Source: Isosphaeraceae bacterium (lineage in GTDB: Bacteria; Planctomycetota; Planctomycetia; Isosphaerales; Isosphaeraceae). From it: a DNA stretch of 64,000 bases. Below the pieces are notes generated by a model. The model was given only the letters and a program-made list of their open reading frames with translations. It was not told where the DNA came from and searched no databases. The position numbers and the translations under genes are program-made. Below, one piece after another: positions 1-64,000 of the stretch; position 1 is the stretch's first letter, and each line of letters starts with the position of its first letter. Location of the stretch: NCBI GenBank assembly GCA_025356435.1, contig JANXSY010000198.1, positions 1 through 64,000 of the forward strand. The letters run 5' to 3'.

Positions 1-4
1 ATTT

Positions 5-796
5 ATGGAAACTCACGCCCATCACCTACACAAAGCACCAGGAAAGAAATTTGGACATTACTTTTTTGAATTTCTTATGTTATTCATTGCTGTTTTCTGC
101 GGATTTCTGGTGGAGAATTACCGGGAAGACAAAGTAGAAGAGCACCGGGCCAATCAACTTGCAAAAAGTTTTTATGCGGAATTGAAAAACGATTCTGCCA
201 CTGCAGTACTAAAAGTGGAAAACAGAATTAAGCAAGAGGAGGCATTAAATTATCTGATGAAATATTTTAAAGATAGCAGCCTCACTAATGTTTCAAAATC
301 TTTTGAAATTAATTTTCTCTATGGAATTCTTTTTCGTACACCTTCAGTTTTTGAACCACGAACGGTAGTACTTGAGCAATTAAAAAATTCTGGCTCGTTA
401 CGTTATTTCAAGAATGATGAATTGCAAAAGCTTGTTGGGGATATTTCTGTTGCTATTCATAATATAATGGACAGGCAGAAATTAGAATCAGATGTGCGCA
501 TGGAATACCTGAATCCATTAATTATTAAATATCATGATTACGATTTTGAAGAAATGCTTTGTCATAATTATGAAAAAATTATTTTTCAGGCGACTCAGGA
601 ATACGAAAAAAACAACGAATTTTTCCCATTTCAGCTGAAACATTTAGAGTCAATGGACAGAGAAACAATTATAAATACTTTAGGATTTTACGGCAGAAAT
701 GGCATGCGCTCAACCCGCCAAGTTCATATTCAAAAATATATAGACATTAATGCGAATTTGCTTGCATTGTTAAGAAAAGAATATCACCTTGAGTAA
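5..796 (+). CDS. Bacteroidota-type unknown membrane protein
   Basis: A 263-residue protein of unknown function. A short His-rich N-terminus (residues 4-9, HAHHLH) precedes one membrane helix (about residues 20-37, FFEFLMLFIAVFCGFLV); the rest is charged and helical. Base composition is strongly AT-rich (AAA, AAT, TTT codons), unlike everything after about position 840, and the style matches Bacteroidota proteins. The stop overlaps a TTG start (TTGAGTAA) of a second frame whose first 17 residues also end in a THLHH motif, so the source genome probably carried tandem paralogues. No function is proposed. It is complete in the window but probably does not belong to the same chromosome as the remaining genes. 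Confidence 0.7.
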   Translation: METHAHHLHKAPGKKFGHYFFEFLMLFIAVFCGFLVENYREDKVEEHRANQLAKSFYAELKNDSATAVLKVENRIKQEEALNYLMKYFKDSSLTNVSKSFEINFLYGILFRTPSVFEPRTVVLEQLKNSGSLRYFKNDELQKLVGDISVAIHNIMDRQKLESDVRMEYLNPLIIKYHDYDFEEMLCHNYEKIIFQATQEYEKNNEFFPFQLKHLESMDRETIINTLGFYGRNGMRSTRQVHIQKYIDINANLLALLRKEYHLE

Positions 797-835
797 AAAC
801 ATATCTGAAAACAACTCCAATGTCACTCATTTACA

Positions 836-843
836 TCATCCCG
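836..843. other. Composition breakpoint, probable chimeric junction
   Basis: AT-rich coding sequence stops and GC-rich coding sequence starts within a few bases, in one continuous open frame. To the left the frame reads as the start of a second THLHH-type Bacteroidota protein; to the right it reads as an internal part of a planctomycete FtsK-like ATPase. No repeat, IS end or att-like site is visible at the join, which favours assembly chimerism over a real insertion. Confidence 0.6.
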
Positions 844-3203
844 GAGCCGTCCGTTTCACGATCGTCGACCCGATCGGCATCGGCCGAAACTTCGGTGCGT
901 TCATGCACCTGGCCGACTACGACGAGGCCCTTGTCAACGGCCAGGTCTGGACCGAACCTCGCCAGATCGAGGAGCGCCTCGCTGACCTCGCCGTCCACAT
1001 GGAGAAGGTGACTCAGAAGTATCTTAGAAACGACTATGCGACGATCGAAGAGTACAACGCGGCGGCGGGCGAAGTGGCCGAGCCGTATCGCGTGCTGGTC
1101 GTCGCCGACTTCCCCGCTGGTTTCGACGAGAAGTCGGCGGCAAGGATCGCCGCGATCGCCTCAAAGGGCGTCCCTTGTGGAGTCCTAACCCTGCTCGCGG
1201 TCGATCGGGACCGACCTTTCCCTCCAGATCTCAGCAAGAGCGAACTGGCCGCGAGCGCAGTCTCGTTGAACTGGGACGAGGGCCGGTTGCTCTGGGACGA
1301 CCCCGACTTCGGCCGATTCTCACTGACCTCCGACCCGATGCCGCCCGCCGAGTTCGCCACGCCCCTGATCCACAGGAGCGCGAAGGCCGCCCGGGATGCC
1401 CGGCGTGTCGAGGTGCCTTTTGAGTTTATCGCCCCTGCGGCCGACGCCTGGTGGACCGCCGATAGCCGGACCGGGATCGACGTGGCGCTCGGTAAGGCCG
1501 GTGCGGATAAGCGGCAGTTCCTCGGGCTCGGCAAGGGGACCTCGCAGCATGTCCTGGTCGCAGGCCGAACGGGTTCGGGAAAGTCGACGCTCCTGCACGC
1601 ATTGATTACCAACGTCGCCCTCAATTACAGTCCCGACGAGGTCGAACTCTATCTGATCGACTTCAAGAAGGGGGTCGAGTTCAAGGTCTACGTGACCCAC
1701 GAGTTGCCGCATGCGGGGGTCGTTGCGATCGAGAGCGAGCGTGAATTCGGGATCAGCGTCCTCCAGCGACTCGACGACGAACTGAAGGTGCGGGCCGATC
1801 GGTTCCGCGATGCGGGCGTGCAAGACCTCAACGGATACCGCAACGCCACCGGGACGCCGCCGTTGCCTCGAATTCTTCTGGTCGTCGATGAGTTCCAGGA
1901 GTTCTTTGTCGAGGAAGACAAGCTCGCCCAGGAGGCCGCGCTGTTGCTCGATCGCCTCGTGAGGCAAGGTCGTGCCTTCGGCGTCCATGTGATCCTCGGA
2001 TCTCAGACCTTGGGCGGCGCATTCACGCTCGCCCGGACCACGATCGGGCAGATGGCCGTCCGGATCGCCCTCCAGTGCAGCGAGACCGATTCCCATCTCA
2101 TCCTGAGCGAGCAGAACACCGCCGCGCGACTGCTCTCGCGACCCGGTGAGGCCGTCTACAATGATGCGAACGGGATGACCGAGGGGAACCACTTCTTTCA
2201 GGTGGTCTGGCTCCCCGACGATCGCCGCGAGTTCTACCTCAAACGACTTCGCGCACTAGCCCTCGAACGACCGCCCGCCCTGAAACGCACCGCGATCGTC
2301 TTCGAGGGAGACGCCCCCGCTGAGTTGTCCCGAAATGCACAGCTCAGGCCGTTCCTCGAAGCCGCATCGTGGCCCCCGTCGCCCCGGTCGGCGCAGGCGT
2401 GGATCGGCGAACCCGTCGCGATCAAAGAGCCGACCTCTGCACTCTTCCGACGCCAAGGGGGGAATCATCTCCTGATCGTCGGCCAGAATGAGGAAGCGTC
2501 GCTCGGGATCATGGCGACATCCATGATCAGCCTGGCCGCTCAATTCGCGCCGGCGACCTCGGACACGGCGCGAATCGGGGCGAAATTCGTCGTGCTCGAT
2601 GGCACACCCGAAGACCATCCCCAGGCCGGATCGCTCGCACGGATCGCCAGCCTGTTGCCCCACCCTGTCGAGGTTGGCGGTTGGAGGGAAGTCGGTCGCT
2701 TCCTCACGGCCCTGGCCGCCGAGGTTGAACGTCGGGGACAGCCTGAAGCCCTTGACGGCCCCGAGATATTCCTCCTGATTTACGACCTGCCTCGGTTCCG
2801 CGAGCTGAGGCGCAACGAGGAGGAATTCAGCTTCTCGCGACGCGAAGGAGCGGCGACCCCCTCCGACCAACTTCGTTCGATCCTCCGAGAAGGCCCGGGG
2901 CTAGGCGTGCATGTTCTGACCTGGTGCGACAGCCTCACGAACCTCAATCGATCGTTTCACCATCAGGGGTTGCGCGAATTCGAGATGCGCGTCCTTTTCC
3001 AGATGAGCCAGAACGACTCCGGCCACCTGCTTGACTCCCCCGCCGCCAGCAAGCTTGGCCCCCACCGCGCCTTGTTCGCCAGCGAAGAGCAGAATCGGCT
3101 CGAAAAGATGAGGCCCTATCGAATCCCGGGAGGCGAGTGGGCCGAATGGGTCCGCGACCAGCTCCGCAAGCGATGCGAGCCCGCCGAAGGATCGCAGGCC
3201 TGA
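840..3203 (+). CDS. FtsK/SpoIIIE-domain ATPase, N-terminally truncated
   Basis: ATPase of the FtsK/SpoIIIE superfamily, which moves DNA or, in type VII-like systems, protein substrates. The open frame begins at a TTG at 789, but its first 17 codons are foreign AT-rich sequence, so the authentic N-terminus is missing and about 785 residues remain. Counted from 789, Walker A is GRTGSGKS (259-266) and Walker B ILLVVDE (about 362-368), followed by the SQTLGG segment. A second ATPase-like module starts near residue 557, but its P-loop is degenerate (VGQNEEAS), so it is probably structural. Relatives in planctomycetes are much longer. Substrate is unknown; clpX follows 76 bp downstream on the same strand. 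Confidence 0.75.
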   Translation, partial: PGAVRFTIVDPIGIGRNFGAFMHLADYDEALVNGQVWTEPRQIEERLADLAVHMEKVTQKYLRNDYATIEEYNAAAGEVAEPYRVLVVADFPAGFDEKSAARIAAIASKGVPCGVLTLLAVDRDRPFPPDLSKSELAASAVSLNWDEGRLLWDDPDFGRFSLTSDPMPPAEFATPLIHRSAKAARDARRVEVPFEFIAPAADAWWTADSRTGIDVALGKAGADKRQFLGLGKGTSQHVLVAGRTGSGKSTLLHALITNVALNYSPDEVELYLIDFKKGVEFKVYVTHELPHAGVVAIESEREFGISVLQRLDDELKVRADRFRDAGVQDLNGYRNATGTPPLPRILLVVDEFQEFFVEEDKLAQEAALLLDRLVRQGRAFGVHVILGSQTLGGAFTLARTTIGQMAVRIALQCSETDSHLILSEQNTAARLLSRPGEAVYNDANGMTEGNHFFQVVWLPDDRREFYLKRLRALALERPPALKRTAIVFEGDAPAELSRNAQLRPFLEAASWPPSPRSAQAWIGEPVAIKEPTSALFRRQGGNHLLIVGQNEEASLGIMATSMISLAAQFAPATSDTARIGAKFVVLDGTPEDHPQAGSLARIASLLPHPVEVGGWREVGRFLTALAAEVERRGQPEALDGPEIFLLIYDLPRFRELRRNEEEFSFSRREGAATPSDQLRSILREGPGLGVHVLTWCDSLTNLNRSFHHQGLREFEMRVLFQMSQNDSGHLLDSPAASKLGPHRALFASEEQNRLEKMRPYRIPGGEWAEWVRDQLRKRCEPAEGSQA

Positions 3204-3279
3204 AGCGTCGGCCGTGTCCCCGACTCCGTATTGACCGCCTGATTTTGCCTCGATTTGACGACGACGAGGCATCGTCATT

Positions 3280-4677
3280 GTGATTTTCCGCGTCTCACTC
3301 TATCTTGGAGAGCTTAGGGCGATCTGCGACCAGGTCGGGGATCGCCCCCCAAGCTTTTTCCGAGGCGGAGCGACGACATTGACGGCGACGACCCCAGGCG
3401 GCACCGGCGGGGGCACTCCCCCGATTCACCATTGCGACTTCTGCGGGCGGGATACCCCCGATGCCGGTCCGATGGTCGAGGGTAAAGCCCTCGTAACAAA
3501 CGGCCAGCGCCACGAGATCGCCCACGTCTGCGCCCAATGCGCCGCGACCTGCGACGGCATATTCGAGCAGCATGAGCGGAAGAATACACGTCTGGAGAAG
3601 CTGCCGACCCCGCGTGAACTGGTCGCCCACCTCGATGAGTACATCATCGGCCAGGATCGGGTGAAGCGAACGCTCGCTGTTGCCGTCGTCAACCACTACA
3701 AGCGGGTGATGGGCGGCGAGATCACCGATCCGTCGTTGGCCGAAGTCGAGGTCTCCAAGAGCAACGTCCTTCTGATCGGCCCGACCGGCTGTGGCAAGAC
3801 GGCGCTGGCGCAGACCCTCGCGAAGAAGCTCCACGTCCCGTTCGCGATCGGCGACGCCACGACGCTCACCGAGGCGGGCTACGTGGGCGAAGACGTCGAA
3901 AACCTGATCCTCAAGCTCGTCATGGCGGCCGACTACGACATCGCCCTCGCCGAGCGCGGGATCATCTACATCGACGAAATCGACAAGATCGGCAAGACGA
4001 GCCAGAACGTCTCGATCACTCGCGACGTCTCGGGCGAAGGCGTCCAGCAGGCCCTCCTGAAGCTCCTCGAAGGCACCAGTGCCAACGTCCCGCCTCAAGG
4101 TGGCCGGAAGCACCCCGAGCAGCAATACCTTCGTGTCGACACGACCGACATCCTCTTCATCTGCGGCGGCACGTTCGTCGGTCTTGATGAGATCGTCGCC
4201 AAGCGGCTCGGGCGGAAGATGATCGGTTTCCGACACGAAGGCATCGTCGAGACCAAGGAAGAGGAACGCCAGCGCGACGAACTCGTCGCTCAGGTGACGC
4301 CGGAAGACCTCGAACGCTACGGCATGATCCCGGAATTGATCGGCCGTCTACCGGTGGTCGCCACGCTCAGCCAGCTCACCGAGGCTGACCTCGCCCGCAT
4401 CCTCACCGAGCCGAAAGACGCCCTCGCGAAGCAGTATCGGGTCCTCTTCCATTACGACGGCGCGAAGCTGGAATTCACCGAGGGCGCGGTCCGTGAGATC
4501 GCCAAGCGGGCGAAGGCGCGAGGCACGGGTGCAAGGGCCTTGCGCTCGGTTATGGAGGGTCTGATGCTCGAAATGATGTTCGACCTCCCCGAGCGAGCCC
4601 CGGGTCAGACCTATCTGATGACCGAAGCCGTCGTCCGAGGCGAAGAGTCTGTGTTCGCGTCGTCCGCTTCGGCATAA
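3280..4677 (+). CDS. clpX: ClpX, ATP-dependent unfoldase of ClpXP
   Basis: AAA+ unfoldase that recognises tagged proteins and feeds them to ClpP. The N-terminal zinc-binding domain has C52, C55, C84 and C87. Walker A is GPTGCGKT (167-174), Walker B is in [10 protein letters not shown], the pore loop is GYVGED, the RKH loop is present (GGRKHPEQ), and the IGF ClpP-docking loop is seen as KMIGFRHE, so it should work with ClpP. No clpP is in the window. The frame opens at a GTG at 3280; an in-frame TTG at 3379 has a GGAG eight bases upstream and would give a start closer to usual ClpX length. Stop is 25 bp before the next gene. Identity is firm, start uncertain. Confidence 0.95.
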
Positions 4678-4702
4678 GAGGTCTTCTCCCGACGAGGCCG
4701 TC

Positions 4703-7132
4703 ATGGTGATCGCTACCCTCCGCGTCGCCTCGATTTGTCTCGCGGCGATCGTCGTTTGCTCCATGGGGAATCCCACGCTGGCTCGCGGCGGAATGCTGGA
4801 CGTCACGAAATCGGTCGTCGTTGTCCCCGACGACCTGACTGGACCAGAGCACAAAGCCGTCGCGATGCTGGTCGAAGAGGTCGAGACTCGAACCGGGGTT
4901 CGCTGGGAACTCCGGACGAGTTGGCCCGTCGAACCGGGTGCGGCGGTCATCGCGGTCGGGCGCGAGGCCGGGTTGCTCGCCAAGAGCCCTCGGATCGCGA
5001 CGCTCCTATCCGACCTCCCCACCTCGAAAGCCCCCGAGGGCTATCGGATCAAGGTCGATAGGGCGTCGCTCTCGGTGATCGTGGTCGGGAATGATGCGAG
5101 GGGAGTCTTGTTCGGCGTCGGAAGGCTCCTCCGCGAGTTCCGGATGGATCGCGGTCGCGTCTTGATCGATGAAAAATATCGAATCGAGACGGCACCCAAG
5201 GTCTCTCTTCGAGGCCACCAACTCGGATATCGACCGAAGACGAACTCCTATGACGGGTGGGACTTGCCGCAGTGGGAACGGTATATCCGCGACCTCGCGG
5301 CCTTCGGCACCAATGCCATCGAACTGATCCCACCACGGTCGGACGACGACACCGACAGTCCCCATTTCCCCCGACCGCCGGCGGAGATGATGGTCGGGAT
5401 GTCGAGGCTCGCGGCCGACTACGGGCTCGACGTCTGGCTCTGGTATCCAGCGATGGATCGAGACTACTCCGACCCTACCACGGTCGAGTCGGCGATCCAG
5501 GAGTGGGGCGACATCTTCAAGAGACTGCCCCGGATCGACGCGGTCTTCGTGCCCGGCGGCGACCCTGGACACACCCGTCCGAAACACCTGATGGCGCTCT
5601 TGGAGAAGCAGGCCGCGACACTTCGACGGTATCACCCCAACGCCCAGATGTGGGTCTCTCCGCAGAGCTTCAACAAAGAGTGGCATGACGAGTTCCTGGC
5701 CATCGTCCGCAGCCAACCCGCCTGGCTTTCGGGCATCGTCTTTGGCCCTCAGGTTCGGGTCGGGCTCCATGAGTTGCGGACGACGATCCCCGCGCGATAT
5801 CCGATCCGTCACTATCCCGACATCACCCACACGATCAACTGCCAGTATCCCGTTCGCGACTGGGACCTCGCCTTCGCCCTCACTCACGATCGCGAGCCGA
5901 TCAACCCGCGTCCCACCGACCAGGCGGCCATCTTCCGCGCCTCGATACCCGACTCGATCGGCTTCTTGACCTATTCCGAAGGCTGCAACGATGACCTCAA
6001 CAAGGTGGTCTGGAGCGGACTCGGCTGGGAACCGTCGACCCCGGTCATCGACTTACTCCGCGACTATGGCCGCTACTTCATCGGCGAGCCTTTCGCCGAC
6101 GACTTTGCCCAGGGCCTGCTCGCCCTGGAGCGAAACTGGCGAGGCCCCCTGCTGACCAATGTCGGGGTCGAGACGACCTTGCGACAGTTCCGGGCGATGG
6201 AGGGCTCAGCGAGCCCGCAAGTCCTGCTCAACTGGAGGTTTCAGCAAGCCCTTTACCGGGCCTATTACGACGCCTACGTCCGCGACCGATTAATCCGCGA
6301 GACCGCGCTCGAGTCGGAAGCGATGGAGGTGCTGAGGGACTCGGCACGTGTCGGGTCCATGCTGGCGATGAACGAGGCCGAGGCGAGCCTCGACCGATCC
6401 CTACTCCGTCCGATCTCGGCGGACCGGCGGATCAGGACGAACGAGTTGGCCGAGGCCCTCTTTCAGAGCATTCACATGCAACTCAGCACGCGCAAGTATC
6501 GCGCGATCGAGGTGGGACGAGGTACGACGCAGGATACGATCGACGTGCCGCTGAACGATCGCCTCTGGCTCAAGGACCGGTTCGCATCGATCCGAAAACT
6601 CGACAACGAGGAGGCCAGACAGCAGGCTCTCGGGGCGATCCGTCACCGGACCGACCCCGGCCCTGGAGGCTTCTATGACAACCTCGGCGATGTCACCCAG
6701 CAATCTCGCCTGGTCCGAGGGGCCGACTTCGCCGACAGCCCCGACTTCCGTAAATCGTGGGTGGTCGGCTTCGACGATCGTCCCGGACTGCCGATGGCGT
6801 GGCTCCGCAATGCACAGAGCCTCTACGACGAACCGTTACGGATGAAGTACGAGGGTCTTGATCCACAGGCCCGATATCGCCTCCGAGTCGTTTACTCGGG
6901 AGACAACTTCCGGCCGCGCATCCGCCTGGAGGCTGAAGAGCGGGAAATTCACCCTCTGATCAAGAAGCCTGACCCAATCGTTCCTCTTGAGTTCGACATC
7001 CCGTCGACCCTCACGGCCGACGGCGTCCTCAACCTACGATGGAATCAAGAGCTGGGCCGAGGGGGCAACGGTCGCGGTTGCCAGGTTTCTGAGGTCTGGC
7101 TGATGAAGACCCCTCAGCCCGACGCTCACTGA
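4703..7132 (+). CDS. Secreted GH67N/GH20-like glycoside hydrolase-type protein
   Basis: An 809-residue exported protein. A signal peptide (residues 1-27, ending NPTLARG) is followed by an alpha/beta domain like the N-terminal domain of alpha-glucuronidases and beta-hexosaminidases (about 35-150, with the GVLFGVGRLLREF segment), then a TIM-barrel-like region (about 165-450) with ELIPPRSDDD, DVWLWYPAMD and VFVPGGDPGH strands, and a helical/beta C-terminal part. Likely acts on a polysaccharide outside the cytoplasm. Catalytic residues cannot be assigned with confidence and the substrate is unknown. It converges with the M24 peptidase gene, overlapping it by 7 bp, so no separate terminator fits between them. 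Confidence 0.65.
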   Translation: MVIATLRVASICLAAIVVCSMGNPTLARGGMLDVTKSVVVVPDDLTGPEHKAVAMLVEEVETRTGVRWELRTSWPVEPGAAVIAVGREAGLLAKSPRIATLLSDLPTSKAPEGYRIKVDRASLSVIVVGNDARGVLFGVGRLLREFRMDRGRVLIDEKYRIETAPKVSLRGHQLGYRPKTNSYDGWDLPQWERYIRDLAAFGTNAIELIPPRSDDDTDSPHFPRPPAEMMVGMSRLAADYGLDVWLWYPAMDRDYSDPTTVESAIQEWGDIFKRLPRIDAVFVPGGDPGHTRPKHLMALLEKQAATLRRYHPNAQMWVSPQSFNKEWHDEFLAIVRSQPAWLSGIVFGPQVRVGLHELRTTIPARYPIRHYPDITHTINCQYPVRDWDLAFALTHDREPINPRPTDQAAIFRASIPDSIGFLTYSEGCNDDLNKVVWSGLGWEPSTPVIDLLRDYGRYFIGEPFADDFAQGLLALERNWRGPLLTNVGVETTLRQFRAMEGSASPQVLLNWRFQQALYRAYYDAYVRDRLIRETALESEAMEVLRDSARVGSMLAMNEAEASLDRSLLRPISADRRIRTNELAEALFQSIHMQLSTRKYRAIEVGRGTTQDTIDVPLNDRLWLKDRFASIRKLDNEEARQQALGAIRHRTDPGPGGFYDNLGDVTQQSRLVRGADFADSPDFRKSWVVGFDDRPGLPMAWLRNAQSLYDEPLRMKYEGLDPQARYRLRVVYSGDNFRPRIRLEAEEREIHPLIKKPDPIVPLEFDIPSTLTADGVLNLRWNQELGRGGNGRGCQVSEVWLMKTPQPDAH

Positions 7133-8271
7133 TCGATCTGGATATGGTGATTCGAGAGGGTCTCGAAACCATCGGGCGTGATCAGATAGTTGCGCTCATA
7201 CCTCATGCCGCCGACACCTTCGAGATAGAGGCCCGGTTCGAGTGCGACCACGTCGCCGACCTGAAGGACCCCGTCGCTCTCCGGCACGAAATAGGGCGGC
7301 TCGGGGTGGCCGAGGCCAAGGCCGTGTCCCGAATGCGAGGTGAACAGGTGATCGAGCTTGAGCGCGGCCAGATGCGAGCGGACAGCGCCATCGACCTCAC
7401 TCGCCGGCATGTCCGGCTTCAGCCGCGCTTCGCCCGCTTGAATCGCGCCGACGCAAGCGTCGAATAGCTCTCGCTGACGGGTTGTCGGACCACCGCCAAC
7501 GGCGAAGGTGTTCGTGAAGTCGCCGCGATAGCCCCCGACGACCACCGAGAAGTCGAGCAGGAGCAGGTCGCCCCGCTCGATCGTTCGCGAAGTCGGCGGG
7601 CCACCCTTCTCCGTCTCGCACCGGGGACCGGAGGCGAAGTCGCCATACACGATCACCTGCTCGCCCAGTTGCTTCATCGCCGCATTCTGAACGATCCGAT
7701 AGGCATCGAGCTCGGTCATGCCCGGCTCGACTTCGGCGAGTGCCGCCGCGTGCGCTGCCTCTCCGGCACGCATCGATCGGCGGAGAACGGCGATCTCGTC
7801 GGCATCCTTCGACCGTCGCAACGGGCGGATGATCGGGTCGAGGTCGGCGACGCTCAGACCCGGCCGGGCCGATCGAAGTCCCTCGATCACTCCCGCAGGG
7901 ACGCTCCCGCATTCGACCCCCGCACGCTGGCCGGGGATGCCTGCGAACGCTTTGAGGGCCGATTCGACGAGTTTGTGCCGCCGGTGCGGCGCTGAGTGTT
8001 GCCCGTCGTACCAGGTCGGGGCAACGATCTCATCGACGTGGACAAGGTTCAAGTACGGCTGGAGCATACTGTCAGCGACCAGCGTTGCCCGACCCCGTTC
8101 GAGGATGAGCAATGCCGCCGACTCGACCGTCCGGAACACAAACGGAGAGGGAACATAATTCGCAAAGTAGATGAGATGCGACGGGTCGGCCACGACCAGA
8201 AAATCGCACTCTGCGGGCAGGGCCTTCCAGAGTCGTTCTCGACGTCCGGCGCATCCTTCGGCGGTCAGCAT
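7126..8271 (-). CDS. M24-family Xaa-Pro peptidase
   Basis: Metallopeptidase of the pita-bread fold that removes N-terminal residues next to proline or cleaves Xaa-Pro dipeptides in the cytoplasm. The 381-residue protein has an N-terminal creatinase-like domain (1-150) and the catalytic domain (155-375). The five metal ligands of the family are all recognisable: D240 (LLLLDFSVV), D251 (GDFTNTF), H316 (SGHGLGLGHPEPP), E345 (LEPGLYL) and E359 (RYERNYL). No signal peptide. It follows the kdgK gene on the same strand, with a strong hairpin between them, so it may be transcribed separately. Exact substrate specificity cannot be read. Confidence 0.9.
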   Translation of the reverse strand: MLTAEGCAGRRERLWKALPAECDFLVVADPSHLIYFANYVPSPFVFRTVESAALLILERGRATLVADSMLQPYLNLVHVDEIVAPTWYDGQHSAPHRRHKLVESALKAFAGIPGQRAGVECGSVPAGVIEGLRSARPGLSVADLDPIIRPLRRSKDADEIAVLRRSMRAGEAAHAAALAEVEPGMTELDAYRIVQNAAMKQLGEQVIVYGDFASGPRCETEKGGPPTSRTIERGDLLLLDFSVVVGGYRGDFTNTFAVGGGPTTRQRELFDACVGAIQAGEARLKPDMPASEVDGAVRSHLAALKLDHLFTSHSGHGLGLGHPEPPYFVPESDGVLQVGDVVALEPGLYLEGVGGMRYERNYLITPDGFETLSNHHIQIDQ

Positions 8272-8295
8272 TGGTCTTTATCCCTGCGGAAGGAA

Positions 8296-8328
8296 CGAGG
8301 CCGACGATCAAGAGGATCGCCGGCCTCG
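8296..8328 (-). terminator. Hairpin after the sugar kinase gene
   Basis: Stem CGAGGCCG (8296-8303) pairs with CGGCCTCG (8321-8328); after one A/C mismatch the stem continues CGATC/GATCG around an AAGAG loop. It lies 19 bp beyond the kdgK stop on the minus strand and before the M24 gene. No U-run follows, so it may be a U-poor terminator or an RNA-stabilising hairpin. Confidence 0.5.
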
Positions 8329-8346
8329 ATGTGGGCGGTCTGTGTC

Positions 8347-9429
8347 TTAACGCTGGACGCGGGCCGATCCGCCTTTGGCGAAGGCTTCGACCTCGTCGCG
8401 CTTCGCCATCGTGACATCGCCGGGGAAGGTCGTGAGAAGCGCCCCATGCGCCCATCCGAGTCGCAGCGATTCCTCGGGCGATCGGCCCGTCAGCAAGCCA
8501 TACAGGAGACCGCCGCCGAAGCCGTCGCCGCCGCCGATGCGGTCGATCACGTCGAGATGGGCTGTTGGGCTAACGTAGCGCTGGCCGTTGAGCCAGAGAA
8601 CGGCCGCCCAGTCGTGCCGGTTGGTCGAGTGGACCTCGCGCAAGGTGGTCGCGACGACCTTGATATTCGGGTGCTGCTCAACGACTCGGTCGATCAGCTT
8701 GAAGAAGGTGTCGGGGTCGAGCTTTGACTTCGATGCCACGTCGGGACCGGTGATCCCGAGACCTTTTTGAAGGTCTTCCTCGTTGCCGATCAGCACGTCG
8801 AGGTTGTCGGCGATGCCTCGCATCACCTTCTGTCCACGCTCGGCCCCGCCAACCGACGCCCAGAGCTTGGCGCGGTAGTTGAGGTCAAACGAGGTGATCG
8901 CGCCGGCGGCCCGTGCGGCCTTCATCCCTTCGATAATCAGGTCGGCCGTGTGTTCGCCCAGCGAGGCGAAGATCCCCCCCGAGTGGAACCAGCGGAGACC
9001 CTTCGCGAAGATCGCCGACCAGTCGAAATCGCCCGGTTTGAGCAGCGCCGCCGCCTCGTTTGCGCGATTGTAGAAGACGACGGGCGGACGGACGCCAGCC
9101 CCTCGATCGCTGTACACGGTCGCGATGTTCGGGCCACGGACGCCGTCGTGCTCGAACCACTTGTAGAAGGGGGTAACGCCGGCCTCTCGGACGCGACCCT
9201 GCACCAACTCGCCCATCCCGTAGTTGACCATCGCGGTCGCGATGCCGGTTTTGAGCCCGAAGCAGTCGGCGAGTCCGGCGGCGACGTTGTATTCTCCGCC
9301 CGAGACGTGAATCTCGACCGATCGGGCCTTGCGGAACGGGATCACGCCGGGATCGAGGCGAGTGACCAGGGCCCCCAACGCCAGAAAGTCCAACTCGCAC
9401 GAATCCTGACGCACGTTCAAGCTGTTCAT
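8347..9429 (-). CDS. kdgK: PfkB-family sugar kinase, probable 2-keto-3-deoxygluconate kinase
   Basis: Ribokinase-fold cytoplasmic kinase. An N-terminal substrate-binding glycine motif (SGGEYNVAAGLA, near residue 45) and a C-terminal catalytic motif (IGGGDGFGGGLLYGLL) with the family's catalytic Asp are clear; GGGD replaces the usual GAGD. General similarity to 2-keto-3-deoxygluconate kinases and the gene directly upstream (glucose dehydrogenase) support KDG phosphorylation to KDPG. An in-frame ATG at 9435 exists, but GAGGA abuts it directly, while it is six bases from the ATG at 9429, so the latter is preferred. It ends 75 bp before the M24 peptidase gene. A different ketose or deoxysugar substrate is possible. 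Confidence 0.75.
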   Translation of the reverse strand: MNSLNVRQDSCELDFLALGALVTRLDPGVIPFRKARSVEIHVSGGEYNVAAGLADCFGLKTGIATAMVNYGMGELVQGRVREAGVTPFYKWFEHDGVRGPNIATVYSDRGAGVRPPVVFYNRANEAAALLKPGDFDWSAIFAKGLRWFHSGGIFASLGEHTADLIIEGMKAARAAGAITSFDLNYRAKLWASVGGAERGQKVMRGIADNLDVLIGNEEDLQKGLGITGPDVASKSKLDPDTFFKLIDRVVEQHPNIKVVATTLREVHSTNRHDWAAVLWLNGQRYVSPTAHLDVIDRIGGGDGFGGGLLYGLLTGRSPEESLRLGWAHGALLTTFPGDVTMAKRDEVEAFAKGGSARVQR

Positions 9430-9491
9430 CGACATTCCTCAGCACCACTTCAAAAAAAGAGGGTCGTGTTCCTGCCCGCCCACTGCGGACG

Positions 9492-10613
9492 TCATCGAGC
9501 GATGTTGACGAAGACCTTGAGGGCTTCTTTGTCTTCCAAGAGCTGCATCATGTCTTTATAGTTATCCAAGCCCTCGACGGGATTGGTCAAGATCCGTTCG
9601 GTCACGCCCGGGTAGGTATGCTCGCCGTGTGAAAGAGCTTGCAATCCCAGCTCGAAATGGCGTCGGTTGCCGTTCACGCTCGAGACCAGGAGCTTGTTGC
9701 CCAGGACCCATTCGAGATTGATCTTTGCGGCGTCGACCGTCACCTCTTGCTTGCCGCCGGTGATGCTCGTCCAGATCAAGGCCCCGTTGAGGGCGAGGAT
9801 CTCCATTGATCGGAAGCAGACCTCGGCGTTGCCGGTCGCCTCGAAGATGATGTCGGGCTTGCCCACTTCCTTCGCGAGTTCGCCCATTGACTTCTGCCGA
9901 GTGCTCACATATGTCGCCCCGTAAGCCTCGACGATCTCCGACTTGCGGTGCGGACCTGGCTTGGTCGCAAGGGTATGCACTTCGAGCCCGCGCAGCTTGA
10001 GCATCATTGTCGCCAGCAGGCCAATCTGGCCCGCGCCGAGCACGAACGCCCGCTTCGGGTTCCAGACCTGCAACCGCTGCTGGGCAAGATATGCCTGTTC
10101 GATCGCCTTCGCACAAACGCTTGCCGGCTCGGATAGCACGCCGAGATGCTTGAGGTTCTGCGGGACCTTGACGATATACTCGGCATCATCCACAAACGTC
10201 TCGGTCAGATAACCGTGACAGAGATTGATACCACGTTCGTAGTAGACCTCTTCGCTGGTGATGTCGTTGCGGCCGATCTTGTCGAACAGTGAACCGCCCG
10301 GCCGACGGACCGTGCAGGAGACATAGTCGCCGGGCACAACCTCCGTCACCTTGTTCCCCACTTCGAGGACCTGCCCGAAGCTCTCATGGCCGATGACCAG
10401 GTGTTTGCCGCCGGGAGGGGCGTTGCCGTAGAGGGCCTCGTTGATCTCGCGGTCGGTGGCGTCGACGCCAATTTGGAGCACCTTGACCAGTACCGCGCGA
10501 CCTTCAGGGATCAGGCAGACGTGGGGATGCGGCTGGTCGGTGAGCTTAGGGACGGGCACGTCCCTGAGGTGGACGCTGTTCGGCGTGCCTGGCAAGACGG
10601 CAACGGCTTTCAT
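9492..10613 (-). CDS. Zinc-dependent glucose 1-dehydrogenase (MDR family)
   Basis: Medium-chain dehydrogenase resembling archaeal-type glucose 1-dehydrogenases, which oxidise glucose to gluconolactone with NAD(P). The catalytic-zinc region fits that subfamily: [10 protein letters not shown] supplies an Asp where alcohol dehydrogenases have Cys, then GHESFG supplies His and Glu, and [11 protein letters not shown] supplies a later acidic residue. The Rossmann motif is [11 protein letters not shown]. The C-terminal part ([18 protein letters not shown]) fits glucose-dehydrogenase C-terminal domains. It heads a unit with kdgK (62 bp gap) and is divergent from the MFS transporter, with a palindromic site between. 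A related sugar or polyol substrate cannot be excluded. Confidence 0.75.
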
Positions 10614-10711
10614 CGGGCTCTCGACTCGGCTTAGAGTAACATGGGAGCAGAGGACTCCCCCGGCGGGGAGGCTTTTTGATTGAAGAGATTCTAACCGGAA
10701 CCGTACCGTCG

Positions 10712-10747
10712 TACCACGTCACCCCTCCCCTCGAAGAGAACGTGGTA
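10712..10747. promoter_or_regulatory. Candidate operator: 8-bp inverted repeat between divergent genes
   Basis: TACCACGT (10712-10719) and ACGTGGTA (10740-10747) form perfect inverted arms 20 bp apart in the 179-bp space between glucose dehydrogenase and the MFS transporter. The right arm overlaps a TATTCT (10746-10751) that could be the -10 of the transporter promoter; no good -35 is seen. The arrangement suits a dimeric regulator, but no regulator gene is adjacent. Confidence 0.4.
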
Positions 10748-10792
10748 TTCTAGGTTTCGGCCGATCGTACGACCCACGCCGGATAAACGCTC

Positions 10793-12142
10793 ATGGCTTT
10801 CTTGCGATTCCTCGATCGAGACCGGACGGTCGCCGGACCCGGTTTCAACCGATGGTTGCTCCCCCCGGCCGCGCTCGCGGTGCATCTGTGCATTGGGGAA
10901 ATTTACGGTTTCAGCGTCTTTAACGTGCCCCTCACCCGAGTGGTCGGGATTGACCGGTCGATCGTCGGCCAGGATTGGACGATTCCCCAGGTTGGGTGGA
11001 TCTACTCGATCGCCCTCATCATGCTCGGGCTCTCAGCCGCTGTGCTCGGACGATGGGTCGAGCGGGTCGGCCCCAGGAAGACGATGTTGGCGAGCGCTTG
11101 CTGCTTTTGCGGCGGCTTCTTGATCGCCAGCCTGGGTGTCGCCCTCCATCAAATCTGGGTCATCTATCTGGGTTATGGCGTCGTGGGCGGTATCGGGTTG
11201 GGGCTCGGTTACATTGCGCCGGTGTCGACTCTGGTGAAGTGGTTCCCCGACCGACCCGGAATGGCGACGGGCCTGGCGATCATGGGATTCGGCGGCGGTG
11301 CTCTCATTGGGGCCCCGTTCGGTGTCGAACTGATGGCCTATTTCAAGTCGGCTAGCTCGGTCGGACTCAAAGAGGCGTTTCAGGTCATGGCCTGCGTCTA
11401 TTTCGGGTTTATGACGTTCGGGGCCTTCCTCGTTCGTGTACCGGCCTCGGGATGGAAGCCCGAGGGGTTTGAGCCCGATTCGCGACCCAAACGCATGGTC
11501 ACACAGGCCCATTTCTCCGTGACCGTCGCCTCGAAGACCCCGCAGTTCTGGCTGCTCTGGGCTGTCCTTTGCCTCAACGTCACCGCGGGCATCGGCATTC
11601 TCGGCCAGGCGTCGCTGATGTGTCAAAACATGTTCGGCGTGTCGCCAGCCGTCGGCGGGGGGTTCGCGGGATTGCTCAGCCTCGCCAATATGGGCGGTCG
11701 CTTCTTCTGGTCTTCCGCCTCTGACCTGACCGGCAGGAAGGTGATCTACGCCTTCTATTTCCTGCTCGGTGCCGTCCTCTACGCCTTGGTCCCGTTGACC
11801 CAAAAGGTCCAGAGCGTGCCCCTGTTTGTCCTCATCACAGCGCTCATCATTTCGATGTACGGCGGCGGCTTCGCAACCATTCCCGCCTACCTCCGAGACC
11901 TCTTCGGCACCGCGCAGGTCGGGGCAATCCACGGACGACTCATCACGGCCTGGTCGATGGCGGCCGTGCTCGGGCCGCAGGCTGTCAACTATATTTCGAC
12001 ATATCAGATTGACCACGGGGTCTCCAAGTCGGCCGCCTATAACTCGACCATGTACCTCATGGCGGTGCTTCTGCTAGCCGGATTCGTCTGCAACCTCTTC
12101 GTCAGACCGGTTGCCGAACGTCACCAACATCTCCATATTTAA
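10793..12142 (+). CDS. OFA-family MFS transporter
   Basis: Twelve-helix major facilitator of the oxalate/formate antiporter-like (OFA) family in the inner membrane. Family features include the first helix with LCIGEIYGFSVFNVPLTRV, the loop 2-3 motif after helix two (LGRWVERVGPRKTML), GYGVVGGIGLGLGYIAPVSTLVKWFPDRPG, and NMGGRFFWSSASDLTGRK in the second half. The 449 residues are full length. Substrate is probably a small organic acid or a formate/oxalate-like anion, but it cannot be read from sequence. It is divergent from glucose dehydrogenase and is followed nine bases later by a 43-codon gene that looks like its small companion. Confidence 0.85.
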   Translation: MAFLRFLDRDRTVAGPGFNRWLLPPAALAVHLCIGEIYGFSVFNVPLTRVVGIDRSIVGQDWTIPQVGWIYSIALIMLGLSAAVLGRWVERVGPRKTMLASACCFCGGFLIASLGVALHQIWVIYLGYGVVGGIGLGLGYIAPVSTLVKWFPDRPGMATGLAIMGFGGGALIGAPFGVELMAYFKSASSVGLKEAFQVMACVYFGFMTFGAFLVRVPASGWKPEGFEPDSRPKRMVTQAHFSVTVASKTPQFWLLWAVLCLNVTAGIGILGQASLMCQNMFGVSPAVGGGFAGLLSLANMGGRFFWSSASDLTGRKVIYAFYFLLGAVLYALVPLTQKVQSVPLFVLITALIISMYGGGFATIPAYLRDLFGTAQVGAIHGRLITAWSMAAVLGPQAVNYISTYQIDHGVSKSAAYNSTMYLMAVLLLAGFVCNLFVRPVAERHQHLHI

Positions 12143-12151
12143 GAGAAACCC

Positions 12152-12283
12152 ATGGCGTCACCAAAGACTTCACCGATCCTGATCGCTCTCGCATGGCTTG
12201 CGGTGACGATCCCGCTCGGGTGGGGCGTTTATCAGAGCCTGGTCAAGGCGTTGCCGCTCTTCCGGTCTGTCAGTGCGAAGTGA
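12152..12283 (+). CDS. Small single-helix companion of the MFS transporter
   Basis: A 43-residue protein with one hydrophobic helix (residues 8-26, PILIALAWLAVTIPLGWGV) and a basic C-terminus (ending RSVSAK). It starts nine bases after the transporter stop on the same strand and ends seven bases before the convergent hydrolase stop. OFA-family transporters are often followed by a short ORF of this form, annotated as MFS transporter small subunit; position, size and topology agree. It probably sits in the membrane with the transporter. Role unproven. Confidence 0.7.
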   Translation: MASPKTSPILIALAWLAVTIPLGWGVYQSLVKALPLFRSVSAK

Positions 12284-12289
12284 GTGCCA

Positions 12290-14584
12290 TCAACGGGTCG
12301 GTTCCAGTTCACCCACGACCATCGAGTGCACGTCCAAACGGGGCACAACCACGCTCGAACCCTCGGCATCACGACGGATTTCCAACTCGCGTCCTTCGGG
12401 TTCAAGGTGAAACCGGCGGAATCGGTAATCGGGTCGAAACGTGACCCTGATGTCGTGAATGGGCACAACCTCCTCCCGCAACGGAACGTCGTCGACCGGC
12501 AGGGCGTGGAAGGCCGTGGTATTCAAGTCGCTGAAGAGATGAACGATCAACCGCTCCGACTTGCCGATGGACTGCCTCATCAGGGTCGAATGCACACACA
12601 TCGGTGCCTCGACTCGAACCGGCTGAGGCGCGGCGGCGACCTGGACGATGGCCTCTCTTAACACCAAACGCTGATAGGGATAGGCGTAGAGGTAATACGC
12701 CGCGTCGAAGCCGGCCGCCAGATACACGACCTTCCCCTTGCCGTAGGGATGCAAGATCACAGCCGGTATCTCGGGGCTTAAATCCCCTGACTTGGTCCGC
12801 AGCGTGCCAAGGATCTTGACATCCTTCAAGTGCGGAGCCACACGAATTGCGGGCCCCTTGAATGTGACCGAACTCTCACCGACATAGGTCTTCATTCGTC
12901 CTTGATTCAAGAACGAGGCAGGATCTTGCTTGTAGTCGAAAACATTCTTTTGTTTTTCCCAGTAATCCGGGCCGATCGACTTGGCAAAATTGACATCAAG
13001 CTCTTGCGGCCCGGACGAAGGCTTGAGGAGTCCTCGATAGTCAGCCCCGAACATACCGGAGAGGGCGAAGTTGTCACGAGGGTCGCCGTACTCGTTGAAG
13101 AGGGAGGTGTCGAGACTTGCGACCAGGCCCCCACCATTCTGAACAAACTCGTCGATAGCGGCGACCTGTTTCGCGTCGAGGCAGGCGGTGTTCGGGAGGA
13201 TTAAGACCTTGTAAGGGGCGAGGTCGGCGGTGTTAAGGTTCCAGTCATTGATGACCGTGACGGGCAAGTGTTCTTCAACCGCAGCGCGAAAGGTGCCGAA
13301 CACATTGGCCATATATCGGTCCTCGACGAGCCCCGCCGATCGGCCGTAAAAATTGCGGGTGTTGTCGCTCATGACCATCGCGGCCCAAGGCTCGGGACGC
13401 TTGTGAGTCAGCCAGGGTTTGCGCTTTTGGACCTCGTCAAGGCAATGATACAACTCCTGCTGGAGGTTAGGCGGCTGGCTGACGGCGATGCTCGGCGCGG
13501 CACCGTACGTGAGGGCCAGCATCATCCGCCGGAGGATCTCTTGAGGAGGGAAGCTATCCTTGCCGTAAGGATTTCCGTGGGAAAGAATATAGGGCTCGCT
13601 GAAGGCAACACGATGGTTCGTCGTCGCCCAGATGTAGGCGTTGGCGAAGGCGGGGACGATCGTTGTGCCCCGATTTGTCTCGTCGAGCCAGAACTCTTGG
13701 TCGGGGGCGTCGAGCAGCAGATTCATCCGCGCGGGCATGTTCCTGGGGATGCTAAGGAAATGCCCGAACCGACCCGCGTTGGTGGTCCAGGTGACGAGCG
13801 CAATGGTCGGCTTGATCGCTTTCAACCGCGTCTGCATCCGCTGGATCAGGCCCTCCATCCGACGATCGGCCCAGTGTTGATACCGACGAAAGGCCGGGTT
13901 GTTCATGTCGATCGGAGGGATTTCTCCACTCGTCTCTTTGCGGAACGCAGAGCGGCAAGGAGCACAATAGCAGACGCCGCCGTAGTGAAGGCCATCGAAG
14001 CTGAAGGCATCGACATCGGGAAACTTGGTCACGATCTCGGCGAGCACTTCAATAAAGAAGTCTCCATACGGCCCCAGCAGGCAGAGCATCCCACCATGAG
14101 GGAACGCCTTCATGTCGATCTGCGGAACCTCTTTGGTATCGGTGCCGATCCGCCGCCATTCAGGATGGGTTTCATAGACCTCCCCCTGGAGACAAGGCGG
14201 GTAGACACCCAGAATGCGGACGCCTAATCGCTTATATTCGGCGATGTCATTCGCCAGTTGATCGGGCGGGACGTGCGGGCTCCGCTTTTTGAGCAATTTG
14301 CTGGCATAGTACGTGAAGAACGGGTCGACGAATCCCATCTCGCTGATCGTCACCCCATGCGCGGCCGCCGCTTTCCTGCCGACGCTATCCATGACCGACA
14401 TCGTGTAGCCGCAGCCCGTGGAATCCTGAACCCACTCTGGAATCTTGATCTGATGGAACGGCGCGGTCTCAAACGGTTGGGACATGATCGGGCGGTCCCA
14501 GATACGCTCAGGTGCCTGCGACTGGGCCGTGCCGCCGACAAGAAGGAGGGCAATGGAGACAGTGAGATTAACTTTAAGGATCAC
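12290..14584 (-). CDS. Secreted GHL6-like glycoside hydrolase with beta-galactosidase trimerisation-like domain
   Basis: A 764-residue exported protein. The N-terminal signal (residues 1-22, ending TAQSQA) leads into a TIM-barrel region (about 55-400) of the hypothetical glycosyl hydrolase 6 type, with DAFSFDGLHYGGVCYCAPC as a striking segment. A flavodoxin-like region (about 400-560, with NTRNFYGRSAGLVEDRY and YKVLILPNTACLDAKQVAAIDEFVQNGGG) resembles the trimerisation domain of GH42 enzymes. The C-terminus is beta-rich. Start codon is GTG. It lies 38 bp downstream of the amine oxidase gene and may be the last gene of that run. Substrate unknown; catalytic acids not assigned. Confidence 0.65.
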   Translation of the reverse strand: MILKVNLTVSIALLLVGGTAQSQAPERIWDRPIMSQPFETAPFHQIKIPEWVQDSTGCGYTMSVMDSVGRKAAAAHGVTISEMGFVDPFFTYYASKLLKKRSPHVPPDQLANDIAEYKRLGVRILGVYPPCLQGEVYETHPEWRRIGTDTKEVPQIDMKAFPHGGMLCLLGPYGDFFIEVLAEIVTKFPDVDAFSFDGLHYGGVCYCAPCRSAFRKETSGEIPPIDMNNPAFRRYQHWADRRMEGLIQRMQTRLKAIKPTIALVTWTTNAGRFGHFLSIPRNMPARMNLLLDAPDQEFWLDETNRGTTIVPAFANAYIWATTNHRVAFSEPYILSHGNPYGKDSFPPQEILRRMMLALTYGAAPSIAVSQPPNLQQELYHCLDEVQKRKPWLTHKRPEPWAAMVMSDNTRNFYGRSAGLVEDRYMANVFGTFRAAVEEHLPVTVINDWNLNTADLAPYKVLILPNTACLDAKQVAAIDEFVQNGGGLVASLDTSLFNEYGDPRDNFALSGMFGADYRGLLKPSSGPQELDVNFAKSIGPDYWEKQKNVFDYKQDPASFLNQGRMKTYVGESSVTFKGPAIRVAPHLKDVKILGTLRTKSGDLSPEIPAVILHPYGKGKVVYLAAGFDAAYYLYAYPYQRLVLREAIVQVAAAPQPVRVEAPMCVHSTLMRQSIGKSERLIVHLFSDLNTTAFHALPVDDVPLREEVVPIHDIRVTFRPDYRFRRFHLEPEGRELEIRRDAEGSSVVVPRLDVHSMVVGELEPTR

Positions 14585-14622
14585 CGTATCAACCAGTCAA
14601 AAAAGGTGCTACCAAGGGGAGA

Positions 14623-15879
14623 TCAGGGGGTCGGCACCTCATGATCCGCTGGTCGAGTCCGGTCGGGACGGACCGGGGCGGCGGGGGCGTATGGATAGAA
14701 CGGGGTGCGATCGAAGAGGTTGCGGGGACGGAGGTCAAACCCGCTCCACATCACCAGGGCGGAGCCTTCCCAGCCATCGTCGAAGTACCACATCCGCCGC
14801 GTCGTATTGCCCTTGCCGTCCTCGTCGCGAGGCTCGTGGTGCGACGACGACGTGTACCAGAGCACGACATCGGTCTGCTCAACGACCTCGTGGTCGCTCA
14901 CGATCGCCGGTAGGTTGGCGAAGAGCATTTCCATCGGACGCTCGGGGTGCGACTTCGTCACCCAGAGGTCGTGATGCGTGAAGGCTTCTTTATGACGCGA
15001 CGATCCCTGCCGGATCGGCATCAGATCATAAGAGATCTTCTTGCCGCTCGCGTTAAGCTTCTCGCTCTGGACGCGGACCATGGTAAATCGCTTGGGGTCC
15101 CACTCGATCCCACCTTCAAGACCTGAGTTGAACGGCTCTTCGGTATCGTCGGCCGCAAGGCCAGTGATCGACTCGGAATGAGTCATGAGCATCGCATTAT
15201 TCTTCTTGCCGTCGACAAGGTCGATGTCAATGCGCCAGTGGGCATCATGCATATGAGCTTCCTTCCGCGATCCGGGAAGGTTCTGGCCTGTCGCACCCAC
15301 GCGAAAGCTGATCGTGCCGTCGTCCTGGAAGCTATACTGCATGAGATACATGTAATTTCCGGCTTCGAGACCGGCCCAGAGGACCATCTCGCGGCCTCGC
15401 CTCACGCCGTTGGCATAGTCTTTCCAGACCACGCCCCGGTCGCGGATTTCGCGGACGACGGTCTGATAGGCATCGCCCTGGAAGGCTGGCATGAGCGTGC
15501 CGGACGCCCCCGCATCTTCAGCCTTCACTTCGGCGAGCGGGAAGCTGAAGCCGGTCAGGTCAAAGAATCGGGTGTCCGACGTATGATGATAGGGCACGAA
15601 GAGGTCGGCGATTCGGGCGTCGTGAATCACCTTGATCCACTCTTCGGACAGGTCGCGTTTGAACCAGGCCCCCGTGAGATAAAGGCCCTTGTGCAGACCT
15701 CGGGCATAGTGGACTTTCCAGGCTGTTCCCCTCCTTGGCGTCACCCCGCCGGACTCTCCGACCACAAACTCAACTGTCGTCTCCTGCGAGGGTGGATCGG
15801 GGAGGCCCTGGGCCTTCGAAACGCCGACTGTGACCAGAACCAAGACGAGGAAGATCAGCGGAAATCGCGACTGAACCAT
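14623..15879 (-). CDS. Compact copper amine oxidase, catalytic domain only
   Basis: Quinoprotein amine oxidase fold: oxidises primary amines to aldehydes, H2O2 and ammonia with copper and a self-made TPQ cofactor. A signal peptide (1-23) indicates export. Visible active-site elements are VPYHHTSDTRFFDLTGF (proposed base D107), LEAGNYMYLMQYSF with TPQ-precursor tyrosine Y176, copper ligands H209 and H211 in AHMHDAH, and a third His in SSSHHEPRDED (347/348). Two departures stand out: the residue after the TPQ tyrosine is Met rather than Asp/Glu, and the protein is 418 residues against 640 or more for usual enzymes. The N-type domain is encoded separately upstream, 47 bp away. Confidence 0.75.
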   Translation of the reverse strand: MVQSRFPLIFLVLVLVTVGVSKAQGLPDPPSQETTVEFVVGESGGVTPRRGTAWKVHYARGLHKGLYLTGAWFKRDLSEEWIKVIHDARIADLFVPYHHTSDTRFFDLTGFSFPLAEVKAEDAGASGTLMPAFQGDAYQTVVREIRDRGVVWKDYANGVRRGREMVLWAGLEAGNYMYLMQYSFQDDGTISFRVGATGQNLPGSRKEAHMHDAHWRIDIDLVDGKKNNAMLMTHSESITGLAADDTEEPFNSGLEGGIEWDPKRFTMVRVQSEKLNASGKKISYDLMPIRQGSSRHKEAFTHHDLWVTKSHPERPMEMLFANLPAIVSDHEVVEQTDVVLWYTSSSHHEPRDEDGKGNTTRRMWYFDDGWEGSALVMWSGFDLRPRNLFDRTPFYPYAPAAPVRPDRTRPADHEVPTP

Positions 15880-15926
15880 GCGGAGACCTCACATCGCGTT
15901 TCGATCGGGACAGCCTCGGACTCAGC

Positions 15927-16610
15927 CTATTTCTTCCGGACCGGGCGGACTTCGCCCGTGTCGTCCACAGCCTCGGGCTTGGGGACGCGGACCTCTCTCG
16001 TCGTCAGGTCAACCACGGGCCTCGGGGCGCTGAGGTCACGCTTGTCGACCCGATAGAGCAGGTGGACGACCCGGTGGACCCGGTCGTCGCCATCGGGAGT
16101 GTATTGACTGAATTGGGCGTAGACCTCAAGCCGCTTGCCGAACCGATCCGCAAGCGCTTTGATCTCTTCACTCCTCTCGCGGGCCAAAGCCTTCGCCGCT
16201 TCAAACTCGCCGTCAGAGAGGGGCGTTTGCATATGCTGGACTGTCTTGACATCGACCGTCCGGCCGCTCGTGAGGTCGACGGTCGCATAAACGGTCGTGT
16301 CGTCGAGATAGCGATAGGTCGTCACGACGGCTCTTGCGGGGGCCTCTGCCCCTTCGACAAGGTTCTTGTCGGTGAGGCGTTCGACGGCCACGACATATTC
16401 ACGCCGGTCTCCATCGGACCTCTTCGTGGCCTCATCTTTTTTGCGGATCTCGGCCAGCGAGCCACCGGCAATCCGCACTGCGTCTTTGGTCTGGATCGCG
16501 GTCAGACCGGCGCGAGGCCTGGGGGTCTCCTGCCCGGTCGAGACGAGAGCCGGCGAGAGGACGAATGACGCCATCGCGGCGGTCAGCATCAATCGCGTTG
16601 ATCGGTTCAT
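15927..16610 (-). CDS. Secreted protein like copper amine oxidase N2/N3 domains
   Basis: A 227-residue exported protein, with signal at residues 1-26 (MNRSTRLMLTAAMASF...). The middle resembles the small N2/N3 domains of copper amine oxidases: RYLDDTTVYATVDLTSGRTV and LSDGEFEAAKALARE match the strand-turn and helix where those domains carry VDL-T-G and a LT-x-EF-x-A-E pattern. The gene for the catalytic domain follows directly, so the two may make a two-subunit amine oxidase. The ATG at 16610 is chosen for its GAGAGGA ribosome site and signal peptide; the frame stays open 30 codons further. The link to the oxidase is by pattern and context only. Confidence 0.6.
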   Translation of the reverse strand: MNRSTRLMLTAAMASFVLSPALVSTGQETPRPRAGLTAIQTKDAVRIAGGSLAEIRKKDEATKRSDGDRREYVVAVERLTDKNLVEGAEAPARAVVTTYRYLDDTTVYATVDLTSGRTVDVKTVQHMQTPLSDGEFEAAKALARERSEEIKALADRFGKRLEVYAQFSQYTPDGDDRVHRVVHLLYRVDKRDLSAPRPVVDLTTREVRVPKPEAVDDTGEVRPVRKK

Positions 16611-16642
16611 GATTCGTCCTCTCGCAGCAACGTGACAATGGT

Positions 16643-19570
16643 TCAGGGTTCGCGAACGTCCAGACCGGCGTCGAGAACTTTCGTGATCCGCTGACGGCAC
16701 TCTTTGAGGTGGGCGCGGGCGGTGTCGTCGAGCTTCACGTCTTTGCGGTCGAGGGCTTTGTCGATCCGCTCGCCGATCTCGCCAAGATGGAAGCGGGCGA
16801 GCGATCTGGCATCGGCAGGAACCGAGTTGTCACCACCGTGACGAATAACGAGATAAGAGAATTGGTCACCAAACCGGTTCGACGACTCGCCGAGGACCAT
16901 CGAATTGAGTCTTCGGAGATACTCACGCTGAAGGTTGCGGCGGACGGTCGAGAGGGCGACCTGGTTGGCCTTGGGGTCGCTGGCGGGGCTACCGAGGTCG
17001 GACCAGATGCCGTCGGTGAGGGATCGGAAGATCTCCTCCATGCGAATTGGGTCGCCACCCGGGTCAGTCTGGAGTTGCTGGTTCTGAATGCGGGCAAGCG
17101 TCGCCGGTCCGAGGCATTCGGCAAGGACGATCTTCTGGATCGCGAGCACCGTCTCCAGAACCGAGATGTCAACACCCCGACCCATCGATTGGTCGCTGCC
17201 CCAGTGCATCCATTTCTCGGTGCCGAGGCGACGGAGCAAGCCGGGGGAGAACTGGAATGACTTATCGCTAAGGATCTGGTCGGAGAGGAACTTCAGGCAC
17301 TCACGCTGTTTGGCCCCCGAGATCGGAATGATCGGGTCGCGTCCACCCTTGTCTCCCTTATGGTCGCGTGAGACCGACTGGCCGCCGATATATTGCGATG
17401 CGAGCACCGCCCCGTTGCCCCACTGGTCGAGCAGGACACCGAAGGCCCGGCGCGTCCTGGCCCACGACTCGCCATCCTTCACGACCTTGCCGTCGAGTTC
17501 TTTCAGAAGCGTCGAAGCGAGGCTGATCCGGTCCTTGGCGAACTGGCAGGGGTCGGAGCCGAGGTCGAAGCGGTTGACCAGGGGGTCGCCGTTGGACGAG
17601 GCGTCTTCGTCGGTCGCGAAGACAAGGTCAGCCTCTGGGGCACGCGCGGCGATCTTTTTAAGTTCCTCGTCTTCGCTGCCGTCGATGTGCTTATAGGCAT
17701 ATTCGATGGCCCAGTAGTCGTAAGGGCCAAGGGTCGTCGTGTAGTAGTCGCCTTGCTTGCGGCCCTGGGGGGCGATGTTGATCGGACTGTAATCCATGAC
17801 GCTGCCGACCAGGCCCTTCACTCGCGTGATGGACGTGTCGTTGAGTTGGTCGGCGTTCAGCATGGTGCTGGCCTTGAAGTTGTGCCGGAGACCGAGCGAG
17901 TGGCCAACTTCGTGCATAACGATATACTTGATCGCCTGGCCGAGAAATTCGCGAGGCAGTTCGTCCTTGGGCTTGGCGTCCTTCTTGTCGCCGTCTTTCT
18001 TGTCCTTGCCGTCCTTATCCTTATCCTTCTCGGGCTTGGCGGCGTCGGCAAAGGCAATTGCGGCGAGGCTGAAGTCATGCGAGAGGCCGGAGTGGAGTTG
18101 GCAGAAGCTCTGCGGCGAGTCAGCGCGACGGTGGCCGAGTTGCCACTGGAGGCCGCCGACCGACGCTGGGATCGCCTCGGGGGCAAGGCGACTCTCTCCC
18201 GAGAGGGCCGAGGCACCGGGCAGTCCGAAGCGTGACGGGCTGCCGTAACCCATCCGCGCCGCGAGGATCGGGCTGATGACCTCGCCAATCGCCAGTGGAG
18301 TCGGCCGCATCTCGCCGGAGAGGCCGGTCGTCGAGCCGATCAGGAGGGCGTAACTCTGTTTCCAGTGGCGAATGAAGCTGGCGTCGAAGACCACGTCGCC
18401 GTCGATCATCTCGCCGGTGAGCGGGTTGGCACGCAGGCATGACATCGCGAATCCAGCGTCGCTCGTGACCCAGCGAAACGTGCAGTAATTGGTATCTTCT
18501 GGATCGAAATCGTCGCGACCCTGCTCCTGCCAGCGAACCGCGATCGCGTCCACGAAGCCGATCTTCTCAAACGCCTTGTTCCACTCGCGGATGCCCGACT
18601 CGACATAAGGCCGGTATTCGACGGGAACTGTGTCTTCGATGTACCAGACGATCTGCTTTTTGGGCGGGGACAGCTCGGCCTTGGGATCGGCCTTTTCGAG
18701 ACGCCAGCGGTCGATCACTCGGACGAAATTGGTGTCGGCGTCGGTCTTGCCGAAGTCTTTCGAGGCGCTGAGAAAGTGGCCCACGCGGTCGTCGGCGGCT
18801 CGGGGGTGGTAGCTCGAATCGGGGGTCTTCATCAGGCTGTAGTGGACCACGACGGTGATCCCGCGATGGTCCGCGACGCCGTCGTCTCCCCCGAACCCAC
18901 CGAGATAGCGACGGACGCCGCTGAAGGTGGCCTCGACTTCGAGTTCGAGGTTATTCGGGAAGCCCTTGACCCGATGCCAGCTGCTCCGCGACCGATCCAT
19001 CGAGCCGAGCCCAAGCTGGGCGAAGTCGGTAAGGAAGATCTCGGAGAGGTCGATCACGACGGCCCCGCCCGCGTTGCGGTTGATGCTGACGATCGGCAGG
19101 GACATCAGGATCGAATCGACATAGTTCTGTTTGACCGACTTGTCGAGGGGCGTGCCCGAGGGGGCTTTATAGTGGATATTGCGGCGGATGAGCTGGACCT
19201 TCTCGCCAACCTTGTTGAAGACCAGCACCATGTCGTCGTCGCCGGCCGGCATCCCGGCTTGCGCCATGCCTCGGGCGATGGTGACGGGGAGGAGCATCGG
19301 CTGGTTGAACTGGTCGTTGCGGATCTCGGCGTAGAGGTGCTCGCCCTTCCGGTGAAGGGTGAACAGGCCGTCGATCTTCTCCGAGCCCCGGGTCACGTCG
19401 AGGAAGTCGCGATAGCGCGGTTCGGCCGGGGCGTTGTTGCCCGCCCGGCCGACGACGAAGGCTCCATCAAGATCAATCCGGCCCTCAGGACGTTCTTCCT
19501 GAGCCAGCAAGCCGGGGGTCGCCGCAAGGCCAAAGGCTAGCGACCAGGCCGCCAGGGTCAATCGTCTCAT
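16643..19570 (-). CDS. Exported zinc-dependent metalloprotease (DUF5117/DUF4953 type)
   Basis: A 975-residue secreted protease. Signal peptide at residues 1-24 from the ATG at 19570, which has GGAGAG upstream. The N-terminal half fits the DUF5117/DUF5118 region of this family, and the catalytic region carries the extended zinc motif HEVGHSLGLRH (three His ligands plus Glu) followed by SVMDYSPINIAPQG, the Met-turn-like segment of metzincins. A Lys/Asp-rich low-complexity stretch (DNA 17960-18040) lies immediately before the zinc motif and is unusual; it may be a flexible surface loop. It is first in a close-packed minus-strand run with the amine oxidase genes (32 bp gap). Substrate unknown. 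Confidence 0.85.
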   Translation of the reverse strand: MRRLTLAAWSLAFGLAATPGLLAQEERPEGRIDLDGAFVVGRAGNNAPAEPRYRDFLDVTRGSEKIDGLFTLHRKGEHLYAEIRNDQFNQPMLLPVTIARGMAQAGMPAGDDDMVLVFNKVGEKVQLIRRNIHYKAPSGTPLDKSVKQNYVDSILMSLPIVSINRNAGGAVVIDLSEIFLTDFAQLGLGSMDRSRSSWHRVKGFPNNLELEVEATFSGVRRYLGGFGGDDGVADHRGITVVVHYSLMKTPDSSYHPRAADDRVGHFLSASKDFGKTDADTNFVRVIDRWRLEKADPKAELSPPKKQIVWYIEDTVPVEYRPYVESGIREWNKAFEKIGFVDAIAVRWQEQGRDDFDPEDTNYCTFRWVTSDAGFAMSCLRANPLTGEMIDGDVVFDASFIRHWKQSYALLIGSTTGLSGEMRPTPLAIGEVISPILAARMGYGSPSRFGLPGASALSGESRLAPEAIPASVGGLQWQLGHRRADSPQSFCQLHSGLSHDFSLAAIAFADAAKPEKDKDKDGKDKKDGDKKDAKPKDELPREFLGQAIKYIVMHEVGHSLGLRHNFKASTMLNADQLNDTSITRVKGLVGSVMDYSPINIAPQGRKQGDYYTTTLGPYDYWAIEYAYKHIDGSEDEELKKIAARAPEADLVFATDEDASSNGDPLVNRFDLGSDPCQFAKDRISLASTLLKELDGKVVKDGESWARTRRAFGVLLDQWGNGAVLASQYIGGQSVSRDHKGDKGGRDPIIPISGAKQRECLKFLSDQILSDKSFQFSPGLLRRLGTEKWMHWGSDQSMGRGVDISVLETVLAIQKIVLAECLGPATLARIQNQQLQTDPGGDPIRMEEIFRSLTDGIWSDLGSPASDPKANQVALSTVRRNLQREYLRRLNSMVLGESSNRFGDQFSYLVIRHGGDNSVPADARSLARFHLGEIGERIDKALDRKDVKLDDTARAHLKECRQRITKVLDAGLDVREP

Positions 19571-19850
19571 GGTGCTCTCCGCGAGGTGTGTCGCCCAAGA
19601 CCGTCGCCGTCCGTAAACCTGGCTTACCCATCGTGACAAACCGATAGGTAGGCCGCAAGTCACAAATCTGTAGGAGGACCGCCCCGCTGGACTTACGACG
19701 AAGGCGGATCGTATCGGCGAGGTCCTCGTTAGGGATATGGGTCTGGGGGACCGAATCTAAGGCTGGTTCCGCATTCGGAGTCGGATCAAACCGAGCCCCG
19801 CCCTGCTCCAGCCGTTTGAGCCTTTTCCGGAGATGTCTCGGACGGATCGG

Positions 19851-20738
19851 TCAGGCCGTGAACGCCTCTACCCTCGGGGCGAACCGTCGGCCGCCCCTGG
19901 GTACGGGGGACACTCCTCCGCTCCCATCGAGCCGGAGCGTTAGCCTCACCCGGGGCACTGTGACAGGCTCCTCGCGACCGACCCGCACCAGACCGGCCAT
20001 CACAACCAGCACGGCCCCATAACCGATGGCCGCCGAGACGAACGGGCTAAGGTCGTGGCAACAGGTCCGGTAGGCGATCAGGAAGGCGACCATCCCGAGG
20101 TTCCCCCGAGGCATCGACCGCGCCATCCTAGAGACTGCCCCCGGCCCGCCTTCGAGGTGGATCGTCACCAGCACGGCCAGCGACATCGCCGGGAAAGTCG
20201 AGAACAGCCCCGCCCATTCTGGACCCGCCGACGACCGCAGCGCCCGGATTCCCAGGAGGAAGAGGGCCGGGACCACACACCTCAAGAGCATCGACCGCGA
20301 TGCCCCTTCACCCCTGACGACCTCCGTGGCCACCGGCAGCCGAGACGCCAGCACGCATCCCAGGACTACCCCGACTAGGGCCACGACCAGCCCGCCGACC
20401 GCACCGAGATCAGGGGCCGCGCGGAGGACCGAGGCCGTCAGAACATAGCCGAGCACCGCCGACAGCAACGCCGAGATCACACCCCGGCCCCGTCCCACAG
20501 CCATTGCATAGGCCAACGGCAAGGCCACGGCGGCAACCAGCCCAAGTAGCGCGATCTCAGCGGCCCTCGCCGCGTCGTCGGCACCTCGCTCAACGCCGCC
20601 ACCAACGAGCAAGACGGCCGTCGTGCTCGGCATCCCCAGCACGATCGCCCCCCAGCGCGGGCCGAGCCGGTCTCCGACTGCCCGCACGACATGGGTCATC
20701 GCCATCAAGACCGCGACCTGAATCCAGGGCCAGCTCAT
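19851..20738 (-). CDS. Multi-span membrane protein, unknown
   Basis: About 295 residues with eight to ten hydrophobic helices and a short basic C-terminal tail. Two sequence-similar spots, GMPSTTAVLLVGG in the first half and FSTFPAMSLAVLV in the second, suggest an internal duplication of a 4-5 helix unit, as in many secondary transporters. ATG at 20738 is preferred (GGGAG ten bases upstream, first helix starts at once); an upstream TTG at 20762 is possible. No family is recognised and no neighbour indicates a substrate. Confidence 0.6.
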   Translation of the reverse strand: MSWPWIQVAVLMAMTHVVRAVGDRLGPRWGAIVLGMPSTTAVLLVGGGVERGADDAARAAEIALLGLVAAVALPLAYAMAVGRGRGVISALLSAVLGYVLTASVLRAAPDLGAVGGLVVALVGVVLGCVLASRLPVATEVVRGEGASRSMLLRCVVPALFLLGIRALRSSAGPEWAGLFSTFPAMSLAVLVTIHLEGGPGAVSRMARSMPRGNLGMVAFLIAYRTCCHDLSPFVSAAIGYGAVLVVMAGLVRVGREEPVTVPRVRLTLRLDGSGGVSPVPRGGRRFAPRVEAFTA

Positions 20739-21064
20739 GGATCGATCACTCCCGCCGCGCAACGTCCGACCGAAAAAGGCTTTACGCCCAGTTCGTTAGG
20801 TCATCGCGTTCGCCGCGGCCGGCGAATATCAAGGATGTCCATCAAGAACGCCGCGACTCTGGCACCATCCCCGCCTCGATCTGAGGCCTAGGACAGATGA
20901 GTCTGTCTCCTCTATCGGACTGGAGACTGGGCAAACCTGAGGCTTTGTTTGGATTTCGTCGAGTTTGCCGACTGGGCATCCCTTGCCGTGTGCGCACCCC
21001 GATCCCAAGTGGGCCAAAACCCATCTTCACTTGCCGATCCGATAGGTTTTGCCGGCCGATCCGC
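20739..21064. other. Intergenic stretch with no gene seen
   Basis: No credible coding frame, RNA gene or clear terminator. It contains a short direct repeat of GCCGATCCG around 21034-21060. It holds the promoter region of the membrane protein and the downstream region of the next minus-strand gene. Confidence 0.4.
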
Positions 21065-22162
21065 CTAGCTCACGGGGGCAAGCTGGCGCACGTAATCGAG
21101 CCCGTAGCGTAGGGCCTGACCCCGGACCTCCCATTGCTCGTTTTCGGTCATCGCGTCGAAGCCGATCAACGCTCGGACATCGTGCGGAATCTCGTCTGAG
21201 CGCGGGCCTTGATCGGCGTAAATCGTTTTATTTTTTGTCTTTGTGACTTTATTGGGTTCGGTCGGCGCTTCGACTTCGGCCTCGGGCAGCCACGCCTCCA
21301 GGTCGGCCCCGGTCCGCGTGAGCTGGATCAGTTGGGCGATCGAAGACCGTAGCGACCGGTCGTGTTGTGCCTCGTAACGCATCAGGCACTTCCCCTCGGG
21401 CGAGGCGTCGAGATAAGCCGCCTGGGCGATCTGCTTCCGGACCTCGTTGGGCGGCACAAACCGATTCCGCAACGCCAACAAGGTATCAATCTCCTCGTCG
21501 ATGAACACCCGGAACGCCTCGGTCATTGCCAACGCCTTGCCGGGTTCGAGCCGGGTCACCCCGGTGTTGTGGGCCATAAGTTGACGCGAGGCCACCGCGG
21601 CGGCACCAACCTGCTCATCCGAGGCGTCGGTCGGCCATCCCAGCAGGTTCAGCAGCCGCGTATGGTGTGCTTCGAGGCTGTGCCATCCCCCGTCTGACGT
21701 GGTCGCTTCGGCCAGTTCGTTCCACATCGTGACCTGCGTCTGGATCCCCTCGTAAGTCCGGTTGAGGATCGAGAGAGCGCGCCCGGGTTCGGGCCGCACG
21801 CATTGCAGACCCTCCTCGATCTCCGCGGCGAGCTGGGCCTCGAACTGCGCGACCGCGTCGTTGCCGAGCCCCTCCAGCCGACGCGTCTCGACCCCGACCG
21901 ACCGCCGCAACCTCCACGCGGCGACCGCTCCGCGCTCAACCAGGGCACGCCGGGCGGCCGTGGGAGGCTTCCAGTCCTCGTCCCAGGCGTCGAGTTCAGC
22001 CTGGAACTCGGCGGGATCTTCGTGGGGCAGGACGATCTGCTCGGCCCGCATCCCATGGACCAGCCCGTTGAACCGCGACCGCGCCTTGCCCGCGGCGGTG
22101 TTCGGTCCGGTCGACTTCAGCGCGTTCTTACGATTGGCTTCGATCTGTGCGACGGTAGCCAT
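21065..22162 (-). CDS. Lineage-specific protein with ANRKNALKSTGP header
   Basis: A 365-residue cytoplasmic-looking protein of a family common in planctomycetes and acidobacteria but without known function. The N-terminus (IEANRKNALKSTGPNTAAGK, then ARSRFNGLVHGMRA) is basic and conserved-looking; the body is helical (residues 50-270), with a charged, Pro/Glu-rich linker near 300 and a C-terminal segment ending YVRQLAPVS. The ATG at 22162 gives the header at once. The basic header resembles a nucleic-acid-binding segment, but no catalytic motif is seen. A small inverted repeat lies just upstream, between it and ferrochelatase. Confidence 0.6.
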   Translation of the reverse strand: MATVAQIEANRKNALKSTGPNTAAGKARSRFNGLVHGMRAEQIVLPHEDPAEFQAELDAWDEDWKPPTAARRALVERGAVAAWRLRRSVGVETRRLEGLGNDAVAQFEAQLAAEIEEGLQCVRPEPGRALSILNRTYEGIQTQVTMWNELAEATTSDGGWHSLEAHHTRLLNLLGWPTDASDEQVGAAAVASRQLMAHNTGVTRLEPGKALAMTEAFRVFIDEEIDTLLALRNRFVPPNEVRKQIAQAAYLDASPEGKCLMRYEAQHDRSLRSSIAQLIQLTRTGADLEAWLPEAEVEAPTEPNKVTKTKNKTIYADQGPRSDEIPHDVRALIGFDAMTENEQWEVRGQALRYGLDYVRQLAPVS

Positions 22163-22199
22163 GGGTTGTGCTCTCGAAAGATGTATGCGGAGCCAGGCG

Positions 22200-22292
22200 C
22201 GTAGGGGCCCACGCGCCATTTCGACGCAAACATCATCGATTCTCGACCGAGGCTCGTCCCATCATTCCGCGTAAGGCGGATCTGCCCCTACG
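22200..22292. repeat. Small inverted-repeat element between genes
   Basis: CGTAGGGGC (22200-22208) is inverted as GCCCCTACG (22284-22292), with further partial match (GCC at 22215 and GGC at 22275). The right arm supplies the TAG stop codon of ferrochelatase. The layout resembles a short dispersed or MITE-like element; only one copy is in this window. Confidence 0.4.
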
Positions 22293-23346
22293 AAGGTCGC
22301 GACGCCGATCGATCTGCCATGACAGGGCGCAGCGAGGGCAGGCAACAATCGACCGGGCAGACGTCGTGGCTCGGGCCGAATTCGCCGATTGAGCGGCGGT
22401 CTCGTTCACCCTCCACTCGCTCGACGATCAGTTCGCCGAGCATCGAGACGAAGAGGGGATGCGTGCCGACGGTTGCCGACCGGACCATGTTGAGGCCGAT
22501 CGCCTCGCAGGCATGGCGGGCCTCGTCGTCGAGGTCATACATCACTTCCATGTGGTCGGAGAGGAAGCCGACGGGGTGGACGACGGCGTCGGTCACACCT
22601 TGCTCTTTGATCGTCTTGAGATAGTCAACGATATCGGGTTCGAGCCAGGGATCAGTCGGCCTGCCGCTGCGGGATTGGTAGACGAGTCGCCAGCGATCGG
22701 GGGTGACGTGGAGTGACTCGGCCACCAGGCGGCAGGTCTCGGTCAACTGAGCGACATATCTACAATTGTTTGCCATCGAGTCAGGAATGCTGTGCGCGGT
22801 GAAGGCGAGCAGGGTCGAATCGCGACGGTCTTGGGGGATCAGATCGAGCGCGGCACGGACGCGGTCGGAATTCGCGGCGATGAAGTCGGGATGGTTGTAG
22901 AAGACCCGCATCTTATCGACGATCGGGGCCGACTCCCCCACCGACTCGCGGGCCTTGGCGATATCCTCGCGATACTGGCGACAGCTCGAATACGAACTAT
23001 ACGCCGCGAGGACAACACCCAAGGCGTGCCGAACACCATCGGCGGTCATCTTCGCCATCGTATCGGCGAGCATTGGCTGCCAGTTGCGGTTTCCCCAGTA
23101 GATTGGCAGGTCGATCCCTCGTCGTCGCAACTCGGGCTCGAGAACGTCGATCAGGTCGCGGACCTGGGCATTGATCGGGCTGACGCCATCAAAATGATAG
23201 TAATGCTCGGCCACTTCGAGCATCCGCTCACGCGGGATGTTGCGACCTCGCAAAACGTTTTCCAGGAACGGGATCACGTCGTCTCGCCCCTCGGGACCGC
23301 CGAAGCCGACGATGAGGATGGCATCATGGGGAACTGAGTCGGTCAT
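22288..23346 (-). CDS. hemH: Ferrochelatase, coproporphyrin-type features
   Basis: Inserts iron into a porphyrin late in haem synthesis. The 352-residue protein has the N-terminal GFGGPEGRDDVIPFL segment, the catalytic His in FTAHSIPDSM and the acidic helix HPVGFLSDHMEVMYDLDDEA with the catalytic Glu. YSSCRQYRE and YQSRSGRPTDPWLEPD are close to actinobacterial coproporphyrin III ferrochelatases. A Cys in SSCRQ and a C-terminal CPVDCC could hold a [2Fe-2S] cluster as in some actinobacterial enzymes, an inference only. It lies on the minus strand 94 bp from the upstream PfkB gene. No other haem gene is near. Confidence 0.9.
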   Translation of the reverse strand: MTDSVPHDAILIVGFGGPEGRDDVIPFLENVLRGRNIPRERMLEVAEHYYHFDGVSPINAQVRDLIDVLEPELRRRGIDLPIYWGNRNWQPMLADTMAKMTADGVRHALGVVLAAYSSYSSCRQYREDIAKARESVGESAPIVDKMRVFYNHPDFIAANSDRVRAALDLIPQDRRDSTLLAFTAHSIPDSMANNCRYVAQLTETCRLVAESLHVTPDRWRLVYQSRSGRPTDPWLEPDIVDYLKTIKEQGVTDAVVHPVGFLSDHMEVMYDLDDEARHACEAIGLNMVRSATVGTHPLFVSMLGELIVERVEGERDRRSIGEFGPSHDVCPVDCCLPSLRPVMADRSASRPS

Positions 23347-23440
23347 GGCCGTCGGTGCCTGGGTCGCGGAAATGGGTAGAGAGTCAAATCTGTTTTATAC
23401 GGATCGGCAAGGTAGGCGGTGCAGACGCATCCGATCGCCA

Positions 23441-24574
23441 TCACCCTTCCGATCCCGGCAACGTCGCCGCGAAATCAGCCAGGTCGGTCAGGGTCGGGCT
23501 CTCGGCGCTTCGGACATAATAGCCGCTCGTCGTCACTCCCGCGCAGAGGCTCTCTGCGAGACCGAGACCGAGGATGCGGCCGAGGCAGAAGCCCGCGTTG
23601 AAGTGGTCGCCCGCCCCGGTGCTGATCTTGGGATGACGGATGAACGGTCCCTGGAAATGGGCCGATTCGGTCGCGGTCGCGGCGGCGGCGGTCCGTCGGG
23701 GGTGGATCACCGCGCAGCCGATTTCGAGTTCTTCGCGGATCGATGTAGCTAACTCGGAGACGTCTGACTCGGGATCGGTCGGAATCCGCAGCTTCAAGAC
23801 CGACGCGACCTGGAGCGCCTCCTTGAGATTCATGCCGAGGATCAGATTGATCCGCGACTCGAATTCGGCCAGCCCTTTGAGCGCGGCGAAGAGGTCGGTC
23901 GGGGTCCGCTTCTCGGGGTCGGCTAGATCGATAAACAGGGTGCCCTTATGGCGGGATTCCGTCGAAAAGACGTTGTCCAAGAGATGCCGCCAGATCGAGC
24001 CCATCCCCGAGAGCATCGTCCAGTTGACCATGCCGATCAGGGTCGCCCCGCCGAAGGTCGTTCGCAGGGTGTCGAGGCCGACTCGGGCGACGAGGTTGTC
24101 CCAGTTCACGTCGTCAAGCGTGCCGTATTTGCCGAGCATGATCTTGCCGTCTTGGAACTCGAGCGCATCGGTCTGGCCTGACTCGGCGACGCTGATGACC
24201 CTCGCCCGCTTGCTGAAGTCGCGGAAGACGGGATGGATCTCGGGATAGCCGAGGCTGCCGATATAAGTGACGCCCAGCCCGAGCCGGGCCAGAGCATTCG
24301 CCATGATCGGGCCGTTGCCGCCGAGCTTGCTCTGCTTGACGATGAGTTCATAGTTGCTCGACTCCCCCGCCGCCGCGCGAATTTTATCGCCCATCGCGGC
24401 GATCGTGGGGACCGCGTCATATTGGCCATCCGCGTGTCGTTTGTCGACGACCGCGATGATATGGTCGACGAACCCGTCGAAGCCGACAACGCTCGACATC
24501 GACGCCAATCCGCCGCCAAAAGCTCGGAGCCCTTCGGCCGTCGAATCGCAAATCTCTTCGCGCGATCGAGTCAT
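23441..24574 (-). CDS. PfkB-family carbohydrate kinase
   Basis: Ribokinase-fold kinase of 377 residues. GFDGFVDHIIAVVDKR near residue 31 is the start of the sugar-binding half, KLGGNGPIMANALARLG is the first glycine motif, and STGAGDHFNAGFCLGRILG is the C-terminal ATP/catalytic motif with the catalytic Asp. It is distinct from the KDG kinase at 8.3-9.4 kb (canonical GAGD motif here). The phosphorylated sugar cannot be deduced; the gene is divergent from the azurin-fusion operon. Confidence 0.8.
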   Translation of the reverse strand: MTRSREEICDSTAEGLRAFGGGLASMSSVVGFDGFVDHIIAVVDKRHADGQYDAVPTIAAMGDKIRAAAGESSNYELIVKQSKLGGNGPIMANALARLGLGVTYIGSLGYPEIHPVFRDFSKRARVISVAESGQTDALEFQDGKIMLGKYGTLDDVNWDNLVARVGLDTLRTTFGGATLIGMVNWTMLSGMGSIWRHLLDNVFSTESRHKGTLFIDLADPEKRTPTDLFAALKGLAEFESRINLILGMNLKEALQVASVLKLRIPTDPESDVSELATSIREELEIGCAVIHPRRTAAAATATESAHFQGPFIRHPKISTGAGDHFNAGFCLGRILGLGLAESLCAGVTTSGYYVRSAESPTLTDLADFAATLPGSEG

Positions 24575-24915
24575 CTCGACGATCCCCCGTACGGCCTGAG
24601 CCCACGAAATCCTACTTTGACCTCGGAATGATTGAGGATACCGGATCGGCTCGACGGATGCGTCCCTCCGACCGCGTAAACGGTTCGCAATTTTCTATCG
24701 ATGGGGACTCGAATCTGGGTCGATCCTGCCTTACGATTCGAGGAGGCGATGTCGTGCCCTCGTCTGCGAGCCACATTTTGATGCAGGGAAATCACCTCAC
24801 CGGGGTGGGGGAGTCGGGTATCTTGGCATTGAAACGGGTATGATCCGGAATGCCGCTCGACCCGATCGAGCCACCCGCCTGCCGGTCCAACCATCCGTCC
24901 CGGGATCAGCACCCC
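24575..24915. other. Divergent intergenic region
   Basis: Separates the PfkB gene (minus) from the fusion-protein operon (plus) and must hold both promoters. A TATGAT (24839-24844) could be a -10 for the operon, but no matching -35 is seen. The plus-strand frame is open from 24850, so some of this may be coding if an upstream ATG is used. No RNA gene found. Confidence 0.35.
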
Positions 24916-27900
24916 ATGCCCAGCCTACCCTCAGGGGGTCGTCGGCCCCTCGCCTGCACGCTAATCGCCCTCGGCCTCTTGATGTCGACCTCGGCCCGCG
25001 CCGAGGCCCCGCCCAAAATCTTCGCGAGAGACAACCTCGTCGCCTGGTGCATCGTCCCGTTCGACTCAAAGAAGCGCGGGCCTGAGGAACGCGCGGCGAT
25101 GCTCGAACGGCTCGGATTCAAGCACTTCGCCTACGACTGGCGGGCCGAGCACATCCCCACATTTGGCGCCGAAATCAATGCGCTCAAGCGACATAACATC
25201 GCGCTCGACGCCTTCTGGGTCGCCCCCGGCGAGTTGAATCGCGAGTCGCGAATCATCCTCGACGTGCTCAAACGTCATCAAATCAAGGCGCAACTCTGGG
25301 TCTTGCTCGATTTCGGGGCCGATCGCGTCTCGGGCGCAGAGCAGCAACGACGAGTTGACGCCGCAGTCGCGAAGCTCAGGCCGCTCGCCGATGAAGCCAG
25401 GGCGATCGGTTGCACCCTCGCGCTCTACAACCACGGCGCATGGTTCGGCGAGCCCGAGAACCAGATCGCCATCATCGAAGCGCTGAAAACGAAGGGCGCG
25501 ACGAACGTCGGCATGGTCTACAACCTCCATCACGGTCACGACCACCTCAACCGGTTTTCCGCGCTCCTCGCCAAGATGAAGCCCTATCTGCTCGCCCTGA
25601 ACCTGAACGGCATGGAGCCTGACGGCGATAAGGTCGGTAGGAAGATTCTCCCGCTCGGCCAGGGTTCACTCGACCTCGGCCTGCTCCGCACGATCGTTGA
25701 CAGCGGCTATTCCGGACCGATCGGCATCCTCGGCCATACCGACGACGACGCCGAAGAACGGCTCCGCGACAACCTCGACGGCCTCGACTGGCTCCTCCCC
25801 CAGCTCATCGGCAAGCCTGCCGGACCCAAGCCCAAACCTCGCACCCAAACGCCGCCCGCGAAGGCCGCCGAGGCCCGCCCGTATCGACCGGAGGTGGTCG
25901 CCCAACTCGTCGCCGAGGCGAAAGCGAACGGCAACCCCTCGCGCGGGGCCGAAGTCTTCGCCGCCGCCCAGTTCGGCTGCCTCTCGTGCCACAAAGTCGG
26001 CCAACTCGGCGGCACGGTCGGCCCTGACCTCTCCGAAGTCGGCAAGTGCCTGACTCCCGAGTTGATCGTTGAGGCCGTGCTCTGGCCCAAGCGGCAGGTC
26101 ATCCCTGCCTATAACGCTGTCGCGGTGGCGACGACCGACGGCCGGGTCATCCAGGGCTATAAGGCCCTCGAAACCAAGGAAAAGATCATCATCCACGAGG
26201 CGACGACGCGCAAGGCGTTCGAGTTGCCTCGTCCGGCGATCGAAGAGATGCACGAGATCGGCACCCTCATGCCCGAAGGTCTCGCCGAGTCGATGAGCAC
26301 CGACCAGCGCAGAGACCTTGTCTGCTTCCTGATCGCTCTCGGCCAATCGACCAAAATAAATACCGACGTGTTGCTGACTCATGGCCACTCAACATCGACA
26401 TTTCCTTACAATCTCAAGCCGTTACGTCTTCAAGACTATACCGACTGGCAACATCATGTGAACCGCGATCGGGTCTATGATTTCTACGAGAAAGAGGCTT
26501 TTTTTTACGCCAACCAGGCAACGGTGCCCTCTCTGCTTCCTCCGCATCCCGGCCTCGATAATGGAAAATATGGCCACTGGGGCAACCAGAACGAAGACTT
26601 CTGGAAGGACGACCGCTGGAACAAGGCTGACCTCGGCTCGATCATGTCCGGCGTCTTCCGAGGCGCTGGAGTCACGGTGCCGAAGGGTGTCTGCGTCCGT
26701 CTCGGCGACCTGAGCGTCTGCTTCAATCCCGAAACGCTCTGTTATGAAGCGCTCTGGAAGGGTGGGTTCGTCAAGTTCTCCGCCGTGCGACACGGCTTCA
26801 TGGAAGGGCTGCTCCTCGACGGCACCGCCCTGCCCCGTCCCGAAGGGAAAAAGCCCGACGCGCCGATCGTCTATCACGGCTTCTATCGACACGGCAACGA
26901 CGTGGTCTTTTCCTATCGGATCGGCGACGTCGAGATGCTCGACTCCCCGCGCTCTGAGGGAGGCAAGTTCGTCCGCGTCGTCGGCCCCGCCAGGACGCAT
27001 CCGCTGGCCGACCGGACGCGTGGCGGGCCGGTCCGCTGGCCACAGGTGCTTGCGACTCGCGGGAGCCTGGGATCGGGCAAGCCGTATGCGATCGACACGA
27101 TCGAGCCGCCATTCACGAACCCGTGGAACGTCCCCCTGTTCATCGGCGATCACGACTTTCTCGCCGACGGCACCGCGATGGTCTGCACGATGCAGGGCGA
27201 CGTCTGGCGGGTCGAGGGTCTGGACGCAGGCTTGGCCCAGGTCCGCTGGAAACGGTTCGCGACCGGCCTGCATCAGGCGCTCGGGTTGGTGGTCCATGAC
27301 GACAAGATCTATGTCATCGGACGCGACCAGATCACGCGACTCCATGATCTCAACGGCGACGGCGAGGCCGACTATCACGAATGCATCTCAAATGCCTATG
27401 AGACTTCGACATCCGGTCACGACTTCGTCTGCGGCCTCCAGCGCGACCCGCAAGGAAATTTCTACACCGCGTCGGGCAAGCAGGGCATCCTTCGCATCCA
27501 TCCCGACGGCCGGACAGTCGACGTGATCGCGACCGGTTTCCGCAACGCCGACGGCCTTAGCCTTATGCCCGACGGGACGATCACGGTGCCGAGTTCCGAA
27601 GGCGAGTGGACAATGGCCTCGCAAATCGCCGAGATCCGCGAGGGGGGCCACTACGGCTACGGCGGCCCAAAGAACGGACAGGTCCCTGACCTCCCCCTCG
27701 TCTATCTGCCGCGCGGTATCGACAATTCGAGTGGTGCTCAGACTTACATATCCAGCGATCGATGGGGTCCGCTCAAGGGTCTGTCTGTCCATTTTTCGTA
27801 TGGCGCGGGCACGCACTTTCTCTTGCTCCGCGATCGGGTCGACGGCCAGCCCCAGGGAGCCGTTGTCCCCTTGCCGGGCGACTTCCGTTCGGGGGCGCAT

Positions 27901-28851
27901 CGAGGCCGGTTCAACCCGAAAGATGGCCAACTCTATGTCTCGGGCATGGGCGGTTGGGGCACCTACACCGCGCTTGACGGCTGCTTCCAACGGGTCCGCT
28001 ATACCGGCAATCCGGTCCAGCTTCCGGTCGCGTTCCATGCCCATGAAAACGGCGTGATGGTGACGTTCTCGCGACCTATTGACAAGGCGATTTTGGACCG
28101 GCCCGCGAGTCGATTCGCGCAGGCTTGGAACTATCACTACGGCCCTGCCTATGGGTCGCCCGAACTCTCTCCGCGCCATCCCAGGACGCCGGGGCACGAC
28201 CCGATTGCGATCCGCTCAGCCACGGTGCTCGATGACGGCCGGACGGTCTTCCTTGAAATGCCCGACTTGCAGCCGGTGAATCAGTTGCAGGTCCACCTTT
28301 GCGTTGATGACGGCCCGCCTCGCGAACTCTTCGCGACGATCCACAAGCTCGCCGCTCCCTTCACAGGCTTCGCGGGATATCGCCCGAGCCAAAAACGGGT
28401 TGCCGCGCATCCGATCCTCTCCGACCTCGCCAGCGCGAAGGCGTCGCTGCCGAACCCCTGGCGGATCAAGGTGCCGAACGCGCGGGCCGTCACCATTAAG
28501 GCGGGGAAGAATCTGAGCTTTAACGTCACCTCGTTCAAGGTCCGCGCAGGTGAGCCGATCCGCCTCAATTTCAGCAATCCAGACGCGGTCCCGCACAACT
28601 GGGTGCTCATCAAACCAGGGACGCTCGCGAAAGTCGGAGACCTTTCCAACCGGATCATCGCTGACCCTGAAGCGGTCTCACGCCATTATGTGCCCAAGAC
28701 TGAGGACGTGATTGTCTGGACCGATATCGTGGCGTCGGGAGATCAAATGAACATTTCTTTTAACGCTCCGAAGCAGCCCGGTCGCTATCCCTATCTGTGT
28801 ACCTTCCCGGGCCACTGGATGGTCATGAACGGTGTGATGATCGTCGAGTGA
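24916..28851 (+). CDS. Exported TIM-barrel / cytochrome c / propeller / azurin fusion protein
   Basis: A 1311-residue secreted protein with several domains in order: signal peptide (1-35), a sugar-phosphate-isomerase-like TIM barrel (about 40-300), a Pro/Lys linker, a c-type cytochrome domain with CLSCH (355-359), a region like DUF6797 (about 490-700), a glucose/sorbosone-dehydrogenase-like propeller (about 728-1050), and a C-terminal cupredoxin (about 1188-1311) with His in VPHNW (1227) and CTFPGHWMVM (C1295, H1300, M1304), exactly the azurin spacing C-x4-H-x3-M. Likely an extracytoplasmic redox or carbohydrate enzyme that passes electrons from haem to copper. ATG 24916 is chosen for the signal peptide; 24850 is also open. 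First gene of a three-gene operon. Confidence 0.8.
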   Translation: MPSLPSGGRRPLACTLIALGLLMSTSARAEAPPKIFARDNLVAWCIVPFDSKKRGPEERAAMLERLGFKHFAYDWRAEHIPTFGAEINALKRHNIALDAFWVAPGELNRESRIILDVLKRHQIKAQLWVLLDFGADRVSGAEQQRRVDAAVAKLRPLADEARAIGCTLALYNHGAWFGEPENQIAIIEALKTKGATNVGMVYNLHHGHDHLNRFSALLAKMKPYLLALNLNGMEPDGDKVGRKILPLGQGSLDLGLLRTIVDSGYSGPIGILGHTDDDAEERLRDNLDGLDWLLPQLIGKPAGPKPKPRTQTPPAKAAEARPYRPEVVAQLVAEAKANGNPSRGAEVFAAAQFGCLSCHKVGQLGGTVGPDLSEVGKCLTPELIVEAVLWPKRQVIPAYNAVAVATTDGRVIQGYKALETKEKIIIHEATTRKAFELPRPAIEEMHEIGTLMPEGLAESMSTDQRRDLVCFLIALGQSTKINTDVLLTHGHSTSTFPYNLKPLRLQDYTDWQHHVNRDRVYDFYEKEAFFYANQATVPSLLPPHPGLDNGKYGHWGNQNEDFWKDDRWNKADLGSIMSGVFRGAGVTVPKGVCVRLGDLSVCFNPETLCYEALWKGGFVKFSAVRHGFMEGLLLDGTALPRPEGKKPDAPIVYHGFYRHGNDVVFSYRIGDVEMLDSPRSEGGKFVRVVGPARTHPLADRTRGGPVRWPQVLATRGSLGSGKPYAIDTIEPPFTNPWNVPLFIGDHDFLADGTAMVCTMQGDVWRVEGLDAGLAQVRWKRFATGLHQALGLVVHDDKIYVIGRDQITRLHDLNGDGEADYHECISNAYETSTSGHDFVCGLQRDPQGNFYTASGKQGILRIHPDGRTVDVIATGFRNADGLSLMPDGTITVPSSEGEWTMASQIAEIREGGHYGYGGPKNGQVPDLPLVYLPRGIDNSSGAQTYISSDRWGPLKGLSVHFSYGAGTHFLLLRDRVDGQPQGAVVPLPGDFRSGAHRGRFNPKDGQLYVSGMGGWGTYTALDGCFQRVRYTGNPVQLPVAFHAHENGVMVTFSRPIDKAILDRPASRFAQAWNYHYGPAYGSPELSPRHPRTPGHDPIAIRSATVLDDGRTVFLEMPDLQPVNQLQVHLCVDDGPPRELFATIHKLAAPFTGFAGYRPSQKRVAAHPILSDLASAKASLPNPWRIKVPNARAVTIKAGKNLSFNVTSFKVRAGEPIRLNFSNPDAVPHNWVLIKPGTLAKVGDLSNRIIADPEAVSRHYVPKTEDVIVWTDIVASGDQMNISFNAPKQPGRYPYLCTFPGHWMVMNGVMIVE

Positions 28852-28869
28852 CGAGATGAGGGAGACGCG

Positions 28870-31737
28870 ATGATTCACAGTCTCAGCGTGTTCGCGGTGC
28901 TGATGGTGGCGGGTGCCCCGACCGACGAGGCATTCTTCGAGTCGAAGGTCCGCCCCGTGCTGGCGGGGACGTGCGTGAAGTGTCACGGGCCGGGCAAAGC
29001 GTCCGGTGGGCTCCGACTTGACTCGCGTGCCGCGCTGATCCGGGGCGGCAAGAGCGGTCGCGTGGTTGACCTTGATGATCCTTCGGAAAGCCTTCTGCTC
29101 CAGGCCGTCCGACGCGCCGAGGATGTGAAGGCGATGCCGCCCGACAAGACGCTCTCGCCGTCGGCCGTTGAGGACCTGAGGCGATGGATCGAATCGGGAG
29201 CCCCCTGGCCTTCAGCCGTCGCGACGATCCGATCGCCGCGACACTGGGCGTTTGAGCCTGTAAACGCCGTGGCCGCGCCGGTCGTCCCCGGCCTGGCAAC
29301 GATCGACGCCTTTCTCGCCGTCGACCAGCGTAAAAAGGGACTGACACCAGCGGGGCCGACCGACAAGCGGACGCTGATCCGCCGGGCAACGTTTGACCTC
29401 TTGGGCTTGCCGCCTTCGCCCGCAGAGGTCGAAAACTTCCTCAGAGACTCATCACCGAAGGCGTTCGAGGCGGTGATCAATCGCTTGCTCGCCTCGCCCC
29501 ACTATGGAGAGAAATGGGGTCGGTTCTGGCTCGACGTGGCGCACTATGCCGACACGGCGGGCGAGACAACCGACATGCCCGTGCCCGACGCCTGGCGGTA
29601 TCGCAACTATGTGATCGACGCCTTCAACGCCGACAAACCCTATGACCAGTTCCTTCGCGAACAGGTCGCGGGCGATATCCTCGCCGCCGAACTCCCGAGT
29701 AACGCCCCGACCGGCCGCCACGCCGAAATGGTCACGGCCACCGGCTATCTCGCGATCGCCCGCCGATTTGGGTTCGACACGACGCCCGACCACTATCTCA
29801 CGATCGACGACACGATCGACACGTTCGGCAAGAGCATCCTCGGCCTGACGATCGGCTGCGCTCGTTGCCACGATCACAAATATGATCCAGTGAGTACCAA
29901 AGACTATTACGCGCTCTTCGGCATCTTCGACAGCACGCGCTATCCGTTCAGCGGGTGCGAGAAAGACCGCGTCCCCAAGGACAACGTCTCCTTGCTCTCG
30001 GCCGACGAACAACGTCAGCGGGTCGAGCCGCTGAAGGCTAAACTCGCGGCGGCTGAGACGTCGTTCGTATCGGCTGAATCTCGCGTGAAAGCCCTTGCCG
30101 ATCGGCCGCAGACGACCCTCGCATCAGGCGACATTCCCAATGGAGGGACGCAGCCGATCGCGGCTCGCGCGAAGGTCAAGAAGGGGGAGATGATCCGCCT
30201 GACGGTGGCTCCAAAGGTGGGACACGGGGCCGACTCGACCCTCGTCGACCTCAAGCTGACCGAGCAAGGTGGCGCGGGGCGGGTCTGGGATGTGACTCGT
30301 GACATGTTGGCCGACGTCTACCAGGGCGGCACCGGATTTCAGCACGACGCCCAGGGCGACAAGGCCGTGTGGCACCTCTGGGACGGGGCCGCGACGCCGA
30401 GGCTCTTGACCGAGTTCGAGAAGGACGCCGAACAATCGAAGGGCCTGCTCTGCTGGAAAGGGGCCGAGGCGACGCCTTGTGCTTTCGTGAACATCAACGA
30501 AGGCCCGATCGCGTTCGTCACCGTAAAGCAGCCCGCGCGATCGTTCGCGCTCCATCCCGGAGCGAAAGGCGCGGTCGTCGTCGCGTGGGAGAGTCCGATC
30601 GATGGCGAAGTCGCGATCGCCGGGCGGGTTCAAGATATCGACGGTTCGGGCGGCGATGGCGTGGCATGGTCGATCGCGCAAGGGCCGGGACTCGGCCGCG
30701 TGCTGGGCGAGACAGTCGGCGCGAGCCAGGCCCTCAGTCGGGCAAGGCGAGAGATCGAGTCGTTTGCGATCCCCGTCGCCTATGCCGTGGCGGAAGGGAA
30801 GCCTCACAACACGCGCGTCTACATCAAAGGGGACCCAGCCACGCTCGGCCCCGAGGTGCCAAGGCGATTCGTCGACGTACTGGGCGGACAGGTGGTCTCC
30901 TCAGGCAGCGGCAGACGCGAGCTGGCGAATTGGATCTCTGACCCCAAAAACCCGCTCACAGCGCGAGTGATTGTGAACCGCGTCTGGCAAGGGCATTTCG
31001 GTAACGGCTTGGTGCGCACACCCGACAACTTCGGCGTCAGAGGCGAACTGCCATCGAACCCCGAATTGCTCGACTGGCTCGCCGCGCGGTTCGTTGCCGA
31101 TGGCTGGTCGATCAAGGCGATACATCGGTTGGTCATGTCGACCGACGCATATCGACGCGCGACGATCAACGATGATCACAATGCGATGATCGATCCGGAT
31201 AACGTCACGCAATGGCGGTTCAATCGGCGTCGCTTGATGGCCGAAGAGATCCGCGACGCGATGCTCGTCGTAAGCGGAGACCTCGACGTGACGCCCGGTG
31301 AGGCTCACCCGTTCCCGCCATCGAAAACCTGGACATTCACCCAACATAATCCGTTCACGGCCGTCTACGACCACAATCACCGAAGTGTTTACTTGATGAC
31401 CCAGCGGATCAAGCGACATCCATTTCTGGCGCTTTTTGATGGGCCTGACCCCAATTCGAGTGTCGGCAGACGCGACTCGACCACCGTGCCGACGCAGGCT
31501 CTTTTCTTCCTCAACGACCCGTTCGTCCACGCCCGCGCACAGAGCCTCGCGAAGAGACTTTCAGCGATTCCGAACGAGACCGATCGGCTCGATCGGGCGT
31601 GGCAATTGCTGTTCGGAAGGCCGCCGACCGAGGGGGAAATCGCGATCGCTTCGCGTTATCTTAGGTCGAACGGGTCGGACATGGCGGGCTGGCTACGAGT
31701 CATGCTGGCGAGCAATGAATTTACTTACGTCAAATAA
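28870..31737 (+). CDS. PSCyt1-DUF1549-DUF1553 secreted cytochrome-type protein
   Basis: A 955-residue planctomycete-type exported protein. After a signal peptide (1-16) comes a PSCyt1 cytochrome-like domain with CVKCH (35-39) and MPPDKTLSP, then DUF1549/PSCyt2 (about 150-365, with SPHYGEKWGRFWLDVAHYADT and CARCHDHKYDP), an inserted beta-rich region (about 410-650) and DUF1553/PSD1 (about 675-930, with NPLTARVIVNRVWQGHFG and STTVPTQALFFLND). It starts 18 bp after the fusion gene with GAGGGAGA as ribosome site, and is followed 13 bp later by a DUF1501 gene, the standard pairing. Function of these pairs is not established; polysaccharide degradation and electron transfer have been suggested. Confidence 0.9.
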   Translation: MIHSLSVFAVLMVAGAPTDEAFFESKVRPVLAGTCVKCHGPGKASGGLRLDSRAALIRGGKSGRVVDLDDPSESLLLQAVRRAEDVKAMPPDKTLSPSAVEDLRRWIESGAPWPSAVATIRSPRHWAFEPVNAVAAPVVPGLATIDAFLAVDQRKKGLTPAGPTDKRTLIRRATFDLLGLPPSPAEVENFLRDSSPKAFEAVINRLLASPHYGEKWGRFWLDVAHYADTAGETTDMPVPDAWRYRNYVIDAFNADKPYDQFLREQVAGDILAAELPSNAPTGRHAEMVTATGYLAIARRFGFDTTPDHYLTIDDTIDTFGKSILGLTIGCARCHDHKYDPVSTKDYYALFGIFDSTRYPFSGCEKDRVPKDNVSLLSADEQRQRVEPLKAKLAAAETSFVSAESRVKALADRPQTTLASGDIPNGGTQPIAARAKVKKGEMIRLTVAPKVGHGADSTLVDLKLTEQGGAGRVWDVTRDMLADVYQGGTGFQHDAQGDKAVWHLWDGAATPRLLTEFEKDAEQSKGLLCWKGAEATPCAFVNINEGPIAFVTVKQPARSFALHPGAKGAVVVAWESPIDGEVAIAGRVQDIDGSGGDGVAWSIAQGPGLGRVLGETVGASQALSRARREIESFAIPVAYAVAEGKPHNTRVYIKGDPATLGPEVPRRFVDVLGGQVVSSGSGRRELANWISDPKNPLTARVIVNRVWQGHFGNGLVRTPDNFGVRGELPSNPELLDWLAARFVADGWSIKAIHRLVMSTDAYRRATINDDHNAMIDPDNVTQWRFNRRRLMAEEIRDAMLVVSGDLDVTPGEAHPFPPSKTWTFTQHNPFTAVYDHNHRSVYLMTQRIKRHPFLALFDGPDPNSSVGRRDSTTVPTQALFFLNDPFVHARAQSLAKRLSAIPNETDRLDRAWQLLFGRPPTEGEIAIASRYLRSNGSDMAGWLRVMLASNEFTYVK

Positions 31738-31750
31738 ACGGGGAGTACAG

Positions 31751-33169
31751 ATGTCTGCCAACCCATCGCCCTGGAATCGTCGCGGGTTCGTACGATCGGC
31801 GGTCGCGGGCACGGCGCTCTTTCCCGCGATCCTCTCTGAACTGATGGCGGAAGAGGACAAGGCCCGATCCTCGTCAGACCCTCTCGCCGCGAAGCCGCCG
31901 CACTTCGCCGCGAGAGCGAAGAACGTCATTTTCCTCTTCATGAGTGGCGGCGTCTCGCATGTCGATTCGTTTGATCCTAAGCCCCGGCTGTTCGCCGACC
32001 ACGGCAAGCAGGTGACGCTCGACCACCCCGAGACGCGGAACCGGCCGGGCTATGAAAAGCTGTTTCTCAAACGTCCCCAGTGGGATTTCGCGAAGCACGG
32101 CAAGTGCGGGACCGAGGTCAGCACGCTCTTCCCCCACATGGCGGGATGCGTCGATGATCTGGCGGTAATCCGGTCGATGTATGCCGACCATTCGAATCAT
32201 TACAACGCCACGCTGGGTATGCACACCGGGTCGTTCAACCAGGCCCGGCCAAGCATTGGTTCATGGGTAAGTTATGGGCTGGGGACGACGAACCGGAACC
32301 TGCCTTCGTTCATGGTGATCGCGCCCCAATCTCCTTATGCGGGGGGACAGGTCTGGGCGTCGGATTTTCTGCCCGGCAGCCATCAAGGGACGTTGGTCAC
32401 GCCCGGTCCCGAGCCGATGCGGAACATCCGCCCGTTGATCGGATCGACGCAGCAACGAAGGGAGCTTGACGCGCTCGCCGAACTCAATGGCGACCATCTC
32501 GCGCGGAGCGGCCACGCCCCGGAACTCGAAGCCCGCATCCGCAGCTTTGAGACCGCCTTCGGCATGCAGACCGCAGCGCCCGACGCCTTCGATCTATCTA
32601 AAGAAACCGACGAGACCCACGCCCTCTACGGCCTCGAACGGGGCAGCACAAAGGGGTTCGCCTGGCAGTGCCTCGCAGCGCGTCGGCTCGTCGAGCGCGG
32701 GGTCCGGTTCGTCGAGTTGATCGACGTGGGCGCTTCAAACAATTGGGATGCCCACGGCGACATGATCTCGCAGCACGCGCCGCTGGCGAAGAACGTCGAT
32801 AAGCCGATCGCCGGGCTGATTCAAGACCTGAAACGGCGGGGCCTGCTCGATGAGACGCTGGTTGTCTGGACAACCGAATTCGGCCGGACCCCCTTCAACA
32901 ACACGGCCGAAGCCAAGGGCCGCGAGCACCACCCCTGGGCCTTCGCGAGCTGGCTCGCCGGGGCGAAGGTCAAGGGAGGCTCGGTCTACGGCACGACCGA
33001 CGATCACGGCATCAGGGTCGCGTCTGATGGCGTCCATGTCCACGACCTTCACGCGACGATCCTTCACCTGATGGGCCTTGACCACACAAGGTTGACGTAT
33101 CGGCATGCGGGTCGAGACTATCGGCTGACGGATGTTGAGGGCAAGGTCGTGCGCCCGTTGATCGGGTGA
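31751..33169 (+). CDS. Tat-exported DUF1501 protein
   Basis: A 472-residue protein with a twin-arginine signal (NRRGFVRSAVAGTALFPAIL) and an alkaline-phosphatase/sulfatase-like fold: IFLFMSGGVSHVDSFDPKP near residue 58 holds the first metal-site Asp, DDLAVIRSMYADHSNHYNA follows, and WTTEFGRTPFNN and GREHHPWAFASWLAG carry later metal-site Asp/His-type positions. No sulfatase Cys/Ser cassette is seen, so catalytic activity is open. The frame runs far upstream, overlapping the previous gene, but ATG 31751 has GGGGAG and the Tat signal. Paired with the preceding PSCyt/PSD1 gene, as in most planctomycete genomes. Confidence 0.9.
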   Translation: MSANPSPWNRRGFVRSAVAGTALFPAILSELMAEEDKARSSSDPLAAKPPHFAARAKNVIFLFMSGGVSHVDSFDPKPRLFADHGKQVTLDHPETRNRPGYEKLFLKRPQWDFAKHGKCGTEVSTLFPHMAGCVDDLAVIRSMYADHSNHYNATLGMHTGSFNQARPSIGSWVSYGLGTTNRNLPSFMVIAPQSPYAGGQVWASDFLPGSHQGTLVTPGPEPMRNIRPLIGSTQQRRELDALAELNGDHLARSGHAPELEARIRSFETAFGMQTAAPDAFDLSKETDETHALYGLERGSTKGFAWQCLAARRLVERGVRFVELIDVGASNNWDAHGDMISQHAPLAKNVDKPIAGLIQDLKRRGLLDETLVVWTTEFGRTPFNNTAEAKGREHHPWAFASWLAGAKVKGGSVYGTTDDHGIRVASDGVHVHDLHATILHLMGLDHTRLTYRHAGRDYRLTDVEGKVVRPLIG

Positions 33170-33223
33170 TGCCGGCTGAAGACGACTCGGCACCACTCGA
33201 TCACAGGTTCACACACTCGTACG

Positions 33224-35245
33224 TTACCAGATCCGCACGCGACGGTCGGCGGGAAGCCAGAGCTTGTCCCCTTCCTTGACGCCGAACGCTTCGTAGAACT
33301 CGGTGAGGTTGCGGACGACGCCGTTGCAGCGAAACTCGGCGGGGGAGTGCGGGTCGACGGCGAGCCTACGTAGGAGTTCGGCGTCGCGGGCTTTCGTCCG
33401 CCAGACCTGGGCCCAGCCGAAGAAGAAGCGTTGGGGACCGGTGAGGCCGTCGAGCACCGGGGCCTCGGTGCCGTTGAGGGCGATCTTGTAGGCTTTGTAG
33501 CCGATCGTAAGGCCGCCGAGGTCGCCGATGTTCTCGCCGATCGTCAAGGCCCCGTTGACGTGTTGACCCTTGATCTGGGCGGGCTCGAAGGCGTCGTATT
33601 GCTCGATGAGCATCTTGGCACGTTTGTCGAATTCTTTGCGATCGGCGTCGGTCCACCAGTCGTTCATGTTGCCGGTGCCGTCGTACTTCGAGCCCTGGTC
33701 GTCGAAGCCGTGGCCGATCTCGTGGCCGATCACCGCGCCGATGCCTCCGTAGTTCACGGCGTCGTCGGCTTCCAGGTCAAAGAACGGGGCCTGGAGGATC
33801 GCGGCGGGGAAGACGATCTCGTTCATGCCGGGGTTGTAATAGGCGTTGACCGTCTGTGGGGTCATCAGCCACTCGCCTCGGTCGACGGGTTTGCCGAGCT
33901 TCGCGAGCTGGCGGTTCAGCTCGAAGACTGAGGCGCGGCGGATGTTGCCCAACAGGTCGTCACGCTTGATCTCAAGCCCCGAATAGTCGCGCCATTTGTC
34001 GGGGTAGCCGATCTTGGGGGTGAACTGCGAGAGCTTTTCGAGCGCCTTCGTCTTGGTCTCGGAACTCATCCAGTCGAGAGTCTTGATATCCTGACGATAG
34101 GCTTCGATCAGGTTCGCCACCAGCGTCTGCATCCGCGCTTTGGCGGCGGGGGGGAAATGCTTGGCGACATAGAGCTTACCCACCGCCTCGCCGAGCGATC
34201 CTTCGACCGCAGCCACTCCGCGCTTCCATCGCGGGCGGTTCTCGGGTGCCCCGGTCAGCGTCTTGCCATAGAACGAGAAGTGTTCATCGACGAACGCTTT
34301 GGGCAGGAACGGGGCGCGGCTGTGGAGCACGTCCCACTTGAGCCAGGTCTTCCAATCCTCGATCGAGACTTGATTGAGCGTTACGTCCATCGCCTCGAAG
34401 AAGCCGGGCTGACGAACGACGACCTCGTCGATGTTCTTGGCCCCGATCGCGTCAAACCAGGCGGCCCAGTCGAATCCGGGGGCAAGTTTGGCGAGGCCCG
34501 CTCGGTCTTTTTTGTTGTAGGTGAGGGTGTCGTCGCGACCTTTGACTCGGTCCCAGTGGGCCTTGGCGATACGGGTTTCGAGGGCCATCACGCGATCGGC
34601 CAATCCGGCGGGGTCGGGAAGCGCGGCGAGTTCGAAGACTTTGCGGACGTGGGCGAGATAGGCCGCGCGGATTGCTTTGTATTTGTCGTCGCGATAATAC
34701 GACTCGTCAGGAAGGCCGATGCCGCCCTGCGAGAGATAGACGATGTACCGATCTGACTTCTTGGCGTCGGTGTCGACCGAGAGCCCGATGAGGCCGTCCG
34801 TGCCGGTTCGACCGAGGGTACCCAAGGCGCGGATCAGACCCGCTTTGTCCTTGATCGCATCAATCGTGGCCAATTCGTCCTTGATCGAGGTGAGGCCAAC
34901 CTCTTCGACCTTCGGCTCGTCCATGAAGCTCGTGTAGAGGTCTCCAACCTTTTGCGACTCGGAACCGGCGGGCCGGTCGGTTGCGGCCGCGTTGGCCTCG
35001 ATGATGGCGCGGAGGTCGGCTTCGGACTTATCGCGGAGCTTGTGGAATGCCCCGTCGATCGAGCGGTCGGAGGGAAGTTTCGCCTCGGCCAGCCACTTGC
35101 CGTTGACGTGGCGGAACAGGTCGTCCTGAGCCCGGACGGCTGGTTCGAGGAACGAAGTCTCGATCCCTGATCGGGTACTTGGGGCGGCGGCATAGAGGGC
35201 CGTGGCCATCAGGGTGGCTGTGGCGGTCCAGACAATACGTCGCAT
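33224..35245 (-). CDS. M13-family (neprilysin/PepO) metallopeptidase
   Basis: Zinc endopeptidase of 673 residues that cleaves oligopeptides outside the cytoplasm. Signal peptide (1-20). Family motifs are complete: NAYYNPGMNEIVFPAAIL (substrate-binding NAYY), the zinc motif in VIGHEIGHGFDDQGS, and ENIGDLGGL with the third ligand Glu. The C-terminal tryptophan (RRVRIW) is the normal family end. It converges with the DUF1501 gene (54 bp gap). Nothing is missing or unusual. Confidence 0.93.
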   Translation of the reverse strand: MRRIVWTATATLMATALYAAAPSTRSGIETSFLEPAVRAQDDLFRHVNGKWLAEAKLPSDRSIDGAFHKLRDKSEADLRAIIEANAAATDRPAGSESQKVGDLYTSFMDEPKVEEVGLTSIKDELATIDAIKDKAGLIRALGTLGRTGTDGLIGLSVDTDAKKSDRYIVYLSQGGIGLPDESYYRDDKYKAIRAAYLAHVRKVFELAALPDPAGLADRVMALETRIAKAHWDRVKGRDDTLTYNKKDRAGLAKLAPGFDWAAWFDAIGAKNIDEVVVRQPGFFEAMDVTLNQVSIEDWKTWLKWDVLHSRAPFLPKAFVDEHFSFYGKTLTGAPENRPRWKRGVAAVEGSLGEAVGKLYVAKHFPPAAKARMQTLVANLIEAYRQDIKTLDWMSSETKTKALEKLSQFTPKIGYPDKWRDYSGLEIKRDDLLGNIRRASVFELNRQLAKLGKPVDRGEWLMTPQTVNAYYNPGMNEIVFPAAILQAPFFDLEADDAVNYGGIGAVIGHEIGHGFDDQGSKYDGTGNMNDWWTDADRKEFDKRAKMLIEQYDAFEPAQIKGQHVNGALTIGENIGDLGGLTIGYKAYKIALNGTEAPVLDGLTGPQRFFFGWAQVWRTKARDAELLRRLAVDPHSPAEFRCNGVVRNLTEFYEAFGVKEGDKLWLPADRRVRIW

Positions 35246-35356
35246 GCGGTGTCACTCCACGTTGATGAGACCGGACGGGTCACGCCTCGCGTCGAGGCTC
35301 TCGACCTACAGACTAGCCGCTCGGCGCGTTCAAGACGAGACGACCGGAAAAACCGA

Positions 35357-35382
35357 ACGCGGTCCCCAGGTAGGGACCGCGT
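35357..35382 (-). terminator. Intrinsic terminator of the Ig-repeat gene
   Basis: A perfect 10-bp stem (ACGCGGTCCC at 35357-35366 with GGGACCGCGT at 35373-35382) and a six-base loop, 30 bp past the stop on the minus strand. In the transcript the stem is followed by UCGG and then five Us, so this is a conventional intrinsic terminator with a slightly displaced U-run. Confidence 0.65.
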
Positions 35383-35411
35383 CGATGATCGTCTTGGCGT
35401 CAGGAATCGGC

Positions 35412-38297
35412 TCAATAGCCTTTATGACGGGGTGCCTTCCCATGATGGACACCGTGCCTCACCGGATGGACGACCGGCTTGGGAGCGTGGCCGTGCTTCA
35501 TCGGCTTATGGCCGAAGATGGGATGGCCAGGCTGGGATGGGATCGGCGTGACCACGATCGGCGTCGGCAGCGGGACCGTCACCTTGGGCGGGGTCGTTAC
35601 GGGGGGCGGGGTGCCGGGTACGGTCGTCGGGGGAGTCGGGGTCGGCTGAGCGACGGCGGGGGTCGTTTCGGGTGTGATGCTCAGTGACGAGGAGCCGGAA
35701 CCGCTGAAGTTCGTCGAACCGATATAGGACGCCGTGATTGACTGGCCAGGGGCGAAGGTCAGGGTTGTGACGAGATAGGCCTGACCGCCAACGAGAGAGA
35801 TCCGACCCAGTTCCTTGCCGCCATTCTTGAAGACGACACTGCCCGTAGGCATCCCGCCGGTCGAGTTAACAGTGGCCGTGAAGAGCATCGGCCGGCCGAG
35901 GACTGGCGGGTTGGGGCTGACGTTCAGGGAGGTCGACGTTGTGGCCTGGACGACGGTCTGGATGGAGGCCGTCGAGGCGACGGGTGCGAAGTGGCTGTCG
36001 CCCTGGTAAACGGCGATGATCGGATCTTTGCCGACAGGCAGGCTCTTGATCGCCAGCGAAGCGTGTCCGCTCGCGTCGACCGTGGCGGCTCCGAGCAGAG
36101 TCGACCCGCTCAGGAAGCTGACCGACCCGGTCGGCATGCCAAACGACGACGCCCGCCCCGCGAGGACCGTCGCGCCCAGGGTGGCGGACTGGCCGAAGGC
36201 CGTGTGGTCGGGAGTCGACGAGACCGAGGTCGACGTGGGGATCGAGACGACAGGGAAGCTCAGCGGTAGCGAGGTGGCCGCAGTGCTCGTCGCGTCGCCC
36301 GCATAGCTGACGGTGATCGGGTGCGTCCCGACGGCCAGGCTCGACGTGGTGAGCTGGGCATGGCCGGTCGCGTCAATCGTGGCGACGCCGAGCGTGTTCG
36401 GTCCATCAAGGAACGTCAACTGTCCAGTCGGGCTGCCGAGCGCGGTCGTCGCCGTCGCGACGAAGGTCGTCGAATCGCCTGAGAAGGTCGCGGGAGCCGA
36501 GTCGGAGACCGTGAGGATGGTGGACGCGGGCCGGACCTTGATCGGCAGGACCGTTGAAGTGCTCTGAGCGAACGACGAGTCGCCCGAGTAGGCAGCCGAG
36601 ATGCTGTGATTACCCCCAGCAAGTGCCGAGGTGATGATCGTCGCGACACCCCCGCTGAGAATCCCCGTGCCAACCGGGGTCGAGCCGTCGAGGAAAGTGA
36701 TGAGACCTGTTGGGGAACCGGCCGGGCTTGCGACGACCGCGGAGAGGGTGATGGGGACGTTCGGCTTAAGGGTGACGGAAGGGCCGGAGATCGAGGTCGT
36801 GGTCGCTCCGGCGAGGCTCGTGAGCGTGACGGCCTGCGCCGAGTAGTTGATCTGGAACGACTGACCGTTTTGCGTCACGGTCGCGCCCTGGCCCAGCCCG
36901 GCGAACTGGCCGGTGATGGGCGACGTGCCGGTCGCCTTGACGATGGTGAACACTGTGCCGGCCGTCGGCAGGAAGCCCGGGTTGATCGCCAGGGTGGCGT
37001 TGTTGAGGTCAATCTGTCCGCCCGCGATGAGCTGGCCGTATTGCGTGCCCGCCGCCGTGCCGTCGATCTTGAGGACGAGCTTCGACCCTTGACTGAGCGA
37101 GACTGAGCCCTTGTCGAGCGTGAGCGACGAGTCGCCAAGCCCGAGCACGGCCGCCAGCGTCACGTTCAGGTGAGCGGAATTCGGGATGTCGATCGGGGTG
37201 ACGAGGTGCGTGATCGCCGCGCCAAAGACGGTGTCGCCGGTCTGATTCAGGCTCGCCGATTCGAGGGCACCAGTGCCGGACGAGACGCCGTGGGCAAGGT
37301 TGACGGTGCCTGGGCCAGACGTCTCAAACCTCCCGCCGCCGCCGACCAACGAACCGAAGGTCGCCGTGGCACCCGCCGCCGGGGCGACGTTGAGCGTGAA
37401 ATCGTTCGGGGTGCTCTGCGCCGGCGAGAGGCCGTCAGAGAAGGTGCTGCCGTAGTCGGACGAAGAGATGACCATGACCGCGCCCGACTTGAGCGTGAAG
37501 TTGCCGTTGAGCGTCTGACCTGAAGAGAGCGGGTCGCCCGCCAGTTGCGTGAAGTAACCGCCGTTCACCTTGCCGGGGGTGAAGGTGGAGCCGGGGTCGA
37601 GCGTGAAGAATCCATTATTCACGACGGCGGGCGACAGCGTGCTTCCGGAGGTCACCTCGATCGTCCCGGCGGTGCCATTATCGGCCCCCGTGATCGTCAC
37701 CCCACTGACGTTCACCGGCCCGCCCTTGAGGTCAGGTCCGACGGTGAGAGTCGAGCCGGGGGTGACTTTGATCGTGATCGGTAGCGTCCCGGTCCCGCCG
37801 AGGGTGATCGGCCCCTGGTTGCCAAGGATCGTGAGTCCGCCCATTTCGGGAGCGGCGGCCGTCCCGATGGCGAGCCCACCGCCTCCAAGTTTCGACACCG
37901 TGCCGGTCCCCACCAGGTTTACCCCGTCGAGGGTAAGATTCGCCCCTGGAATGACGGTGACGGGGAGATTGGTGGGGACGTTCAGGGTGCCGTTGAGGGT
38001 AAAACTCGACTGGACGGTGATCGAGCCGGGCGTGAATCCCGACGGCAGCGCCGTTGTGTGGACCGACCCGGCCCCGCCGAAGACGACGTTGTCGCCCGAG
38101 ATCGGCACCGACTTGCCCGACCAGTTGGCGGCGTCATTCCAGTTGGCACTGCCGCCGTTCCAGACGTCGGTCGAGAGGAGTTTCCGGTCTTCCAGGATCT
38201 CCGGACCACCGCCGATCGCGGCCGAGCGACTCGTGCGCTTGGCCCGGTCACGAGAGAGGATCGTCCGTTCGGATTGGCGAGAGAGGGGATGGTTCAT
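35412..38297 (-). CDS. Large Ig-repeat surface protein with LEPR-XLL-like header
   Basis: A 961-residue secreted or surface protein. The N-terminus has a basic stretch and EILEDRKLLS (about residues 36-45), a variant of the planctomycete LEPR-XLL header seen on giant surface proteins. Next comes NGGSANWNDAANWSG, then a beta-helix/autotransporter-like region (to about 480), then four bacterial Ig-like repeats of about 90 residues, each with a PTG-x-(I/L/V)-x-F motif, and a Pro/Thr linker. The end is a His/Lys-rich basic tail (about 940-961, GHKPMKHGHAPKP...). Probably an adhesin or matrix protein. ATG 38297 is preferred (AGGA upstream); an upstream start at 38393 is open. No ligand can be named. 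Confidence 0.8.
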   Translation of the reverse strand: MNHPLSRQSERTILSRDRAKRTSRSAAIGGGPEILEDRKLLSTDVWNGGSANWNDAANWSGKSVPISGDNVVFGGAGSVHTTALPSGFTPGSITVQSSFTLNGTLNVPTNLPVTVIPGANLTLDGVNLVGTGTVSKLGGGGLAIGTAAAPEMGGLTILGNQGPITLGGTGTLPITIKVTPGSTLTVGPDLKGGPVNVSGVTITGADNGTAGTIEVTSGSTLSPAVVNNGFFTLDPGSTFTPGKVNGGYFTQLAGDPLSSGQTLNGNFTLKSGAVMVISSSDYGSTFSDGLSPAQSTPNDFTLNVAPAAGATATFGSLVGGGGRFETSGPGTVNLAHGVSSGTGALESASLNQTGDTVFGAAITHLVTPIDIPNSAHLNVTLAAVLGLGDSSLTLDKGSVSLSQGSKLVLKIDGTAAGTQYGQLIAGGQIDLNNATLAINPGFLPTAGTVFTIVKATGTSPITGQFAGLGQGATVTQNGQSFQINYSAQAVTLTSLAGATTTSISGPSVTLKPNVPITLSAVVASPAGSPTGLITFLDGSTPVGTGILSGGVATIITSALAGGNHSISAAYSGDSSFAQSTSTVLPIKVRPASTILTVSDSAPATFSGDSTTFVATATTALGSPTGQLTFLDGPNTLGVATIDATGHAQLTTSSLAVGTHPITVSYAGDATSTAATSLPLSFPVVSIPTSTSVSSTPDHTAFGQSATLGATVLAGRASSFGMPTGSVSFLSGSTLLGAATVDASGHASLAIKSLPVGKDPIIAVYQGDSHFAPVASTASIQTVVQATTSTSLNVSPNPPVLGRPMLFTATVNSTGGMPTGSVVFKNGGKELGRISLVGGQAYLVTTLTFAPGQSITASYIGSTNFSGSGSSSLSITPETTPAVAQPTPTPPTTVPGTPPPVTTPPKVTVPLPTPIVVTPIPSQPGHPIFGHKPMKHGHAPKPVVHPVRHGVHHGKAPRHKGY

Positions 38298-38778
38298 CCG
38301 TGAACGTCCTGTATTCGCGTGTTCGACCGGTAAATCGTCGCCCGGTCGGTGGAGGAACGATGCGGGTTCGCCGGCAGGAACGGGGTTCGTCAACCCATCC
38401 AGAGGACCAGCCCCGTATCCCTAGACTTTCCCCAGAATTCTCATTATTTCTGAAAACCAAACTCTTTGGAGTCGTCTTCTGTTCGTTATCGGAGCGGTTA
38501 TGCGGGTTCTTGAGGTTTTGCCGGAAAAAGGGACAAGGAGCGATAACGCTTTTACTCTGGTAATTTGCTCGGAAAGGCGCGAGCCGTCGCAGGTCAAAAT
38601 AATGTTTGACTTTCCTCAAAGCGACCGCCACTGTTATAGTAGAGGTTGTCGGCCCCCTCTGTTATTGTGAAAATAGAAGTCGATCTCCTTGCCTTCCCGC
38701 ACTCACTGAGCCGGCCGCCTGCGCCCTCGGAAGTGTGATCCGCCCCACCGCCTTCCCGCCACCGAAGAGGAGCCAGCC
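38298..38778. other. Divergent intergenic region, relatively AT-rich
   Basis: About 480 bp between the Ig-repeat gene and the second PSCyt2/PSD1 gene. Part of it is more AT-rich than its surroundings, as expected for two promoters. No small ORF with a good ribosome site, no tRNA and no clear riboswitch fold was found. An extended -10 lies near its right end. Confidence 0.4.
38632..38640 (+). promoter_or_regulatory. Extended -10 promoter candidate
   Basis: TGTTATAGT matches the extended -10 pattern TGnTATAAT with one mismatch, about 140 bp before the PSCyt2/PSD1 gene. A TTGACT at 38606-38611 is 23 bp upstream, too far for a standard -35, so the extended -10 would act mostly alone. Confidence 0.35.
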
Positions 38779-41250
38779 ATGAAGACCCTCCGTCGAGCCG
38801 CCGGACCGATTGTCCTCGGCGTCATGGCCCTCTTGTCGATGGCGACGTCCGGGGCTGTCTCTGCCGCCGATTCTCCCAAAGACATCGTGGGTACGCCCGC
38901 TACGGTCGAGATCACGCCCAAAGATTCGACGCTGGTCGGCCGCAGGGCCACCCGGCAGTTGATCGTCTCGGCGAAATATGCGGACGGGAATGAGCGAGAC
39001 CTCACCCGAGCGGTCGAGTGGGTCAGCCTCGACCCGACGATTGCGACCGTTTCAACGCGAGGCCAGGTCGTCCCCAAGGCGAACGGCGTCGCGACGATCG
39101 TTGCCCGCAGGGGGAGCGTTGAGGCGAAGACGACGGTCATCGTGTCGAAAACTGAGGCCGTCACCCCGGTGAGTTTCAAGCTCGACGTGATCCCCTCGTT
39201 CAGCCAGGCGGGATGCAATATGGGGGCCTGCCACGGCACCCCTACCGGCAAGGGCGGATTCAAGCTCAGCCTCCGAGGCTATTTGCCTGACCAGGATTAC
39301 GTCACGCTCAGCCGAGACGCCTCCGGCCGACGGATCAACCCGCTCGCGGCCGAGACGAGCATGATCCTCACCAAGCCGCTCGGCGAGATCGCCCATGAGG
39401 GTGGGCTCCGGCTCACGCGAACTTCGAAGAGTTACGAATATCTCCTCGACTGGGTCCGCGAGGGGGCGAAGGCCGACGTCAACCCGCCTACCGCTGTCCG
39501 CCTGGAGATCCTGCCCGGGACTCGCGTCTTGAACGCACCCGCGAAGACCCAGCAGGCTGCCGTGATCGCCTATTATTCGGACGGGTCGAGCCGCGACGTG
39601 ACGCCGACCTGTTATTACAACTCGTCGAACCCCGAGATCGCTGATGTTGACGCCGACGGCTATGTCACCTTCAAGAATCGTGGCGAAGTCGCGGTGATCG
39701 CGCATTATCTTGACCTGGTCGCCAACGTCCGACTGACGCATCTGGTCGAAGTTCCCGGCTTCAAGCTGGCCGAGGTGCCGGGCGACAACGTGATCGACAA
39801 GGCAGTCTTCGCCAAGCTGAACCGGATGCGGGTCAGCCCGTCCGACCCCTGCACCGACACCGAGTTTGTCCGCCGCGCCACACTCGACGCCATCGGTATC
39901 TTGCCGACCGCTGAGGAGGTCAAATCGTTCCTGAACGACCCGAGCAAAGATCGCCGGGCCAGGCTCGTCGACCGCCTGCTCGTTCGGCCAGAGTTCTATG
40001 ACTACTGGACCCTCAAGTTCGCCGACATCCTCCGCGCCAACGGCCGATTGATCCAATCCAAAGGGGCGAACGGCTTCACGCGATGGATCAAGACAAACCT
40101 CGAACGCAACACGCCGATGGACGAGTTCGTTCGGGAGTTGCTGACCGCTGAAGGGTCGTCGTACAGCAACCCCGCCGCGAACTATTACCGGATCAGCCGA
40201 GACCCTGAGAACTCGGTCGAGACCACCGCCCAACTCTTCCTCGGCGTGCGGATTCAGTGTGCCAAGTGCCACAACCATCCGTTTGAGCGCTGGACGCAGG
40301 ACGACTATTACGGGTTTGCCGCCTTCTTCTCACGAGTCCGCCAGAAGAAAGGCCCCTTGCCTGACGACGAGGTGATCTACGCCGCCGACGCGGGCGAGGT
40401 CAACCAGCCCCGCACCGGCCAGACGATGAAGCCCAAGGCGCTCGGCGGCCCGGTGCTCGATGACGCCAAGGTGCCCGACCGCCGCGTCCGACTCGCCTCG
40501 TGGCTCACCAGCGGCAGCAATCCGTTCTTCGCCAAGAGCCTCGTCAACCGGATCTGGTATCACCTGATCGGCCGAGGGATCGTCGAGCCGGTCGACGACT
40601 TCCGCGACTCCAATCCCGCTTCGAACGACGAGCTTCTCAATGGCCTGACCGCCGAGTTCGTGAAGTCAAAGTTCGACCTGAAATCGCTGATCCGCGCCAT
40701 CCTCGTCAGCCGGACCTATGCCCTGAGCGCCCGGACCAACGAGCTGAACGCCGACGACTCGATCTACTTCTCGCACGCCTACACCAAGCTCCTCCCCGCC
40801 GAAGTGCTCCTCGACGCCATCTCGACCGTTACCGGCACGACGACCACGTTCGAGGGCCTACCTCCCGGCACCCGCGCCACCCAGATCCTCGATGGCAAGA
40901 TGGAAAACCCGTTCCTCAAGACCTTCGGCCGTCCCGCCCGCGAGCTTGCCTGTGAGTGCGAGCGCGAGACCGACTCGAACCTCTCGCAGGCCCTCCAACT
41001 CATCGGCGGGGCGACGGTCAACGGTAAGCTCCGAGACGACGGCGGCCGGATGGCCACGCTCTCAAAGAGCCCGAAGACTCCCGAGGAGATCACCCGAGAG
41101 CTCTATGTCGTGGCCCTTAGCCGAGAGCCGAATTCGACTGAAGTCGCCGCCGCGGTGAAGCACATCACCATCGGCAAAGACCGTCGCCAGGCGGTCGAAG
41201 ACCTCGGTTGGGTGCTCATCAACTCGAAGGAATTCCTCTTCCGCCATTGA
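38779..41250 (+). CDS. Ig-like (Big_2) plus DUF1549/DUF1553 secreted protein
   Basis: An 823-residue exported protein. Signal peptide (1-30), a first bacterial Ig-like domain (about 40-125), a haem-like segment CNMGACHG (Cys-x4-CysHis form), a second Ig-like domain (about 240-330), DUF1549/PSCyt2 (about 340-520, with CAKCHNHPFERW) and DUF1553/PSD1 (about 560-815, with NPFFAKSLVNRIWYHLIGRG and FLKTFGRPARELACECER). Ribosome site GAGGAG seven bases upstream. Unlike the copy at 28.9 kb it has no DUF1501 gene after it, so it belongs to the Ig-containing subgroup and may act with a partner elsewhere. Confidence 0.88.
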   Translation: MKTLRRAAGPIVLGVMALLSMATSGAVSAADSPKDIVGTPATVEITPKDSTLVGRRATRQLIVSAKYADGNERDLTRAVEWVSLDPTIATVSTRGQVVPKANGVATIVARRGSVEAKTTVIVSKTEAVTPVSFKLDVIPSFSQAGCNMGACHGTPTGKGGFKLSLRGYLPDQDYVTLSRDASGRRINPLAAETSMILTKPLGEIAHEGGLRLTRTSKSYEYLLDWVREGAKADVNPPTAVRLEILPGTRVLNAPAKTQQAAVIAYYSDGSSRDVTPTCYYNSSNPEIADVDADGYVTFKNRGEVAVIAHYLDLVANVRLTHLVEVPGFKLAEVPGDNVIDKAVFAKLNRMRVSPSDPCTDTEFVRRATLDAIGILPTAEEVKSFLNDPSKDRRARLVDRLLVRPEFYDYWTLKFADILRANGRLIQSKGANGFTRWIKTNLERNTPMDEFVRELLTAEGSSYSNPAANYYRISRDPENSVETTAQLFLGVRIQCAKCHNHPFERWTQDDYYGFAAFFSRVRQKKGPLPDDEVIYAADAGEVNQPRTGQTMKPKALGGPVLDDAKVPDRRVRLASWLTSGSNPFFAKSLVNRIWYHLIGRGIVEPVDDFRDSNPASNDELLNGLTAEFVKSKFDLKSLIRAILVSRTYALSARTNELNADDSIYFSHAYTKLLPAEVLLDAISTVTGTTTTFEGLPPGTRATQILDGKMENPFLKTFGRPARELACECERETDSNLSQALQLIGGATVNGKLRDDGGRMATLSKSPKTPEEITRELYVVALSREPNSTEVAAAVKHITIGKDRRQAVEDLGWVLINSKEFLFRH

Positions 41251-41296
41251 TGGGCGGATCTCCCTCGCTGACCGACTCCAAGGATGGACATCGCAA

Positions 41297-41965
41297 ATGG
41301 AATCGACCCTCCATCGGCAGCTCAAGGAGCGGTTCGGCCCCGAGTGCGGCGGTCGCGCTGAGGTCGGGGTCGACGGGTTTCGGATCGACGCGATCGACCC
41401 TGAGGGGAGGCTGGTGGAAATCCAGTCCGCCCCGCTCGGGGCACTCAAGGCGAAGCTGTCGAAGTTACTAGTTGAGCATGAGGTCCGGGTCATCAAGCCA
41501 GTGGCGATCATTCGCCGGATCGTCCGCCGCGACCGCGCCAACGGCCCCGACCTCTCCTCCCGCCGCAGCCCGACTCGGGGCGAGCCGCTCGATGTCTTCG
41601 AAGACCTGATCGGTCTCGCCCGGGTCTTCCCGCACCCGAACCTGACAATCGAAGTCCTCGGCGTCGAGATCGAAGAAGTCCGCGTGGCGACGAAGCGTCG
41701 CGGCGTCCGGGTGATCGACCGGCGACTCGTCGGCATCCTCTCGACCACATTCCTCCGCACCGCTGACGACCTCTGGTCACTCCTGCCGATCGGCCTCGAC
41801 GGCCCGTTCACGACCCTCGACTGTGCCCGCAAGCTCGGCCGATCGGTCGCGTTCGCCCAGCGCGTGGCCTACTGCCTCCGCCATGCTGGGGCCGTCGAAG
41901 AGCAGGGATTCCTCCAGCGCCGACGGATTTATTCCAGGGCCGCCGTCTGCTCCTCTGCCGACTGA
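41297..41965 (+). CDS. Unknown protein with PD-(D/E)XK-like motif and winged-helix-like end
   Basis: A 222-residue protein, not recognised as a named family. The N-terminal part reads RIDAI (around residue 29) then LVEIQS (around 40), an Asp followed by a beta strand with E-x-Q, as in variant PD-(D/E)XK nucleases. VRVIKPVAIIRRIV follows as another strand. The C-terminal part (about 160-215, TTLDCARKLGRSVAFAQRVAYCLRHAGAVEEQG) looks like a helix-turn-helix or winged helix. A nuclease with DNA-binding tail is possible, but the signal is weak. It is close behind the PSD1 gene (46 bp) and upstream of the mutase gene. Confidence 0.55.
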   Translation: MESTLHRQLKERFGPECGGRAEVGVDGFRIDAIDPEGRLVEIQSAPLGALKAKLSKLLVEHEVRVIKPVAIIRRIVRRDRANGPDLSSRRSPTRGEPLDVFEDLIGLARVFPHPNLTIEVLGVEIEEVRVATKRRGVRVIDRRLVGILSTTFLRTADDLWSLLPIGLDGPFTTLDCARKLGRSVAFAQRVAYCLRHAGAVEEQGFLQRRRIYSRAAVCSSAD

Positions 41966-42087
41966 ATGATATCGGAGAGACCGGCATAGGTTTGAAGGAA
42001 CGTCCGTTCGACAACTGGTTTCGGGATCGTTAAAATGACCCAACGCGATCGATTGCCCCTTTTCCCTCTCGGACTGCGAACGAGCCG

Positions 42088-43299
42088 ATGAAATATGTGA
42101 TCGTGATCCCCGACGGAGCGGCAGACGAACCGCAGGCGTCGTTGGGAGGCCAGACCCCGCTCCAGGCTGCGAACACCCCGGAGATGGACGCGGTCGCGAT
42201 GGAGGGGGTGCTGGGCCGGTCGCGGAATGTGCCCGATCGGTTCCTGCCGGCGAGCGACGTGGCGACGCTTAGCCTGTTCGGGTATGACCCCGAGGTCTAT
42301 TACACCGGCCGCGCCCCGCTCGAAGCCGCCGCAATGGGAATCCCGCTCGGCCTTGACGATTGGGCGATCCGCTGCAACCTGATCCACGTCGATGACGGCC
42401 GACTCACTGACTTCACCGCAGGTCACATCAGCAGCGAGGAGGGGCTTGAATTGCTCCACGCCCTCGACCGAGTCATCGGTATGCCGAGGCGGCCGGGGAT
42501 CGAGTTTCACCCTGGCGTGAGCTATCGCAACCTGCTCGTCTATCGCGGCCGTCCGTTCGAACATCCGTTCGACAGCGACACCGTCACCACTCCGCCGCAC
42601 GACAAGCCCAACGAGCCCGCGATCGACCACCTGCCGGTCGGCACCGGATCGGAAATGCTCCGCGAGTTGATGAAACTCGGCTCCGACCTCGTTGCTCACC
42701 ACCCGGTCAACGTCGCGAGGGCTGCCCAGGGCAAACGGACGGCCAACGCGATCTGGCTCTGGGGCCAGGGGAAAGCGCCGAGCCTCAAGCCGTTCAAGGA
42801 ATTGCACGGCTTGAAGGGTGCGATCATCTCCGCTGTTGACCTCGTGCGGGGCGTCGGCCAACTCGCCGGTTGGGACCGGATCGACGTCGTGGGGGCAACC
42901 GGCTATCTCGACACGGATTATGCCGCCAAAGGCCGCGCAGGGGTCGAGGCGCTTGACCGGTACGACGTCGTCTGCGTCCACGTTGAGGCCAGCGACGAGG
43001 CCAGCCACGAAGGACGAGCCGACGCCAAGGTCGAGGCCCTCGAACGGATCGACCGCGAGATTGTCGGCCCGCTCCGCAGAGCGCTCAAGCAGCACGGCGA
43101 AGGCCGCATCCTCGTCTCTCCCGACCACGCGACCCTGCTCCGCACCAAGGCCCACGACCGCGTTTGGGTCCCCTGGGCAATGTCCGGCACAGGTCTCCCT
43201 CCCTCGGGATTCACCTATAACGAACCCGCCGCGCTTGCTGCGGGAGGTCCGTTCCACGACCAGGGTTTCCGGCTCATGGACGCGTTCCTGGGTCGCTGA
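42088..43299 (+). CDS. Archaeal-type cofactor-independent phosphoglycerate mutase / proposed homoserine kinase
   Basis: A 403-residue alkaline-phosphatase-superfamily enzyme of the apgM type. YVIVIPDGAADEP carries the first metal-site Asp; SDVATLSLFGYDPE includes the catalytic Ser region; HVEASDEASHEG and SPDHATLLRTKAHDRVWVPW carry later metal ligands (Asp, His). Members of one subgroup are often found beside threonine-pathway genes and were proposed to be homoserine kinases; here the next gene is aspartokinase (116 bp), which agrees with that proposal. The alternative is interconversion of 3- and 2-phosphoglycerate. Sequence alone does not decide between them. Confidence 0.8.
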   Translation: MKYVIVIPDGAADEPQASLGGQTPLQAANTPEMDAVAMEGVLGRSRNVPDRFLPASDVATLSLFGYDPEVYYTGRAPLEAAAMGIPLGLDDWAIRCNLIHVDDGRLTDFTAGHISSEEGLELLHALDRVIGMPRRPGIEFHPGVSYRNLLVYRGRPFEHPFDSDTVTTPPHDKPNEPAIDHLPVGTGSEMLRELMKLGSDLVAHHPVNVARAAQGKRTANAIWLWGQGKAPSLKPFKELHGLKGAIISAVDLVRGVGQLAGWDRIDVVGATGYLDTDYAAKGRAGVEALDRYDVVCVHVEASDEASHEGRADAKVEALERIDREIVGPLRRALKQHGEGRILVSPDHATLLRTKAHDRVWVPWAMSGTGLPPSGFTYNEPAALAAGGPFHDQGFRLMDAFLGR

Positions 43300-43414
43300 A
43301 AAGTTGGATTCTCTAAAACCAACTGACAGGCGACGCCTCGCGATGGTATGGTGGTGGCTCGACTTGCGTCGGCAAGGTCGGCGAAGGGCGATGTGCGAGC
43401 GAGGAGACGACACG

Positions 43415-45214
43415 GTGGGTCTGGTGGTCCAGAAATTCGGCGGGACGAGCGTGGCCGACGCCGTCAAGATTCGCGCTGCGGCGAGACGGGCGATCGGGGC
43501 TCACAACGCGGGGAACCGGGTCTTGGTGGTCGTCTCCGCACGGGGCCACACGACCGATGAACTGATCGAGATGGCCAAAGAGGTCCACGAACGCCCCCCG
43601 GCGCGCGAGATGGACATGCTGCTCTCGACCGGCGAGCAGATCAGTGTCGCCCTCATGGCCATGGCGATCCATGCTGAAGGTGTCCCCGCGATCAGTTTCA
43701 CCGGCGCCCAGATCGGCATCGTCACCGATAGCTTCCACACCAAAGCCCGCATCCGCAACATCTCCACCGACCGCATCGTCCAGGCCCTTGACGAAGGCAA
43801 GATCGTCATCGTCGCCGGCTTTCAGGGGGTGGATGAACATTACAACATCACCACCCTCGGCCGGGGCGGCTCCGACACCACCGCTGTCGCCCTCGCCGCG
43901 GTGCTCGGGGCTGACGCCTGCGAGATTTATACCGACGTCGACGGCGTCTACACGACCGACCCCCGCGCTGTGAAGGACGCCCGCAAGATCGACCGAATCA
44001 GCTTCGACGAGATGCTCGAACTCGCCAGTCTGGGCGCAGGGGTGATGCACTCGCGGTCGATCGAGTTCGCCAAGAAATACGGCGTGCCGATCCACGTCCG
44101 CCACTCGGGCCGACCTGACACTGGCTCGTGGATCGTCGCCGAAGGAGACGCCCGCCGCCTCGGTGCCCGGGTCACGGGCGCGGCCCTGGCGAAAGACGAG
44201 GCGCGGATCACCCTCACCGGTGTCCCCGACCGTCCCGGCGTGGTGCATACGGTCTTCGGTCTGATCGCGCAGGCGAAGATCGTCGTTGACATGATCGTCC
44301 AGAACGTTGCGACCGACGGACTGACCGAAGTCAGCTTCACCGTCGCCGACGACGAACTGGCCGAGACGCTTGAAGTCGCCAACCAGGCCGCGAAGGCCGT
44401 CGGCGCGACGGGCGTGACCCATGACGCCGAGGTCGCCAAGGTCTCGGTCGTCGGCCTCGGGATGCGGACGCACACCGGCGTCGCCACCACGATGTTCGAC
44501 GCCCTCGCCCGCGAGTCGATCAACATTGAGATGATCACCACCAGCGAGATCAAGATCAGCGTTCTCGTCAAACGCGAGGTCGCCGCCCGGGCGCTCCAAC
44601 TCGTCCACAAGGCATTTGAACTCGACCAGCCTGGAAACGATTCGCCGCTCAACGAGCTTCCCGAATGGTCGGCGACCCACGCCCTCCGCAAGTCGTCCGC
44701 CCTCAAGGCAGCGACCACCAACGGCACGGCGCTGGGCGGGATGGAAGAGCTTGTCGTCTCCGGGGTTGAACTCGACGACACCCAGGCCCGGCTCACCCTG
44801 CTCGACGTGCCCGACCAGCCCGGCTACGCCGCAAAGGTCTTCCACGCGATCGCCGACGCCGATGTGTTCATCGACATGATCGTCCAGAACGTCAGCACCG
44901 CCGGTCAGACGCACCTGTCATTCACCGTCCCCCGCACCCAGATCGAACGCGCCCGAGCCGCCGCCGCGAAGGTCGTCGGTGCCTCCCATGTCGCCGTCGA
45001 GCCCCAGATTGCCAAGCTCTCGGTGCTCGGAGTCGGCATGCGGACCCACACCGGCGTCGCCATGCGGATGTTCGGGGCTTTAGCTGACAAGAATATCAAC
45101 ATTACCTTGATTAATACCAGCGAGGTGCGGATCAACGTCGTGACCGACTTCGGGCATGGTCGGGCGGCGTTGGAATGCCTTCGAACTGCGTTTGAGATCA
45201 ACGGAGACTACTGA
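43415..45214 (+). CDS. lysC: Aspartokinase with four ACT domains
   Basis: Phosphorylates aspartate, the first step to lysine, threonine and methionine. Residues 1-240 are the kinase domain: VVQKFGGTSVAD at the start, LGRGGSDTTAVALAA in the nucleotide/substrate site, and DVDGVYTTDPR. Two ACT pairs follow: VPDRPGVVHTVFGLI... with VGLGMRTHTGVA, and VPDQPGYAAKVFHAI... with LGVGMRTHTGVA. The 599 residues are about 190 more than the usual two-ACT enzyme; such four-ACT forms are known from cyanobacteria. The ACT sets bind feedback amino acids. The frame is open upstream, but GTG 43415 has GAGGAGA seven bases before it; ATG 43391 is the alternative. Confidence 0.93.
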   Translation: MGLVVQKFGGTSVADAVKIRAAARRAIGAHNAGNRVLVVVSARGHTTDELIEMAKEVHERPPAREMDMLLSTGEQISVALMAMAIHAEGVPAISFTGAQIGIVTDSFHTKARIRNISTDRIVQALDEGKIVIVAGFQGVDEHYNITTLGRGGSDTTAVALAAVLGADACEIYTDVDGVYTTDPRAVKDARKIDRISFDEMLELASLGAGVMHSRSIEFAKKYGVPIHVRHSGRPDTGSWIVAEGDARRLGARVTGAALAKDEARITLTGVPDRPGVVHTVFGLIAQAKIVVDMIVQNVATDGLTEVSFTVADDELAETLEVANQAAKAVGATGVTHDAEVAKVSVVGLGMRTHTGVATTMFDALARESINIEMITTSEIKISVLVKREVAARALQLVHKAFELDQPGNDSPLNELPEWSATHALRKSSALKAATTNGTALGGMEELVVSGVELDDTQARLTLLDVPDQPGYAAKVFHAIADADVFIDMIVQNVSTAGQTHLSFTVPRTQIERARAAAAKVVGASHVAVEPQIAKLSVLGVGMRTHTGVAMRMFGALADKNINITLINTSEVRINVVTDFGHGRAALECLRTAFEINGDY

Positions 45215-45329
45215 GACCTGATAGGGAGTCCAGGCGATGGAGAACGGCCACGCCGGCAATCAAAAAATTCAAGAATGACGACGATATGTTGATGCGGTTA
45301 ACTCTCTTGGCTTACCCGCTCAGTTGATA

Positions 45330-45342
45330 GTGATTTCATCAC
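45330..45342. promoter_or_regulatory. 13-bp palindrome upstream of argG
   Basis: GTGATTTCATCAC is a perfect inverted repeat (5-bp arms, 3-bp centre) 22 bp before the argG start, in a 149-bp gap. Placement suits a repressor site or a 5' UTR hairpin. It does not match a known ArgR box. Confidence 0.25.
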
Positions 45343-45363
45343 CTCACTCATCGAGAACCAAAC

Positions 45364-46623
45364 GTGGCACGCGATAAAGTCATCCTGGCATATAGCGGCG
45401 GGCTGGATACGTCGGTCGCCGTCAAGTGGATCAACGAGACGTATGGGCTCGACGTCATCGCCTATACCTGCGACCTAGGACAGGGGCAGGATATCCAGGC
45501 GATCCGCGAGAAGGCGCTCCGCACCGGGGCCGTCGAAGCGATTGCGGAGGACGTCCGCAACCTGTTCGTCGACTACTTCGCCTTCCCGTCGCTCATGGCC
45601 GGGGCCTTGTATGAAGGCAAATACCCGCTCGCCACGGCGCTCGGGCGTCCCTTGATCGCACAGTTGATGGTCCGGGTCGCCCGGGAGCATGGCGCGGTCG
45701 CGGTGGCCCACGGATGCACCGGCAAGGGGAACGACCAGGTCCGGTTCGACGTGACGTTCCAGACACTCGCGCCCGACCTCAAGATCATTGCGCCGGTGCG
45801 TGAGTGGAAGTGGACCCGGACGCAAGAGGTCGAGTACGCCGCGAAGCACAACATCGAGGTCGAGGCGACCAAGAAGTCAATCTTCAGCACCGACCAGAAC
45901 CTCTGGGGCCGGTCGATCGAAGCGGGAATTCTCGAAGACCCCTGGGTCGAGCCCCCGCCCGAGACTTTTCAGTGGACCGTTGACCCGCGCAACGCTCCTG
46001 ATGAGCCCGAAGAGGTCGAGATCGGGTTCGAACGCGGTCGGCCGATCTCGCTCAACGGCGTTGATATGGATGGGACGACGCTGATCGAGACGCTGAACAA
46101 GATCGCCGGCAAGCACGGGGTCGGGCGGATCGACCACGTCGAGAATCGGCTCGTCGGGATCAAGTCACGCGAGATTTATGAGGCCCCGGCGGCGGTTGTG
46201 CTCCACGAAGCGCATCGCGAGATCGAGTTCCTCACGCTCGCCAAGAACGCCATGCGGTTCAAGACGCTCGTGAGCCAGGAATACTCCGACCTGATCTACA
46301 ACGGGCTCTGGTTCAGCGCCCTGCATCAAGACCTGATGGCGTTTGTCGTCTCGAACCAACAGTATGTGTCGGGCGTCGCTCGGGTGAAGCTGTACAAAGG
46401 CCACGTGATGATCGTCGGCCGCAAGAGCGAGCACAGTCTCTACCGACACGAACTCGCCACTTACGAAGAGGGCGACCAGTACGACTCGTCGGCCGCACAG
46501 GGATTCATCAAAATCCACGGCCTCTCGCAGACCACCCAGGCCAAGCACCAGATGCTCAAAGGACCGGGCGGAGGTCGGCTTGAATTGCCGAGCATCATCC
46601 CGCCGTCGCCGGGAGCGAAGTAA
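45364..46623 (+). CDS. argG: Argininosuccinate synthase
   Basis: Joins citrulline and aspartate with ATP to form argininosuccinate, the penultimate arginine step. The 419-residue protein begins with the N-type PP-loop AYSGGLDTSVA and has VAHGCTGKGNDQVRFDV, TDQNLWGRSIEAG and RIDHVENRLVGIKSRE, all typical. GTG start; ribosome site is weak. No other arginine gene is near. It ends in a clear hairpin 30 bp downstream. Confidence 0.96.
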   Translation: MARDKVILAYSGGLDTSVAVKWINETYGLDVIAYTCDLGQGQDIQAIREKALRTGAVEAIAEDVRNLFVDYFAFPSLMAGALYEGKYPLATALGRPLIAQLMVRVAREHGAVAVAHGCTGKGNDQVRFDVTFQTLAPDLKIIAPVREWKWTRTQEVEYAAKHNIEVEATKKSIFSTDQNLWGRSIEAGILEDPWVEPPPETFQWTVDPRNAPDEPEEVEIGFERGRPISLNGVDMDGTTLIETLNKIAGKHGVGRIDHVENRLVGIKSREIYEAPAAVVLHEAHREIEFLTLAKNAMRFKTLVSQEYSDLIYNGLWFSALHQDLMAFVVSNQQYVSGVARVKLYKGHVMIVGRKSEHSLYRHELATYEEGDQYDSSAAQGFIKIHGLSQTTQAKHQMLKGPGGGRLELPSIIPPSPGAK

Positions 46624-46653
46624 TTCGGTGAAAAGGATAAGTCATCGCCCCTG

Positions 46654-46676
46654 CCCTCCCCCGGATCGGGGGAGGG
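46654..46676 (+). terminator. Hairpin after argG
   Basis: CCCTCCCCC (46654-46662) and GGGGGAGGG (46668-46676) form a perfect 9-bp stem with a GGATC loop, followed by UUUG. It sits in the convergent gap between argG and the copper storage gene. Similar in form to the hairpin at 50062-50084, so it may be a repeated element reused as a terminator. Confidence 0.55.
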
Positions 46677-46696
46677 TTTGTCGGCATGCCCATGAC

Positions 46697-47155
46697 TTAC
46701 GAGCCGTGGACGTGGCCCTTCATCGCGACGACCATCGACACGCACGACTTCTCGCAGGCCAGGAGCTTCGCGGTCGCCATCTTCATCTCGGGGGAGTCGA
46801 ACTTCCCAACGATCGCCATCGTCTTCTTGCAGGCTTCAGCGCATGATGCGCACGAGTCGACCATCAGCGGACTGTGCTTGGCGATCATGGCGGCCGAAAG
46901 GGTGCAGAAGCCCGCGCAGTCGGACAGGTAGTGGAGTGGCCTGGCGTGGTCGCGCTTGCCTTCGGCGACCTGCACGAAACAGTGGTGGAAGGCCTCGTCG
47001 CAGCTCGTGGCGCACTCGGTACACGCCTTGAGGCAGTCTTCGTGTGTCTTGTCGTGCATGCCGGCATGCGCATCGTCGGCTTTGGCTTCGATCGTGGCCA
47101 CGGCCACCCCGACGGCCCCGGCACCCATCATTCCCAGCATGGTTCGGCGATCCAT
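46697..47155 (-). CDS. Tat-exported four-helix copper storage protein (Csp-like)
   Basis: Binds and stores Cu(I) through cysteines lining a four-helix bundle. A twin-arginine signal (MDRRTMLGMMGAGAVGVAVA) precedes a 120-residue helical domain with twelve Cys in helical spacing: DCLKACTECATSCDEAFHHC, DCAGFC, DSCASCAEAC and LACEKSC. The Csp1 type is also Tat-exported, with 13 Cys. GGGGAGA ribosome site. It lies 8 kb before a CopA copper exporter gene and may protect an exported copper enzyme such as the amine oxidase or azurin-type protein, an inference from gene content. Confidence 0.88.
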   Translation of the reverse strand: MDRRTMLGMMGAGAVGVAVATIEAKADDAHAGMHDKTHEDCLKACTECATSCDEAFHHCFVQVAEGKRDHARPLHYLSDCAGFCTLSAAMIAKHSPLMVDSCASCAEACKKTMAIVGKFDSPEMKMATAKLLACEKSCVSMVVAMKGHVHGS

Positions 47156-47275
47156 TGAAAGTCTCCCCGGTGTGAAGCCGGTGGGGCCGATCTGTGCGTG
47201 TACGAGATAGACCTCACCGTAGGACGAGCAACCGGGGTGAATTCAGGTGCAACTCGTGCGCCCCCGAATCGCGAT

Positions 47276-48667
47276 TCAGAGGTCCCAGGCGCGGGCCCCG
47301 CGCAGATAGCAGGAGACGACGCCGTCTTCGCTGACCTTGAGCACCGGGCCGAAACGGCTTGCGACGAGTGCGGCGGTGGTCCTGGCACCTTCGGCGGGGA
47401 TGATTCCGGGAAAGGCCGAGGAGTCATGGCGGAGGATCGCGCCGAAGGCAAGCAGGCGGCCCGATCGGTCGGTTACGAGCGCCCCATCGATTGCAGCGAG
47501 AGCTTCAAGGACAGCCGGGTCAAGGTCCGTCGCGACTCGCCCCCGCGCCAGATAATGGAGTGCCCGTTTCGCCAGGGGGTCGCCGGGCATGATCGCCGGA
47601 GGCGGTCCCACGGAGTCGGTCGCGACGAGGTCGTCGGGCGAGAGCAGGCGGCCGATCGCGTCGAGTGGGCGGTCGACCACGACGAACAGGCCACCCTGTC
47701 GCCCCTCCGCAAGGTCGAGCGCGGCCTGAAACAGCGAGCGGGCAAGTTGAGGATGGCCCACGGCCGCGCGCCACGCCGCGAACTTCGCCGACGGGTCGAG
47801 AATCCGCCAGCGCCCGTGGGCGAACGAGAAGACCTGGGCACCCCCCGCGAACAGCTTGATCTCTTGATTCGGGCTCAGGACCACGCAAACATCGCCCGAG
47901 GCCCGAGTCGCCCGCGCGTGGGCCGCATAGGCCCGGGCGCAAGGAACTTCAGGGCCGGGACCGTCAGGGATGCCCGCCGCCCATCGCTCGACGTCGATGA
48001 TCTCCGCCAGTCGGCCCTCGTGGTCAATAAGGAAGAGGGTCCGCTTGCCATCGCAGAGCTTGTGGATGCTCTTGAGACTCGTCAGTTCGACGCCGTAGGG
48101 AAGCGCATCGGTCGGGACGGGGTGCGCATTGTCGGAGGCACCGAGCAGCAACGCCCCGGTCGAAACGCGTCGATTCTCGTAGGTTGAGAGCGCGGCGGTG
48201 CGGAGCGTAAGGATTGTCGAGGCAACCCGGCTCAGACGCCCGGATGTCGGCGAATAGGCACCCGGATCAACGTAAGCGGCGACGTAATGATCTTCCGATC
48301 CGCCGCGAAACAGCTCCATACGCTTCGAGTGCGAGATCTGGAACAGGTTCTGATAGCGCAAATTGAGCACGGACCCGATCGCGCGGACCATCCGGGAGTC
48401 GCTCGCGTTGAATTCCGAGCCGTCGCGGGGCTTGAACTCGTAGCGAAGACCGAAGAGTTCGACGCCGACGGGGCGGTCATCGCATTCGATAAGGCGGAAC
48501 TCAGGCCCGGCGGCGGGGTTGGCCTCGGCAACCGGGTCGGCATCGAGTTCGAGCGTCGATTGAGGATAGAAGGCGAGCAAATCGCGTCGGAAGAAGCCGA
48601 GGAAGAGGTCGGCGACCGCCGGGGCCTCGCGCAGGTGGGACGCATGCGGGCGCGAGGTCAGAGTCAT
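47276..48667 (-). CDS. Diadenylate cyclase-fold (DisA_N) protein with altered RHR motif
   Basis: A 463-residue protein with an N-terminal sensor-like domain (about 1-300) and a C-terminal DisA_N-type domain (about 310-455). The DGA motif is present (IDGALVTDRSGRLLAFGAIL), and GARTTAALVASRF-GPVLKVSEDGVVSCYL aligns with the GTRHRAAL...VSEE part of diadenylate cyclases. Active enzymes have RHR there; here it reads RTT, so c-di-AMP synthesis may be weakened or lost. Start ATG 48667 has AAGGAGG; the frame is open 52 codons further upstream. The N-terminal region resembles sensor domains reported next to DAC domains. Role: c-di-AMP synthase or nucleotide-binding derivative. Confidence 0.7.
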   Translation of the reverse strand: MTLTSRPHASHLREAPAVADLFLGFFRRDLLAFYPQSTLELDADPVAEANPAAGPEFRLIECDDRPVGVELFGLRYEFKPRDGSEFNASDSRMVRAIGSVLNLRYQNLFQISHSKRMELFRGGSEDHYVAAYVDPGAYSPTSGRLSRVASTILTLRTAALSTYENRRVSTGALLLGASDNAHPVPTDALPYGVELTSLKSIHKLCDGKRTLFLIDHEGRLAEIIDVERWAAGIPDGPGPEVPCARAYAAHARATRASGDVCVVLSPNQEIKLFAGGAQVFSFAHGRWRILDPSAKFAAWRAAVGHPQLARSLFQAALDLAEGRQGGLFVVVDRPLDAIGRLLSPDDLVATDSVGPPPAIMPGDPLAKRALHYLARGRVATDLDPAVLEALAAIDGALVTDRSGRLLAFGAILRHDSSAFPGIIPAEGARTTAALVASRFGPVLKVSEDGVVSCYLRGARAWDL

Positions 48668-48794
48668 GAGCGGTTCTCCTCCTTGAGCGGGCCGCGACGC
48701 ATCCTTTCGTGTCAACAGCCGACTATACCCGGCCTCTTGATCGAGCGGAACGCGGGTTTCAAGACGACACAACCTCGAACGGCGAGGTGAGAGT

Positions 48795-48814
48795 AGACGC
48801 CCTCCCTGGCGTCT
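48795..48814 (-). terminator. Hairpin after the alcohol dehydrogenase gene
   Basis: AGACGCC (48795-48801) and GGCGTCT (48808-48814) pair around a six-base loop, 14 bp past the dehydrogenase stop on the minus strand. No U-run follows in that direction (CGUUUU follows on the other strand). Confidence 0.4.
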
Positions 48815-48828
48815 CGTTTTCAACCGAC

Positions 48829-49998
48829 TCAGGGCTTGAGGACGACTTTCATGCAGGTATCCTGCTGCTTGTAGAACGTCTTGTAGCCCTCGGCCGCGTC
48901 GTCGAGCTTGAGCCGATGGGTGATGACGAACGAGGGGTCGATCTCGTCGCGTTCGATCCGTTCGAGCAACGGCTGGAGGTAACGCTGAACGTGCGTCTGG
49001 CCCATTTTGAACGTCAGACCCTTGGCGAAGGCCGAACCGAGCGGGAACTTGTCGAGGAGACCGCCGTAGACGCCGGGGATCGAGACCGTGCCGCCCTTCC
49101 GGCAGGCATAGATCGCCTCGCGGAGAGCGTGGAATCGGTCGCTGGTGAGGCCGACCATCGCCTTGGCACGGTCGTAGAGGGCGTCGACCGAATGTCCGTG
49201 CGACTCCAGGCCGACGCAGTCGATGCAGGCGTCGGGTCCACGCCCGCCCGTCAGCGCCGCGAGGGCTTGGATCACGTCGGTCTCTTCGTAGTTGATGATC
49301 TCGGCCCCATTGCGATCGCGGGCGAAGGCGAGCCGGTGAGGATGGTGGTCAATGCCGATCACCCGCTCGGCACCAAGCAGGAACGCACTCTTGATCGCGA
49401 ACTGGCCGACCGGCCCGCAACCCCAGACCGCGACGACGTCGCCCTTCTGGATGTTGCAGTTATCAGCCGCCATGTAGCCGGTCGGGAAGATGTCGGAGAG
49501 GAAGAGAACCTTCTCGTCCTCGATCCCGTTGGGGATCTTGATCGGCCCGACGTCGGCGAACGGCACGCGGACATATTCGGCCTGACCGCCGGCATAACCT
49601 CCGAACAAGTGCGAAAAACCGAAGAGGCCCGAGCCGGAGAAGCCATAGACATTCTCGGCGAGCCCGGCGTTCGGGTTCGAATTGTCGCAGAGCGACGTCT
49701 CTTTGCGTTCGCAGTTGGAACAGTGGCCGCAGGCGATCGTAAACGGCACGACGACCCGGTCTCCCGGCTTGAGGTTCTTCACGCCGCGGCCGACCTCGAC
49801 AACCTCACCCATAAATTCGTGCCCGAGGATGTCCCCTTGCTTCATGGTGGGGATGTAGCCGTCGTAAATGTGGAGGTCTGAGCCGCAGATCGCCGTTGCG
49901 GTAATCCGGATGATGGCGTCGCGGGGGTTGAGGATCTTGGGGTCGGGGACCGTCTCGACGCGGACGTCGCCGATCCCCTCCCAGCAGAGGGCTTTCAT
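48829..49998 (-). CDS. Zinc-dependent alcohol dehydrogenase (formaldehyde dehydrogenase-like)
   Basis: Medium-chain dehydrogenase of 389 residues. Catalytic zinc ligands lie in [13 protein letters not shown] (Cys) and LGHEFMGEV (His-Glu). The structural-zinc lobe [15 protein letters not shown] has four Cys. NAD(P) binding is by [11 protein letters not shown] and GIDHHPHRL. The insertion [40 protein letters not shown] is typical of glutathione-independent formaldehyde dehydrogenase-like enzymes. Cytoplasmic. The SRPBCC gene immediately upstream (96 bp) is a frequent partner of such dehydrogenases. Substrate uncertain. Confidence 0.88.
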
Positions 49999-50061
49999 GA
50001 AATGTGGTCTCTCGTGTGGTGTAACAAAGAGGTGAAGTTCAATTCGAGACGCGGGCCAGTT

Positions 50062-50084
50062 CCCTCCCCGAGCGTTGGGGAGGG
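50062..50084 (-). terminator. Hairpin after the SRPBCC gene
   Basis: CCCTCCCC (50062-50069) and GGGGAGGG (50077-50084) form a perfect 8-bp stem with a seven-base loop, 10 bp past the stop on the minus strand. No U-run follows. Close in sequence to the hairpin at 46654-46676. Confidence 0.4.
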
Positions 50085-50094
50085 GTATCCCGGT

Positions 50095-50889
50095 TCAGGC
50101 GCGGCCGTGCCCGGCGGTCTGCCCCTGGACGGTCGGGACCTCGCCGGTTTCGAGCAGTTGCTTGAGGCGGCGGAGGTCTTCGCGGATCTGGGCGTCGGGG
50201 TCGTGTCCGAGCATTTTCGCGATCGCGACGCCGACCGACCCGGCGGGAGGCTCATAGCTTACTTCCATCGTGACCTCGGTTCCCTTGCCCTCGAAGGCAG
50301 AGTTGAGGCGGATCGAGCCCGCGTTGTCGACATCGCCGCCCGGCAGCGACTTCCAGGCGATCAGTCGGCCCGGCTCGTCAGTGATCCGTTCGGAGTCGAA
50401 ACGCCAGGTCGAGCCGAGCGGACCCTTGATCGCCCAGTGCCACTTGCCGTCGGCCGACTTCGTGACCGACTCGACCCTTACGTTGAAGTTCTGGTGGTTC
50501 TCAGGCTTCTGGAGATAGTCGTAAATCTCCATCGGAGTCCGGTTGATCGTGCAGGTATGCTTGATGAGCACGCCCTTGTAGATCGACTCTTCCTCATCGG
50601 AACGGCGCTTGCCCGCGGTATTGATGTCGAGCGCCTGATAGGCCTGACAGTGGCCGGTGAAACCGCGATAGGCGAGCGCACCGCCGAGGACCGCGAGGGC
50701 AAGTCCGCTGAAATTGCCGCGACGGAGGCCCTGGACGACCATGAGGCCGCCGCCGACTCCCGACGCCCAACGCTCGACATTGCCGACATTGATCGCGCTT
50801 TTGGTCGAGCGCCCGTTTTCAATGTCGCGTATAGCTTTAAGCGACACGCGAGGAATGGAACTTCTCGATTCGGGGGAAGTCATCGACAT
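50095..50889 (-). CDS. Membrane-anchored SRPBCC protein
   Basis: A 264-residue protein with two membrane segments near the N-terminus (about 42-75, like DUF2892 modules: VERWASGVGGGLMVVQGL and GLALAVLGGALAYRGFTGHC) and a polyketide-cyclase/SRPBCC domain (about 105-225: TINRTPMEIYDYLQKPENHQNF ... VTMEVSYEPPAG). SRPBCC domains bind hydrophobic ligands. A short charged tail follows. Upstream of the zinc alcohol dehydrogenase on the same strand, suggesting one pathway. Ligand unknown. Confidence 0.8.
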   Translation of the reverse strand: MSMTSPESRSSIPRVSLKAIRDIENGRSTKSAINVGNVERWASGVGGGLMVVQGLRRGNFSGLALAVLGGALAYRGFTGHCQAYQALDINTAGKRRSDEEESIYKGVLIKHTCTINRTPMEIYDYLQKPENHQNFNVRVESVTKSADGKWHWAIKGPLGSTWRFDSERITDEPGRLIAWKSLPGGDVDNAGSIRLNSAFEGKGTEVTMEVSYEPPAGSVGVAIAKMLGHDPDAQIREDLRRLKQLLETGEVPTVQGQTAGHGRA

Positions 50890-51003
50890 GGGTGGGAACT
50901 CCTACGACGTGCCCGCCCCGTTCGCGGTAGCCCGCGACCCGGTCAGACGCAACAATCGTGAGAATAAGCACATGTCGTGCCAGCCTCGGTTCGAAACGAC
51001 GCA

Positions 51004-51024
51004 GCCCCCGGCGAGGCCGAGGGC
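51004..51024 (-). terminator. Hairpin after the Cys-pair protein gene
   Basis: GCCCCCGGC (51004-51012) pairs with GCCGAGGGC (51016-51024) with one mismatch and a GAG loop, 37 bp past the stop. CGUUUC follows a few bases later, a weak U-run. Confidence 0.35.
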
Positions 51025-51060
51025 TTGGTGGAGTCGTCGATTCGAGTTGATCGTCTCGAT

Positions 51061-51573
51061 TCAGCCGCCACGGCCATTGAGATAGAACGGCCAGAGGTCC
51101 GGGCCAGGGCCGGGGACGAGCGGGTCGAAGTCGTAGATCGGTACCGTGCAGCCGTTCTGGTAGTAGTGGCCAACGGGCCGCCAGGGGTGGATCAGGTTCG
51201 CGCCGACACGACCGAGGGGGTGCTTGTAGGCCGGTTGGCACTGCGGGCACGACGCCTTGGGGTTCCCAGGAGTCCCGTAAAAATAGGGGCTTCGGCACGT
51301 CACGCAGCCCGCGTCGAGCCGCTGGCCGTAGAGGCCGCCGTTCAACGCGCTGTTCGTGCCGGGGGCCACAGCGCGATCACCGTAGTAGGTCCCGTAGAAG
51401 TTGTCGCGTCGAGCGTCTTCGGGGAGGTTGGTCTGCATCCTGGGGACATAGCGTCCGAGCAGGCCGCTCCGCTGCGCCATGTTTGGGATGTGGGGCTGCT
51501 GGGCCTGTGTGGAGGCCGACGCGGCCAGAAATCCCAGCCCGAGGCAAGCCCACCTGACAATCTTGCGTCTCAT
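51061..51573 (-). CDS. Secreted Cys-pair protein, unknown (170 aa)
   Basis: Signal peptide (1-24, ending STQAQ) then a Tyr/Gly/Pro-rich mature part. Two CxxC pairs, CVTC (about 89-92) and CPQC (about 108-111), look like a zinc or copper knuckle or a disulfide pair. RSGLLGRYVPRMQTNLPEDARRDNFYGTYYGDRA is a striking N-terminal segment. GGAGGAG ribosome site 9 bases from ATG. Not recognised. It follows the Gly/Cys-rich gene on the same strand, with a strong hairpin between. Confidence 0.6.
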   Translation of the reverse strand: MRRKIVRWACLGLGFLAASASTQAQQPHIPNMAQRSGLLGRYVPRMQTNLPEDARRDNFYGTYYGDRAVAPGTNSALNGGLYGQRLDAGCVTCRSPYFYGTPGNPKASCPQCQPAYKHPLGRVGANLIHPWRPVGHYYQNGCTVPIYDFDPLVPGPGPDLWPFYLNGRGG

Positions 51574-51600
51574 CGTCGTCTCTCCTCCTGGGGACGAAAG

Positions 51601-51628
51601 CCGAGGCCCGGCGAGTGCCGGGCCTCGG
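51601..51628 (-). terminator. Perfect 12-bp hairpin after the Gly/Cys-rich gene
   Basis: CCGAGGCCCGGC (51601-51612) and GCCGGGCCTCGG (51617-51628) pair perfectly around a four-base loop, 17 bp past the stop. The transcript continues CUUUCG, then the next gene's ribosome site. Strong fold with a short U-run. Confidence 0.55.
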
Positions 51629-51645
51629 AGAGTTTGTCTAGCCGA

Positions 51646-52719
51646 TCAACGGTCGGGGCTGAACGGCGGGAAGGCGAGGAAATCTCTCGGGGAGCGGGTG
51701 GTCACGACGTAGGGCACATAGCCCGGGGTGATCGGAACCGGTCCGCCCGGACCGACGAAGTACTCGATCTTGCCGGCGTGAGGATGGAGCAAGCCGTGGA
51801 CAAGACCCTTTCCCTTACCGAGAATTCCGAGGGCCTTGCCGCAGAGGTTGCAGCCCTTGCCGCCGCAAGCCTGGCACCCATTGCCGCCGCCGTTGCCGCC
51901 GTTGCCGTGACCAAAGCCGTGCCCCATGCCGAGGCCGTTGCCCGAGCAGTTGCCGCACGAAGCACCGGCACCGTGGAAACAGCCGCCAATGCCGGTCCCG
52001 CCCATGCTCGGGTCGCCGTTATGGCCGTGCTTATGGCCAAAGCCGAGCCCGCATCCCTTGAGACCACAACCGTTGGACGAGCCGTGGCCATAGCTCACGC
52101 CCGACTGAGTGGTCGCCTGACCGGAAGGAGCCGCCGCAAGAGTCTGGGTCGACGGCATGACCGTCGTGGTGCAGACCCCACAGCCCTTGCCGCCACAGAG
52201 GCCACATCCCCTGAAACGGAACGACTTGCCACCGCAGCCGGCCGAGCCACAACCGCCCAGGCCCGCATGTCCGTGACCACCGCAGCCGGCCGAGCCAAAA
52301 CCGCCCAGGCCCGCATGTCCGTGACCGCCGCAGCCGGCCGTGCCGCAGCCGGAATCGCCCAAGCCAGCATGTCCGTGACCGCCGCCATGACCGCCGAGCA
52401 AGCCGCTACCGCCGCACTGGCCGCAACCCTTGCCACCGCAACCGTGGCAGAGCGCCCCGACACCGTGCAGCTTGCCGCCAAGCCCGTGGAAGAGGCCCGA
52501 GGCCAGGCCGTACGTCTTGGCCAGGTGGCCGTCCTTCGCGTAGTGACCATACGGAACCGGCGGGGCATAATATGGGCCGCCGGTGTTCACATCGATCGCC
52601 TCGACCACTGGCGGGATCGTGTGATGGAAGGGATCGTTGGCCCGGGCCGAACGGCCGGAAACGAGGGCCGAAGCCAGGGCGATTGCGAGCGTCACCCCTC
52701 GCCATGTTTCGATACGCAT
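51646..52719 (-). CDS. Secreted Gly/Cys/His-rich repeat protein
   Basis: A 357-residue exported protein of low complexity. Signal peptide (1-27, ending SARA). The mature part has repeated short Cys pairs (CHGCGGKGCGQC, CGLCGGKGCGVC, CQACGGKGCNLC) like the zinc knuckles of DnaJ, and a 16-residue repeat SAGCGGHGHAGLGGxG. ATG 52719 with AAGGGA upstream is chosen over a TTG six bases earlier. The C-terminus (FVGPGGPVPITPGYVPYVV) is more ordinary. May bind metal or form a cross-linked surface layer; both inferred. Flanked by two other secreted Cys-pair genes. Confidence 0.65.
   Translation of the reverse strand: MRIETWRGVTLAIALASALVSGRSARANDPFHHTIPPVVEAIDVNTGGPYYAPPVPYGHYAKDGHLAKTYGLASGLFHGLGGKLHGVGALCHGCGGKGCGQCGGSGLLGGHGGGHGHAGLGDSGCGTAGCGGHGHAGLGGFGSAGCGGHGHAGLGGCGSAGCGGKSFRFRGCGLCGGKGCGVCTTTVMPSTQTLAAAPSGQATTQSGVSYGHGSSNGCGLKGCGLGFGHKHGHNGDPSMGGTGIGGCFHGAGASCGNCSGNGLGMGHGFGHGNGGNGGGNGCQACGGKGCNLCGKALGILGKGKGLVHGLLHPHAGKIEYFVGPGGPVPITPGYVPYVVTTRSPRDFLAFPPFSPDR
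52238..52384. repeat. 48-bp tandem repeat inside the Gly/Cys-rich gene
   Basis: Two near-identical 48-bp units (52238-52285 and 52286-52333) and a diverged 51-bp third (52334-52384). They encode the SAGCGGHGHAGLGG-type repeat, in frame, so copy-number change would keep the protein intact. Confidence 0.7.
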
Positions 52720-53040
52720 AGTCAATCCCTTTTGCGTCGTACGCGGAAGTCCCTCCTGGAATACCGGAATCAGCGAGCGGTGGTCGTGCCCAGGCCGTCC
52801 TACGCCCGATACACGCCATCATCGTCAACCAGGACGGGGCACGATCTCAACGGGACTAGCCTGCCCCGCCTACGATCCCTCCCGAGTCTACCTAGCCTTC
52901 GCCTTTGGACATCGACTTGGTTCGTCTCTGCTCTGGAGCGATTTCCGAAAAAGGCTCCCGAAGCGCGCGGAACGACCGGTCTATTCCCATCTGAGGGAAT
53001 GACCGGTCGTTCGGAGATCGGGTTGTCGTTGTCTCGACGC
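52720..53040. other. Intergenic region with a large hairpin
   Basis: About 320 bp between two secreted Cys-pair genes on the minus strand. Apart from the hairpin at 52970-53012 no gene, tRNA or riboswitch is seen. It should include the promoter of the Gly/Cys-rich gene. Confidence 0.4.
52970..53012 (-). terminator. 18-bp hairpin after the third Cys-pair gene
   Basis: GAACGACCGGTC (52970-52981) pairs perfectly with GACCGGTCGTTC (53001-53012); after one bulged T the stem continues ATTCCC/GGGAAT around an ATCTGA loop. It lies 28 bp past the stop on the minus strand. No U-run follows. Among the strongest folds in the window. Confidence 0.55.
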
Positions 53041-53823
53041 TTAGCGAGCGTCCTTGCCGTAGACCATCGAGGCCGGCAGTTCTTCGACTTTGGAACCATC
53101 GATTCCGTAGGGGATCGCGGCGTGGGAGTCGCGCTTTCGCTTGCCGCGTGACTCACGCCAATCCTGGAAGTCGTTCCGAATCTCCGCGAAGCCGAACAGA
53201 TGTCCCAGGATGTGGGGGGTCGACTCGGGCGTCGGCGACATGAACGGGGTGTGGCCGACCGAGCCATTCTGAACGGTCGCGCGGCCCGGGGCGGCAACGG
53301 CACCTGCGGCGGGGGCCGAGGCGGTATAATTCGTCCGCATCACACCGATCGGCTCGGGCTCACCGGCCGAGACCACGGCGCGACCGGGGGCCTTATCCGA
53401 CGCAACCGCGCGGCCCGGGGCGCCGTCGGTCCGAGGGAAGGGATGATCCGACCCGACGACCGAGACCTTGCCGGGCATGTCGAGGAACGTCTTGCACTCC
53501 TTGCAAACGCCGTCCTTCTTGTGGACGCAGCTCACAACGTTTGCCCCTTCCATTCCGGCGGGGATGGCGGCCGTCGTCACCTTGGCCATGTCGGTGCTGG
53601 GCTTGGACGCGACCTTGGTGGCCTTGGCCTCCCTGGCCGCCTTGGCCGCCGCGCACTTCTCGCACAGGTGGGCCTTGCCGCTCAGGAGGCTGTGCTTGTG
53701 GACGTGGGGGGCCGGGGACGCGGCAGATGAGCGCGAGAGGGGGGCGTCATCGGCGCGGGCCGTCATCGGGACGGCGAGGGCCATTCCCAGAGTCGCAAGG
53801 CTGAGGCGAGCGAGCAAACGCAT
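53041..53823 (-). CDS. Secreted Cys-pair protein with basic C-terminus, unknown
   Basis: A 260-residue exported protein. Signal peptide (1-24, ending MTARA). CEKC (about 53-56) and CKEC (about 107-110) are CxxC pairs, with a further Cys in VVSCVHKKDGVC. The middle is Ala/Pro/Gly-rich with APGRAV repeated three times. The C-terminal part (HILGHLFGFAEIRNDFQDWRESRGKRKRDSH) is basic. ATG 53823 has GAAGGAG; the frame is open 30 codons upstream. Not recognised. It is one of three secreted Cys-pair proteins in a row. Confidence 0.6.
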   Translation of the reverse strand: MRLLARLSLATLGMALAVPMTARADDAPLSRSSAASPAPHVHKHSLLSGKAHLCEKCAAAKAAREAKATKVASKPSTDMAKVTTAAIPAGMEGANVVSCVHKKDGVCKECKTFLDMPGKVSVVGSDHPFPRTDGAPGRAVASDKAPGRAVVSAGEPEPIGVMRTNYTASAPAAGAVAAPGRATVQNGSVGHTPFMSPTPESTPHILGHLFGFAEIRNDFQDWRESRGKRKRDSHAAIPYGIDGSKVEELPASMVYGKDAR

Positions 53824-54141
53824 CGGGAACTCCTTCTTCCGAGAGCATCCTGCCAGCCCGCGCGACGACCGCGCCGCAGAGGGCAGGCTTGGGACGACCG
53901 TGTATCCTTCCACGATTGAGGGTTCGGGGCCATCGCGACTGGGCGACGCCGATGCGCCGTCCCTCCCCGACCTTCGCTACCTCTCAATCATCGGCCCGGC
54001 ACGTCCTCCTCTTGCGGAAAACCGTCCGGATCGGCACAACACTCCTAACCGTCGCCCCGGTTTGGCGTGGCAAACCGCGCTGAAAGACGCCAGACTGGAA
54101 CGCCCAGACCGACCCCAACGATTCTCGGGAGTCTCGCCGCC
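53824..54141. other. Divergent intergenic region
   Basis: About 320 bp between the third Cys-pair gene (minus) and the deoxyribosyltransferase-like gene (plus). Must hold both promoters; no clear -10/-35 pair, hairpin or RNA gene was found. Confidence 0.35.
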
Positions 54142-54642
54142 ATGCGTCTTTACGTCGCCGGCCCGCTGTTCACTCAGGCCGAGCGAGCCTGGAACGAGCG
54201 ACTCGCCGCCGCCCTCTCGGCCGCCGGTCACGACGTCTTCCTGCCCCAGACCGAGGTGAAAGCGATCGCCACCCTCGACGCCGACCTGATCTTCAAGGTC
54301 GACATCGACGGAGTCCGCTCGGCCGAGGCCATCGTCGCGATCCTTGACGGTGCCGACCCCGACAGCGGGACCAGTTTCGAGTGCGGCCTTGCCTACGCCT
54401 TGGGAATCCCGATCGTCGCCCTCCGTACCGACTTCCGCGCCGGAGGCGATGCGCTTCCCAACCAGAAGCTCGCCACGATTAACCTCATGCTCGCCCAGTC
54501 GAGCTCGGCCATCGTCAATCTTGTTGACCCCTCGACCTCCTTCGAAACGATGGCCGCTTCAGTAGTCTCGGCCCTCGCCGGCCTCTCAGCCACTGACCCC
54601 GTCTCGCGATTCGACCGGGGCTCCGACGCAGGGAGCTGGTAG
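54142..54642 (+). CDS. Nucleoside 2-deoxyribosyltransferase-like protein
   Basis: A 166-residue cytoplasmic protein. MRLYVAGPLFTQAERAWNERL at the start and GHDVFLPQTE, VAILDGADPDSGTSFECGLAYALG (with the DSGTxxE active-site motif) fit the nucleoside 2-deoxyribosyltransferase family, which exchanges bases on deoxynucleosides or hydrolyses nucleotides. FKVDIDGVRSAEAIVAILDG supplies the conserved Asp. ATG 54142 is chosen because the family sequence starts there; an upstream start at 54067 is open. Substrate not deducible. Confidence 0.85.
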   Translation: MRLYVAGPLFTQAERAWNERLAAALSAAGHDVFLPQTEVKAIATLDADLIFKVDIDGVRSAEAIVAILDGADPDSGTSFECGLAYALGIPIVALRTDFRAGGDALPNQKLATINLMLAQSSSAIVNLVDPSTSFETMAASVVSALAGLSATDPVSRFDRGSDAGSW

Positions 54643-54705
54643 ATGTCGTACATCCGCTAAGGCAGGCTGATTGAATTACAACCGATGGCGTACACCTGAG
54701 CGACG

Positions 54706-54972
54706 ATGCCTCACTCCTTCGACGGGACCCAGATCGTCGTCACGCTCGTCCTCGGGATTGCAGTCGCCTGGGCGGTCGGGCTCTGGCTCGGCCAGCAGGC
54801 GAGCGAAGGGGGACGGCGAAGGCGACGGCCGATGATCGGGCCGATGATGGGTTGGATTGCGCTTATCGCGATCGGCCTGGCACTGATGGGCCAAGATCGG
54901 GGTTCCGTTATTTTTGTCCTCATCCTGGTCCCGGCGATTGCGCTCTTTCAATTCTTCGTCCGGCCGCGCTGA
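54706..54972 (+). CDS. Small two-helix membrane protein
   Basis: 88 residues with an N-terminal hydrophobic helix (about 10-28), a basic loop (GGRRRRRPM), a second hydrophobic hairpin (about 45-83) and a short basic end (RPR). No family recognised. It sits 70 bp before the copper ATPase gene on the same strand and might be co-transcribed. Ribosome site weak, so the call rests on composition and position. Confidence 0.45.
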   Translation: MPHSFDGTQIVVTLVLGIAVAWAVGLWLGQQASEGGRRRRRPMIGPMMGWIALIAIGLALMGQDRGSVIFVLILVPAIALFQFFVRPR

Positions 54973-55042
54973 GGGGTTGCCTTGCCTCGCACGCGAATAA
55001 TGACGACGGCTACCCACCCGATTCGCCAGGAGGTCCGTCGTC

Positions 55043-57520
55043 ATGTCTGATTCCGATTCCGAAACCCTGACCTTCCCCGTCGGCGGCATGACCTGCGACC
55101 ACTGCGTTGGGACGGTCCGACGCGCTCTGGAGGCGGTGCCGGGCGTCAAATCGGCCCAGGTCCGGCTCGATCCGGGTGAGGCGGTGGTAGTCGCCGACCG
55201 AGGCGCGGTTGATCGCGACCGGATCAAGGCGGCGATCGAATCGGCGGGATACACCCTTCCCGACGCATTGGTGGAGCCACCGCGACTCGTGACGATTGGC
55301 CTCCTTACTCCATCGCTTCCGCGCGTCGAGAGCAAGCAAGAATGGAACCTCGCCATCGGCGGGATGCACTGCGCAAGCTGCGTCGGGAGGGTCGAGACGG
55401 CCCTGAAATCGGTCCCGGGCGTGCTCGATGCCCGCGTCAACCTCGCGACCGAGCGGGCTGGGGTCGTCGTTGACCCAGCACAAGTGACCGAATCCGCCCT
55501 TCAGAAGGCCGTCACGGCGGCCGGTTATCAGGCCCGACGCGCCGAGCTTCTTCTCGGCGAGGGGGCCGGATCGCTGCGTCGCGAACGCGAGGACAATCTG
55601 ACGTACTGGCGTCGTCGACTGGTCGTTGGCGTCGCGCTCACGGTGCCGCTGATCGTGCTCGGCTATGCCCCCATGCTCTTTGACGTCGGGCACACCTCAA
55701 CCGCGATCGGCTGGGTCATGTTCGGCCTCGCGAGCGTCTTGCAGGTCTATCTCGGCGCTCCATATGTCGCCGGAGCCTGGGCTCGGCTGAAGCAGAAGTC
55801 AGCGAACATGGACACGCTGATCGCCCTGGGGACGACGACGGCATTCGGCTTCAGTCTGGTCCGTCTTCTCACCGGACATCCCCACGATGCTCACTCGTTC
55901 ATGGACGCTGGGATCATCCTGACGCTTATCACGCTCGGCAAGTTCCTCGAAACTCGCTCGAAAGGGAGTGCGGGCGCGGCCATCGAACGCCTGCTTGACC
56001 TCGCACCGAAGTCCGCCCGTGTCATCCGAGCGGGTCAAGAGGTCGATATGCCACTCGCTCAGGTGGCAATGGGCGACCATGTCCGCGTCCGCCCGGGGGA
56101 GTCGGTGCCCGTTGATGGTCGCGTGACCGAAGGAGAATCCGACGTTGATGAGAGCATGCTCACAGGGGAGTCAATCCCCGTCGTCAAGCGATTAGGAGAC
56201 AGGGTCGCGGGTGGCACGAAGAACGGCGATGGGACGCTGGTGATCGAGGCCAACCGACTCGGGAGTGAGAGCGTCCTTGAAAGCATCGTCCGCCTCGTCC
56301 GCGAGGCTCAATCTTCCAAGGCGGGTGTGCAACGGCTTGCCGACGCTATCGCCGCGCGGTTTGTCCCGGCCGTGCTGCTCGTTGCCGTCTTGACGGTCGT
56401 CGGCTGGGGATTGATCCGAGGCGAATGGCAACGGGGCGTGCTCAACGCCGCCGCTGTGCTCATTATCGCCTGTCCCTGTGCGCTGGGGCTGGCGACCCCG
56501 ATGGCGGTGGCCGTCGCGACCGGCCGGGGCGCGCGGGCGGGTCTGTTGGTGCGTGAAGCGTCAGCCTTCGAGCGGATCGACCGGCTCAAGACGATCGTCT
56601 TCGACAAGACCGGCACCCTCACCGAAGGGCGGCCGGGCCTGGCCGAGAGCCTTCCGGCCGACGGGTTCGATCGCGCTGAATTGCTCCGATTGGCGGCTGG
56701 TGCCGAGTCGGGAAGTGAACATCCCCTGGCGCGTGCCTTTTCGACCTATCGCGATTCGTCATCGGTCACCGACTTTCGAGCGACGCGCGGGGCCGGAGTC
56801 GTGGCGATCGTCGGAGGTCAAACCGTCCATGTCGGCACAGCGGGATTCGTCGGCGTCGACGTCAGCTCGCTCGACGAGACGGCCCGGGCCTGGGAATCGG
56901 AAGCGAAGACGGTCCTTTTCGTCGCCGTCGACGGCCGGTTTGCCGGGATTGTCGGCCTGGCCGACGCGATCAAGCCGTTCGCCCGCGAAGTTATCGAAGG
57001 CTTACGCCGTTCGGGGCTCAATGTGGCTCTATTGACCGGCGATAACCGCGCCACAGCGACCGCCGTTGGCACCGCACTCGGACTCGAGCCCGAGTCGATC
57101 TTCGCCGAGGTCCGTCCTGACGCCAAGGCCGCGATGATCGCCGGCTTGAAGTCACGCGGAGGTGTCGCGATGGTGGGCGACGGCCTCAACGATGCCCCCG
57201 CGCTTGCCGCCGCCGACGTGGGTCTCGCCCTCGGGACCGGGTCGGATCTCGCCAAGGCCGCCGCTGACGTGGTGATCGCCACCGGAGACCTTCGCGCCAT
57301 CCCCCGCGCTCTCAAGCTTGGCCACGCCACCCTGACCGCGATCCGCCAGAACCTCTTCTGGGCCTTCGCCTATAACAGCCTCGGCATCCCGCTCGCCGCC
57401 CTCGGCTTCTTCGGCGAGTATGGCCCGATGATCGCAGCGGTGGCGATGTCTCTCAGTTCGGTCACAGTCGTCGCGAGGTCGGGGCTCCTGGCTCGGATCA
57501 ATCTGGATGATTCGTTATAG
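55043..57520 (+). CDS. copA: Copper-exporting P1B-type ATPase
   Basis: Pumps Cu(I) out of the cytoplasm. Two N-terminal HMA domains carry the copper-binding pairs GGMTCDHC (near residue 16) and GGMHCASC (near 112). Membrane copper site CPC is in [12 protein letters not shown]; phosphorylation site is [10 protein letters not shown]; the SEHPLA motif in the nucleotide-binding domain and [10 protein letters not shown] in the hinge follow. Eight membrane helices expected in 825 residues. AGGAGG ribosome site. Converges with the CAAX protease gene (2 bp between stops). Works with the Csp-like protein at 46.7 kb in copper handling, by inference. Confidence 0.95.
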
Positions 57521-57522
57521 TC

Positions 57523-58203
57523 TCACCAGAATTTCCATTGATGGGTCGTCATCACGTAGATACCCAGTCCAAGGTTGGCGACCAGGTGGCTTATCACGCA
57601 GGCGGTCACGCTCTTGGTCCGATGGACGAGCCAGGCCCAGGCCAGGCCCGTGAGGAGCGCGGGGAGCCACTCGGCCGGGTGGGAGAGGGCGAAGACAACC
57701 GCAGTGACAGCCGCCGCCATCGGCGTGACCGTGCCGATCGGGACGCGACCGAAGTCAGGGTCGATCACGTATCGGATGCCGAACGACCTCCAGAATAGCT
57801 CCTCGAAGAGCGGCACCAGCAAGACCAGCCCATAGAACCGCATCGCCAGGAAACCGATCCGCACGCCCGGCGAAAGAGTGCTCGGGTCGAAGGCCGCACG
57901 TTCCCCGCCGAGGAATTTGAAGAGGGGATAATGGCCATCGAGACCGACCCACGCGATCGTCACGACGATGCCGATCCCGACAGCGAGCGCCCATCCGGCG
58001 GCTGTCGGCAAGGGTCGGAGGTCTCGCCACGTCGACCGGCAGGCGATCAACACGGCGGTGACAACCAACATCTTGATCGCGTAGGCGAGCGGATAGCTCG
58101 GGAGGTAGCCTTCGAGACTCGTCAGAATCAGGAATGTTGCCATGGGTGCGACGTAGGGCAGCCACGCGGCTTTGGGTGATGCACTTGTCGTGGGCTCGGT
58201 CAC
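57523..58203 (-). CDS. CPBP/CAAX protease-related membrane protein
   Basis: A 226-residue membrane protein with about six helices. Motifs of the CPBP (Abi) metalloprotease family are all present: EELFWRSFGIRYV (EExxxR), FALSHPAEW (FxxxH) and HLVANLGLG (HxxxN-like). The N-terminal part (LEGYLPSYPLAYAIKMLVVTA, WRDLRPLP) is close in style to the CAAX protease-related proteins that accompany exosortase/PEP-CTERM systems. GTG start with AAAGGA upstream. A PEP-CTERM protein gene lies 2.2 kb away. No exosortase is in the window. Confidence 0.8.
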   Translation of the reverse strand: MTEPTTSASPKAAWLPYVAPMATFLILTSLEGYLPSYPLAYAIKMLVVTAVLIACRSTWRDLRPLPTAAGWALAVGIGIVVTIAWVGLDGHYPLFKFLGGERAAFDPSTLSPGVRIGFLAMRFYGLVLLVPLFEELFWRSFGIRYVIDPDFGRVPIGTVTPMAAAVTAVVFALSHPAEWLPALLTGLAWAWLVHRTKSVTACVISHLVANLGLGIYVMTTHQWKFW

Positions 58204-58242
58204 GATTCGACTTATCCTTTCGCGAATATCTTTAAACTTTGA

Positions 58243-58911
58243 CTAGACGTTGCCCTGATCGATCCGGGCGAACAACTCGGGAGCATTCAGGCTGGCGACG
58301 ATCAGACTGGCGTCGCCGAGCCCCTCGGCCGGGCTGTGCTCGTGAGGGACGCCGACCGCAAAGGCCCCCGCCGCCTTGGCCGCCGCGAGGCCCGGCGGGC
58401 TGTCTTCGAGGACGAGCAGCGCGTCGGTCTCGATCCCGAACCGCTGCGCCGCAGTCCGATAAATCTCGGGGTCGGGCTTGCCGTGGGTCACATCTTCCGA
58501 GCCGAGCAGGAACGAAAAATGGTCCCAGACGCCGTGACGACGGAGCAACCGCTCGGCATAGGCCCTGCGAGACGAGGTCGCCACGCACCGGGGCATCTTG
58601 TGGGCTTCGAGGTGGGCGAGCAGGGCGAACAGCCCGGGGGTCGGGTGAATAGCAGCGTCCATCTCCGATTCGAACCGGCCGCGCAGCTCGGTTAGAAGCT
58701 CCTCGGGACTCTCGTCGAACTGACCGAGCCTCTTCAACGCGGGATACGCTTCGGCGGCCCGCTTGCCGAGCATCGCGGCAAGGACCTCCGGCGTGACGGG
58801 CCTTCCCCGCTCGGTAAGGAAGCCGCCCAGGACGCGAGCGAAGAGCGCCTCAGTATCAAACATCAGGCCGTCGAGGTCGAAGGCCACGGCGCGGATCGTT
58901 GTCGGTATCAT
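58243..58911 (-). CDS. HAD-superfamily phosphatase (beta-phosphoglucomutase-like)
   Basis: A 222-residue cytoplasmic enzyme. FDLDGLMFDTE is motif I (nucleophile Asp and general acid Asp), CVATSSRR motif II (Ser/Thr), GKPDPEIY motif III (Lys) and VLEDSPPGLAAAKAAG motif IV (acidic pair). The helical cap between residues 18 and 85 fits the subclass that hydrolyses or isomerises sugar phosphates. Substrate not known. A TATAAT-like -10 (minus strand, 58936-58931) lies about 20 bp upstream in an AT-rich spacer. Confidence 0.88.
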   Translation of the reverse strand: MIPTTIRAVAFDLDGLMFDTEALFARVLGGFLTERGRPVTPEVLAAMLGKRAAEAYPALKRLGQFDESPEELLTELRGRFESEMDAAIHPTPGLFALLAHLEAHKMPRCVATSSRRAYAERLLRRHGVWDHFSFLLGSEDVTHGKPDPEIYRTAAQRFGIETDALLVLEDSPPGLAAAKAAGAFAVGVPHEHSPAEGLGDASLIVASLNAPELFARIDQGNV

Positions 58912-59000
58912 GCGAAGGTCAGCTCATTTAATTATAATGTAGAAGAAAGACTAACTTGAACCGCAGATAAAATGGATTTAATACAGCTATTTACCTGTAG
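58912..59000. promoter_or_regulatory. AT-rich spacer with TATAAT on the minus strand
   Basis: About 90 bp of unusually AT-rich sequence between the LarA-like and HAD genes. TATAAT (minus strand, 58936-58931) is placed correctly for the HAD gene, but no TTGACA-like -35 is seen. Also a weak hairpin near the LarA-like stop. Confidence 0.35.
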
Positions 59001-60302
59001 TTAATGTTCTCGACCCGTATTTCGCCGTGCACGCACGCTCTCAGGGAAGAGGAATTCCTGGTCAAGCATGCCTGAGGCGTCAATCGGCCAGGGCAGGAAG
59101 TCGGTCTCGAAGGTGAGGGAGGGGTCGGCCTCGACTTCCCCCGCGAAGGGCCGCGTCACCCAGAGCGCGGTGAGTTCGAGCGTGTTGGGGATCACGACGA
59201 GCCTCGCCTCGGAGGCGTCGATACGCCAGCAGGTATCGAGGCTGGCGGCGATCACATCGCGGTCGGTGGGGAGTGAGATCGGTACCCGGGCGCGGGTGAG
59301 GAAGTTGCTGGTCAGACTGTTGACGCGCATCGGCTTGGGGTCGAGCGCGGCGACGAGTCGGTCGGTGGTCAGGTCGGCCAGACCGATGCCGAGTCCGTTG
59401 CCGCGGGTCTCGACGCTGAGGTCGAGGACGGCGAGCCGTGTGACGATCGGGCGAGGCAGGTCGGGCATCGTCTCAACCCGCTGACGACCGATCACGTTGG
59501 GGTCGAGCCCGGTCCCGCTGTAGTTCTTGCCAAGTTCGCCGACCAGCAAAACGTCGATCTGGTCAAAGGGCAGGCGGGCCATCAGCGTGCGGGCCTCGTC
59601 AAGGAGCTTCGGCTCGACTTCGAGCAGTTCCTCGGGCTCGACACCGATCACCCGCGCGGTGTGTTCTCGCGCGTTTTCGAGGAGGGCGACGCCGAGCACG
59701 ACGGGCGTGTTCTTGAGCAAGAAGGCACCAACTTCAGGGAGCAAGACCTTCAGCCCCGGCAGACCTAGCTTGTGAACCTGCGCGGCCCCCTGGTGCTTGC
59801 CCAGGCCGATCGTGAGCATCTTGAGCAGGCCGGATTCGTAGCGGCCGGAGAATGACGTGTGCGGCTTGATCCGGTTGAGCACGACGATACCGTCGGCCTT
59901 GAGGGCGTTGGCATCGAAGGAAATCGGTAGGCCGAAGCTGTTCGTGCCGAGGGCCACGGTCTCCATCTCGCTCCGGATCGGACACCCCATCGCAGTCTCG
60001 GTCACGCCAAACTCGGCGAGGAGCGAGCGCTGACCTTCGGACGTGCCGCCACCGTGACTGCCCATCGCGGCGACGATGAAGGGGCGGAATCCGAGCGATT
60101 TGAGCGCATCGACGGCGGCTCGGGCGATCTCGTCAATCCCGGCGATACCTCGGCTGCCGACGGTGAGGGCGACCGATCCGCCTGGCCTCACCCGCTCCGC
60201 GACCTTGCTGCCGAGGATGCACGCCGCGACGGCCCCGGGAACGTCAACGACTTCCGGCTGGACGGCCGACTGGCGGACGCGGGCGATCGGCGGAAGGGTC
60301 AT
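59001..60302 (-). CDS. LarA-like (DUF2088) lactate racemase-domain protein
   Basis: A 433-residue protein of the LarA N-terminal family. GSRGIAGIDEIARA and AAMGSHGGGTSEGQ near residues 48-92 match the conserved glycine/His region, and VLNRIKPHTSFSGRYESGLLKMLTIGLGKHQGA near 145-170 is typical. Canonical LarA racemises lactate with a nickel-pincer cofactor; this subgroup usually lacks the Lar maturation genes nearby, and none is seen here. A role in sugar-acid or hydroxy-acid conversion is possible, but no reaction is proposed. No signal peptide. Confidence 0.75.
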   Translation of the reverse strand: MTLPPIARVRQSAVQPEVVDVPGAVAACILGSKVAERVRPGGSVALTVGSRGIAGIDEIARAAVDALKSLGFRPFIVAAMGSHGGGTSEGQRSLLAEFGVTETAMGCPIRSEMETVALGTNSFGLPISFDANALKADGIVVLNRIKPHTSFSGRYESGLLKMLTIGLGKHQGAAQVHKLGLPGLKVLLPEVGAFLLKNTPVVLGVALLENAREHTARVIGVEPEELLEVEPKLLDEARTLMARLPFDQIDVLLVGELGKNYSGTGLDPNVIGRQRVETMPDLPRPIVTRLAVLDLSVETRGNGLGIGLADLTTDRLVAALDPKPMRVNSLTSNFLTRARVPISLPTDRDVIAASLDTCWRIDASEARLVVIPNTLELTALWVTRPFAGEVEADPSLTFETDFLPWPIDASGMLDQEFLFPESVRARRNTGREH

Positions 60303-60332
60303 GGTGCGAGACTCGGGTGGAAATACGAAAAA

Positions 60333-60364
60333 CGGGCGGACGCCGGTGATCCGACGTCCGCCCG
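60333..60364 (-). terminator. Intrinsic terminator of the PEP-CTERM gene
   Basis: CGGGCGGACG (60333-60342) and CGTCCGCCCG (60355-60364) pair perfectly around a 12-base loop, 50 bp past the stop on the minus strand, and are followed at once by UUUUUCGUAUUU. A clear conventional terminator. Confidence 0.75.
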
Positions 60365-60413
60365 CGATTTTAGTCGATGTCCGGGTGGGATTGCCACCGG
60401 GGATTCGCCTCGA

Positions 60414-61214
60414 TCAGACGGCGCGGTTCTTGCGAACGCGGCGGACGAGGACGGCGGCACCGGCCATTCCGGCCCAGGCGAGCAGAGTGGCGGGCTCGGG
60501 GACCGGCACCGGGGAGATTGCACCGCCCGAGGGGGCGTAGACGATGGTGTTCGAGCCGGTCTGCTGGTCGGAGCTGAGCACGCCGGCGTTCTGGAAGTTG
60601 CCGGTGAACGGCTGGCTGGAGATCACCACGAAGGTGGCGCTGGCGTTGCCGGCGGGAAGCGGCTGGGCACCCGTGTAGGGGTTGACGAAGTCAGCGCGGA
60701 TGGCACCGATCTTCTGGCCGGCTTCCCACGAGAGCGAGGTCGGCACGAGCGGGATCGAATTATCGCTGGAAGGGGCGTTGCTCAGACCGCCCACGGTGCC
60801 GTTGGTTACGACATAGCCGTAGGTCGGCTTGCCGACGCCAGCGAAGTCCGTACCGGACGGCGTGGCGTTGAACTGGAACGAGGTGCTGTCGACGTGGACC
60901 GGCTCGCCCGAGAGGGTGTTGGTCACGTTGTTGACGCTGAGCTTGTAGGCGTAGGCATACAGGTTTGCTGCGGCCGATCCCGCGTTCCCCTGGAACACCT
61001 CTGACTGGATGTTGCCGGCGCTCTGAGCCCCAACGAAATTGATCGGGGAGTTCTGGACCGTGCTGCCGGCCACGGGGGTGAACAGCGCATTGAATTGGTT
61101 GGCGGTGAGCGCCTGGGTGTTGAGCTGCTGAATTGAGGAAGCGTGGGCGGCCGGGACCAGGGCGCTCAGGGTCAGGCCGGTCCCCAGGGCGATGGCGAGC
61201 TTGAGCTTGTTCAT
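60414..61214 (-). CDS. PEP-CTERM sorting-domain exported protein
   Basis: A 266-residue protein with signal peptide (1-26, ending AAHAS) and a C-terminal PEP-CTERM tail: VPEPATLLAWAGMAGAAVLVRRVRKNRA, i.e. the PEP motif, a hydrophobic helix and a basic end. Such proteins are exported and processed by an exosortase. The mature part is Ser/Asn/Gln-rich and beta-like with no enzyme motif. ATG 61214 is preferred over a TTG nine bases upstream. The CAAX protease-related protein at 57.5 kb may belong to the same sorting system. Confidence 0.85.
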   Translation of the reverse strand: MNKLKLAIALGTGLTLSALVPAAHASSIQQLNTQALTANQFNALFTPVAGSTVQNSPINFVGAQSAGNIQSEVFQGNAGSAAANLYAYAYKLSVNNVTNTLSGEPVHVDSTSFQFNATPSGTDFAGVGKPTYGYVVTNGTVGGLSNAPSSDNSIPLVPTSLSWEAGQKIGAIRADFVNPYTGAQPLPAGNASATFVVISSQPFTGNFQNAGVLSSDQQTGSNTIVYAPSGGAISPVPVPEPATLLAWAGMAGAAVLVRRVRKNRAV

Positions 61215-61587
61215 GTCTATCAATCTTCCAAGGTTGATCTAGTGAGGGTTCGTCGGCCGATACCCTCTTCGAGCGAGTTGATCCATAACTCGCCGACCGG
61301 AGAACGTCTCCGGACGGGTCCTGCGGGTCGCCTTCCTCGTGGAGCAAGGATGGCGGTTGGTCCCCCAGGGGCGACGTCTATCCCTCGGAACCGGCTGATC
61401 TGGCCCGACGCCGACCACAGACGCACCAGAGCATTCCATTGGTGGGGCCTCCGTTTCCGGCAGGCCGCCGATGTCGGTCTCTTGTCGCGGTGGTAGTCGT
61501 CAGGGGATGCCGATTCGAGAGGTGAAGCGTTGCCCGGGTGCGTTGCAGGATGAACGTTGCAACCCACCCGGGCGTCGTGTCGGGAAT
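61215..61587. other. Intergenic region upstream of the PEP-CTERM gene
   Basis: About 370 bp between the DedA gene stop and the PEP-CTERM start, both minus strand. It contains a strong hairpin at 61531-61572 near the DedA stop and otherwise presumably the PEP-CTERM promoter. No gene seen. Confidence 0.4.
61531..61572 (-). terminator. Hairpin after the DedA gene
   Basis: GCCCGGGTG (61531-61539) pairs perfectly with CACCCGGGC (61564-61572); after one C/C mismatch the stem continues GTTGCA/TGCAAC with a 10-base loop. It lies 15 bp past the stop on the minus strand; no U-run follows. Confidence 0.5.
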
Positions 61588-62397
61588 TTAGCCTGGATCA
61601 CGAATAGGGTCAACCTGACTTTTCCTCAAGTCCGCTGCACCGACTCCCGACGCAGCGAGATCGGCCGTGACGTCGGCAACGGGCGGTGCCTCAACGGCTG
61701 GCTCGGCGGGGGCGAGGGTTGTCGAGAAGGTGCCCGAGTGGAGGTCGTCGGGCGGCAACGGCGGGTCGTCGACCAGCACCGGCGGCCCAACGACCTGGCC
61801 GATCTGCCGTCGCCCCTTATAGAACTTGTAGAGCCGGTGCAGCAGCCAGCACGCGACGGCCAGCGCGATCCCCCAGGTGATGGCAGACTGCCAGCGCTGG
61901 ATTTTCGCGGTCGCCTTCTCGATCTGGAAGGCGAACAGATAGCCGATTCCGAACATCAGAGTCGTGCTGAACGTCGCCGCGCAAAGGTCAATCAGAAACA
62001 GGTTCAGCGCGGGCAGCTTGAGGATACCCGCCGTGAGATAGGCGGCGGTCCGGAACCCGACCGCGAACCGGCCGAGAATCAAAATCTTGATCCCGTGCCG
62101 ATGAAAATAACCCTTGATCTGGGTCTCGCGCGCTTTGGTGAGGAACTTCCTTGTGAGCGGAAAGCTGAGCACTTTCTCGCCGTAGAAGTAGCCAATGAAA
62201 TAGACGACGAAGTCGCCGACGAGCACGCCGAGCAGGCACGACGCGAAGGCGATCGGCCACCAGATTGTCCCCTTGCGCGACAGCACGGCCGCGAGGATAA
62301 TCGGCACCTCCTCAGGCACGGGGAGGCCGACGCCCCCGAGCACGAGGACGAGGAAGAAGCCGAGGTAGCCCAGATGTAAGAACAGATTCTCAGTCAA
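61588..62397 (-). CDS. DedA-family membrane protein
   Basis: A 269-residue inner-membrane protein of the DedA/VTT family, implicated in lipid-carrier flipping and membrane homeostasis. GVGLPVPEEVPIILAAVLSRKG gives the conserved reentrant-loop region with Pro-x-Pro-Glu, GDFVVYFIGYFYGEKVL the next Asp/Gly-rich segment, and GRFAVGFRTAAYLTAGILKLP the family's Arg-containing motif. The last 60 residues are a Pro/Ala/Asp-rich, probably disordered tail. TTG start. No lipid partner gene is near. Confidence 0.88.
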   Translation of the reverse strand: MTENLFLHLGYLGFFLVLVLGGVGLPVPEEVPIILAAVLSRKGTIWWPIAFASCLLGVLVGDFVVYFIGYFYGEKVLSFPLTRKFLTKARETQIKGYFHRHGIKILILGRFAVGFRTAAYLTAGILKLPALNLFLIDLCAATFSTTLMFGIGYLFAFQIEKATAKIQRWQSAITWGIALAVACWLLHRLYKFYKGRRQIGQVVGPPVLVDDPPLPPDDLHSGTFSTTLAPAEPAVEAPPVADVTADLAASGVGAADLRKSQVDPIRDPG

Positions 62398-62497
62398 TCC
62401 CCGTCCCTGACCTGTCCGTCATGCCGGCAAGGCTCGCCCTGCACGGTCTGATCCCCTTGGCCTCGCAAACCTTTGGTAACATATCCCCGCCGGGCCG

Positions 62498-63649
62498 TCA
62501 AAGAGGGACGTCCGCGTCGGTGCGTTCCGTCCGCGTTCCGGGTTTGACCAAGAGTCGGAGCGCCTGTAACACTGCGAACAGGATCAGGATCGGCGGGATG
62601 ATGTAGGCAATGTATATCGTCTGCCCGATCCCGAGCGCCGGGCCGACCAGCGCCGCGGGAAGAACGACCAGGATGCCGAGCAGCACCATGCAGCCAACCG
62701 AGGTCATCAGGGTCTTAAAGTTGCTCGACTCGCTGACTTCCTCATAATTCAAGTCGACCGACCGACCCCTCCGAAGGCTCCGAGCGACCGCCGAGGCCAG
62801 TTCCATGGCGCGGGTGCCGTCGAGCAGGTCGGGCCTCACTCGCCGCCCGGCCACTGCGCGGGAGAAGACGTCGAGCATCGCCTCCCGAGGCTCCCAGGCA
62901 GGGAGTTCGGTCACAGTCCCGTCGGATTTTGTGATCCGAGACGCCCCTTCCCAGGATGGGTCAACATCAAGCGTGAGCGTGCCCGTCTCGCCCGAAAGGA
63001 CGACCTTTGCAAGGGTTCCGGGACGAAATGCACCCAGGCGGACCTCGGCGAGCCGCCCGGACGGTCCGCGAAGCTGAACGGTGAGGGTGCGGTCGGGTAA
63101 AAGCCCTGGGGGTTCGCCGAGACCGTTGAGCGACTCGACCTCCCCGAGAAAAACCCGCGCGAGGTCGACCCAGCGTGGGAAACTCCAGGCGGCGAGATTG
63201 GGCCGGTTGGGATCGCCGGGGGCCTCGATCCGCAGGCTGCGAAACGTGCCGAGTTCCTCCCTCGCGAGGGCGTCGCGGAGGGCCAGAACGCCCGGATGGA
63301 GCCGACCCGGCATGTCGGGGACGACGATCGCGCCGGTCTCTTCGCGGCTCAGGGAGACTTGATAATAGGGATCGGCGTTGGTCCCCGGGGGATGGAGGCA
63401 GATGGCGGCGAGACCGACGGCAGCGACCCGACGCAGCGACTCGTCACGTGACTCGGGGGAGCCGCCGATGATCACCGCGTCAACATCGTCGGTTGCGAGT
63501 GCGGTTTCGAAGTCGCCGATCGTGGGTAGGTCGGGCAAGACCTCCGGGAAGCCGGGGAAGGCGGCGACGACCCGGTGGTCAGGCCTCGCGGCCAGCGTTC
63601 TCGCCCAGTCGCGTTCGTCGGGGCCGTCGCCCAGGATCAGAAAATTCAT
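62498..63649 (-). CDS. Gfo/Idh/MocA-like protein with C-terminal membrane helices
   Basis: A 383-residue protein. The first 110 residues form a Rossmann-like domain (FLILGDGPDERDWARTLA, DVDAVIIGGSPESRDESLRRVAAVG) as in Gfo/Idh/MocA oxidoreductases, and the middle (to about 290) is a C-terminal-type substrate domain (GVLALRDALAREELGTFRSL, TGTLTLDVDPSWEG). The usual glycine-rich GxGxxG is altered (GDGPDERD), and the EKP catalytic motif is not found (HPPGT is in its place), so a dehydrogenase activity is doubtful. Two membrane helices (about 313-366) follow, which is unusual for the family. Possibly a membrane-bound binding protein. Confidence 0.65.
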   Translation of the reverse strand: MNFLILGDGPDERDWARTLAARPDHRVVAAFPGFPEVLPDLPTIGDFETALATDDVDAVIIGGSPESRDESLRRVAAVGLAAICLHPPGTNADPYYQVSLSREETGAIVVPDMPGRLHPGVLALRDALAREELGTFRSLRIEAPGDPNRPNLAAWSFPRWVDLARVFLGEVESLNGLGEPPGLLPDRTLTVQLRGPSGRLAEVRLGAFRPGTLAKVVLSGETGTLTLDVDPSWEGASRITKSDGTVTELPAWEPREAMLDVFSRAVAGRRVRPDLLDGTRAMELASAVARSLRRGRSVDLNYEEVSESSNFKTLMTSVGCMVLLGILVVLPAALVGPALGIGQTIYIAYIIPPILILFAVLQALRLLVKPGTRTERTDADVPL

Positions 63650-63803
63650 CCGTCGTCTCGCCTCGCCACGGCTTACCCCGGCTCGCCGCCACCCCGCTCA
63701 ACCCTTCGCGGGAGGGGACGGGTCGGCGAACGCGGCAGGAGAACTGAAAGGGATCGTGAAACCGCTCGCCTCTATGATAGCGAACGGATGGGCCACGCGG
63801 GAT

Positions 63804-63833
63804 TGACCTGCGGCCGATGCGCCGTCGATAATG
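63804..63833 (+). promoter_or_regulatory. Sigma-70-type promoter for ribF
   Basis: TTGACC (63804-63809), 18-bp spacer, GATAAT (63828-63833). Each box differs from consensus by one base. Best -35/-10 pair found in the window; it leads into the ribF start region. Confidence 0.55.
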
Positions 63834-63915
63834 GGCGTCGATCGGTGAATAATTCGGGTGGACCGGGCAATTGATCCCGGAAGTGCTGTTTCCGACGGGC
63901 GGGGGACTTGGGCCG

Positions 63916-64000
63916 GTGATCACGCTCGAGAACTTCGACGACGTACCCGCGAGGGTGCGAGGTGCTTACGTCGCGATTGGCAACTTTGACGGTGTCCACC
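63916..64000 (+). CDS. ribF: RibF, riboflavin kinase/FAD synthetase, 5' end only
   Basis: The frame runs off the window end. ITLENFDDVPARVRGAYVAIGNFDGVH is the start of the RibF N-terminal FMN adenylyltransferase domain, whose GNFDGVH carries the nucleotide-binding His. The enzyme phosphorylates riboflavin and adenylates FMN. GTG 63916 is given as start; an in-frame TTG at 63871 is an alternative 15 codons upstream. Only the first 28 codons are visible, so domain completeness cannot be judged. Confidence 0.75.
   Translation, partial: MITLENFDDVPARVRGAYVAIGNFDGVH

Follow-up and report, generated by a model that had tools for sequence, protein, structure and literature searches.

A predicted exported protein from Isosphaeraceae pairs an sGDH-like propeller with a blue copper domain and belongs to a modular family

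The window, by which we mean the whole 64,000-nucleotide stretch of Isosphaeraceae DNA that was analysed, contains a gene whose product belongs to a protein family with a constant propeller-copper pair to which a haem domain, a Laminin_G_3 (LamG) domain and a xylose-isomerase-like barrel are added as exchangeable parts. We tentatively propose, giving the idea a little under an even chance, that these are exported modular carbohydrate redox proteins in which the propeller oxidises the substrate, electrons leave via the copper, and the haem is a lineage-specific extra.

The gene and its domains

Residue numbers refer to the 1333-residue frame unless stated otherwise; the preliminary description of this DNA used numbers that are lower by 22. 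The start at 24916, which is M23 of the longer frame, is preferred over the one at 24850 because it opens directly into a clean signal peptide. Read directly in the translation, this peptide is MPSLPSGGRRPLACTLIALGLLMSTSARA, with EA following the cleavage site. In the genome-collection scan, the alignments of homologues to the protein encoded by 24916-28851 begin at about residue 27-57.

The signal peptide is followed by an AP_endonuc_2 barrel, a TIGR02603 haem domain, DUF6797, the propeller and a cupredoxin (Table 1). AP_endonuc_2, TIGR02603, DUF6797 and Copper-bind all score above their cut-offs, which bears out the multidomain fusion of the preliminary description; its view of the protein as an exported redox fusion also holds. 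The DUF6797 segment did not figure in that account.

Table 1. Positions in the window of the gene, its predicted domains and the two genes downstream
Feature	Position	Strand	Basis or remark
Whole gene	24916..28851	+	Preferred start, 1311 aa; ORF 24850-28851 is 1333 aa counted from the frame's first ATG
Predicted Sec signal peptide	24916..25002	+	AxA cleavage site ARA/EA, by eye in translation
Xylose-isomerase-like TIM barrel (AP_endonuc_2)	25012..25848	+	Profile score; model pLDDT 93.8
TIGR02603 c-type haem domain	25930..26331	+	CLSCH 25978-25992; candidate distal Met474 26269-26271
DUF6797	26716..26943	+	49.2 bits, cut-off 24.9
sGDH-like beta-propeller	27082..28224 (approximate limits)	+	Invariant His857 27418-27420, Arg898-Asn899 27541-27546
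Auracyanin/azurin-type cupredoxin, residues 1214-1333	28489..28848	+	Copper-bind, PDB match, model
Cu ligands	His1249 (28594), Cys1317 (28798), His1322 (28813), Met1326 (28825)	+	
PSCyt1-PSCyt2-PSD1 protein, next gene	28870..31737	+	Adjacency not conserved in the protein family
DUF1501 gene	31916..33160	+	Listed ORF, from 31436, and PSD1 gene overlap; true start probably later

The barrel scores 34.3 bits against AP_endonuc_2 (PF01261; cut-off 31.1), and the structures nearest to its model are sugar epimerases, including the 3-keto-glucoside 4-epimerase YcjR. It has its fold in common with UlaE, D-tagatose 3-epimerase, YcjR and IolI, so that the earlier term sugar-isomerase-like is apt for the fold and for nothing beyond it: in an alignment to 3wqo, the positions of the canonical E/D/H/E divalent metal ligands are taken by Y193, N225, N251/N253 and a Leu. 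Unlike UlaE, YcjR and IolI, the window barrel has none of the four ligands, is exported and is fused to redox domains. Y193, N194, H195, N225, H228 and H230 show little or no variation among the aligned homologues. In a Bacteroidota genome, the gene for a stand-alone barrel is flanked by those for an SSF symporter and a GlcNAc 2-epimerase-like protein, and a GH26 gene lies upstream.

The haem domain reaches 78.0 bits against TIGR02603 (cut-off 68.15), and its sequence match in the PDB is the diheme protein 7zs0. The CLSCH motif occupies residues 377-381; Cys377, Cys380 and His381 are invariant in all 21 rows that have the haem form, as is Met474, which would be the sixth haem ligand.

The cupredoxin scores 42.2 bits against Copper-bind (cut-off 21.2). 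Auracyanin A (2aan, E=5.6e-15) is the best PDB sequence match of the window protein, the other matches of this domain being auracyanin B and azurins, and the cupredoxin model fits 2aan with a TM of 0.85. With 41.1 bits against the azurin equivalog TIGR02695, the domain is below the cut-off of 105.1, and from its sequence it is closer to auracyanin than to azurin. It shares with both the fold and a complete type 1 (blue) copper ligand set, His ... Cys-x4-His-x3-Met, and differs from them in being one domain of a 1300-residue protein. The copper site given in the preliminary description (C1295, H1300 and M1304, here 1317, 1322 and 1326) was right, and its ligands proved to be conserved, being invariant in 72 of the 72 complete homologues (the other two of the 74 rows are cut by contig ends) and in 43/43 of a smaller alignment. 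The fourth ligand, His 1227 in that numbering and 1249 in the longer frame, had gone unnamed.

The propeller matches no sequence family above its cut-off. PF07995 gives no match at all, and the likeness to DUF7133/TIGR02604 is weak (TIGR02604 28.6 bits, cut-off 122.2). A structure model was needed, because the aligned propellers, searched against PDB profiles, returned NHL-type blades alone. In the AlphaFold model (pLDDT mostly >90 in the propeller; pTM 0.77 for the whole model), the best Foldseek match to the propeller is the sGDH-fold protein 2ism (TM 0.71 on target, 3.6 A). The likeness to sorbosone dehydrogenase is carried by the fold rather than by the sequence, a point absent from the preliminary description.

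H857, R898, N899, E917, R955, D958 and H981 of the propeller are kept in 74/74 homologues. Of these, His857 and Arg898-Asn899 match the positions of the PQQ sugar dehydrogenase motifs 'H..GG...FGPDG' and 'G.RNP.GL', and the order of the motifs suggests that they correspond to the His and Arg-Asn that serve catalysis in sGDH. When the propeller profile was compared to GSDH sequences by hhalign, the RN motifs were paired, although weakly (E=0.001, probability 21%). In sGDH a Gly-Pro holds the PQQ calcium; this element is replaced in the window propeller, and R1018, the second-half arginine that best fits the RxR pair for the PQQ carboxylates, is kept in 22 of 43 homologues. Of the PQQ-site signature, the propeller therefore seems to retain no more than one half, His/Arg-Asn. 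The preliminary description made a dehydrogenase-like active site in homologues one of its tests, and the outcome is half and half: an sGDH fold with conserved His/Arg-Asn positions, less the RxR and Gly-Pro elements.

Among 12 carrier genomes, none gave a pqqC match and none a pqqE match above cut-off. This absence weighs little, because the pqqC control was silent everywhere and because the genome of the Hydrogenedentota locus L062, which has a PQQ-dehydrogenase-type propeller, is also without both genes; an exogenous supply of PQQ is possible. Compared with the PQQ glucose, aldose and sorbosone dehydrogenases (PF07995; 2ism, 1cru), with which it has the fold and the His/Arg-Asn positions in common, the window propeller differs in the missing PF07995 match, RxR and Gly-Pro, and the protein as a whole differs in its fused electron carriers and in that a search of 12 carriers did not find PQQ synthesis. 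Although not a member of PF07995, the protein may function as PQQ-type sugar dehydrogenases do, with carriers of its own.

Distribution and exchange of domains

One scan of a genome collection gave 58 loci in Planctomycetota and Verrucomicrobiota, the majority of them full-length relatives. Orthologues are present, mostly as single copies, in 31 of the 45 genomes of the bacterial family to which the window belongs, and weaker paralogues (~350-515 bits) exist. A verrucomicrobial order with 142 genomes contains 86 that match at E<=1e-150, although some of these matches may not be orthologues. A chimera or misassembly is ruled out by the orthologues in many independent genomes, several of them on chromosome-sized contigs. 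Chance is also excluded, because of the conservation over 74 homologues in two phyla.

The presence or absence of the accessory domains follows several patterns. The window protein and most of those from its bacterial family are arranged barrel-haem-propeller-copper. Barrel-LamG-haem-propeller-copper occurs in Pirellulaceae and other Planctomycetota, and barrel-LamG-propeller-copper in Verrucomicrobiota (29 of the 30 best loci from the order just mentioned, with CxxCH in none) as well as in the planctomycetal loci L117 and L121, while L227 has barrel-propeller-copper. Haem-propeller-copper is found without a barrel in L016, L017, L154, L178 and L180, and with the barrel as an adjoining gene in L022 and L091; in L059 the barrel has moved to the C terminus. 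The barrel is modular, being N-terminal, C-terminal, encoded by a neighbouring gene or absent. Of the 72 homologues that could be classified, 32 have Laminin_G_3.

Among 43 aligned homologues, 21 have CxxCH and 22 do not; in the latter rows a Laminin_G_3 domain occupies that position. The whole verrucomicrobial branch is without the haem domain and has Laminin_G_3 in its place, and L121 also lacks the haem domain. On a quick tree of the propeller plus copper domain, the haem label requires two changes and the LamG label seven. LamG is not a one-for-one substitute for haem, since several Planctomycetota carry both. The preliminary description made conservation of the haem and copper ligands one of its tests; across the family this holds for copper and fails for haem. 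It had also implied a built-in path from substrate to haem to copper. With copper in every complete homologue and haem in only some, such a wire is not a property of the family; it is possible in the window protein, where both centres are complete.

Eight Hydrogenedentota genomes encode this barrel joined to a PQQ-dehydrogenase-type propeller, with LamG between the two in 7/8; in L062 a PF01011 match of 466 bits is followed by a CBB3-type cytochrome c. This fusion supports a role in sugar or polyol oxidation. What remains of the sugar oxidation system suggested earlier is an exported redox fusion of the sugar-oxidation type, to which the fold and the Hydrogenedentota fusion both point, minus the haem-to-copper wire as a family feature.

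Proposed function and alternatives

In the proposed mechanism, the barrel, and LamG where present, would bind or present a sugar, a polyol or the end of a glycan. The substrate would be oxidised on the sGDH-fold propeller, and the type 1 copper centre at the C terminus would pass the electrons on to an acceptor, either soluble or in the membrane. In Planctomycetota, the haem domain between barrel and propeller could be an added relay or an alternative exit, and the Verrucomicrobiota proteins would follow the same scheme without haem. The analysis establishes the domains, the conservation of the ligands, the modularity and the fold; the substrate class, the direction of electron flow and the propeller cofactor are inferred. 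Support for the mechanism comes from the copper ligands that are invariant across two phyla, the invariant haem ligands of the haem form, the match of the propeller to 2ism and its His/Arg-Asn positions, the epimerase-like barrel, the Hydrogenedentota fusion, the gene setting of the Bacteroidota barrel and the split form in L022 and L091. Against it stand the failure of the propeller to reach the PF07995 and TIGR02604 cut-offs, the partly kept R1018 and the replaced Gly-Pro, the lost metal ligands of the barrel, the lack of a conserved operon that names a substrate and, with little weight, the pqqE and pqqC genes not found in 12 carriers.

Alternatively, the barrel and propeller could be degenerate modules that bind carbohydrate without catalysis, and the protein a tethered electron carrier or hub that docks other PVC haem proteins, PSCyt proteins among them, to a glycan. 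The loss of the barrel metal ligands in the aligned set, the missing half of the PQQ-site signature, the frequency of Laminin_G_3 and the ~20 TIGR02604-type proteins in the same genome would all suit such a hub. However, Y193, N194, H195 and H228 in the barrel and the propeller residues kept in 74/74 homologues are conserved beyond the expected needs of binding, and we consider a hub unlikely, if still deserving of some weight. Slightly less likely again is that the propeller is a metal- or acid-base-dependent hydrolase, lyase or lactonase, with a non-redox barrel acting on the same sugar and the copper and haem serving another end, for instance respiration or copper handling. Propellers with six blades have varied functions, this genome encodes a second copper-haem propeller fusion that starts with a GDSL esterase, and both the incomplete PQQ signature and the failure to find PQQ synthesis genes (12 carriers, pqqC control silent) would agree with such an enzyme; the fusion of the propeller to type 1 copper in all 72 complete rows and the exchange of propeller-copper for a PQQ-dehydrogenase-type propeller in Hydrogenedentota would not.

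Improbable in our judgement is an extracytoplasmic enzyme that oxidises carbohydrate, or cleaves it as an oxidative lyase, independently of PQQ. The barrel would have a new His-rich pocket instead of the lost metal site and would work on one substrate in tandem with the propeller, and the electrons would go to the built-in copper centre. If it were true, such chemistry would be a first description for PVC bacteria. That the protein is a respiratory reductase resembling nitrous oxide reductase, which also combines a propeller and a cupredoxin, is scarcely credible: many Foldseek rows are indeed nitrous oxide reductases with the same domain order, but these matches are topological (rmsd >23 A, TM <0.3). 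Nitrous oxide reductase itself is ruled out by the single-Cys type 1 site (C-x4-H-x3-M), which is not a two-Cys CuA.

Gene neighbourhood and related systems

The preliminary description placed the gene in an operon with the PSD1 and DUF1501 genes and proposed a search for the same fusion beside such genes. The arrangement is not general. In a sample of 30 neighbourhoods (the window and L153-L181, some truncated), six have PSD1 on the same strand no more than 1.7 kb downstream (the window, L160, L157, L156, L173 and L175), and these 30 family members have no other conserved neighbour and no operon that names a substrate. The operon is thus a local arrangement that reveals little about function. 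With 51 DUF1501 matches in the 5.6 Mb of this genome, or ~1 per 110 kb, some co-location is expected by chance.

All of the component parts are of known kinds, and the family belongs with the PVC-type exported propeller/haem proteins. The PVC-type haem-binding CxxCH proteins (TIGR02604, TIGR02603, DUF7133) come from the same phyla and, like the window protein, are exported multidomain proteins with an sGDH-like propeller and a TIGR02603 haem; one of those in this genome, L182, also carries an azurin-type domain. In contrast to them, the window protein has its haem before the propeller and contains the barrel and DUF6797, and in its family the haem is dispensable and the copper is not. The PSCyt1-3/PSD1-5 proteins, also from the same phyla, resemble the window family as modular fusions of c-type haem and carbohydrate-binding domains, but the haem and catalytic-type domains of the window protein are different. 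A carbohydrate role has been suggested for the Planctomycete-specific cytochrome/PSD proteins, the functions of which are called unknown (PMC5615132).

A literature search found no description of proteins in which the propeller-copper pair stays constant and haem, LamG and barrel are exchanged, and no papers on TIGR02603, DUF6797 or DUF1501 together with DUF1553. The window family is a tractable entry to such systems, with one gene, usually in single copy, and a blue copper as an optical reporter; it also offers natural variants that have or lack haem, as well as a relative in which domain exchange has brought in a PQQ-dehydrogenase-type propeller. A survey of azurins reported one azurin match in 2200 Planctomycetes genomes (PMC8779525). 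The fused blue copper domains in 31 of the 45 genomes mentioned above suggest that domains of this kind were missed by that survey.

Blue copper domains of the genome

Besides the fusion in the window, the genome encodes another copper-haem propeller fusion (L182, on contig C271) of 1652 residues, with GDSL esterase, TIGR02604/DUF7133 propeller, HEAT, F5/8 type C, azurin-type copper and TIGR02603 haem domains. Only three Copper-bind domains are present in this genome, each within a long frame (1335, 1667 and 827 aa), and no stand-alone blue copper protein of the Copper-bind Pfam family was seen in it.

Neighboring genes

The gene for a prokaryotic ketohexokinase (Khk) is divergent from the window's family gene and lies ~280 bp upstream of it; the ferrochelatase gene comes next after Khk. 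In the Verrucomicrobiota, a DUF6807 gene repeatedly adjoins the family member, at the locus L027 and at five other verrucomicrobial loci.

Variant relatives and other settings of the barrel

The copper motif is absent from the L185 paralogue. In L167 the barrel is in one of two overlapping frames and the haem, propeller and copper domains are in the other, an arrangement that reflects either a split gene or a frameshift. In the Hydrogenedentota (loci L186-L195), eight genomes have the family's barrel joined to a PQQ-dehydrogenase-type propeller, with LamG in most of them, and the barrel stands alone in a Lewinellaceae gene row.

Coordinates of the genes and loci
Feature	Locus	Position	Strand	Remarks
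Khk	window	23441-24574	-	204 bits
Ferrochelatase	window	22288-23346		
Further PSCyt2-PSD1 protein	window	38779-41250	+	Big_2 domain
Fusion protein	L182	2825-7780	-	
DUF6807	L027	6991-7992		
Paralogue	L185	413-4414		two CxxCH motifs, DUF6797, LamG, propeller
Two-frame relative	L167	6205-10352		
Stand-alone barrel row	L061	4789-10136		GH26, SSF symporter, barrel, GlcNAc 2-epimerase-like (gene order)
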